A stretch of DNA of 35,477 bases from Polaromonas sp. (GTDB lineage: Bacteria; Pseudomonadota; Gammaproteobacteria; Burkholderiales; Burkholderiaceae_C). Made by a program: the position numbers and the translations under genes. Positions within the stretch are counted from its first letter, which is position 1. The number at the start of each line of letters is the position of its first letter. Below the pieces are notes generated by a model. It did no database searches, was not told where the DNA came from, and saw nothing but the letters and a program-made list of their open reading frames with translations. Positions 1 through 35,477 of the stretch are shown in pieces. Location: the NCBI GenBank assembly GCA_030683705.1, contig JAUXPP010000002.1:1-35477 (forward strand), read 5' to 3'.

Positions 1-1058
1 TCGCGGAGGCCGCGGAGGATCTCGAGCGCCTCGTTCTTGCTCGGCGGCTCGACCATGATCATCTGGAACCGACGCTCGAGCGCCCCGTCCTTCTCGATGT
101 ACTTGCGGTACTCGTCGAGGGTGGTCGCGCCCACGCAATGCAGCTCGCCACGCGCCAGCGCGGGCTTGAGCATGTTGCCCGCGTCCATCGCACCTTCGGC
201 CTTGCCGGCGCCGACCATGGTGTGCAGCTCGTCGATGAACACAATGGTCTGGCCTTCGTCCTTGGCCAGTTCTTTCAGCACGGTTTTCAGGCGCTCCTCG
301 AACTCGCCGCGGAACTTGGCGCCGGCCAGCAGCGCGGCCATGTCCAGGCTCAGCACGCGTTTGCCCTTGAGCGAATCCGGTACCTCGCCGGCGACGATAC
401 GCTGGGCCAGACCCTCGACAATCGCGGTCTTGCCGACGCCGGGTTCACCGATCAGCACCGGGTTGTTCTTGGTGCGGCGCTGCAGCACCTGGATGGCGCG
501 GCGGATCTCGTCGTCGCGGCCAATCACCGGGTCCAGCTTGCCCATGCGGGCGCGCTCGGTCAGGTCCAGGGTGTATTTCTTGAGGGCTTCGCGCTGGCCC
601 TCCGCCTCGGGGCTGTCCACGCCCTGGCCACCGCGCACGGCGTCGATCGCCGCTTCCAGCGCCTTGCGGGTCAGGCCGGCCTCTTTGGCCAGCTTGCCGA
701 CCTCGGCCTTGCTGTCGGCGACGGCCAGCAGGAACAACTCACCGGCGATGAACTGGTCGCCACGCTTGATGGATTCCTTTTCGGTGGCCTGCAGCAGTTT
801 GGCCAGTTCGGGGCCGACCTGGATCTGCTCCTGGCCCGACACGGTCGGCAGCTTCTTCACGGCAGCGTCGGTGGCGGCCTGCAGGGCGTTCACATTGACA
901 CCGGCGCGTTGCAGCAACGCCTTGGGCCCGTCGTCCTGGGCCAGCATCGCGGCCAGCAAGTGGGCCGGCTCGATGTAGGCGTTGTCATTGCCCAGCGCAA
1001 GCGACTGTGCGTCGCTGAGGGCTTCCTGGAATTTCGTGGTGAGTTTGTCCTGGCGCAT
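1..1058 (-). CDS. clpB: ATP-dependent disaggregase ClpB, N-terminal part (cut by window edge)
   Basis: ClpB is a cytoplasmic Hsp100 AAA+ chaperone that, with DnaK, pulls proteins out of aggregates. About 352 residues are visible, starting [14 protein letters not shown]; the family is about 860 residues long, so the rest lies before base 1. Visible parts are the N-terminal double Clp-N domain (roughly residues 1-145), then the start of the first AAA+ domain with Walker A GEPGVGKT, Walker B VFIDELH, and the downstream stretch [20 protein letters not shown] followed by LERRFQ. The ATG at 1058 is preceded by AGGGGA and lies about 25 bases after the predicted start of a heat-shock-type promoter. 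The match to known ClpB is close throughout, and nothing looks broken apart from the window edge. Confidence 0.97.
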
Positions 1059-1089
1059 GGCGTCCCCTGAAAAGAATGAATTGCTGGAG

Positions 1090-1118
1090 ATCTGGGGCTG
1101 AAGCGGGAGCTTTTCAAT
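1090..1118 (-). promoter_or_regulatory. Putative sigma-32 (heat-shock) promoter of clpB
   Basis: On the minus strand an ATTGAA box (1113-1118) is followed after 15 bases by CCCCAGAT (1090-1097). This is close to the sigma-32 consensus of CTTGAA, 13-15 bases, CCCCAT. The predicted transcript start would leave a leader of about 25 bases before the clpB ATG at 1058. Heat-shock control of clpB is well established in proteobacteria; this particular site is inferred from sequence only. Confidence 0.6.
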
Positions 1119-1257
1119 AGCCCTCGCCGCGAGCGGGTCAACCCCTTGTTTATGCACAGCCCGGTTTGCGCCGGGCTTGACGAAGATCAAGCGGCCGGAA
1201 GACGGGCGTCGTGCCCGCCACGCACCGGACGATGGACGCGGAGCCTAAAATCAGTGC

Positions 1258-1866
1258 ATGAATATCCACCAGGTGTCGGTCAGTTACGTGCAGGAACAGG
1301 ACCGCCTGTTGATCCGGATCAATGGCAAGGAAGGCGGCGAACTGCGCGCCTGGCTGACGCGGCGTCTCGTGCTGGCCTTGCTGCCCGTGCTGAGCCAGAC
1401 CACCACCGAGCAGATCGGCAAGCTTGCCGCGGCGGCTGCCACGACGCCCCAAGCTGCAGCCGGCGCCGACCCTCAGCGCGGGCAGTTGCTGGCAGCCTTC
1501 GAGACCGAGGCGGCGCTGCGCAGCGGCGATTTTGAGACGCCTTACCAGCCCGCCGACAACGCGCCGGCCGAGCCCTTGCTGGGCCCCGAACCGCTGCTGC
1601 TGACGGAAGTCAAGGTGACGCTGCTCGGCAGCGGCCAGTTGCGGCTGCAGTTGTTCGAAAAACTGCCCGGCCAGGAGGCTGTGCGCACCTTCCAGGTCAT
1701 GATGGATCCGCAATTGAGCAACGGCCTGCTGCAGCTGCTGCACCAGAGCGTGAACGCCTCGCAGTGGCTGCAATTGCCGGTGATCGCCGGGCTGGACCAT
1801 CCCGCGAGCGACACCGAACCGGCCGAACTCGCCGCCGACCTGCCCAAGCCCAAATACCTGAACTAG
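1258..1866 (+). CDS. Hypothetical protein, 202 aa, divergent from clpB
   Basis: I do not recognise this protein. It starts MNIHQVSVSYVQEQDRLLIR and has no signal peptide, membrane segment or cysteine-rich motif. The first 55 residues look folded (beta-strand-like start, then a helix with LRAWLTRRLVLALLPVL). An Ala/Pro/Gln-rich linker follows, and a second folded part (about residues 110-170) contains LLTEVKVTLLGSGQLRLQLF. The C-terminus is acidic and Pro-rich. No Shine-Dalgarno sequence precedes the ATG, but TAAAAT lies only 7 bases upstream, so the message may be leaderless. Its codon use resembles that of its neighbours, which supports a real gene. Divergence from clpB is the only context clue, and I assign no function. 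Confidence 0.8.
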   Translation: MNIHQVSVSYVQEQDRLLIRINGKEGGELRAWLTRRLVLALLPVLSQTTTEQIGKLAAAAATTPQAAAGADPQRGQLLAAFETEAALRSGDFETPYQPADNAPAEPLLGPEPLLLTEVKVTLLGSGQLRLQLFEKLPGQEAVRTFQVMMDPQLSNGLLQLLHQSVNASQWLQLPVIAGLDHPASDTEPAELAADLPKPKYLN

Positions 1867-1882
1867 GCCCTGAGGCGCCGCA

Positions 1883-3124
1883 TCAGCCGACTTTGGCGGG
1901 CTCCAGCGAGAAGCCGGCGATTTTTTTGTAATGCTCGGAGATCTCGCGCAGCTCCTGCTGGCTGATCAGCTCGTCGATGTTCGCAAACGGTTTGCCGCCG
2001 CTCAGTTCATCGACCTTGATGTTGATGAAGTCGGGCGGCACCGAGCGATTCGTCAGCACGATGCTGGCCGTGGGCGCCAGCCGCAGCTGTTCATAGGCCA
2101 GCAGCGCGGCCCGGGCGTCGCCGCCAGCGCCGGCCAGTTGTTCGGCCAGCGTGCGCCCGTCGATGAGGGCCTGCGCAGACCCGTTGGAGCCACGCGGGTA
2201 CATCGGGTGCGCGGCGTCGCCCAGCAGGGTCACGCGCCCGAAGGTCCACTGCGGCACCGGGTCCTTGTCGACCATGGGGTACTCGAGGATCTGCTCAGCG
2301 TTGCTTATCAGCGCCGGGACGTCCAGCCACGGGAAGCGCCAGTCCCTGAAGATGTCCAGGAAGTCCTTGAGCTCGCCCTTGTGGTTCCAGTCGTTCATGG
2401 CCGCGTTGTCGCGCTGGATCTCGGCCACCCAGTTGATCAGCTGGTGGCCCTTGTCGTCCAGCTTGTCGACGATGGGGTAAATCACCATCTTGCCGGTGTC
2501 GATGGAGCCGATGCGCATGTAACTCTTGCCGGTCAGGATGGGTTGGTGCCGCGTCACGCCGCGCCAGGTGTTGATGCCGGCGAACGCGACCTGTTCGTCG
2601 GGGTAGAACTGCCGGCGCAGCGTGGAGTTGACGCCGTCGCAGGCAATCACCACATCGGTCTGCACCGGCGGCAGCGCCGTGCCGGTCGAGGTCTGCACAA
2701 ACTGCAGGGTGGCGCCGCTGTCGTCCTGCGTCACGCCGGTGCAGCGGTGGTCGGTGTGGATGGCGCCGGCGCCCAGGCGGTCCAGCGCCGCTTCGTAAAG
2801 CAGCCGGTGCAGCTTGCCGCGCGGGATGCCGATCTCGGGCAGCGCGTAACCGGCATGGCGGCCGCGCGGCTCGCTGTAGATGAACTGGCCGAAGCGGTTG
2901 AAAAACACGCTTTCCTGGTTCTCGATGCCGACAGCCTCGATAGACGCCTGCAGGCCCAGCGCGGCGAGTTCGCGCATGGCATGCGGCAGCAGGGTGATGC
3001 CGACGCCGAGCTCTTTCACCTCAGGCACGGTCTCGTAAACCTCGCAGGCCAGCCCGCGCTGGTGCAGGGCGAGCGCCAGGCTCAGGCCGCCTATGCCGCC
3101 GCCGACGATTGCAATTTTCATCAT
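1883..3124 (-). CDS. FAD-dependent monooxygenase (PhzS / salicylate hydroxylase-like)
   Basis: This is a 413-aa class A flavoprotein monooxygenase, expected to hydroxylate an aromatic or similar ring using NAD(P)H and O2. The N-terminal dinucleotide-binding motif is IVGGGIGGLSLALAL (residues 6-20). The DG motif is VIACDGVNS (D163-G164), and the FAD-ribityl GD motif is VTLLGDAAHPMYPRGSNG (G302-D303). The overall pattern, with SVFFNRFGQFIY and PEIGIPRGKLHRLL, resembles the PhzS-like group more than the 4-hydroxybenzoate hydroxylases. Two adjacent ATG codons (3124 and 3121) are both possible starts. It lies downstream of, and in the same direction as, a Bug receptor gene, so the two may be co-transcribed across a repeat-rich 199-base gap. 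The substrate cannot be read from the sequence. Confidence 0.88.
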   Translation of the reverse strand: MMKIAIVGGGIGGLSLALALHQRGLACEVYETVPEVKELGVGITLLPHAMRELAALGLQASIEAVGIENQESVFFNRFGQFIYSEPRGRHAGYALPEIGIPRGKLHRLLYEAALDRLGAGAIHTDHRCTGVTQDDSGATLQFVQTSTGTALPPVQTDVVIACDGVNSTLRRQFYPDEQVAFAGINTWRGVTRHQPILTGKSYMRIGSIDTGKMVIYPIVDKLDDKGHQLINWVAEIQRDNAAMNDWNHKGELKDFLDIFRDWRFPWLDVPALISNAEQILEYPMVDKDPVPQWTFGRVTLLGDAAHPMYPRGSNGSAQALIDGRTLAEQLAGAGGDARAALLAYEQLRLAPTASIVLTNRSVPPDFINIKVDELSGGKPFANIDELISQQELREISEHYKKIAGFSLEPAKVG

Positions 3125-3142
3125 GTCTTCTTCTTTACTGGT

Positions 3143-3240
3143 TGGGCCGGACTGTCATTGCGGACTGGCTCAGCAATCCATGCAGGCTCGCCGCAGTCCC
3201 GGTTGATGCGGCAGGGATCCCGGATCGGGTCCGGCATGAC
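3143..3240. repeat. Repeat-like, hairpin-rich intergenic segment
   Basis: This non-coding stretch between the Bug receptor and monooxygenase genes carries GTCATTGCGG and GCAATCCATGCAGG, then GGGATCCCGGATCGGGTCCG and GCATGACGACG. The segments resemble short dispersed repeats often seen between genes in proteobacteria (GTCATTGCGA...AAGCAATCC and GGATCCCGGAT...CCGGGATGAC types). It can form stems, for example GGACTG with CAGTCC and ATTGC with GCAAT. The repeat assignment rests on memory of such elements, since no second copy occurs in this window. Confidence 0.4.
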
Positions 3241-3252
3241 GACGGCCAAAAA

Positions 3253-3322
3253 ACAGGTATCAAATCGGCCGGCTATCCATATGGGACAAGCGCGGCCAGC
3301 TATCAATTCAGTAGCAAATCGG
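3253..3322 (+). repeat. Family 1 dispersed repeat, copy 1
   Basis: The core is 3290-3322: GCGCGGCCAGCTAT, then CAATTCA, then GTAGC and AAATCGG. This matches the architecture of three other copies in the window (7501, 13231, 34639). The upstream half (3253-3289, with GGCTATCCATATGGGACAAG) looks like the first arm of a longer two-hairpin element. The copy ends one base before the stop codon of the Bug receptor gene (3324-3326, minus strand). Confidence 0.7.
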
Positions 3323-3323
3323 C

Positions 3324-4337
3324 TCAGTTGGCGGTGATGCCCTGGGCCTTGATCAGTTGTGCCCAGCGTTTGGCGTCCTGCTCGACCAGGCTTTTGAATT
3401 CGCCCGGCGTGCTGCCGCTGGGGTCCATGCCCTGGGTCGAGAAGGCTTTTTTCACCTCGTCGCTGAGCAAGATCTCGCGAATCTCGCGGTTGTACAAAGC
3501 CACCAGCTCCGGCGAGGTGCCGGGCGGCGCAAAAATGCCGTACCACATGTCCACGCTGACCTTGCCGGTCCTCGCTTCTTCCAGCGTCGGCAGATCCGGC
3601 AGCAGCGGATGCCGCTTGTCGCTGCCGATGCCCAGCGCCACCAGCCGGCCCGACTTCACATGCTGCAAGGCCACGTGGATGGGCAGGAACATGGCTTCGA
3701 TCTGGCCGCCCAGCAGGTCGGTGATCGCCGGGCCGGTGCCGCGGTAGGGAATGTGGGTGACAAACACGCCCGCCGTGGCCTTGAACAGCTCCATTGACAG
3801 GTGGTGCGGCGTGCCGACCCCGGGCGAGCCGTAGTTGATGCGGCCCGGCGACTTGCGCGCCGCAGCCACCATGTCGCCGGCGGTCTTGAAGCCGGTTTTG
3901 GGATGCGCCACCAAAATCAGCTGGCCCCAACTGGTCAGCGTCACCGGCGTCAGGTCCTTGACCGGGTCGAAGGGCAGTTGCGGATACAGGCCGGCATTCA
4001 TCACCAGCGTGTTGACGGTCACCAGCAGGGTCGAGCCATTGGGCGCTGCGCGCACCACCGCCTCGGTACCGATGTTGCCGGACGCGCCGGCCCGGTTGTC
4101 CACCACCACCGGGCGGCCGAGACGCTCCGAAAGTTTCGGTCCCACCGTGCGCGCAATCAGGTCGATGCCGGTACCGGGCGTGAAAGGCACGATCAGCCGG
4201 ATTGGCGCCTGCGGCAAGGTATTGGCAGCAGCGGCCGGTGCGGTCTGGGCCATCGCGGCGGTGAAGGCCAGGGGCGACGCCAGTACCAGCGCCACGCGCA
4301 AGGCCAGGCGGCGGCTGGAACAGGAGGTGACGGTCAT
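3324..4337 (-). CDS. Bug (TctC-type) extracytoplasmic solute receptor
   Basis: This 337-aa periplasmic substrate-binding protein belongs to the Bug/TctC family, which is hugely expanded in Burkholderiales. A signal peptide is visible: basic start (SSRRLALR), hydrophobic core and an AMA|Q cleavage site near residue 30. The mature part begins with the typical IRLIVPFTPGTGIDLIARTV and continues with GRPVVVDNRAGASGNIGTE, YGSPGVGTPHHLSME and HIPYRGTGPAITDLLGGQIE. These are the ligand-binding loops of the family. Bug ligands are usually small carboxylates. No TctA/TctB membrane partners are adjacent, which is common for orphan Bug proteins. A putative promoter and a palindrome lie just upstream, and a MarR gene diverges from it. 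The ATG at 4337 has AGGAT in Shine-Dalgarno position. Confidence 0.93.
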   Translation of the reverse strand: MTVTSCSSRRLALRVALVLASPLAFTAAMAQTAPAAAANTLPQAPIRLIVPFTPGTGIDLIARTVGPKLSERLGRPVVVDNRAGASGNIGTEAVVRAAPNGSTLLVTVNTLVMNAGLYPQLPFDPVKDLTPVTLTSWGQLILVAHPKTGFKTAGDMVAAARKSPGRINYGSPGVGTPHHLSMELFKATAGVFVTHIPYRGTGPAITDLLGGQIEAMFLPIHVALQHVKSGRLVALGIGSDKRHPLLPDLPTLEEARTGKVSVDMWYGIFAPPGTSPELVALYNREIREILLSDEVKKAFSTQGMDPSGSTPGEFKSLVEQDAKRWAQLIKAQGITAN

Positions 4338-4352
4338 GGGGAATCCTATTCG

Positions 4353-4366
4353 GTTTGCATGCTAAC
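4353..4366. promoter_or_regulatory. Putative MarR operator palindrome
   Basis: GTTTGCATGCTAAC is a 14-base inverted repeat with one mismatched pair, centred between 4359 and 4360. It lies immediately downstream of the predicted -10 box of the Bug receptor promoter, over the expected transcription start. That is a typical position for a repressor. The divergent MarR gene is the obvious candidate protein. Binding is inferred, not shown. Confidence 0.55.
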
Positions 4367-4367
4367 A

Positions 4368-4396
4368 ATTATTGAGGCGCGCCGGCCAAGGCACAA
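4368..4396 (-). promoter_or_regulatory. Putative sigma-70 promoter of the Bug/monooxygenase unit
   Basis: On the minus strand, TTGTGC (4391-4396) and AATAAT (4368-4373) are separated by exactly 17 bases. The -10 box matches the consensus at 5 of 6 positions and the -35 box at 3 of 6. Transcription would start near 4361, inside the GTTTGCATGCTAAC palindrome. Confidence 0.5.
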
Positions 4397-4448
4397 TCCA
4401 TGAAATCCCTGAGTAAATCCTTAGTTATCCCAACAAGCTTTCAAGCCA

Positions 4449-4958
4449 TTGCCTGCCGTGCCTGCTTTACACAACCTGACCCGACTTTACGCCCGTCCCG
4501 GCTTTCTCTTGCGCCGGGCACACCAGATTTCGGCTGCCGTTTTCGAGGACGAGTGCCGTGGCGTCGGGCTGACACCGGCCCAATTCGGTGTACTCAGCGT
4601 GCTGCGTGCCAGCCCGGGACTGGACCAGTCCAGCCTGGCGCGGGCACTCGGCTTCGACAAGGTCACGGTGCTGCGCGTGTTGCGCGGGCTGGAGACGCGC
4701 GGACTGATCGCGCGCGCGCCGGCGCCGGCCAGCCGCCGCAACCTGGCGATTTCGCTGTCGGAGGCCGGCCTCGATTTGCTCAAGCAGGCCCAGGAGCCGG
4801 CCGAACGCGCCTACAACCGGCTGATGGCACCGCTGGACGAGGCCCAGCAGGCGCAGCTGGTCGATTTGCTGCAGTTGCTCACTGCCGGCCTGGAAGGCGA
4901 GGCGCGCGCGCCGTTTGTTCCGCCGGGGCAGGACGACAGCCGGGCTGCGTCGGAATAA
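4449..4958 (+). CDS. MarR-family transcriptional regulator
   Basis: This is a winged-helix DNA-binding regulator of about 169 aa. The MarR core is clear: LRRAHQISAAVFEDEC as dimerisation helix, LTPAQFGVLSVLRASPGLDQ, the recognition region SSLARALGFDKVTVLRVLRG and the wing segment LIARAPAPASRRNLAISLSE. Proteins of this family are usually repressors released by small aromatic acids. It diverges from the Bug/monooxygenase genes, with the palindrome GTTTGCATGCTAAC in the shared 111-base region, so local control is likely. The start is uncertain: the frame opens after a stop at 4422, and the choices are TTG at 4449 or GTG at 4458, neither with a good Shine-Dalgarno sequence. It converges on moaE with only 9 bases between them. 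Confidence 0.9.
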   Translation: MPAVPALHNLTRLYARPGFLLRRAHQISAAVFEDECRGVGLTPAQFGVLSVLRASPGLDQSSLARALGFDKVTVLRVLRGLETRGLIARAPAPASRRNLAISLSEAGLDLLKQAQEPAERAYNRLMAPLDEAQQAQLVDLLQLLTAGLEGEARAPFVPPGQDDSRAASE

Positions 4959-4967
4959 ATCGGCGGC

Positions 4968-5441
4968 TTAGCCGTTGCTGGCCCGAATACCCCATTTGGC
5001 CAGCGCCGCATCGTCGCTGACCCGTGCATCGACCCAGCGCGCACCCTCCGGCGTCTCTTCCTTTTTCCAGAACGGCGCCTGGGTCTTGAGGTAATCCATC
5101 AAAAACTCGCAGGCCTGGAAACTCTCGCCGCGGTGCGCTGAGGTCACCGCAACCAGCACGATCTGGTCCAGCGGCTGCAACAGGCCAACGCGGTGGATCA
5201 CGCGCGCGCCATAGATGTCGAAACGTTTGTGCGCCTCGTCAATCATGGCTTCTATGGATTTTTCGGTCATGCCGGGGTAGTGCTCGAGCTCCATGGCGCT
5301 CACATCGTTCCCATCGTTGCGATCGCGAACGGTACCGATGAAACTGCAGACGGCACCGATACGCTTGTCGCCTGCACGCAATGCCGCAATCTCGTCGGCG
5401 AGATTGAAGTCGGCGGTCTGGATACTGACGCGCTGCTTCAT
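4968..5441 (-). CDS. moaE: Molybdopterin synthase catalytic subunit MoaE
   Basis: MoaE is the large subunit of molybdopterin synthase, which transfers sulfur from the MoaD thiocarboxylate to precursor Z (cPMP) to make molybdopterin. The 157 residues are full length. Family landmarks are CSFIGTVRDRNDG, MELEHYPGMTEKSIE, VIHRVGLLQPLDQIVLVAV, the SAHRGESFQACEFLMDYLK stretch and APFWKKEETPEGARWVDAR, the last carrying the conserved lysines of the active site. It begins one base after the moaD stop, so translation is probably coupled, and it is the last gene of the mobB-moeA-moaD-moaE group. Confidence 0.97.
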   Translation of the reverse strand: MKQRVSIQTADFNLADEIAALRAGDKRIGAVCSFIGTVRDRNDGNDVSAMELEHYPGMTEKSIEAMIDEAHKRFDIYGARVIHRVGLLQPLDQIVLVAVTSAHRGESFQACEFLMDYLKTQAPFWKKEETPEGARWVDARVSDDAALAKWGIRASNG

Positions 5442-5442
5442 C

Positions 5443-5694
5443 TCAGCCCCCGGTCACCGGCGGGAAAAAGGCCACTTCGGCGCCCTCGCGCAACGCTGCC
5501 GACTCGTCGACCATGACCTGGTCGAGCGCCAGGCGCACGGCCTTGCCACGCGCCAGGGATTCGGCGTAAACCGGGCCGCGTGCGATCAATTCGTCGCGCA
5601 GGCCAGCCAGTGTGGTGGCCGTGGTGTCCAGCGACTCGCTGCCCTGGCCGATGGCTTCGCGGATGGAGGCAAAGTACTTGACGGTGATTTTCAT
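5443..5694 (-). CDS. moaD: Molybdopterin synthase sulfur carrier subunit MoaD
   Basis: This is an 83-aa ubiquitin-fold protein starting MKITVKYFASIREAIGQGSE and ending in the essential Gly-Gly (VAFFPPVTGG). The terminal glycine is adenylated and then thiocarboxylated to donate sulfur to cPMP. The length is normal for MoaD. The ATG overlaps the moeA stop codon (ATGA), and moaE starts one base after its own stop. The small subunit is therefore probably translated in step with its partners. Confidence 0.97.
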   Translation of the reverse strand: MKITVKYFASIREAIGQGSESLDTTATTLAGLRDELIARGPVYAESLARGKAVRLALDQVMVDESAALREGAEVAFFPPVTGG

Positions 5695-6953
5695 GACAGC
5701 AGCGCGGAAAACGGCAGGAATTGCACGGTGTCACCGCGGCGTATGGCCTGCCCCGCCGGGTTGTCGATCACGCCCTCGCCCCAGACCGCCGAGGTCAGCA
5801 CGCCCGAACTCTGGTTGCTGAAAAGTTCGAGGCCGCCGGTGGCATTGCGCCGCACGCGCAGGAACTCGCGGCGCTTGTCGGCGCGCGGCCAGTCGAAATC
5901 CGCGACCAGCGGCACAGGTGTGACCAGCAGCTCGCTGGCGCCCTGCAGCTTGAGCAGGAAAGGCCGCACCAGCACCAGAAAGGTCAGGAAGCTGGACACC
6001 GGGTTGCCGGGCAGGCCGATGAAATGCGCGGCGCCCACCCTGCCGTACGCAAACGGTTTGCCGGGCTTGATGGCGATTTGCCAGAGGTCCAGCGAGCCGA
6101 GTTGCTGCACAGCAGGCTTGATATGGTCTTCCTCGCCGACCGACACGCCGCCGCTGGTCAGGATCAGGTCATGGCTGGCCGCCGCGCTGCGCAGCGCATC
6201 GAGCGTGGCGTCGCGCCGGTCCGGCACGATGCCCATGTCGGTGACCTCGCAGCCCAGCCGCAGCAGCAAGGCGCGCAGGAAAAAACGGTTGGAGTTGTAG
6301 ATCGCGCCGGGACGCATCTGCTCCGGCGCCACCTCGCCGGGCATCACCAGTTCGTCGCCGGTGGAAAACAGCGCCACCCGCGGCTTCTTCGCCACCTCCA
6401 GACTGTCCATGCCGATACTGGCCGCGAGCCCAAGCGCAGCGGGCGTGAGGCGCTCTCCTTTTGAGAGCACGGTGGCGCCGCGGGTGACGTCTTCACCGGC
6501 GCGGCGTATCCACTGGCCGGGCCTGGGGATCTGCAACACGCGCACAAACCCTTCGCGCTCTGCGACCGGCTCGCAGTCCTCCTGCATCACCACCGCATCG
6601 GCGCCGGCGGGCACAGGCGCACCGGTGAAAATGCGCGCCACCGTGCCAGGCTCCAGCGCGCTGCCACTGCTGCCGGCCGGGATGCGCTGCGACACCCGCA
6701 GTTCCACCCCCTCGTCGGACAGCTCGGCGCTGCGCACCGCGTATCCGTCCATGGAGCTGTTGTCCTCGGGCGGCACCTGCAGCGCGGAGACCACATCCAC
6801 CGCCAGCACGCGGCCGTCGGCATCAAAGCTGGAAACACTGTCGCTGCCCGCCAGCGGCACGGCATGGGCCAGCAGTTCGGCCAGCGCATCGTCCAGCGAG
6901 CGCAAGGGCGCACGCCCGGGTGAAGCGGCTGGAGCGGCGGTCGGGATGTTCAT
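5691..6953 (-). CDS. moeA: Molybdopterin molybdenumtransferase MoeA
   Basis: MoeA inserts molybdate into adenylylated molybdopterin to form the active cofactor. The 420-aa protein shows the MoeA landmarks: PPEDNSSMDGYAV near the N-terminus, PAGADAVVMQEDCE, RRAGEDVTRGATVLSKGERL, FSTGDELVMPGE, the MPT-binding TSGGVSVGEEDHIK and a C-terminal IV domain ending near VWGEGVIDNPAGQAIRRGD. The frame is open upstream to 7004, but ATG 6953 (MNIPTAAPAA) overlaps the mobB stop as ATGA and gives the expected length, so I prefer it. The 3' end overlaps moaD as ATGA. Confidence 0.96.
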   Translation of the reverse strand: MNIPTAAPAASPGRAPLRSLDDALAELLAHAVPLAGSDSVSSFDADGRVLAVDVVSALQVPPEDNSSMDGYAVRSAELSDEGVELRVSQRIPAGSSGSALEPGTVARIFTGAPVPAGADAVVMQEDCEPVAEREGFVRVLQIPRPGQWIRRAGEDVTRGATVLSKGERLTPAALGLAASIGMDSLEVAKKPRVALFSTGDELVMPGEVAPEQMRPGAIYNSNRFFLRALLLRLGCEVTDMGIVPDRRDATLDALRSAAASHDLILTSGGVSVGEEDHIKPAVQQLGSLDLWQIAIKPGKPFAYGRVGAAHFIGLPGNPVSSFLTFLVLVRPFLLKLQGASELLVTPVPLVADFDWPRADKRREFLRVRRNATGGLELFSNQSSGVLTSAVWGEGVIDNPAGQAIRRGDTVQFLPFSALLS

Positions 6954-7483
6954 GCGTACAGATTGGCGTTGTAGACAAACCGGTCCTGATTGTCGACCAG
7001 CCACTGCGCCACGGCATCAGGCACATTCAAATCCAGCACCGGCCTCAGGGTGGCTTCCGGCAGCTGCGCCGGCGAATCGGTGGCGATGGCGACCACAAAA
7101 TCGTCGTCCGGGTAACGCGCCGGCTTGCCGGACCCGGCGCGCCAGACCTCGACCTTGAGCAGGTCGCTGCTCTTGAAGCCTTCGACCAGCACCCAGTCCA
7201 CACCGTCGTAGAGCTCGGCGATCAGGTGGTGCACGCTGAGCGCAGCGGGCTGCTCGAACTCGCGCATCAGCGCCAGCCGCCGGTCCGAGGCCACCACCAC
7301 CTCGAAGGCGCCGGCCTCGCGGTGCCGGTGTGTGTCCTTGCCGGGGTGGTCGATGTCGAAATTGTGGTGCGCGTGTTTGATCACCGACACCCGCAGGCCG
7401 CGCAGCTTGAGCGCGGGAATCAGGCCCTCGACCAGCGTTGTTTTTCCCGAACCGGAATAGCCGGCAAATGCAACCACGTTCAT
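6950..7483 (-). CDS. mobB: Molybdopterin-guanine dinucleotide biosynthesis adapter MobB
   Basis: MobB is a small P-loop GTP-binding protein that assists MobA in adding GMP to the molybdenum cofactor. The 177-aa protein starts MNVVAFAGYSGSGKTTLVEG, with Walker A at residues 8-15. It has the family stretch VIKHAHHNFDIDHPGKDTHR, the DWVLVEGFKSSDLLKVEVWR motif and VVAIATDSPAQLP. It is the first gene of the mobB-moeA-moaD-moaE set. A Family 1 repeat lies between it and thrC upstream. No riboswitch-like leader is evident, so it may be read through from thrC. Confidence 0.94.
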   Translation of the reverse strand: MNVVAFAGYSGSGKTTLVEGLIPALKLRGLRVSVIKHAHHNFDIDHPGKDTHRHREAGAFEVVVASDRRLALMREFEQPAALSVHHLIAELYDGVDWVLVEGFKSSDLLKVEVWRAGSGKPARYPDDDFVVAIATDSPAQLPEATLRPVLDLNVPDAVAQWLVDNQDRFVYNANLYA

Positions 7484-7500
7484 AAACAGTTTTCACCGAT

Positions 7501-7549
7501 CCTGGTTAGCTATCAATTCAATAGCTGCCTGCGCACGCCCGGCGTGGGC
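7501..7549 (-). repeat. Family 1 dispersed repeat, copy 2
   Basis: Read on the minus strand, the core (7534 to 7501) is GCGCAGGCAGCTAT, then TGAATTG, then ATAGC and TAACCAG. It is preceded by the small hairpin CACGCCGGGCGTG. It lies between thrC and mobB. The first 14 bases of the core are identical to those of the copy inside the phoH-like gene at 13231. Both halves can fold (CACGC with GCGTG; AGCTAT with ATAGCT). Confidence 0.75.
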
Positions 7550-7560
7550 TGGAGGCTGAT

Positions 7561-9057
7561 TTAGTTCACATGTCTGGCGATGTAGGCCTGGACCAGGGCG
7601 ACGTCGGCAGGCATGACCTGCACGCGTTTGGGCAGGGCCTCGATGCCTTCGAATTTCGCCGGTCGGTCCGGCAGGCGGCCCAGCGCCTCCTCAATCGTCT
7701 CGGCAAACTTGATCGGCAAGGCGGTCTCCAGCACCACCATGGGCACGCCGGGCTGCAGGTGGAGCCGCGCGACTTTCAGGCCGTCGGCGGTGTGGGTGTC
7801 TATCATGGTGGCGAAGCGCTGGAAGGTGTCGCGTATGGTGTCCAGCCTGTCGGCATGTGTGCTTTTGCCGCTGGCAAAGCCGTAGTGCTGCGCCGCCGAC
7901 CGGAACACCGGGTCGCCGCTGAGGTCGAAATAGCCCTGCTTCGAGAGCTGCGCACCGAACAGGTCGGCCACGCGTGCCGCATCGCGGCCCAGCAGGTCGA
8001 AGACAAAGCGCTCGAAGTTGGACGCCTTGGAAATGTCCATCGACGGGCTGGAAGTCTCATGGGTGTCGGCACTGCCCCGCACGCGGTACACGCCGGTGCG
8101 GAAAAACTCGTCGAGCACATCGTTCTCGTTGGTGGCGACCACCAGCTTGTCAATCGGCAAGCCCATCATGCGCGCCACGTGGCCGGCGCAGACATTGCCG
8201 AAGTTGCCGGAAGGCACGGTGAAGCTGACCTTCTGGAGCCGGGAATTTTCCGACGGGCCGCCCCTAGGAAAATTAGCCCCCTCGGGGGGCAGCGAGGACA
8301 CGCCAGTGCCGAGCGTGGGGGCCATGTTGGTAGCCTGGAAGTAGCCGGCGAAGTAGTAGACAACCTGCGCCATCAGCCGCGCCCAGTTGATCGAGTTGAC
8401 CGTGCCGATGCGGTACTTGCGCTTGAAGTCGAGGTCGTTGGAGACCGCCTTGACGATGTCCTGGCAATCGTCGAACACACCTTCGAGCGCGAGGTTGTGG
8501 ATGTTCTCGTCCTGCAGGCTGAACATCTGCGCCTGCTGGAAGGGGCTCATGCGGCCCTGCGGCGAGGTCATGAAAACGCGCACGCCCTTTTTTCCACGCA
8601 TCGCGTATTCGGCCGCGCTGCCGGTGTCGCCACTGGTGGCGCCCAGGATGTTGAGCTCTTCGCCGCGGCGCGCCAGTTCGTATTCGAACAGGTTGCCCAG
8701 CAGCTGCATCGCCATGTCCTTGAAGGCCAGCGTCGGGCCGTTGGACAGGGCCTGGAGGTAGAGGCCGTCTTCCAGTTGGCGCAGCGGCACGATCTCTTTG
8801 GTGCCGAAGACTTCTTCGGTGTAGGTCTTCTCGCAGATGGCCTTGAGGTCGGCCGCCGGGATGTCGTCGATGTAGAGCGACAACACCTCGAAGGCCAGGC
8901 TGGCATACGGCAGCTTGCGCCATTTTTCGAGCGTGGCGGCATTGACCTGCGGATAGCTCTCGGGCAGGTAGAGGCCGCCGTCCGGGGCCAGGCCTTCGAG
9001 CAGGATTTCGCAGAAGCGCTTGCGGTCGGTGTGGCCGCGTGTGGACAGATACTTCAT
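7561..9057 (-). CDS. thrC: Threonine synthase, with a repeat-derived in-frame insertion
   Basis: This PLP enzyme converts O-phosphohomoserine to threonine. The 498 residues start MKYLSTRGHTDRKRFCEILL. The PLP lysine is K113 in NGPTLAFKDMAMQLLGN. Other landmarks are GATSGDTGSAAEYAM, SINWARLMAQVVYYFAGYF and VPSGNFGNVCAGHVARMMG. Between the last two lies a Gly/Pro/Ser-rich stretch (about residues 244-275, including LPPEGANFPRGGPSEN). It is encoded by a repeat element also found between nuoI and nuoH, and it makes the protein about 28-30 residues longer than expected. The frame is intact on both sides and conserved sequence resumes at once, so the enzyme is probably functional, with an extra surface loop. 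ATG 9057 overlaps the hom stop by one base (TGATG). An upstream extension in this frame (to 9156) is not conserved-looking. Confidence 0.96.
   Translation of the reverse strand: MKYLSTRGHTDRKRFCEILLEGLAPDGGLYLPESYPQVNAATLEKWRKLPYASLAFEVLSLYIDDIPAADLKAICEKTYTEEVFGTKEIVPLRQLEDGLYLQALSNGPTLAFKDMAMQLLGNLFEYELARRGEELNILGATSGDTGSAAEYAMRGKKGVRVFMTSPQGRMSPFQQAQMFSLQDENIHNLALEGVFDDCQDIVKAVSNDLDFKRKYRIGTVNSINWARLMAQVVYYFAGYFQATNMAPTLGTGVSSLPPEGANFPRGGPSENSRLQKVSFTVPSGNFGNVCAGHVARMMGLPIDKLVVATNENDVLDEFFRTGVYRVRGSADTHETSSPSMDISKASNFERFVFDLLGRDAARVADLFGAQLSKQGYFDLSGDPVFRSAAQHYGFASGKSTHADRLDTIRDTFQRFATMIDTHTADGLKVARLHLQPGVPMVVLETALPIKFAETIEEALGRLPDRPAKFEGIEALPKRVQVMPADVALVQAYIARHVN
8246..8328. repeat. Family 2 dispersed repeat inside thrC
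   Basis: The stretch TTTTCCGACGGGCCGCCCC, AGGAAAA, GCCCCCTCGGGG, GCAGCG, ACACG, AGCGTGGGGGCCAT matches 24064-24148 in the same order and orientation, with only scattered mismatches. It encodes about residues 244-271 of threonine synthase. GCCCC-CTCG-GGGGC can form a stable hairpin in the mRNA. Confidence 0.85.
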
Positions 9058-10379
9058 CAGGCGAGTTCTTCCTTGCGGATGCGCGTGATCGGCGACAGCA
9101 CGGTGGGCAAGGCCTGCATCTGCGCCAGTGCGCCGTTCATCTTTGCTTCCACACAATCGTGCGTCAGGATGATCAGGTCGGTATGCGTCGAGCCCTCGCC
9201 GCCGACTTCATCGGCCTCGCGCTGCAGCACCGCGTCGATGCTGATGCCGGCCTCGGCCAGGATGCCGGTGACCCGGGCCAGCACGCCGGCCTCGTCGGCC
9301 ACGTTCAGGCGCAGGTAATAACTGGTAACAACTTCGCTCATGGCCAGCACCGGCTTGTCGCTCATGGACTGCGGCTGGAAGGCCAGGTGCGGCACGCGGT
9401 GCAGCGGATCGCTGGTGTGCAGGCGTGTGATGTCGACCAGGTCGGCGATCACCGCGCTGGCGGTAGGCTCGCTGCCTGCGCCCTTGCCGTAATACAGCGT
9501 GGTGCCCACGGCGTCGCCCTGCACCACCACGGCATTCATCGCACCTTCGACATTGGCGATCAGGCGCTTGGCCGGCACCAGCGCAGGATGCACGCGCAGT
9601 TCGATGCCCTTGGCCGTCTGTTTGGTGATGCCCAGCAGTTTGATGCGGTAACCGAGTTGTTCGGCGTAGCGGATGTCCTGCGCGCCCAGCTTGGTGATGC
9701 CTTCCACATAGGCCTTGTCGAACTGCACCGGGATGCCGAAGGCAATCGCCGACATCAGCGTGGCCTTGTGCGCGGCATCGACACCCTCGATGTCGAAGGT
9801 CGGGTCGGCTTCGGCGTAACCGAGGCGCTGCGCTTCTTTCAGCACCCCGTCGAAGTCCAGGCCCTTGACGCGCATATCGCTGAGGATGAAGTTGGTGGTG
9901 CCGTTGATGATGCCGGCGATCCACTGGATGCGGTTGGCCGTCAGGCCCTCGCGCAGCGCCTTGATGATGGGAATGCCGCCGGCCACCGCCGCTTCGAACG
10001 CCACCATCACGCCCTTGCGGTGCGCCGCCGCAAAAATTTCGGTGCCGTGCACGGCCAGCAGCGCCTTGTTGGCGGTGACCACATGTTTGCCGGCCTCGAT
10101 GGCTTCCAGCACCAGCGCTTTGGCGATGCCGTAGCCGCCTATCAGCTCGATCACGATATCGATCTCGGGATTGGCGATCACCTTGCGCGCGTCGTCCACC
10201 ACCGTGATGCCCGCGCCCGCCGCGGCCTGCGCGCGTGCCGTGTCCAGGTCGGCGACCATCGCGATTTCAATGCCGCGGCCGGCGCGGCGGAGGATTTCTT
10301 CCTGGTTGCGGTTCAGCACGGTGAACACACCGCTGCCGACGGTGCCCATGCCCAGCAGGCCTACCTTGATCGGTTTCAT
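9057..10379 (-). CDS. hom: Homoserine dehydrogenase
   Basis: This NAD(P)-dependent enzyme reduces aspartate semialdehyde to homoserine, the branch point to threonine and methionine. The protein is 440 aa from MKPIKVGLLGMGTVGSG, which carries the Rossmann motif. Further landmarks are GKHVVTANKALLAVHG (catalytic lysine region), GIINGTTNFILSDM, EADPTFDIEGVDAAHK and a C-terminal ACT domain (YYLRLNVADEAGVLARVTG) that usually mediates threonine feedback. It is monofunctional, with no aspartokinase part. Two earlier in-frame starts exist: GTG 10415, overlapping the alaA stop, and ATG 10397. I prefer 10379 on family length, but none has a clear Shine-Dalgarno sequence. It is placed between alaA and thrC. 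Confidence 0.96.
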   Translation of the reverse strand: MKPIKVGLLGMGTVGSGVFTVLNRNQEEILRRAGRGIEIAMVADLDTARAQAAAGAGITVVDDARKVIANPEIDIVIELIGGYGIAKALVLEAIEAGKHVVTANKALLAVHGTEIFAAAHRKGVMVAFEAAVAGGIPIIKALREGLTANRIQWIAGIINGTTNFILSDMRVKGLDFDGVLKEAQRLGYAEADPTFDIEGVDAAHKATLMSAIAFGIPVQFDKAYVEGITKLGAQDIRYAEQLGYRIKLLGITKQTAKGIELRVHPALVPAKRLIANVEGAMNAVVVQGDAVGTTLYYGKGAGSEPTASAVIADLVDITRLHTSDPLHRVPHLAFQPQSMSDKPVLAMSEVVTSYYLRLNVADEAGVLARVTGILAEAGISIDAVLQREADEVGGEGSTHTDLIILTHDCVEAKMNGALAQMQALPTVLSPITRIRKEELA

Positions 10380-10411
10380 GGTTGTCGATGTTGTCATGTT
10401 GGTGGTTGGGC

Positions 10412-11668
10412 TCACTTGATCAGTTCAGCCGCCGGCGCGGCGGCGGGCTGCACCGCATTCCTGCGGCTTTCGAGGAATTTGGCGATGCGGTTGATGGCCT
10501 CGCGCAGGTCTTCCTCATGCGGCAGGAACACGATGCGGAAGTGGTCAGGCGACGCCCAGTTGAAGCCGGTGCCCTGCACCAGCATCACCTTGGTCTCCTT
10601 GAGCAGCTCGAGGAAAAATTGCCGGTCGTCGGTGATCGGATAAACCTTGGGGTCCAGCCGCGGAAACATGTACAGGGCCGCGCTCGGCTTCACGCAACTC
10701 ACGCCGGGGATGGCGGTGATCAGTTCGTAGGCCAGGTCGCGCTGGCGGCGCAGGCGCCCGCCCTCGCCGGTCAGGTCGTTGATGCTCTGGTAGCCGCCCA
10801 GCGCGGTCTGGATCGCCCACTGGCCCGGCACGTTGGAGCACAGCTTCATGTTGGCCAGCATGTTCAGGCCCTCGATGTAGTCTTGCGCCTGTTTTTTGGC
10901 ACCCGACACGACCAGCCAGCCTGCGCGGTAGCCGCAGGAGCGGTAACTCTTGGACAGCGAGTTGAAGGTCAGCGTCAGCACGTCGGTCGACAGGCTGGCG
11001 AGCGCCGTGTGTTTCGCGCCGTCGTACAGGACCTTGTCATAAACCTCGTCGGCCAGCAGCACCAGGCCGTGCTCGCGCGCGATCGCCACAATGCCTTTGA
11101 GCAGTTCGTCGGAATACAGCGCGCCGGTCGGGTTGTTCGGGTTGATGACCACGATGCCCTTGGTTCGGGGCGTGATCCGGGCACGGATATCGGCCAGGTT
11201 CGGCATCCAGCCGTTGGCCTCGTCGCACAGGTAGTGCACCGGCGTGCCGCCGGACAGGCTGGTGGACGCGGTCCACAGCGGGTAGTCGGGCGCCGGCAGC
11301 AGCAACTCGTCGCCGTCGTCGAGCAGCGCGTTGGTGGCCATGGCGATCAGTTCGCTGGCGCCGTTGCCGAGGTAGATGTCGTCCAGCACCACACCCTTGA
11401 TGCCCTGCTTCTGGGTCTCGTGCATGACCGCCTTGCGCGCCGCAAAAATGCCCTTGCTGTCCGAATACCCCGCCGAGGCCGGCAGGTTGCGGATCATGTC
11501 CTGCTGAACTTCCTCGGGCGCGTCGAAGCCGAAGGCCGCGAGGTTGCCGAGGTTGAGCTTGATGAGCTTTTGCCCCTCTTCCTCCATCTGCTTGGCGGCG
11601 TCCATGATCGGGCCGCGGATGTCGTACAGCACATTGGCCAGTTTGGCGGATTTGTTGATCGGTTTCAT
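10412..11668 (-). CDS. alaA: Alanine transaminase AlaA-type aminotransferase
   Basis: This is a class I PLP aminotransferase of 418 aa, very close to E. coli AlaA (YfbQ), which makes alanine from pyruvate and glutamate. Landmarks are SAKLANVLYDIRGPI, DIYLGNGASELIAM, PAPDYPLWTASTSLSGG, INPNNPTGALYSDELL, LADEVYDKVLYD, and the PLP lysine K240 in TFNSLSKSYR. The AlaA signature QTALGGYQSINDL and the C-terminal VMLVQGTGFNW and DHFRIVFLP are present. The usual GNPAPFGF motif is GNLAAFGF here. ATG 11668 follows a GAGAGA stretch in Shine-Dalgarno position. The C-terminus ends in an Ala/Pro-rich tail. It is the first gene of the alaA-hom-thrC unit. Another transaminase specificity cannot be excluded. 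Confidence 0.92.
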   Translation of the reverse strand: MKPINKSAKLANVLYDIRGPIMDAAKQMEEEGQKLIKLNLGNLAAFGFDAPEEVQQDMIRNLPASAGYSDSKGIFAARKAVMHETQKQGIKGVVLDDIYLGNGASELIAMATNALLDDGDELLLPAPDYPLWTASTSLSGGTPVHYLCDEANGWMPNLADIRARITPRTKGIVVINPNNPTGALYSDELLKGIVAIAREHGLVLLADEVYDKVLYDGAKHTALASLSTDVLTLTFNSLSKSYRSCGYRAGWLVVSGAKKQAQDYIEGLNMLANMKLCSNVPGQWAIQTALGGYQSINDLTGEGGRLRRQRDLAYELITAIPGVSCVKPSAALYMFPRLDPKVYPITDDRQFFLELLKETKVMLVQGTGFNWASPDHFRIVFLPHEEDLREAINRIAKFLESRRNAVQPAAAPAAELIK

Positions 11669-11774
11669 GCGTCTCTCGGGAATTAACGGCAGGGGCCGCA
11701 CCGGCTGAAGGCTGACAACCCCACCCGCAACGGGTTTGAAGCGCGGCGCAGCAGCTGGAACATCGGGCGGAATC

Positions 11775-11780
11775 TATAAT
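11775..11780 (+). promoter_or_regulatory. Possible -10 box upstream of the Mth938-like gene
   Basis: A perfect TATAAT lies 62 bases before the ATG at 11843, in the 174-base divergent gap with alaA. No convincing -35 hexamer sits 15-18 bases upstream, so this is only a candidate. The rest of this gap shows no other clear signal. Confidence 0.3.
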
Positions 11781-11842
11781 TTGACCACATAAAGTCCCGG
11801 TTTTCCCGGGCCGCCGCCACCCCTTCCCTCCCCGAACACCGC

Positions 11843-12244
11843 ATGAAACTGCAACCCGACCGCCTCGACGTCCAGTCCATCCTCGGTTATGGCCCCGGCT
11901 GGATCGGCGTGGCCAACCAGGGCGTGGCCGAAAAAATCCAGCACAGCGTCGTGATCGGCTCCCGGGGCGAGAAGTTCGACTGGGCCTGCCAGCGTTTTGA
12001 AGACCTCACCGAGGCGCACTTTGCCCGGCTGGTGGAAAGCGGGCCGGAGCTGGTGATTTTCGGCAGCGGCACGCGCCTGCGTTTCCCGCCGCCGGCTTTT
12101 TTGCGCGGCCTGATGGCCGCGCGTATCGGTGTCGAGACCATGGACACGATTGCCGCTTGCCGCACCTACAACATTCTGGCCGGCGAAGGACGCAAGGTGC
12201 TGGCAGCGCTGCTGATGGAGGCGCCAGAGGGCGCCGCGAAGTGA
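11843..12244 (+). CDS. Mth938-like / DUF498 domain protein (NDUFAF3-related)
   Basis: This 133-aa cytoplasmic protein matches the Mth938/DUF498 family. It shows GYGPGWIGVANQGVAEKIQHS, ELVIFGSGTRLRFPP, the RIGVETMDTIAACRTYNIL segment and AGEGRKVLAALLMEA. The eukaryotic member NDUFAF3 is an assembly factor for respiratory complex I; the bacterial members are not characterised to my knowledge. The complex I operon lies about 5 kb away on the other strand, which is suggestive at most. The gene is divergent from alaA and 130 bases upstream of the peroxiredoxin gene. No Shine-Dalgarno sequence is obvious. Confidence 0.88.
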   Translation: MKLQPDRLDVQSILGYGPGWIGVANQGVAEKIQHSVVIGSRGEKFDWACQRFEDLTEAHFARLVESGPELVIFGSGTRLRFPPPAFLRGLMAARIGVETMDTIAACRTYNILAGEGRKVLAALLMEAPEGAAK

Positions 12245-12374
12245 CGACTGAGCTTTCAGAGTAAAATCTAGGGTTGCGTTTGGTGCAAAACCGGGCGGGC
12301 TCCCTGAGCCGGACCCGATACCGCCACCAGAGCCAACGGCCAATTACAACTACTTTCGTCAGGGTCCAAGCAGT

Positions 12375-12851
12375 ATGGCAGTCGTCGTCAATAAACCACT
12401 CCCCGAATTTGAAGCCAACGCCACCAGCGGCGTCAAGGTTTCCAACCAAACCCATCTGGGCCACGTGGTGGTCCTGTACTTCTACCCCAAGGACAACACC
12501 CCCGGCTGCACCACCGAAGCGATGCAGTTCCGTGACCGCTACAAGGATTTCGTCAAGGCCGGCGCCACCGTGTTCGGCGTCTCGCGCGACAACATGAAGT
12601 CGCACGACGAGTTCAAGGCCAAGCTCGAGCTTCCCTTTGAACTGATTGCCGACACCGAAGAAAAAATGTGCCACATGTTCGGCGTCGTCAAGAACAAGAT
12701 CATGTACGGCAAAAAGGTTAAAGGCATCGAGCGCAGCACCTTCCTGGTGGGCGCCGACGGCATGCTCAAGGAAGAGTGGCGCGGCCTCAAGGTGCCCGGC
12801 CATGTGGACGACGTGCTCAAGGCCGTCAAGGCGCTGAAAAAGGCAGCCTGA
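12375..12851 (+). CDS. bcp: Thioredoxin-dependent thiol peroxidase, Bcp/PrxQ peroxiredoxin
   Basis: This 158-aa cytoplasmic peroxiredoxin reduces peroxides using an active-site cysteine. The peroxidatic Cys is C45 in YPKDNTPGCTTEAMQFRD. Other family landmarks are VFGVSRDNMKSHDEF, LIADTEEKMCHMFGV and GIERSTFLVGADG. The resolving Cys five residues after C45, found in many Bcp proteins, is Met here. The alternative helix position (HDEFKAK) also lacks Cys. The only other Cys is C99 in EKMCHMF. The enzyme may therefore be 1-Cys or use C99. An AGGG Shine-Dalgarno-like sequence lies about 10 bases upstream, and a TAAAAT (12262-12267) could be its -10 box. A strong terminator follows 90 bases after the stop. 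Confidence 0.95.
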   Translation: MAVVVNKPLPEFEANATSGVKVSNQTHLGHVVVLYFYPKDNTPGCTTEAMQFRDRYKDFVKAGATVFGVSRDNMKSHDEFKAKLELPFELIADTEEKMCHMFGVVKNKIMYGKKVKGIERSTFLVGADGMLKEEWRGLKVPGHVDDVLKAVKALKKAA

Positions 12852-12935
12852 TACCGCAGGAAAGCCTCCGCCGGAGCGACACAGGAGTCGTGTATAGTGA
12901 CTTCATGCTGTTGACCCTAGCGACTGCGTTTAACG

Positions 12936-12968
12936 AAAAAGCCGCCCTGGCCTCCAGGCGGCTTTTTT
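12936..12968 (+). terminator. Rho-independent terminator after bcp
   Basis: AAAAA is followed by GCCGCCCTGG, a short loop and CCAGGCGGC, then TTTTTT. The stem has about nine G/C-rich pairs with one bulged C. The A-tract on the left makes it potentially bidirectional. It cleanly separates bcp from the phoH-like gene. Confidence 0.9.
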
Positions 12969-13007
12969 GCTTTCAGAACCCCAACCACCCAGCGAGCTTC
13001 AAGCACC

Positions 13008-14699
13008 ATGCCCCTGCCTCCCGCCCCGACAAAACGTGCCGCTCTGCTTTCCACCGAGGCCTTCGACGCCCCGGCCCGGTCGCCCTCCAAAGCCGCGCGA
13101 AAGACGGAACAGGCCGAGCCGGCCCGCAAGCCACCCGCGCTTGACCTGTTCGACAGCCGTTCCGCCGGCGGCGAAGCCGAACATCCTGTTGCATATCAGG
13201 CCAAAGAGACCGCCAGCCCAGTCAAGGCCAGCGCAGGCAGCTATCATAAAGATAGCGACCAGCCGGCACGTCCGCAAGCTGCTGCCAAGCCCAAAAAGCC
13301 CAAACACACTGGCCCGGCCAAGCTGTTCGTGCTCGACACCAATGTGCTGATGCACGACCCGATGTGCCTTTTCCGCTTCGAGGAACACGACATCTTCCTG
13401 CCGATGATCGTGCTGGAAGAGCTCGACGGCCACAAAAAGGGCATGACCGAAGTCGCGCGCAACGCGCGCCAGACCAGCCGCACGCTGGACGCCCTGGCCG
13501 GCACCAACGGCGCCGACATCGCCAAAGGCCTCAAGCTCGACACCACCGGGCACAAGGAAGCCGGCGGCTGCCTGTTTTTCCAGACCAGGGTGCTGGACTA
13601 CTCGCTGCCCATGAGCCTGCCGCAGGGCAAGGCCGACAACCAGATCCTCGGCGTGGTCGAAGCGCTGCGCAAGGAATACGCGCCGCGCGAGGTGGTGCTG
13701 GTGTCCAAGGACATCAACATGCGCGTCAAGGCGCGCGCCCTGGGCCTGGCCACCGACGACTACCAGAACGACAAGACGCTGGAAGACGGCGACCTGCTTT
13801 ACGCCGGCTCGCTGGCCCTGCCGCCCGACTTCTGGACGCGCCAGAGCAAAACCATCGAAAGCTGGCAGCAAGGCAGCCACACCTTCTACCGCATCACCGG
13901 CCCCATCGTCGGCAGCCTGCTGATCAACCAGTTCGTGTTTTTCGAGGCCCCCGGCGAACCGCCACTGTATGCCCGCGTGACCGAAATCCGCGCCAAGACC
14001 GCGGTCCTCAAGACCCTGAAGGACTACACCCACCTGAAGAACGCGGTCTGGGGTATCACCACCCGCAACCGCGAGCAGAACTTCGCGATGAATCTGCTGA
14101 TGGACCCGGAAGTCGACTTCGTGACGCTGGCCGGCACGGCCGGCACCGGCAAGACGCTGATGGCTCTCGCCAGCGGCCTGACCCCGGTGCTGGACGACCG
14201 CCGCTACACCGAGATCATCATGACCCGCGCGACCGTCAGCGTCGGTGAAGACATCGGTTTCCTGCCCGGCACCGAAGAAGAAAAAATGGGCCCCTGGATG
14301 GGCGCGCTCGACGACAACCTCGAAGTGCTCGGCAATAACGACAGTGGCTCCGGCGAATGGGGCCGCGCCGCGACCAACGAGCTGATCCGCTCGCGCATCA
14401 AGGTCAAGAGCATGAACTTCATGCGCGGCCGCACCTTCCTGAACAAATACGTGATCATCGACGAAGCGCAAAACCTGACGCCCAAGCAGATGAAGACCCT
14501 GATCACCCGCGCCGGCCCCGGCACCAAGATCATCTGCATGGGCAACCTGGCGCAGATCGACACACCCTACCTGACCGAAGGTTCGTCCGGCATGACTTAC
14601 GCCGTGGACCGCTTCAAGGGCTGGCCGCACGGCGGGCACATCACGCTGGCACGCGGCGAGCGCTCACGCCTGGCCGACTTCGCCAGCGAGGTGTTGTGA
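13008..14699 (+). CDS. PIN domain plus PhoH-type ATPase
   Basis: This is a 563-aa two-domain protein of the PhoH2/YlaK type, in which a PIN ribonuclease domain is fused to a PhoH helicase-like ATPase; such proteins act on RNA. A disordered Ala/Pro/Lys-rich N-terminus (1-100) leads into the PIN domain, with LFVLDTNVLMHDP (D110), MIVLEELDGHKKGMTE and the acidic VLVSKDINMRVKARALG. The ATPase has Walker A LAGTAGTGKTLMALASG (about 372-388), TRATVSVGEDIGFLPGTEEE, Walker B KYVIIDEAQNLTPKQMKTL and ICMGNLAQIDTPYLTEGSSG. Residues of about 75-85 in the linker are encoded by a Family 1 repeat, without frame damage. The stop overlaps a possible GTG start of the next small gene. Confidence 0.93.
   Translation: MPLPPAPTKRAALLSTEAFDAPARSPSKAARKTEQAEPARKPPALDLFDSRSAGGEAEHPVAYQAKETASPVKASAGSYHKDSDQPARPQAAAKPKKPKHTGPAKLFVLDTNVLMHDPMCLFRFEEHDIFLPMIVLEELDGHKKGMTEVARNARQTSRTLDALAGTNGADIAKGLKLDTTGHKEAGGCLFFQTRVLDYSLPMSLPQGKADNQILGVVEALRKEYAPREVVLVSKDINMRVKARALGLATDDYQNDKTLEDGDLLYAGSLALPPDFWTRQSKTIESWQQGSHTFYRITGPIVGSLLINQFVFFEAPGEPPLYARVTEIRAKTAVLKTLKDYTHLKNAVWGITTRNREQNFAMNLLMDPEVDFVTLAGTAGTGKTLMALASGLTPVLDDRRYTEIIMTRATVSVGEDIGFLPGTEEEKMGPWMGALDDNLEVLGNNDSGSGEWGRAATNELIRSRIKVKSMNFMRGRTFLNKYVIIDEAQNLTPKQMKTLITRAGPGTKIICMGNLAQIDTPYLTEGSSGMTYAVDRFKGWPHGGHITLARGERSRLADFASEVL
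13231..13262 (+). repeat. Family 1 dispersed repeat, copy 3, inside the phoH-like gene
   Basis: GCGCAGGCAGCTAT, CATAAAG, ATAGC, GACCAG. The first 14 bases and the ATAGC arm are identical to the intergenic copy at 7501-7534, with a one-base length difference after ATAGC. It is read in frame as part of the flexible linker (ASAGSYHKDSDQP) before the PIN domain. Confidence 0.75.
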
Positions 14700-14704
14700 C
14701 CGTA

Positions 14705-14953
14705 ATGGCCGAGGCCGCGGCCAAAGAGCATTTCCTGCACCTGCAGCACAGCGAATCCGTGGTCGCCGGCATGGCGGCCACCGTCTTCGCCGGCCTGATC
14801 CAGAAGGTGGCGCTGACGGCAGACAACGAGGACGCGCTGGTGGCGCAGTCCGTCGCCATCGCCATCAAGCTGGCCATGAGCACCGAGAAGCTGGTCAAGA
14901 GCGACCAGGAGTGGGTCAAGAAGGACAGCACCTCGTCCTACCTGGGCGGCTGA
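14705..14953 (+). CDS. Small hypothetical protein, 82 aa, coupled to the phoH-like gene
   Basis: I do not recognise a named family. The protein (MAEAAAKEHFLHLQHSE...) is mainly helical, with an alternating aliphatic middle (VVAGMAATVFAGLIQKVAL, then AQSVAIAIKLAM) and a polar end with EWVKKDSTSSYLGG. It has no cysteines and no clear membrane segment. The start may instead be GTG 14696, which overlaps the phoH-like stop (GTGA) and has GAGG four bases upstream. Either way it is probably translated with the phoH-like gene. Codon use fits the neighbours. It lies 26 bases before the deaminase gene. Confidence 0.75.
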   Translation: MAEAAAKEHFLHLQHSESVVAGMAATVFAGLIQKVALTADNEDALVAQSVAIAIKLAMSTEKLVKSDQEWVKKDSTSSYLGG

Positions 14954-14979
14954 CACCACCACAGGCGCAGGATCTGGTC

Positions 14980-15480
14980 ATGCAGCAGCCCTCCCCGCTC
15001 GACCTGGCCTTGCTGCGCCAGGCGATTGCGCTGTCGGCCGAATCGCGCGCCCGTGGGCGCCACCCGTTTGCCGCGCTGGTCGCCGACGAGCACGGAACTG
15101 TCATTGCCCAGGCCGGCAACAACTCCATGCCGCCGCAAGGCGACCCGACGCAGCATGCCGAACTGGCCGCGGCCGCGCTGGCCGCGCGCGCGCTGCCGCC
15201 GGAACAATTGCTCAGGTGCACGCTCTACACCAGCGCCGAGCCCTGCTGCATGTGTGCCGGCGCGATCTACTGGTGCAACATCGGGCGCGTGGTGTACGGC
15301 CTGTCCGAGCACCAGCTGCTGGAACTGACAGGCGCCCATCCAGAAAACCCGACCTTGTCCCTGCCCTGCAGGCATGTCTTTGCCACGGGGCAACGGCCGG
15401 TCGAGGTGCTGGGCCCGCTGCTGGAGGGCGAAGCGGCCGTGCCGCACAAGGGCTTCTGGAACAACAGCAGCGGCAGCTAG
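14980..15480 (+). CDS. Zinc-dependent nucleoside deaminase, guanine deaminase-like
   Basis: This 166-aa cytidine/deoxycytidylate deaminase-fold enzyme has zinc ligands in THAE-type QHAELAA (H59, catalytic E61) and in EPCCMCAGAIYW (C89, C92). The stretch LYTSAEPCCMCAGAIYWCNI followed by GRVVYGLSE, and the C-terminal domain-swap-type tail ending GFWNNSSGS, resemble bacterial guanine deaminases (GuaD of Bacillus). The tRNA adenosine deaminase TadA is a less good fit. Deamination of guanine would give xanthine plus ammonia. ATG 14980 has AGGATC upstream. The stop shares CTAG with the stop of the convergent RNase H-like gene. Confidence 0.88.
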   Translation: MQQPSPLDLALLRQAIALSAESRARGRHPFAALVADEHGTVIAQAGNNSMPPQGDPTQHAELAAAALAARALPPEQLLRCTLYTSAEPCCMCAGAIYWCNIGRVVYGLSEHQLLELTGAHPENPTLSLPCRHVFATGQRPVEVLGPLLEGEAAVPHKGFWNNSSGS

Positions 15481-15941
15481 CGACGCTTTTTGTTCTTCAC
15501 CCGCTTCACCGGCCCCTTGGGCGCCAGGCCCAGCGCCGCACGCGCCAGCACATCCGCCTCGCCGTTGCGGTGCCGCGGTATCCAGTGCAACGAGGCATGC
15601 GCAAACGTCGCCAGCAAAGCCGCCACCTCCTCATACAAGGCCGCCAGCCGCAGTACCGGCGGCGCACCACCTGCGCCCAGTTGCGCCACGAGCAAGCTGC
15701 TGTCCGAGTAGATTTGCAACACCCTTGCCCCGAGCGCCTGCGCGTCGCGCAGCGCCAGCATCAGCGCCCGCGCCTCCGCCTCGTTGTTGCAGCCGCGCAC
15801 GTCGGCCATTGTCGAGAGCACATGCCGGGCGCCGTCAGGCGCGACCAGCACCGCACCCAAGCCCATGCGGCCGGGATTGGGGACGGCGCTGCCGTCGCAG
15901 TGAATCGTCCAGGGTTGGGATGCGGCGCAAGAGTCGTCCAT
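15477..15941 (-). CDS. RNase H-like (reverse transcriptase-like) domain protein
   Basis: This 154-aa single-domain RNase HI-fold protein is likely to cut RNA in RNA-DNA hybrids. The catalytic carboxylates are visible: D16 in IHCDGSAVPNPG, E54 in GCNNEAEARALMLAL, D80 in IYSDSSLLVAQL and the last Asp in RHRNGEADVLARAAL. It belongs to the RNase HI/YpdQ-like group rather than the classical RnhA with its basic handle. The C-terminus is strongly basic (KGPVKRVKNKKRR). ATG 15941 is preferred; a TTG codon directly before it would add one residue. It is the distal gene of the run that follows the nuo operon. Confidence 0.87.
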   Translation of the reverse strand: MDDSCAASQPWTIHCDGSAVPNPGRMGLGAVLVAPDGARHVLSTMADVRGCNNEAEARALMLALRDAQALGARVLQIYSDSSLLVAQLGAGGAPPVLRLAALYEEVAALLATFAHASLHWIPRHRNGEADVLARAALGLAPKGPVKRVKNKKRR

Positions 15942-16011
15942 CAATCACGCCGTCCTGGTCGAAGACCGAACCTGATCGCTGGTCTGAAAACCGTCGTCAT
16001 TACCGCCGCAG

Positions 16012-16500
16012 CTACTGCAGCGTTCCCTTCACCGACGCCGGCAAAGGCAGGGGCATCACCTCGATGCCCTCCTCCAGCAACTCCATCGCTTCGGCCCGGC
16101 TGGTCTGGCCGCGGATGCTGCGCTGCGCCGCATCGCCGTAGTGCATGGCGCGCGCCTCGTCGGCAAAACGTTCGCCCACGTCTTCGGTGCTGGCCACGAC
16201 CTCGCGCAGGGCTTTCAGGAACGCCGCCTGTCCGGGGGGGGAAGCCGACGCAACTTGCTGCACGGCAGCAGTGGCGGGGCCATCCGCCGGCACGGTCGGC
16301 TCCCGCGCGCCTGCAGCCGGGGCTGGCTCCGATGCACCGAGATTGAGGCGGGGAGCGCTGGGCATTTTCTGGATGCCGGGATCGGCGCACAAGGGGCAGG
16401 TCACGAGGCCGCGCGCAAGCTGACCCTGGAAATCGTCTTCCGACGCAAACCAGCCTTCAAAGGCATGCTGGTGGGCGCACTGCAGGTTGAGGACTTTCAT
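16012..16500 (-). CDS. DUF1178 family protein
   Basis: This 162-aa protein starts MKVLNLQCAHQHAFEGWFAS, the signature start of DUF1178. C8 and H10 together with C35 and C38 (TCPLC) suggest a small zinc-ribbon. After a Pro/Ala-rich middle, a conserved C-terminal helical part follows (AFLKALREVVASTEDVGERF, then ADEARAMHYGDA). The function is unknown for the family. The frame is open upstream to 16560, but ATG 16500 gives the family start. It lies 7 bases after the Nudix gene, so it is probably co-transcribed. Confidence 0.9.
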   Translation of the reverse strand: MKVLNLQCAHQHAFEGWFASEDDFQGQLARGLVTCPLCADPGIQKMPSAPRLNLGASEPAPAAGAREPTVPADGPATAAVQQVASASPPGQAAFLKALREVVASTEDVGERFADEARAMHYGDAAQRSIRGQTSRAEAMELLEEGIEVMPLPLPASVKGTLQ

Positions 16501-16507
16501 GCCCCGA

Positions 16508-17134
16508 TTATCGGGCCGCGCCGGCGTCTTCGCCATCCTGCCAGTCGAGAACCCATGCACCCGACAGCACGTTTTGCAGCCAGAGCGCGCCTGTCAGGGT
16601 CTTGCCATCGGTGACCCGGCCATCGCCACACCATTGCAGCAACTCGGCAGGGCTGGCGGTGAAGACGTCGAGAAATTCACCGGCATCGAGTTTCCGCGTG
16701 CCGGCGCTCAGATCCCTGGCGAACCAGATGTCGATAAATTCGGTGGAGTAGGAAATCACCGGATGCATCACGCCGGCCCGGGCCCAACGGCGCGCGACGT
16801 AGCCCGTCTCTTCCAGCAACTCACGTTGTGCACAGGCCAGCGAGCCTTCGCCGGGATCGAGCTTGCCCGCCGGGAACTCGATCATGACTGCGTGCACAGG
16901 GTGGCGGTACTGGCGCTCCAGCACCAGCCGGCCGTCGTCGAGCTGGGCGATGATCATCACCGCGCCTGGATGACGCACATACTCGCGCGAGGCTTCGCGA
17001 CCATCCGGCAAACGCACGGTGTCGCGGAAAGCATGGAGAAAATGCCCCTTGATCAGTTCGCGGGTCTCGAGGGTGTGTTCCTTGAGGTGAGCATCGTCCG
17101 CGGAATCGGGCAGCGTTGAAGGCGTGTCAGCCAT
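16508..17134 (-). CDS. Nudix hydrolase, ADP-ribose pyrophosphatase-like
   Basis: This is a 208-aa NudF-type hydrolase. The full Nudix box is present: G90, E96, R104-E105, E108-E109 and G111, within GKLDPGEGSLA, CAQRELLEETGY. The sequence VREYV-like EYVRHPGAVMIIAQ, RQYRHPVHAVMIEFPAG and STEFIDIWFARDL fit ADP-ribose or related nucleoside-diphosphate sugars as substrate. Cutting ADP-ribose to AMP and ribose-5-phosphate would be a clean-up role. It is 9 bases downstream of the DUF2818 gene, in the tail of the nuo operon, so expression may follow complex I. Confidence 0.93.
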   Translation of the reverse strand: MADTPSTLPDSADDAHLKEHTLETRELIKGHFLHAFRDTVRLPDGREASREYVRHPGAVMIIAQLDDGRLVLERQYRHPVHAVMIEFPAGKLDPGEGSLACAQRELLEETGYVARRWARAGVMHPVISYSTEFIDIWFARDLSAGTRKLDAGEFLDVFTASPAELLQWCGDGRVTDGKTLTGALWLQNVLSGAWVLDWQDGEDAGAAR

Positions 17135-17143
17135 CGCCAGGTC

Positions 17144-17443
17144 TTACCTGTGTTTGAACAGGTAGCGGTACACAAAACCCGGAAAGGCAAAGGTGATGAA
17201 CAGGGTCGCGGTGATCGCGTAGAACTCCCAGCCCTGCGGCGCGATCTGCCCGGCGCGTTGCTCCAGAAACAGGCCGACGCCGCCCACCACGAAGTACCAG
17301 ACCACCATTTCGGCCAGGCGCAGTGCCAGCATCTTGGGCCGGGCCAGGGGAAACACCGCGAGCAGGCGGTTGCTGACAAATGGCAGGTTGGCCGCCAGCA
17401 GGGCCAGCGCCACCACCAGCCACACCGATGCAGTCTGGGTCAT
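17144..17443 (-). CDS. DUF2818 small membrane protein
   Basis: This 99-aa inner-membrane protein is predicted to have about three membrane helices: VWLVVALALLAANLPFVSNR, LRLAEMVVWYFVVGGVGLFL and FYAITATLFITFAFPGFVYR. It matches DUF2818, a family regularly found right after nuoN in beta-proteobacteria. Only 6 bases separate it from nuoN. The position suggests a part in complex I assembly or stability, but I know of no experimental proof. Confidence 0.9.
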   Translation of the reverse strand: MTQTASVWLVVALALLAANLPFVSNRLLAVFPLARPKMLALRLAEMVVWYFVVGGVGLFLEQRAGQIAPQGWEFYAITATLFITFAFPGFVYRYLFKHR

Positions 17444-17449
17444 TGGAGC

Positions 17450-18952
17450 TCAGCTGCCCAGCGATTTCACGATGCTGGCAATCGCCTGGGTACACAGGGT
17501 CATGAGCCCGCCAGGCATGATCCCGAGCAGCAGCACCAGCGCACCATTGATGGACAGCACCACGCGGGCATCGGCAGGTGCCTGGATGGCGGTAGGCATC
17601 CCCGGGTTGGGCGCATCGAAATACATCACCTTGACCACACGCAGGTAGTAGAAGGCGCCGACCAGCGACATCATCACGGCAAACACGGCAAGCACGATGT
17701 AAGCGGTGTGTTGCGAGGACACCAGGGCCTGCAGCACACCCAGCTTGGCATAGAAGCCAACCACTGGCGGCACACCGGCCAGCGAGAACATGCAGACCGC
17801 CATGACGCCGGCAAACAGCGGGCTGCGCTGGTTCAGGCCGGCCAGGTCGGAGATTTCCTCGGACTCATGGCCCTGACGCGACAGCAGCAGCATGATGCCG
17901 AACACCGCCAGCGTGGTCAGCACATAGGTGATGGCGTAGAACATGGCCGCGCCATAGGCGAATTCGGCGTTGAGCTTGTTGCCGTTGACGACGCCCGCGA
18001 GCAGGGCCAGCAGCAGGAAGCCCATTTGCGAGATCGTCGAGAACGCCAGCATGCGCTTGAGGTTGGTCTGCGCAATGGCCGCCAGATTGCCGACAAGCAG
18101 CGAGCCTATCGCGAGGATGGCGAGCATCTGCTGCCAGTCGATGGCCAGCGGCAGCATGCCCTGCACCAGCAAACGGATGCAGATGGCGAAGGCCGCGAGC
18201 TGGGGCGCTGCGCCGATCAGCAGCGTGATGGCGGTAGGCGCGCCCTGGTAGACGTCAGGCAGCCACATGTGGAAAGGAACGGCGCCCAGCTTGAACGCCA
18301 GGCCGGCCACGATGAACACCAGGCCAAACACCAGCACCGAATGTTTCACCTGGCGGCTGGCGATGGCGCGGTAGACCTCGTTGATGTCCAGCGAGCCGGT
18401 GGCACCGTACATCATGGACAGGCCGTACAGCAGGAAGCCCGAGGCCAGGGCGCCGAGCACAAAATACTTCATCGCCGCCTCGGTGGCGGTGGCATTGTCG
18501 CGGCGCAGCGCCACCAGCGCATAGCTGGACAGCGTCATCAACTCCAGGCCCATGTAGAGCACCAGAAAGTTGTGGCCGGAGATCATCACGAAAATGCCGA
18601 GCAGCGCAAACATGCCCAGGGTGAACAGCTCGCCGCCGCGCAGCATCTGGCGGTCCGCGGCATAAGGCCGGGCGTAGACCAGGGTGACCATCATGGCGAT
18701 GGATGCGAAACACTTCAACCAGTTGGCCATGGGGTCGCTCACCACCATGTTGCCGAAGCCGTACACCGTGTTGCCGCCGATGGCAAAGGCAGCCGTCAGC
18801 GCAGCCACCACGGCCAGCGTCAGCAGGGTCAGCACATAGGTCAGCGTGCGCTGCGGGCTTTTCACACCGAGGTCGACCAGCAGGATGACGCAGGCCATCG
18901 CCAGCAGGACGATCTCGGGGGAAACCGCGATCCAGGATAGTTTGTCAATCAT
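17450..18952 (-). CDS. nuoN: NADH-quinone oxidoreductase subunit N
   Basis: This is a 500-aa inner-membrane subunit, one of three antiporter-like proton-pumping subunits of complex I, with about 14 membrane helices. Landmarks are [19 protein letters not shown] (key Glu on helix 5), [40 protein letters not shown] and a C-terminal [20 protein letters not shown]. It is the last of the fourteen nuo genes and sits 24 bases after nuoM. Confidence 0.97.
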
Positions 18953-18976
18953 CTGAAATTCTTCTGGAAGGGTTGC

Positions 18977-20452
18977 TTACGGGAGCTTCGAGGCCGCGAC
19001 ATGCTTGAGCAGGCCGGCGACCGAGCTGTCCATCACGTCGGTGAAGGGCTTGGGATAAATGCCCATGAACATCACTGCAATCGCCAGCAGGGAGAGCATC
19101 AGGAACTCGCGGCTGTTGATGTCGGTGAGGCCCTTGACGTCCTCATTGGTGACAGGCCCGAGGTAGACCCGCTTGAACATCCACAGCGTGTAGGCCGCGC
19201 CAAAGATCAGCGCCGTCGATGCAGCCAGGCCGATCCAGAAGTTGAACTTGATGGCCCCCAGGATGACCATCCACTCGCCGACAAAACCGGCCGTGGCGGG
19301 CAGGCCGCAATTGGCCATGGCAAACAGCAGTGCAAAGGCGGCGAACTTGGGCATGGTATTGACCACACCGCCATAACTGGCGATCTCGCGTGAATGCACG
19401 CGGTCATACAACACGCCGATGCACAGGAACATGGCGCCTGAAACAAATCCGTGCGCAATCATCTGCACGATGCCACCGGACACGCCGAGGTCGTTGAAGA
19501 TGAAAAAGCCCAGGGTCACAAAACCCATGTGCGCGACGGACGAATAGGCCACCAGCTTTTTCATGTCCTGCTGGACCATGGCGACCAAGCCCACATAAAT
19601 CACCGCGATCAGCGACAGGGCAATCATCAGCCAGGCCCATTCGCGCGCCGCGTCGGGGGCAATCGGCATCGAAAAACGCAGGAAGCCGTAGGCGCCGAGC
19701 TTGAGCATGATGGCCGCCAGCACGGCCGAGCCACCGGTGGGCGCTTCGACGTGCACGTCGGGCAGCCAGGTGTGCACCGGCCACATCGGCACCTTCACGG
19801 CAAAGGCGGCAAAAAAGGCGAAGAACAGGAAGGTCTGCGCCGTGCCGCTCAGTGGGAGGGTGTACCAGGTGGCCAGGTCGAAGCTGCCGCCGGACTTGAC
19901 GTACAGGAAGATCAGCGCGATCAGCATCAGCAGCGAGCCGAGCAGCGTGTAGAGAAAGAACTTGAAGGCGGCGTAAATCTTCTTCGGCCCGCCCCAGATA
20001 CCGATGATCAGGTACATCGGGATCAGGGTCGCCTCGAAAAACACGTAAAACAACATGCCATCGAGCGCAGTGAACACGCCAATCATCAGTCCGCTGAGGA
20101 TCAGGAAGGCTGCCATGTACTGGTTCACGCGGCTGGTGATGGACTCCCAGCTGGCGATGATCACGACGACATTGATGAAAGCCGTCAGCAGCACAAACCA
20201 CATCGAGATGCCGTCCACACCGAGGTGGTAGTTGATGTCGAAACGGTCGATCCACGCGGCTTTTTCGACAAACTGCATCGCAGCCGTACCCAGCTCAAAA
20301 CCGCTGTACAGCGGCAGCGTCACCAGAAAACTGACCAGCGCGCCGATCAGCGCGATCCAGCGCACGCTGGGCGCCTGCTCGTCACGCCCCAGCGCCAGCA
20401 GCACGACGCCGAAAAAAATCGGCGTCCAGATGGCAAGACTCAACAATCCCAT
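18977..20452 (-). CDS. nuoM: NADH-quinone oxidoreductase subunit M
   Basis: This 491-aa antiporter-like proton-pumping membrane subunit has FFEATLIPMYLIIGIWGG (key Glu), KVPMWPVHTWLPDVHVEAPT, LAAIMLKLGAYGFLRF, QQDMKKLVAYSSVAHMGFVT and a late FVGEWMVILGAIK. The length is normal. It lies 18 bases after nuoL and overlaps nothing. Confidence 0.97.
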   Translation of the reverse strand: MGLLSLAIWTPIFFGVVLLALGRDEQAPSVRWIALIGALVSFLVTLPLYSGFELGTAAMQFVEKAAWIDRFDINYHLGVDGISMWFVLLTAFINVVVIIASWESITSRVNQYMAAFLILSGLMIGVFTALDGMLFYVFFEATLIPMYLIIGIWGGPKKIYAAFKFFLYTLLGSLLMLIALIFLYVKSGGSFDLATWYTLPLSGTAQTFLFFAFFAAFAVKVPMWPVHTWLPDVHVEAPTGGSAVLAAIMLKLGAYGFLRFSMPIAPDAAREWAWLMIALSLIAVIYVGLVAMVQQDMKKLVAYSSVAHMGFVTLGFFIFNDLGVSGGIVQMIAHGFVSGAMFLCIGVLYDRVHSREIASYGGVVNTMPKFAAFALLFAMANCGLPATAGFVGEWMVILGAIKFNFWIGLAASTALIFGAAYTLWMFKRVYLGPVTNEDVKGLTDINSREFLMLSLLAIAVMFMGIYPKPFTDVMDSSVAGLLKHVAASKLP

Positions 20453-20470
20453 TTTTGTTATTCCTCTTGC

Positions 20471-22513
20471 TTATTTGCTGAGCAGTTCTTTGATCATCGG
20501 CCAGGTCGCGAAATAGCTGATCAGGATGAAGATGCCCATGATCATGGCCAACGCGTAGTGGTAGATATAGCCGGTCTGTACCTTGCGAACGATGCTGGAC
20601 ACCCAGCCCACCAGCTTCCAGGATCCGTTGACCAGCGCGCCGTCGATGACCTTCTCGTCGCCGCCCTTCCACAGACCGATACCCAGCCCGCGTGCGCCGC
20701 GCGCCAGCACGTTTTCATTGAACCAGTCCATGTAGTACTTGTTCTCGAGCAGCGTGTAGACCGGTTCCACCCGGCGCTTGATGGCTGCCGGCAGTGCCGG
20801 ATTGACCATGTACATGTAATACGCTGCGGCCACGCCCGCCAGCGCCAGCCAGAAGGGTGCGGTCATCAGCCCGTGCAAGGCCATCTGCGCGGGACCATGG
20901 AATATTTTGGCCAGCTCTGCCATGGCCGGGTGTTTGTCCGCGTTGACGACGATGGCGTCCTTCAGGAAGTCACCGAAAAGCATGGCATCGATGGTCAGGA
21001 AACCGATCACTACCGAGGGGATGGCCAGCAGCAGCAGCGGTGCCGTCACCACCCAGGGTGACTCGTGCGGCGCATGGTGCTCATCGTGGTGGCCGTGCCC
21101 GTGGTCATCATGGTGGGCATCAGGATTCTGGTCGAAGCGCTCCTTGCCGTGGAACACCAGGAAGTACATGCGGAACGAGTAAAAAGCCGTGACGAAGACG
21201 CCGGCGAGTACCGCGAAGTAGGCAAAACCGGCACCGGGCAGGTTGCTGAAATGCACCGCCTCGATGATGCTGTCCTTCGAATAGAAACCGGCAAACAGCG
21301 GCGTACCGATCAGGGCCAGCGATCCGAGCAGGGCCGTGATCCAGGTGATGGGCATGTACTTGCGCAGCCCGCCCATCCAGCGGATGTCCTGGTTGTGGTG
21401 CACACCCATGATGACGGAACCCGCCGCAAGAAACAGCAGCGCCTTGAAAAAAGCGTGTGTCATCAGGTGGAAGACGGCGACCGAGTAGGCAGAAGCGCCC
21501 AGTGCAACCGTCATGTAGCCCAGCTGCGACAGGGTCGAGTACGCGACAACCCGCTTGATGTCGTTCTGGATGATGCCCAGGAAGCCCATGAACAGCGCGG
21601 TGATGGCGCCGATCACCATGATGAAGCTCAGGGCGGTGTCGCTCAATTCGAACAGCGGCGACATGCGCGCCACCATGAAAATGCCCGCAGTCACCATGGT
21701 CGCGGCGTGAATCAAGGCGGAGATCGGTGTCGGGCCTTCCATGGAATCAGGCAACCAGACGTGCAGCGGAAATTGCGCCGACTTGCCCATGGCGCCGATG
21801 AACAGGCAGATGCAGATCACGGTGATCAGCATCCAGTCGGTGCCGGGCAGGCTGAGTGCGGCGATCTCGCCCGACTTGGCGAACACCTCGGTGTAGTTCA
21901 GGGTGCCGGCGTAGGCGGCGAGCAGGCCGATGCCGAGGATGAAGCCGAAGTCGCCGACACGGTTGACCAGGAAGGCCTTCATGTTGGCAAAGATGGCGGT
22001 CGGCTTGTTGAACCAGAAGCCGATCAGCAGGTAGGACACCAGGCCCACCGCTTCCCAGCCGAAGAACAGCTGCAGCATGTTGTTGCTCATCACCAGCATC
22101 AACATGGAGAAGGTGAACAGCGAGATGTAGGCAAAGAAGCGGTTGTAGCCCTCGTCCTCTTCCATGTAGCCGATGGTGTAGATGTGCACCATCAGCGAGA
22201 CGAAGGTCACGACACACATCATCATGGCGGTCAGGCCATCCACCAGGAAACCGATTTCCATCTTCAAGCCGCCGACCACCATCCAGGTGTACAGCGTCTC
22301 GTTGAAACGCGCGCCGTCGATGGCCACGCTCTTGAGTGTCATCGCGGAGATCACAAACGCCACCAGAACGCCGAGGATGGTCAGGGTGTGGGACAGGCGG
22401 CGTCCGATCCAGTTGCCGCCGAAGGTGGTACCGAAGATACCGGCCAGCAAGGCGCCCGCCAGGGGCGCCAGGGGAACCGCCAGCAGCGTGGCAGCCGAAA
22501 GGGTTTGGCTCAT
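20471..22513 (-). CDS. nuoL: NADH-quinone oxidoreductase subunit L
   Basis: This is a 680-aa distal antiporter-like subunit of the complex I membrane arm, whose long lateral helix runs along NuoM and NuoN. Landmarks are FFGWEAVGLVSYLLIGFW (key Glu), FPLHVWLPDSMEGPTPISAL, HAATMVTAGIFMVARMSPLF, DIKRVVAYSTLSQLGYMTVA and LFAGFYSKDSIIEA. A histidine-rich hydrophilic loop (about residues 463-483, DAHHDDHGHGHHDEHH and following) lies before the last third, between membrane helices. The total is somewhat longer than E. coli NuoL (613 aa). Confidence 0.97.
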   Translation of the reverse strand: MSQTLSAATLLAVPLAPLAGALLAGIFGTTFGGNWIGRRLSHTLTILGVLVAFVISAMTLKSVAIDGARFNETLYTWMVVGGLKMEIGFLVDGLTAMMMCVVTFVSLMVHIYTIGYMEEDEGYNRFFAYISLFTFSMLMLVMSNNMLQLFFGWEAVGLVSYLLIGFWFNKPTAIFANMKAFLVNRVGDFGFILGIGLLAAYAGTLNYTEVFAKSGEIAALSLPGTDWMLITVICICLFIGAMGKSAQFPLHVWLPDSMEGPTPISALIHAATMVTAGIFMVARMSPLFELSDTALSFIMVIGAITALFMGFLGIIQNDIKRVVAYSTLSQLGYMTVALGASAYSVAVFHLMTHAFFKALLFLAAGSVIMGVHHNQDIRWMGGLRKYMPITWITALLGSLALIGTPLFAGFYSKDSIIEAVHFSNLPGAGFAYFAVLAGVFVTAFYSFRMYFLVFHGKERFDQNPDAHHDDHGHGHHDEHHAPHESPWVVTAPLLLLAIPSVVIGFLTIDAMLFGDFLKDAIVVNADKHPAMAELAKIFHGPAQMALHGLMTAPFWLALAGVAAAYYMYMVNPALPAAIKRRVEPVYTLLENKYYMDWFNENVLARGARGLGIGLWKGGDEKVIDGALVNGSWKLVGWVSSIVRKVQTGYIYHYALAMIMGIFILISYFATWPMIKELLSK

Positions 22514-22520
22514 GTTCTTC

Positions 22521-22829
22521 TTATCCCTTGAGCGTGTTGAGTTCGTCGACGTTGATGCTGGACTTGTTGCGGAACAGCAGCACGAGGATGGCCAGGCCGA
22601 TGGCAGACTCTGCGGCCGCCACGGTCAGGATGAAAAACACGAAAATCTGGCCGGCCATGTCGTTGAGGTAATAGGAGAAGGCCACGAAGTTCATGTTGAC
22701 GGCCAGCAGCATCAGCTCGATGGCCATCAGCAGCACAATCAGGTTTTTCCGGTTCAGGAAGATGCCGATCACCGACAGGGCAAACAGGATGGCGCCCAAG
22801 GTCAGGAAGTGTCCCAGCGTGACCATCAT
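22521..22829 (-). CDS. nuoK: NADH-quinone oxidoreductase subunit K
   Basis: This is a 102-aa membrane subunit with three helices. It has the conserved glutamates of the proton path in [19 protein letters not shown] and [18 protein letters not shown]. The first ATG (22829) overlaps the nuoJ stop as ATGA; a second ATG follows directly. It is translationally coupled to nuoJ and lies 7 bases before nuoL. Confidence 0.97.
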
Positions 22830-23473
22830 GCTTTTTCCTCTGTGGGTGCGGCCACCGGTGCGACCACCGTCGGCTGGATTTTCACCAGGCTGACGCGATC
22901 ACCGCTCTTGACGCGAATCTGGTCGGCCGGATTGATGTACTTGGAGTCCTTGCGCTCGCGCAGGGTCAGCGCAATCGCCGCGATGATGGCCACCAGCAGG
23001 ATCACGGCCGCAATTTCCAGCGGATAGAGATACTCGGAGTAAAGCACCTTGCCCAGCTCCTTGGTGTTGGAGAACTGCTCCACAGCCTGGCCGGCCACGG
23101 CCAGCGTCGCCTTGGGCTCCTGGCTCGGGCGGAAGCCGCCGATCAGCACGGCTGCCATCTCGAGAGCAATCAGTGTCCCGACGGTCGCTGCCAGCGGAAA
23201 GTGCTTCCAGAAGTTCTTCCGCACGCCGTCCATGTTGACATCCAGCATCATCACGACGAACAGGAAAAGCACCATTACCGCACCGACGTACACCAGCACC
23301 AGCGTGATCGCCAGGAACTCGGCCTTCAGCAGTATCCAGACCGCGGCGGCCTGGAAAAAAGCCAGCACCAGATACAGGGCGGCATGCACCGGGTTGCGGG
23401 CGGTGATCACCTTGAATGCCGCGAACAGCAGCACCAAAGCAAAGACATAAAAGAGACCTGTTCTAGCGTCCAT
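22826..23473 (-). CDS. nuoJ: NADH-quinone oxidoreductase subunit J
   Basis: This is a 215-aa membrane subunit with five helices, including the pi-bulge helix [20 protein letters not shown] next to NuoH/NuoK. It has [20 protein letters not shown] near the start. The soluble C-terminal tail ends in [16 protein letters not shown] 23473 ([11 protein letters not shown]) is preferred; TTG 23482 would add three residues. The 3' end overlaps nuoK, and 40 bases separate it from nuoI. Confidence 0.96.
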
Positions 23474-23513
23474 GTTCTGCAAATCTTTCTTGAGCCAGCA
23501 TCAGTCTGGGTTT

Positions 23514-24011
23514 TCAGCGGTACTTGGCATCGACAGCGCGGTTCGCTGCAATTTCTTTTTCGTAGCGGTCACCCACGGCCAGCAACATGTCCTTGGTGAA
23601 GTACAGGTCACCGCGCTTTTCACCGTGGTATTCAAAGATGTGCGTTTCGACGATGGAATCGACCGGGCAGCTTTCCTCGCAGAAGCCGCAGAAAATGCAC
23701 TTGGTCAGGTCGATGTCATAACGCGAGGTGCGGCGGCTGCCATCATCACGGACGTCGGATTCGATGGTGATGGCCATGGCCGGGCACACGGCCTCGCACA
23801 GCTTGCAGGCGATGCAGCGCTCCTCGCCGTTGTCATAACGGCGCAGTGCGTGCAGGCCGCGAAAGCGCGGGCTCAGCGGGGTTTTTTCTTCCGGAAACTG
23901 GATCGTGATCTTGCGGCTGAACATGAACTTGCCGGTCAGGGCCATGCCCTTGAACAGCTCGGTCAGCATGAAGCTGGATACGAAGTCTTTGACGGAGGCA
24001 ACTGCACTCAT
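23514..24011 (-). CDS. nuoI: NADH-quinone oxidoreductase subunit I
   Basis: This 165-aa peripheral subunit holds clusters N6a and N6b. Two ferredoxin motifs are present: [12 protein letters not shown] (C66, C69, C72, C76) and [12 protein letters not shown] (C105, C108, C111, C115), with the fourth ligand of each binding the other cluster. The N-terminal amphipathic part [20 protein letters not shown] anchors it to the membrane. CAGGAAA lies about 10 bases before ATG 24011. Unlike most junctions in this operon, the gap to nuoH is 136 bases and is filled by a dispersed repeat. Confidence 0.97.
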
Positions 24012-24030
24012 GATGATAATTTCCTGAGAG

Positions 24031-24148
24031 CTACACGAAGTGAGCGAACGTGGGGGCTCATATTTTTCCGACGGACCGCCCCAAGGAAAAATGCGGCCCC
24101 CTCGGGGAGCAGCGCATTACACGAAGTGAAAAGCGTGGGGGCCATATT
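24031..24148. repeat. Family 2 dispersed repeat between nuoH and nuoI
   Basis: The unit 24064-24148 (TTTTCCGACGGACCGCCCC, AAGGAAAAA, GCCCCCTCGGGG, AGCAGCGC, TACACGAAGTGA, AGCGTGGGGGCCATATT) matches the copy inside thrC at 8246-8328. Its last 30 bases are repeated directly upstream (24032-24063: TACACGAAGTGA, then ACGTGGGGGCTCATATT), so the element looks like one and a part copies. It runs into the nuoH stop codon (24148-24150). Confidence 0.85.
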
Positions 24149-25221
24149 CACTTCCAGATGTTGTAAGGGGTCTGCATCCAGGCCCCCACCACGACCAGCC
24201 ACACCAGCGTCACGGGGATGAAAATTTTCCAGCCCAAACGCATGATCTGGTCGTAACGGAAACGCGGGAAGGTGGCGCGCACCCACAGGAACAGGGTCAC
24301 GACCACAAAGGTCTTGGCGCCCAGCCAGATCCAGCCCGGAATGAAGGACAGGAATTCGAACGGCGGCAGCCAGCCGCCGAGGAACAGGATGACGGCAAGG
24401 ATGGCCACCAGCCACATGTTGGCGTATTCGGCCAGGAAGAACATGGCAAAGGACATGCCCGAGTACTCGACCATGTGGCCGGCGACGATTTCAGACTCGC
24501 CCTCCACCACGTCAAAGGGGTGGCGGTTGGTCTCGGCCAGGCCGGAGATGAAATACACGACAAAAATCGGCAGCAACGGCAACCAGTTCCAAGACAGGAA
24601 ATTCATGCCGTACCCCACGCCCATGCCTTTGGCCTGGCTCATCACGATGTCGGTCATGTTCAGGCTGGCGGAGACCATCAGCACCACCACCAGGCAGAAA
24701 CCCATGGCGATCTCGTAGCTGACCATCTGGGCCGACGCACGCATCGCACCCAGGAAGGCGTACTTGGAGTTGGAAGCCCAACCCGCGATGATCACGCCGT
24801 ACACCTCGAGCGAGGTGACTGCCATCAGGAACAGCAGTCCGGCATTGATATTGGCCAGCGCCACATCGGGGCCGAAAGGAATCACCACCCAGGCCACCAG
24901 CGCAGGCATGATGGTCATGATGGGGCCCAGCACAAACAGGCCCTTGCTGGCCGCCGTCGGGATGATGATTTCCTTGGTCAGCAATTTGAGCGCATCGGCA
25001 ATCGGCTGCAGCAGGCCGAAGGGTCCGATGCGGTTGGGACCCAGACGGATCTGGGTAAAACCAATCGCCTTGCGTTCCCACAGGGTCAGGTAGGCCACAC
25101 AACCCATCAGGGGGGCGACCACACAAATGATCTTGATCAGGGTCCAGATCACCGGCCACACCGTGCCCGGCCAGATACCCCCCATCAAGCCCTGGCCGGC
25201 ATTGAAGATTGTGTCAATCAT
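24148..25221 (-). CDS. nuoH: NADH-quinone oxidoreductase subunit H
   Basis: This 357-aa membrane subunit, with eight or so helices, forms the quinone entry chamber with NuoB and NuoD. Landmarks are [59 protein letters not shown] and [21 protein letters not shown] [20 protein letters not shown] with [13 protein letters not shown]. The ATG overlaps the nuoG stop (ATGA). Its stop abuts a repeat element. Confidence 0.97.
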
Positions 25222-27356
25222 GCGGCGACTCCTTCAACGGCGGCACGGCGTGCGTCAGCGGTCAACTGCAGCGAGGTCGCGCGCCGGACCAGGCTGTCGA
25301 GCTGGTAAATGCTGGCCACGGCCGGGGTGCCCTGCCCTGCGGCCAGATGGATGGCCGACGCGCTGCTGTTGTCCAGGCGGTCGGCCGGGACCTGTCCCGA
25401 CTGTGCACCCTGGATCTGCTGAAGCACCTCCTGTGAGGACTCGAAGTCAAAGCCGGGCAGTTCCAGCAGGTTGGCCAATACGCGGAGAACCTTCCAGGCC
25501 GGCCGGGTTTCGCCCAGGGGCTTGACCACCGCATGAAAGCTCTGCACACGGCCTTCGGCGTTGACAAAGGTTCCCGGTGTTTCGGTGAAAGGCGAAATCG
25601 GCAACAGCACATCGCTGAAGTCCATGTTGGCCTTGAAGGGGCTCAGGGTCACGACCATTTGCGCGGCATTGAGCGCCGTCCTGGCTGCGGCACCGGCCGC
25701 GGAATCAAATTCAGGCTCGGTATTGAGCAACACCACCGCCTTGAGCTTGCCCGCCAGCATTTGCCCGGCGTCCAGGCCCTCGCCTGACGGCATGGCACCT
25801 GCGAGCTGCGCGCCCACGGTGTTGGCGGCTTCGCTCAGGTAGCCGACGCTGGCGCCGGTTTGTGCTGCGATCCAGTTGGCCAGGCCCAGCAGGCTGCCGG
25901 CATTGGCGTGATGCGCCGCCGCGTTGCCCAGCAGGATGGCCTTGCGTTCGCCGCCCAGCAGCGACCTGGCGATGGCTTGGGCGGCGTCTGTCGCCTGTCC
26001 TGCAGCGGGAGCGGCCACACCCTTGTCCGCAGCGATTGCCGCGGCGACATCGGCCAGGGCCTGCGCCCAGCCGGCAGGCTCGGCCAGCACGCTGTTGGCC
26101 ACAGGCATGGCCCAGGCGTCGGCAGAGGCCAGTTCCGCTTCGGAATTGATCACACTCAAGCCGCAGCCCTTGCGGACGGACTGCCGAATCCGCTGTGCAA
26201 ACAGCGGATGATCCTTGCGCAGGTTGGAACCCACCACCAGCACACGCTGCAATTGCGACAGCGACGCAATCGAGGTGCCCAGCCAGCGCACGCCGGCGTG
26301 CGGGCCAAATTCCGCGTTGCGCAGGCGGTAGTCAATGTTGCCGCTGCCCAGGCCGCGCATCAGCGATGCTGCCAGGTGCAGCTCTTCTAGCGTGCTGTGC
26401 GGGCTGGCCAGCGTGCCTATGCTGCCGGCGCCGTGGTCAGCCTTGATCTGCTTCAGGCCGTTGGCCACATACTCGAGCGCGGTCTGCCAGTCCACAGCCT
26501 TCCATTGCCCGCCCTGCTTGATCATGGGCGTTTTCAGGCGTTCGTCGCTTCCCAGCGCTTCATAGGAGAAGCGGTCACGGTCGGCAATCCAGCACTCGTT
26601 GACGTCTTCGTTTTCCAGCGGCACGACACGCATGACCTGGTTGTTCTTGACCTGGACAATCAGGTTGGCGCCGGTGGAGTCGTGCGGGCTCACCGATTTT
26701 CGGCGCGACAACTCCCAGGTGCGGGCGCTGTAGCGGAAGGGCTTGCTGGTCAGCGCGCCGACCGGGCAGATGTCGATCATGTTGCCGGACAGCTCGGAGT
26801 CCACCGACATGCCGACAAAGGTTTCGATCTCTGCGTGTTCGCCGCGGTGCGACATGCCGAGTTCCATCACGCCGGCGACTTCCTGTCCAAAACGCACGCA
26901 GCGTGTGCAGTGGATGCAGCGGCTCATCTCTTCCATGGAGATCAGTGGACCGACGTTCTTGTGGAACACCACGCGTTTTTCTTCTTCGTAACGCGAGCCG
27001 CTGCCGCCGTAACCCACGGCCAGATCCTGCAGCTGGCATTCGCCGCCCTGGTCGCAGATCGGGCAATCGAGCGGATGGTTAATCAGCAGGAACTCCATCA
27101 CGCCCTTCTGGGCCTTGATGGCTTTGTCGCTCTTGGTGTGCACGATCATGCCCTGCGTCACGGGCGTGGCGCAGGCGGGCATGGGCTTGGGTGCCTTCTC
27201 GACATCGACCAGGCACATGCGGCAATTGGCAGCGATGCTGAGCTTCTTGTGATAGCAAAAATGCGGAATGTAGGTGCCGGCTTTTTCGGCCGCATGCATC
27301 ACCGTGCTGCCTTCGAGCACTTCCACTTTCTGGCCGTCGAGTTCTATTTCAACCAT
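25218..27356 (-). CDS. nuoG: NADH-quinone oxidoreductase subunit G
   Basis: This is a 712-aa iron-sulfur subunit of the NADH dehydrogenase module. The 2Fe-2S cluster N1b has C34, C45, C48 and C62 in [19 protein letters not shown] and its sequel. Cluster N5 has H94, C98, C101 and C107 ([15 protein letters not shown]). Cluster N4 is seen in [17 protein letters not shown] and [14 protein letters not shown] molybdopterin-oxidoreductase-like domain follows, without a cofactor. ATG 27356 ([11 protein letters not shown]) has GGAAAGAA in Shine-Dalgarno position; TTG 27374 is less likely. It overlaps nuoH as ATGA. Confidence 0.97.
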
Positions 27357-27374
27357 ATGTATTTCTTTCCGCAA

Positions 27375-28781
27375 TCAAGCTTGCAGGGAAGCCTGAACCG
27401 GGGCGGTGGAAGCGGGAGGGATTTGCGGCTTGATCATGGCCTCAAACTCGTGGCGGAAATGCTTGATCATGGCGCGCACCGGCATGGCAGCGGCATCACC
27501 GAGCGCACAGATGGTGCGGCCCTGGATGTTGTCAGCCACCGAGTTGAGCAGGTCCAGGTCGCTCTGACGGCCCAGCCCTCTGTGGATGCGGTCCACCACG
27601 CGCCACAGCCAGCCGGTGCCTTCGCGGCAAGGCGTGCACTGCCCGCAGGATTCGTGCATATAAAAGTAGGAGAGGCGCTTGAGTGACTCGACCATGCAAC
27701 GGCTGTCGTCCATGATGATCACGGCGCCCGAGCCCAGCATGGAGCCGGCCTTGGCGATCGAGTCGTAGTCCATGGTGCATTCCATCATGATGGAAGCCGG
27801 CAGGACCGGGGCCGACGAGCCGCCGGGAATCACCGCCTTGAGCGTACGCCCCTTGCGCACACCGCCAGCGAGCTCGAGCAGCGTGCTGAAAGGTGTGCCC
27901 ATTGGCACTTCATAGTTGCCAGGCAGCTCGACGTCGCCGGACACCGAATAAATCTTGGTGCCGCCGTTGTTGGGCTTGCCGCATTCGAGGTAGGCCTGGC
28001 CGCCGTTGCGGATGATCCAGGGCACCGCCGCAAAGGTTTCGGTGTTGTTGATGGTGGTCGGCTTGCCGTACAGGCCAAAACTGGCCGGGAACGGCGGCTT
28101 GAAGCGCGGCTGGCCTTTTTTGCCCTCCAGCGACTCGAGCAGGGCGGTTTCCTCGCCGCAGATGTAGGCACCGAAGCCATGTGATGCATGCAGCTGGAAG
28201 CTGAAGGCACTGCCGAGAATTTTGTCGCCCAGCAGGCCGGCGGCGCGGGCCTCCTCCAGTGCTTCTTCAAAACGCTGGTAGGTCGCGAAAATTTCGCCGT
28301 GGATGTAGTTGTAGCCCACGCTGATGCCCATGGCGTAGGCGGCAATCGCCATGCCTTCGATCACGCTATGCGGGTTGTACTGCATGATGTCGCGGTCTTT
28401 GCAGGTGCCCGGCTCGCCCTCGTCCGAATTGCAGACCAGGTACTTCTGCCCTGGGAACTGGCGAGGCATGAAGCTCCACTTCAGGCCAGTCGGAAAACCG
28501 GCGCCACCGCGGCCGCGCAGGCTGCCGGCCTTGACCTCGGCAATCACCTGATCAGGCGTCATGCCCTCCCCGCCGTCCTGTGCGAGGATTTTGCGCAGGG
28601 CCTGGTAGCCGCCGCGCGCCTCATAGTCTTTCAGGCGCCAGTTGTTGCCGTCGAGGTCGGCCAGGATCTGCGGATTGATGTGCCGGCCGTGGAAACAGGT
28701 CTGCACGCCGGTGGCGGCAAACTGCGACAGCACATTTTGCGCAGCAGGATGGATGGATTTGGCGGAAAGCGTCATGGTCAT
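27375..28781 (-). CDS. nuoF: NADH-quinone oxidoreductase subunit F
   Basis: This 468-aa subunit binds NADH, FMN and cluster N3. The nucleotide/FMN motifs are [19 protein letters not shown] and [15 protein letters not shown]. Further landmarks are [20 protein letters not shown] and the 4Fe-4S ligands [15 protein letters not shown] plus the Cys in [17 protein letters not shown] 28781 overlaps the nuoE stop (ATGA), which couples the two subunits of the electron-input module. Confidence 0.98.
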
Positions 28782-29311
28782 TTCGCCTCGGCTGATTTGA
28801 GGCCGTCGATCAGCTGATCCAGCTTGTCATTGCTCATGAAGCTGCACATGGTCAGGTCGTTGACCAGCATCACCGGGGAATCCGCGCAGGCGCCGAGGCA
28901 TTCGGACTGCTGCAGGGTGAACAGGCCGTCGGCCGTGCTCTCGCCCATGGAAATACCGAGCTTGTGCTCGAGATGGTGCAGCGCCTTGGCGCCATCGCGC
29001 AGCTGGCACGGCAGGTTGGTGCAGACGTTGAGCTTGTACTTGCCCACCGGGCGCTGGTTGTACATGTTGTAGAAGGTGGTGACTTCATGCACGGCGATCG
29101 GCGCCATGCCCAGGTAGTCCGCCACGATTTTTTCACTCTCGGCGCTGACAAAACCCAGCTCTTCCTGAACGATGGTGAGGCAGGCCATCACGGCCGACTG
29201 TTTGCCCTCGGCCGGGTATTTGGCCACTTCACGTGCGAAGCGCGCGAAAGCCTGCTCGGACAATGAGGCGGCAGGCGCCTGGGTGTGTGCTGGAATCATG
29301 GTGGAGCTCAT
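28778..29311 (-). CDS. nuoE: NADH-quinone oxidoreductase subunit E
   Basis: This 177-aa thioredoxin-fold subunit carries the off-path 2Fe-2S cluster N1a, with ligands C97 and C102 ([10 protein letters not shown]) and C138 and C142 ([17 protein letters not shown]). The helical N-terminal part includes [18 protein letters not shown] and [18 protein letters not shown]. It lies 5 bases after nuoD and overlaps nuoF by four bases. Confidence 0.98.
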
Positions 29312-29316
29312 GCGGT

Positions 29317-30570
29317 TTAGCGGTCAATCTCGCCGAACACGATGTCCATGGTGCCGATCACGGCCACCGCGTCGGCAATCATGTGGCCGCGTGACATTTC
29401 ATCCATGGCGGCAAGGTGCGGGAAGCCCGGCGGGCGAATCTTCAGGCGGTAGGGTTTGTTGGCGCCATCGCTGACGATGTAGATGCCGAACTCGCCCTTG
29501 GGATGCTCCACCGCAGCATAAGCCTCGCCCTCGGGGACGTGGAAACCCTCGGTGAACAGCTTGAAATGGTGGATCAGCTCTTCCATGTTGGACTTCATGG
29601 ATTCACGGTCGGGCGCGGCGACCTTGTGGTTGCTGGTAATCACCGGACCGGGATTCACGCGCAACCAGTCCACGCACTGCTTGATGATGCGGTTGGACTG
29701 GCGCATCTCCTCGACGCGCACCAGGTAACGGTCGTAACAGTCGCCGGTCTTGCCGACCGGCACGTCGAAGTCCATCTGGCTGTAGACGTCATAAGGCTGC
29801 TGCTTGCGCAGGTCCCAGGCGAAGCCCGAACCGCGCAGCATGGGGCCGGTAAAGCCGAGGTTAAGCGCGCGCTCCGGCGACACCACGCCGACACCGACGG
29901 TGCGCTGTTTCCAGATGCGGTTGTCGGTGAGCAGGGTTTCGTATTCGTCGACCAGCTTCGGGAACTTGGCGGTGAAGTCATCAATGAAGTCCAGCAGCGA
30001 GCCCTGGCGGTTTTCATTGAGCGCTTCGATGGCCTTGGCGTTCTTGATCTTGCTGACCTTGTACTGCGACATGGTTTCCGGCAGGTCGCGATAGACACCG
30101 CCCGGGCGGAAGTAGGCTGCATGCATGCGCGCACCGGACACCGCCTCGTACATGTCGAACAGGGACTCGCGTTCGCGGAAGCAGTAAATCAGGATGTTCA
30201 TCGCGCCGCAGTCGAAACCGTGCGCACCCAGCCACAGCAGGTGGTTGAGCAGGCGCGTGATTTCCGAGAACATCACGCGGATGTACTGCGCGCGCACCGG
30301 CACATCGACCCCGATGAGTTTTTCGATGGCCAGGCAATAAGCATGCTCGTTGGACATCATCGACACGTAGTCGAGCCGGTCCATGTAGGGCAGCGACTGG
30401 ATGTAGGTCTTGCTTTCAGCCAGCTTTTCGGTGGCGCGATGCAACAGCCCGATGTGGGGATCCGCGCGCTGGATCACTTCACCGTCGAGTTCGAGCACCA
30501 GGCGAAGCACACCGTGGGCGGCCGGGTGCTGGGGCCCGAAATTGAGCGTGTAGTTTTTGATTTCAGCCAT
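29317..30570 (-). CDS. nuoD: NADH-quinone oxidoreductase subunit D
   Basis: This is a 417-aa peripheral subunit, related to NiFe hydrogenase large subunits, that forms the quinone site with NuoB. Landmarks are [57 protein letters not shown] and the C-terminal [18 protein letters not shown]. The length is normal. It is separate from nuoC, as in most bacteria other than enterics. It sits 20 bases after nuoC. Confidence 0.98.
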
Positions 30571-30590
30571 GTCGGTCTTTTGCGGGCTCC

Positions 30591-31202
30591 TTACTGGAGC
30601 CCTCCGTAGTTGTCTTCGCGGATCACGCGCGGCGTGATTTCGCGCGGCTCGATGGTGACCGGCTGGTAGATCACGCGCTTCTGCTCGGGGTCATATCGCA
30701 TCTCGACGTGGCCCGTGGTCGGAAAATCCTTGCGGAAGGGATGGCCAATGAAACCGTAGTCGGTCAGGATGCGGCGCAGGTCGTTGTGTCCCTCGAAAAT
30801 AATGCCGAACAGGTCGAAGGCTTCGCGCTCGAACCAGTTGGCAGAATTCCATACCGCATTCAGCGACGCCACCACGGGGAAGTCGTCGTCGTCGCAGAAC
30901 ACCTTCAGTCGCACGCGCTGGTTCAGGCTGACCGACAGCAAATGGGTGGCAACACAAAAGCGACGGCCGTCGTAGCGGCCATCGGCGTACTCGGAATAGT
31001 CGACACCACACAGATCAATCAGTTGTTCGAACTGACAACCCGGCGCATCGCGCAGAATCAGCGCGGCAGCTGTGTAGTCGGAAGCGCGCACGACCACGGT
31101 GACTTCGCCGAGGGCGACCGTCACGCGTTTGGCCTTGTCACCCAGGGCTGAGCCAAGGGTGACCGCGAGCTGTTCAGCAGTGGCAGGATGCAGAGGACCC
31201 AT
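30591..31202 (-). CDS. nuoC: NADH-quinone oxidoreductase subunit C
   Basis: This 203-aa peripheral subunit of the connecting module has the family signature: [55 protein letters not shown] 31202 ([11 protein letters not shown]) overlaps the nuoB stop by one base (TGATG). The open frame extends further upstream, but only inside nuoB, so the shorter start is right. Confidence 0.97.
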
Positions 31203-31681
31203 CAAGCCCTCGCAATGGTGTTGGTGCGGCGGATTTTCTGCTGCAGCTGGATGATGCCGTAGAGCAGCGCTTCGGCCGTGGGCGGACAGCCCGGCACATA
31301 AACGTCCACCGGCACGATGCGGTCGCAGCCCCTGACCACCGAATAACTGTAGTGGTAGTAGCCGCCGCCATTGGCACACGATCCCATGGACAGCACCCAG
31401 CGCGGCTCGGACATCTGGTCATACACCTTGCGCAGGGCCGGACCCATCTTGTTGCACAGCGTGCCGGCGACGATCATCAGGTCGGACTGGCGCGGGCTGG
31501 GACGGAACAACATGCCGAAACGGTCGATGTCGTAACGCGCCGCACCGGCATGCATCATCTCGACAGCGCAGCAGGCCAGACCGAAGGTCATGGGCCACAG
31601 CGATCCGGTTTTGGCCCAATTGACCACCGAGTCGTAACTCGTGGTCATGAAGCCTTCGTTGAAAACACCTTCAAGTGACAT
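31202..31681 (-). CDS. nuoB: NADH-quinone oxidoreductase subunit B
   Basis: This 159-aa subunit holds cluster N2, the last iron-sulfur centre before quinone. The ligands are the unusual tandem C37-C38 ([12 protein letters not shown]), C102 ([16 protein letters not shown]) and C132 ([14 protein letters not shown]). It lies 59 bases after nuoA, the widest gap apart from nuoI/nuoH. That gap shows no clear signal. Confidence 0.98.
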
Positions 31682-31740
31682 AACCGTGCCTTATTCGTGG
31701 AGCGCTGCAATCTGCCGCGACAGAGCCTCGGACTCCTTGC

Positions 31741-32100
31741 CTATTCCCAGTCCAGCGCGCCTTTTTTCCACTCGTAGGCAAAACCCACGACCAGAATCCC
31801 CAGGAAAACCATCATCGACCAGAACCCCACCGCACCGATCTCCTTGAGCGCCACGGCCCAGGGAAACAGGAAGGCAATTTCCAGGTCGAAAAGAATGAAC
31901 AGGATGGCGACAAGGTAGTAGCGCACATCGAATTTCATGCGGGCATCCTCGAAAGCCTCGAAGCCGCATTCGTAAGGGGAATTTTTTTCGCTGTCGGGCT
32001 TGTTGGGTCCGAGCAGCCGGCCCAACACCTGGGGCAACACGCCGACAGCAACGCCGACCAGAACAAACAACAGGACGGGAAGGTATTGGTCGAGGTTCAT
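31741..32100 (-). CDS. nuoA: NADH-quinone oxidoreductase subunit A
   Basis: This is a 119-aa membrane subunit with three helices, first gene of the nuo operon. The conserved quinone-side loop is [20 protein letters not shown], followed by [20 protein letters not shown] with its acidic pair. ATG 32100 ([12 protein letters not shown]) is preferred to TTG 32106. No good promoter was found in the 94 bases between it and the tRNA, so transcription may come through the tRNA from secG or further upstream. Confidence 0.97.
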
Positions 32101-32194
32101 CGTCAATTCAACTTCTGCAAGCTGCTGTGCCTTGTGCCAGTATGCTGTTCAAGGTGATCAACCTGGCCCGCGCAGTCCTGATCATGCCTGTAAG

Positions 32195-32279
32195 TGGTGC
32201 GGACGGCGAGACTCGAACTCGCACAGCTTTCGCCACTACCCCCTCAAGATAGCGTGTCTACCAATTTCACCACGTCCGC
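32195..32279 (-). tRNA. tRNA-Leu (anticodon GAG)
   Basis: This is an 85-base class II tRNA with the acceptor stem GCGGACG paired to CGTCCGC, discriminator A and an encoded CCA end. The D-arm begins TGGTGAAATTGGTAGACACG. The anticodon stem CTATC/GGTAG encloses the loop TTGAGGG, giving GAG, which reads CUU and CUC. A variable arm (TGGCGAAAGCTGTG) and the T-arm with GTTCGAGTC complete it. It lies between secG and nuoA, a usual place in beta-proteobacteria, and RNase P cutting would also create the nuo message 5' end. Confidence 0.97.
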
Positions 32280-32289
32280 GGTTTTTAAT

Positions 32290-32334
32290 TGCCCGGATGG
32301 CATGAGGAACCTTGCGGTTTTGGCTTTCCGGGCA
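32290..32334. other. Long hairpin upstream of tRNA-Leu
   Basis: TGCCCGGA (32290-32297) pairs perfectly with TCCGGGCA (32327-32334). An inner AACC-TTGC-GGTT stem makes a two-tier structure. No T-run follows on either strand, so it does not look like an intrinsic terminator; a processing or stability role is possible. Confidence 0.55.
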
Positions 32335-32357
32335 GTCTCAGAGTTTACCCTGAAATT

Positions 32358-32383
32358 ACGCCGCTCCCTGTGGAAAGCGGCGT
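32358..32383. other. Hairpin just after secG
   Basis: ACGCCGCT (32358-32365) pairs with AGCGGCGT (32376-32383) around a 10-base loop. It starts 11 bases after the secG stop on the minus strand. Downstream on that strand comes AATTTCAG rather than a T-run, so it may weaken or process the transcript rather than end it. Confidence 0.55.
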
Positions 32384-32393
32384 GGTGCTCACT

Positions 32394-32813
32394 CTATTTC
32401 GTCGGAATTTGACCTGAGTCAGGAACACCCGGCGCAGGCGGTACCGAAGTCGTGGCCGGCGCGGCAGGAGGCGACGTTGTGCCGGGAATCTGGGCTGCAC
32501 CCGAAGCCGGTGTTGCCGGCGCAGGTGCCGTCAGGGTGGAGCCTTCCAGCACGCTGGAGCCGGTTTGCGGACGGGCATTGCTGTAATAGGCCAGCGCCAG
32601 CGTGCAGGCAAAAAACACGGCGGCCAGGACCGCTGTTGTGCGTGAAAGGAAATTGGCGCTACCGCTGGCACCAAACAGGCTGCCCGAGCCACCGCTGCCG
32701 AAAGCAGCACCCATGTCGGCGCCCTTGCCGTGCTGCACCAGGATCAGTCCGATCATGGCCAGGGCGGTGATCATCTGGATCGCCAGGATAGCTGTCAACA
32801 ATGCATTTCCCAT
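32394..32813 (-). CDS. secG: Protein-export membrane protein SecG
   Basis: This 139-aa inner-membrane component of the SecYEG translocon has two helices (LLTAILAIQMITALAMIGLI and TTAVLAAVFFACTLALAYYS) flanking the conserved loop LVQHGKGADMGAAFGSGGSG and SLFGASGSANFLSR. The C-terminal 55 residues form a Pro/Ala/Thr/Ser-rich low-complexity tail that makes it longer than E. coli SecG (110 aa). It lies 33 bases after tpiA and before tRNA-Leu. Confidence 0.96.
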   Translation of the reverse strand: MGNALLTAILAIQMITALAMIGLILVQHGKGADMGAAFGSGGSGSLFGASGSANFLSRTTAVLAAVFFACTLALAYYSNARPQTGSSVLEGSTLTAPAPATPASGAAQIPGTTSPPAAPATTSVPPAPGVPDSGQIPTK

Positions 32814-32846
32814 ATCAACTCCTAATTTAATAGCGCACTATTCCCG

Positions 32847-33596
32847 TCAGACGGGCGCTGCAGCAATGATTTTCAAAAAATCCGGGGCCTTGAGCGAGGC
32901 ACCGCCTATCAGCCCGCCATCGATGTCGGCCTGGGCCAGCAGCGATGAGGCGTTGGCAGCATTCATGCTCCCGCCGTACAAAATCTTCACGCGAGCGGCC
33001 TGATCGGTCGCCGCCTTGAGCTGGGTCCGCAGCACCGCATGCACCGCCTGCGCCTCCTCGGGCGTTGCTGTCTTGCCGGTGCCTATCGCCCAGACGGGCT
33101 CGTAAGCAACGACGATCTCGCTGATGCAGTGACCATTGGTGTGGATCACCGCTGCCAGCTGGCGCTTGACCACCTGCTCCGTCTGACCGGCTTCGCGCTC
33201 GGCCAGCGTTTCACCGACACACACAATCGGCGTGACGCCGGCGGCCAGCGCCGCCTTGGCCTTGTCGGCAACCAGCGTGTCGGTCTCACCGTGGTACTGA
33301 CGGCGCTCGGAGTGGCCAACAATCACATAACGGCAGCCGAATTCCCGCAGCATGGATGCACTGAGCTCACCGGTGAACGCACCGGAAGCATGGCTGGAGA
33401 CGTCCTGCGCACCCAGCGCCACGGCCGGCATCCCTGCGACGAGTGCCTGGACCTGCGCCAGGTAAGGCGCAGGCACACACACCGCAATCGCACATGCCGG
33501 CTGCGCGGACAAACCCGCCGCGATTTCGCGCAGCAAGGCCTCGTTGGCAGCCAGGCTGCCGTTCATCTTCCAGTTGCCTGCAATCAGTTTCTTCAT
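32847..33596 (-). CDS. tpiA: Triosephosphate isomerase
   Basis: This 249-aa cytoplasmic glycolytic enzyme interconverts dihydroxyacetone phosphate and glyceraldehyde-3-phosphate. The catalytic residues are visible: K10 in GNWKMNG, H95 in [14 protein letters not shown] and E166 in [17 protein letters not shown], with the flexible loop 6 after it. The phosphate-binding [13 protein letters not shown] and [12 protein letters not shown] are present. ATG 33596 is only 2 bases after the oxidoreductase stop, so the two are co-transcribed. Confidence 0.98.
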
Positions 33597-33598
33597 GG

Positions 33599-34594
33599 TC
33601 AGCCCGCCTGCCAGGTCAATACGATCTTGCCGATGTGCTGGTTGGACTCCATCAGCGCATGCGCCTGGGCCGCATCAGCCGCCGCAAACGTGCTGTGAAT
33701 CACCGGCCTGATGGCCCCCCTGGCCAGCAAGGGCCAGACCTTGTCCTTCAAGGCCTGGGCAATCGCCGCCTTGAACTCGACGGAACGCGGCCGCAAGGTG
33801 GAACCAGTGATGGTCAGACGCTTGCGGAGCACCAGACCGGCATTGAATTCGGCCTTGGTGCCGCCCTGCACTGCGATGAAGACCAGGCGGCCATCCTCAG
33901 CCAGGCAGCCCATCTCACGCGCCACATAACTGCCGGCGACCATGTCCAGGATGACGTTCACGCCCTTGCCGGCCGTCAGCGTCTTGACCTCTTCGGCGAA
34001 ATCGGCCGTCTTGTAGTTGATGGCGTGGTCCGCCCCGAGCTTCAGGCAGGCGGCACACTTGTCGTCGCTGCCGGCCGTCACGATCACGGTGGCGCCCATG
34101 GCCTTGGCCATCTGGATCGCCGTCACGCCGATGCCGCTGGAGCCACCCTGAATCAGCAGCGTTTCACCCGCCTGCAGACGCGCGCGGTCGAACACATTGC
34201 TCCAGACCGTGAAAAAGGTTTCCGGCAATGAGGCGGCTTCGATGTCGCTGAATCCTTCCGGTACCGGCAGGCACTGGCCCACCGGCGCCGCGCACAGCTC
34301 GGCGTAACCGCCACCGGCGACCAGCGCGCAAACACGATCGCCGACCTTCAGACCGGCTTGCGCCATGGCGGCAACATCCCCGCTGACAATGACCCCCGCC
34401 ACCTCAAGCCCGGGAATATCCGAGGCACCCGGCGGAACCGGATAGTTGCCGGTGCGCTGCAGCACATCGGGGCGATTCACCCCGGAGGCGGCTACACGAA
34501 TCAGCACCTCGCCCGCGCCGGCGACCGGATCGGGCCGCTCGCCCAGGCGCAGCACGTCCGGCGCGCCGTAGGAAGTGATTTCAACTGCTTTCAT
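33599..34594 (-). CDS. NAD(P)H-quinone oxidoreductase, PIG3/zeta-crystallin-like
   Basis: This is a 331-aa zinc-free medium-chain dehydrogenase/reductase. The start [20 protein letters not shown], the loop [20 protein letters not shown] and the NAD(P)-binding [20 protein letters not shown] (G150-G155) identify the PIG3/QOR group. Further support comes from [20 protein letters not shown] and [18 protein letters not shown]. It reduces quinones or other reactive carbonyls with NADPH. The true substrate is not predictable. It is immediately upstream of tpiA, and 73 bases separate it from pnp. Confidence 0.94.
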
Positions 34595-34638
34595 GCAAAT
34601 TCTTCAGGTGTTTTGTGGCTGCAGCGCTTTCCGGACAT

Positions 34639-34671
34639 GCGCCGGCAGCTACAAAATCAATAGCAAATCAG
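34639..34671 (+). repeat. Family 1 dispersed repeat, copy 4, containing the pnp stop codon
   Basis: GCGCCGGCAGCTAC, AAAATCA, ATAGC, AAATCAG; the same order and spacing as the other three copies. An upstream GCGC (34624-34627, GCGCTTTCCGGACATGCGC overall) forms the first hairpin. The TCA at 34668-34670, inside the repeat, is the stop codon of pnp on the minus strand. Confidence 0.75.
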
Positions 34672-35477
34672 CCCTGGTCCTGGCCTTGGGCAGGACGGTC
34701 CAACAGCGCCTTCATGGACAGCTTGACACGGCCTTTTTCGTCGGTTTCGAGGACCTTGACCTTGACGATCTGGCCTTCGCTCAGGTAGTCGGTCACACGC
34801 TCGACACGCTCGTGGGCGATCTGGCTGATGTGCAGCAGGCCGTCCTTGCCGGGCATCAGGTTGACCAGCGCACCGAAGTCGAGGATCTTGGTGATCGCGC
34901 CTTCGTAGACCTTGCCGATTTCGACCTCGGCGGTGATCTCGGCGATACGGCGCTTGGCTTCATCGGCCTTGGCGCTGTCGTTGGAAGCGATGGTGATGGT
35001 GCCGTCTTCCTCGATGTTGATCTGCGTGCCGGTTTCTTCGGTCAGCGCGCGGATCACGGCGCCGCCCTTGCCGATCACGTCGCGGATCTTCTCGGGATTG
35101 ATCTTCATGACATACAGGCGCGGCGCGAAGTCGGAGACTTCGGCCTTGGCTTCGCCCATGGCTTCCTGCATCTTGCCCAGGATGTGCATGCGGGCTTCCT
35201 TGGCCTGGGCCAGCGCGACCTGCATGATTTCCTTGGTGATGCCCTGGATCTTGATGTCCATCTGCAGCGCCGAGATGCCGTTGGTGGTGCCAGCGACCTT
35301 GAAGTCCATGTCGCCCAGATGATCTTCGTCACCCAGGATGTCGGTCAGCACGGCGAAGCGGTTGCCGTCCTTGATCAGGCCCATGGCGATGCCGGCCACG
35401 TGGGCCTTCATCGGCACGCCGGCGTCCATCAGCGACAGACAGCCGCCGCAGACCGAAGCCATCGACGAGGAGCCGTT
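34668..35477 (-). CDS. pnp: Polyribonucleotide nucleotidyltransferase (PNPase), C-terminal part (cut by window edge)
   Basis: PNPase degrades RNA from the 3' end using phosphate. Only the last 269 residues are visible; the family is about 700 long, so the start lies beyond base 35477. Present are the end of the second RNase PH domain, with the [12 protein letters not shown] phosphate-binding stretch and [20 protein letters not shown], the aspartates in [20 protein letters not shown], the KH domain ([20 protein letters not shown]) and the S1 domain ([20 protein letters not shown], then [14 protein letters not shown]). The last codons fall in a Family 1 repeat. Confidence 0.97.

Follow-up and report, generated by a model that had tools for sequence, protein, structure and literature searches.

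A dispersed palindromic repeat read in frame within threonine synthase of Polaromonas sp., at a linker also occupied by unrelated repeats

In-frame palindromic inserts in proteins are, as a kind, already known. In Rickettsia, the palindromic repeats termed RPE are read in frame within conserved enzymes (PMC2229807; PMC10969869), and about half of the 44 RPE of R. conorii are reported to be located in ORFs (PMC10969869). The GTAG and CGTC REPs are short palindromes found in ORFs of several bacteria and tolerated in enzymes, and different REPs have been located near the same recB site in two Xanthomonas species, as given in the main text of that report, which makes no mention of Polaromonas, Acidovorax, Comamonas, thrC or threonine (PMC3733652). 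A third system is the beta-proteobacterial repeat element (BRE), a GC-rich element of about 90 bp (75–91 bp in Bordetella) that forms tandem arrays (Hot et al., 2011, PMC3110155). BRE are most numerous in Polaromonas JS666, with 29 copies, and some lie wholly inside coding sequences; the section of that report that describes them contains no in-frame protein analysis, list of host proteins or reuse of a site (PMC3110155).

Here, we describe a repeat of this kind in a window of 35,477 nucleotides from Polaromonas sp. (assembly GCA_030683705.1, contig JAUXPP010000002.1, positions 1 to 35,477). An initial annotation, made from the letters alone, had claimed that an 83-base dispersed repeat entered thrC and is translated there. 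Three features of the window are needed to follow this claim:

7561..9057, minus strand: thrC, threonine synthase, 498 aa, stop codon at 7561–7563 (translation, NCBIfam TIGR00260, PDB 3v7n)

8246..8328, minus strand: palindromic repeat copy, in frame as ThrC residues 244–271 (BLAST family, core count, empty relatives)

24064..24148, plus strand: second repeat copy, between the ORFs 23514–24011 (minus) and 24148–25221 (minus)

The protein matches TIGR00260 with 215 bits (cut-off 167.1) and PDB 3v7n with an E-value of 1.6e-201. When window 8235–8335 was used as a BLAST query against the window's assembly, 24064–24148 aligned to query bases 12–94, which correspond to window 8246–8328, with 81% identity (E 1.8e-14); the copy relationship proposed between the two stretches is borne out, and it was BLAST that recovered the pair, which is absent among the 20 families listed by the window repeat finder. 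The 83 bases are read as 28 codons of ThrC, and the minus-strand translation agrees with the residues (about 244–271) that the repeat had been said to add. The 3v7n chain aligns to ThrC residues 1–244 and then to 273–497, its own residues 261 and 263 flanking the join, and is therefore without the insert. In the window's ThrC, the insert is predicted to be disordered and lies between a helix (221–245) and a strand (277–282). A further dispersed palindromic repeat, at 7509–7555, sits immediately downstream of thrC and its stop codon; it has an inverted copy (74%) at 13210–13256, and its first 20 bases occur at 127 genome sites at up to three mismatches (control 0).

The embedded repeat belongs to a large family in its host genome, a draft assembly of 4.11 Mb in 172 contigs with an estimated contamination of 5.04%. 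The BLAST query has 45 matches in this assembly, and a 19-base core, at up to two mismatches, occurs at 103 sites, with none for the reversed pattern; the possibility that the element does not recur in the genome, which would have spoken against a mobile repeat, can be set aside. The copies described below are the 100 found in fetched stretches around the 100 core places listed. The conserved span of the repeat is about 74–81 columns, and in six close pairs the cores are 81 or 84 bases apart, both spacings being multiples of three. A core stem is nearly invariant, and the arms of a second, outer stem are highly variable yet complementary. At the outer stem pair of columns 8/26, for instance, 90 of 100 copies form a Watson–Crick pair, against 41 expected with shuffled partners, and the pair is C–G in 44 copies and G–C in 41. 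A single copy has no better folding energy than its shuffles do (z −0.80 and −0.88, neither significant), and the case for a hairpin is made by this covariation. Across the genus, the core is present in 59 of 61 genomes at up to two mismatches (the reversed-pattern control gave one match in each of two of the 61 and none in the rest). At up to one mismatch, it was found in 25 of 250 genomes sampled across the order, with many copies in a few.

ThrC is one of many proteins that appear to carry this repeat. Using codon statistics trained on the window's genes, 38 of the 100 copies pass a test for an open frame with coding flanks on both sides, and a slightly different rule gives 37 ORFs; the search for the element within genes that the initial annotation had proposed thus places 37 of the 100 copies in coding open frames. 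Both flanks are coding in the same frame in 45 copies (38 open and 7 not open across the element), where unrelated neighboring genes would be expected to agree in frame about a third of the time. Of the remaining copies, 26 have flanks that code in different frames of one strand, 22 have a coding flank on one side only, 3 have coding flanks on opposite strands and 4 have none. We judge that 30 of 36 ORFs have recognized Pfam domains flanking or spanning the element, ThrC being the 37th, and six ORFs stay uncalled (L003, L148, L152, L155, L167 and L180). The Pfam-supported hosts, named from their Pfam families, include proline dehydrogenase (PutA), MetG, a MurD-type ligase, RecG, PriA, TrpE, a PurL-type protein, AidB, kynureninase and FdhD, among others. 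In TrpE, the repeat fills a loop in 58 of the 119 homologues with anchors, and 52 have a short linker; it is read in more than one frame across these homologues and is present as a tandem double copy in P0163. The MurD type has one loop occupied in 22 of 119 and a second in 9 of 119, with both occupied in 5. The same repeat occupies the two MurD-type loops in different frames (P0293, P0294, P0297, P0299, P0300 and others).

Maintenance of the open frame by coding selection was considered as the main cause of this readability and is rejected: copies at in-gene loci are as open as the others (4.78 and 4.80 of 6 frames, respectively; mononucleotide shuffles 4.66 and 4.38).

By description, the repeat resembles the BRE in size (about 74–81 columns), dispersal and partial tandem pairs (PMC3110155), and the TrpE of Polaromonas JS666 (P0130) bears the peptide of the window's repeat. 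This size, the richness in Polaromonas, the tandem pairs and the TrpE of JS666 make it probable that the repeat is the published BRE, the two having been compared by description. The view that translation in frame has not been described for this repeat is therefore right in part: the element itself would be the BRE of Hot et al. (2011, PMC3110155), and in-frame protein analysis is absent from the section of that report noted above. The behavior was also said to resemble that of the Rickettsia palindromic elements, and a palindrome read in frame inside conserved proteins is what is found here. This likeness is one of behavior, seen by description, and the sequence is presumably a different one. 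Unlike in the RPE, the host is a betaproteobacterium, a single family provides 37 in-gene candidates, and several unrelated families occupy one site. Set beside REPs of the GTAG or CGTC type (a single stem of 20–40 bp with a GTAG or CGTC end tag), the element is longer and combines a conserved core stem with a variable-arm stem. Set beside MITEs (terminal inverted repeats and a target-site duplication), it has stems, and no target-site duplication is apparent by eye in the filled and empty alleles compared.

That the thrC copy is an insertion is indicated by relatives with an empty linker. The closest empty allele among those compared, L216, has flanks 92.4% and 91.4% identical in DNA to those of the window's thrC and is 26 residues shorter at the insert site, the gap for which an orthologue alignment had been suggested; L216, the window and L061 form one branch (SH-aLRT 99). 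Each of 20 family genomes sampled among those with a ThrC match split at the insert point has a short linker, in agreement, as is 3v7n, with the earlier remark that the two conserved blocks are nearly contiguous in the family. The linker is also short in 71 of 80 loci from titled species genomes. The family genomes with ThrC number 294. Besides these 20, 29 loci from them were read; as the top matches to a filled query they form a biased sample, with 17 carrying a recognized repeat (window included), 6 other inserts and 6 empty. In the genus, 55 genomes have a match; of the 50 alleles read from them, 37 are empty and 13 filled. With the many genome copies, the empty relatives and the predicted disorder of the stretch, the original observation holds: 8246–8328 is a copy of a palindromic dispersed repeat inserted in thrC.

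The same linker has been occupied by more than one repeat. Among 120 near homologues (query included, P0117 dropped for anchors not found), with classes assigned by regular expression, the linker holds the window's repeat (type A) in forward orientation in 55 and in reverse in 1, a STGSARTE-type repeat (type B) in 18 and a PHPNPLPxGEG-type repeat (type C) in 4, whereas the other 42 have an empty linker. Types B and C are dispersed repeats as well, the type B core occurring in 37 and the type C core in 35 of the 61 genus genomes (controls 0). The window's own genome has 30 matches to the type B core and none to the type C core; type B has no match in the window. On one branch with support of 100, alleles about 90–97% identical in DNA on their flanks are empty (L212, L213 and L214), filled by type B (L210 and L211) or filled by type C (L253). 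The linkers of L038 and L074 carry the insert SPHPRGDGTDATDLGLTPLSMEQGGAEGG, unlike all three repeat types. L048 (G070:C33:66372–67934) has a type C insert, and a second thrC match covering residues 1–244 lies on the same contig (G070:C33:176088–176819).

Codon-level constraint on the insert is weak, with a pN/pS of 0.73 against 0.18 in the flanks. Silent divergence is lower in the insert (0.165) than in the flanks (0.343), which plain neutrality would not predict. This shortage of silent changes would fit hairpins kept for a role in the thrC mRNA (pausing, attenuation or stability), with the peptide as a by-product, as would the outer stem pairing, which is kept in 37 of 41 copies at in-gene loci (these including a few second copies near, not inside, a gene) and in 53 of 59 elsewhere. 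The latter comparison cuts both ways, however, since copies outside genes pair equally and a gene-specific role is unnecessary to explain the pairing. Moreover, an empty linker suffices in many relatives, the insert differs in sequence and length between types, and an Rfam scan of window 7500–9100 at E up to 1 matched no family. We regard an mRNA role as unlikely.

How often the linker changed state was estimated on a thrC DNA tree of 142 sequences taken without the insert (159 before rows with the same sequence and the same class were combined). The locus L054 was dropped, like P0117, for anchors not found. This tree requires 25 state changes without class O (unclassified inserts) and 31 with it, or 19 once branches under SH-aLRT 95 are collapsed, counts in which gain and loss are not separable and which come from a set enriched for filled alleles. 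Split by type, A forward accounts for 13 of the changes, A reverse for 3, B for 2 and C for 7 (11, 3, 1 and 7 on the collapsed tree). A protein tree of 252 rows made with FastTree needs 73 changes, or 68 if class O is omitted, and the smaller DNA-tree numbers are preferred. Shuffled labels yield 25–30 changes (mean 29); because the observed 25 is at the low end of this range, there is some inheritance of linker state.

An ancestral insert lost many times, so that the scatter reflects loss and not repeated entry, would draw on the inseparability of gain and loss in these counts, on clades that kept one insert (e.g., L040, L043 and L047) and on L215, whose short linker has DNA that starts like a type C insert and then stops, a possible deletion remnant. 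Conversely, three unrelated types and both orientations of one of them in the same linker are impossible from a single ancestral insert, and alleles beyond the near homologues are mostly empty, as in the titled species genomes and 3v7n. Such an explanation is quite improbable, and the linker was probably entered repeatedly by mobile repeats. It had been suggested that orthologues sharing the peptide would argue against insertion. The peptide is indeed shared, 56 of the 120 near homologues carrying the repeat in either orientation, but on the tree these carriers are interspersed with alleles that are empty or hold another insert, so the sharing does not overturn insertion.

When 280 ThrC proteins are aligned, insertions of at least five residues relative to L216 cluster at residues 243–249, with lesser groups at 95–98 and a few at 49 and 332. 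The cluster at 243–249 of an empty reference could be read as a DNA target sequence, the spot being hot by its bases and not by the tolerance of the protein. This is very unlikely: unrelated repeats in both orientations have entered with differing junctions, other enzymes with other sequences are filled too, and the stretch is predicted to be disordered. We consider the ThrC linker a likely tolerant loop. At residues 95–98, a long linker with a STGSARTD-like peptide is present in 7 of 121 proteins (P0027, P0029, P0037, P0062, P0081, P0105 and P0110), and P0027, P0029 and P0105 have the STGSARTD type in both ThrC loops. That the insert is an artefact of a draft assembly with 172 contigs and a 5.04% contamination estimate is hardly credible, as the 99% cluster containing this protein (P0002) stands for 8 contigs and repeats at the site are also present in proteins without a MAG label, from Polaromonas eurypsychrophila (P0005), Polaromonas sp. 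AET17H-212 (P0073), Curvibacter fontanus (P0034) and Variovorax sp. N23 (P0113), and in Xylophilus ampelinus CECT 7646 (L067).

The reading that we favor, and think very probable, is that a palindromic dispersed repeat was inserted by mobilization into a presumably tolerant thrC linker and that in-gene copies of it survive in loops. In such a model, the moving form would be a hairpin that inserts at many places. Because the repeat is GC-rich, it is open in about 4.8 of 6 frames, and a landing with a net length that is a multiple of three would be readable and allow read-through. Copies that break a fold would presumably be purged, so that in-gene copies would be found in loops and linkers, and a few such loops may be filled anew by the repeats active in each lineage. 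We infer from these comparisons that the repeat is mobile and moved by an enzyme, that its in-gene copies are translated in the cell and tolerated, and that others are purged. Copies of GTAG-type REPs flank a RAYT transposase gene; here, one ORF of the Y1_Tnp type is present (G000:C1:19021–19302), with only generic-looking inverted repeats in its flanks; none of the 100 core sites listed (103 in total) is on its contig, C1. A further possibility, which we raise tentatively, is that the loops at ThrC 244–273, ThrC about 95–98, TrpE and the two MurD sites are standing landing pads for active palindromic repeats, and that the embedded copies might be under DNA- or RNA-level constraint, still live elements or mRNA hairpins while being translated.

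Relative to the systems described above, the new part is the reuse of one enzyme loop by several unrelated repeat families. The shared recB site of the GTAG and CGTC REPs, in the text of that report, is a single case in two species (PMC3733652), whereas the ThrC linker is filled in many genomes, in both orientations and by three types. In the open-access literature, no report was found of the repeat in thrC, of in-gene copies at this scale or of one loop with three repeat types. For annotation, peptides of the PTL..LPPEGA, SGGS..SVGA and STGSARTE types inside enzymes can derive from repeats. The thrC alleles amount to a natural replicated experiment in protein insertion tolerance, in which close enzymes exist with and without unrelated inserts at one spot, some of them in bacteria that are named isolates. 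A comparison of these alleles can directly test if selfish repeats read in frame do harm, are neutral or supply new parts of proteins.
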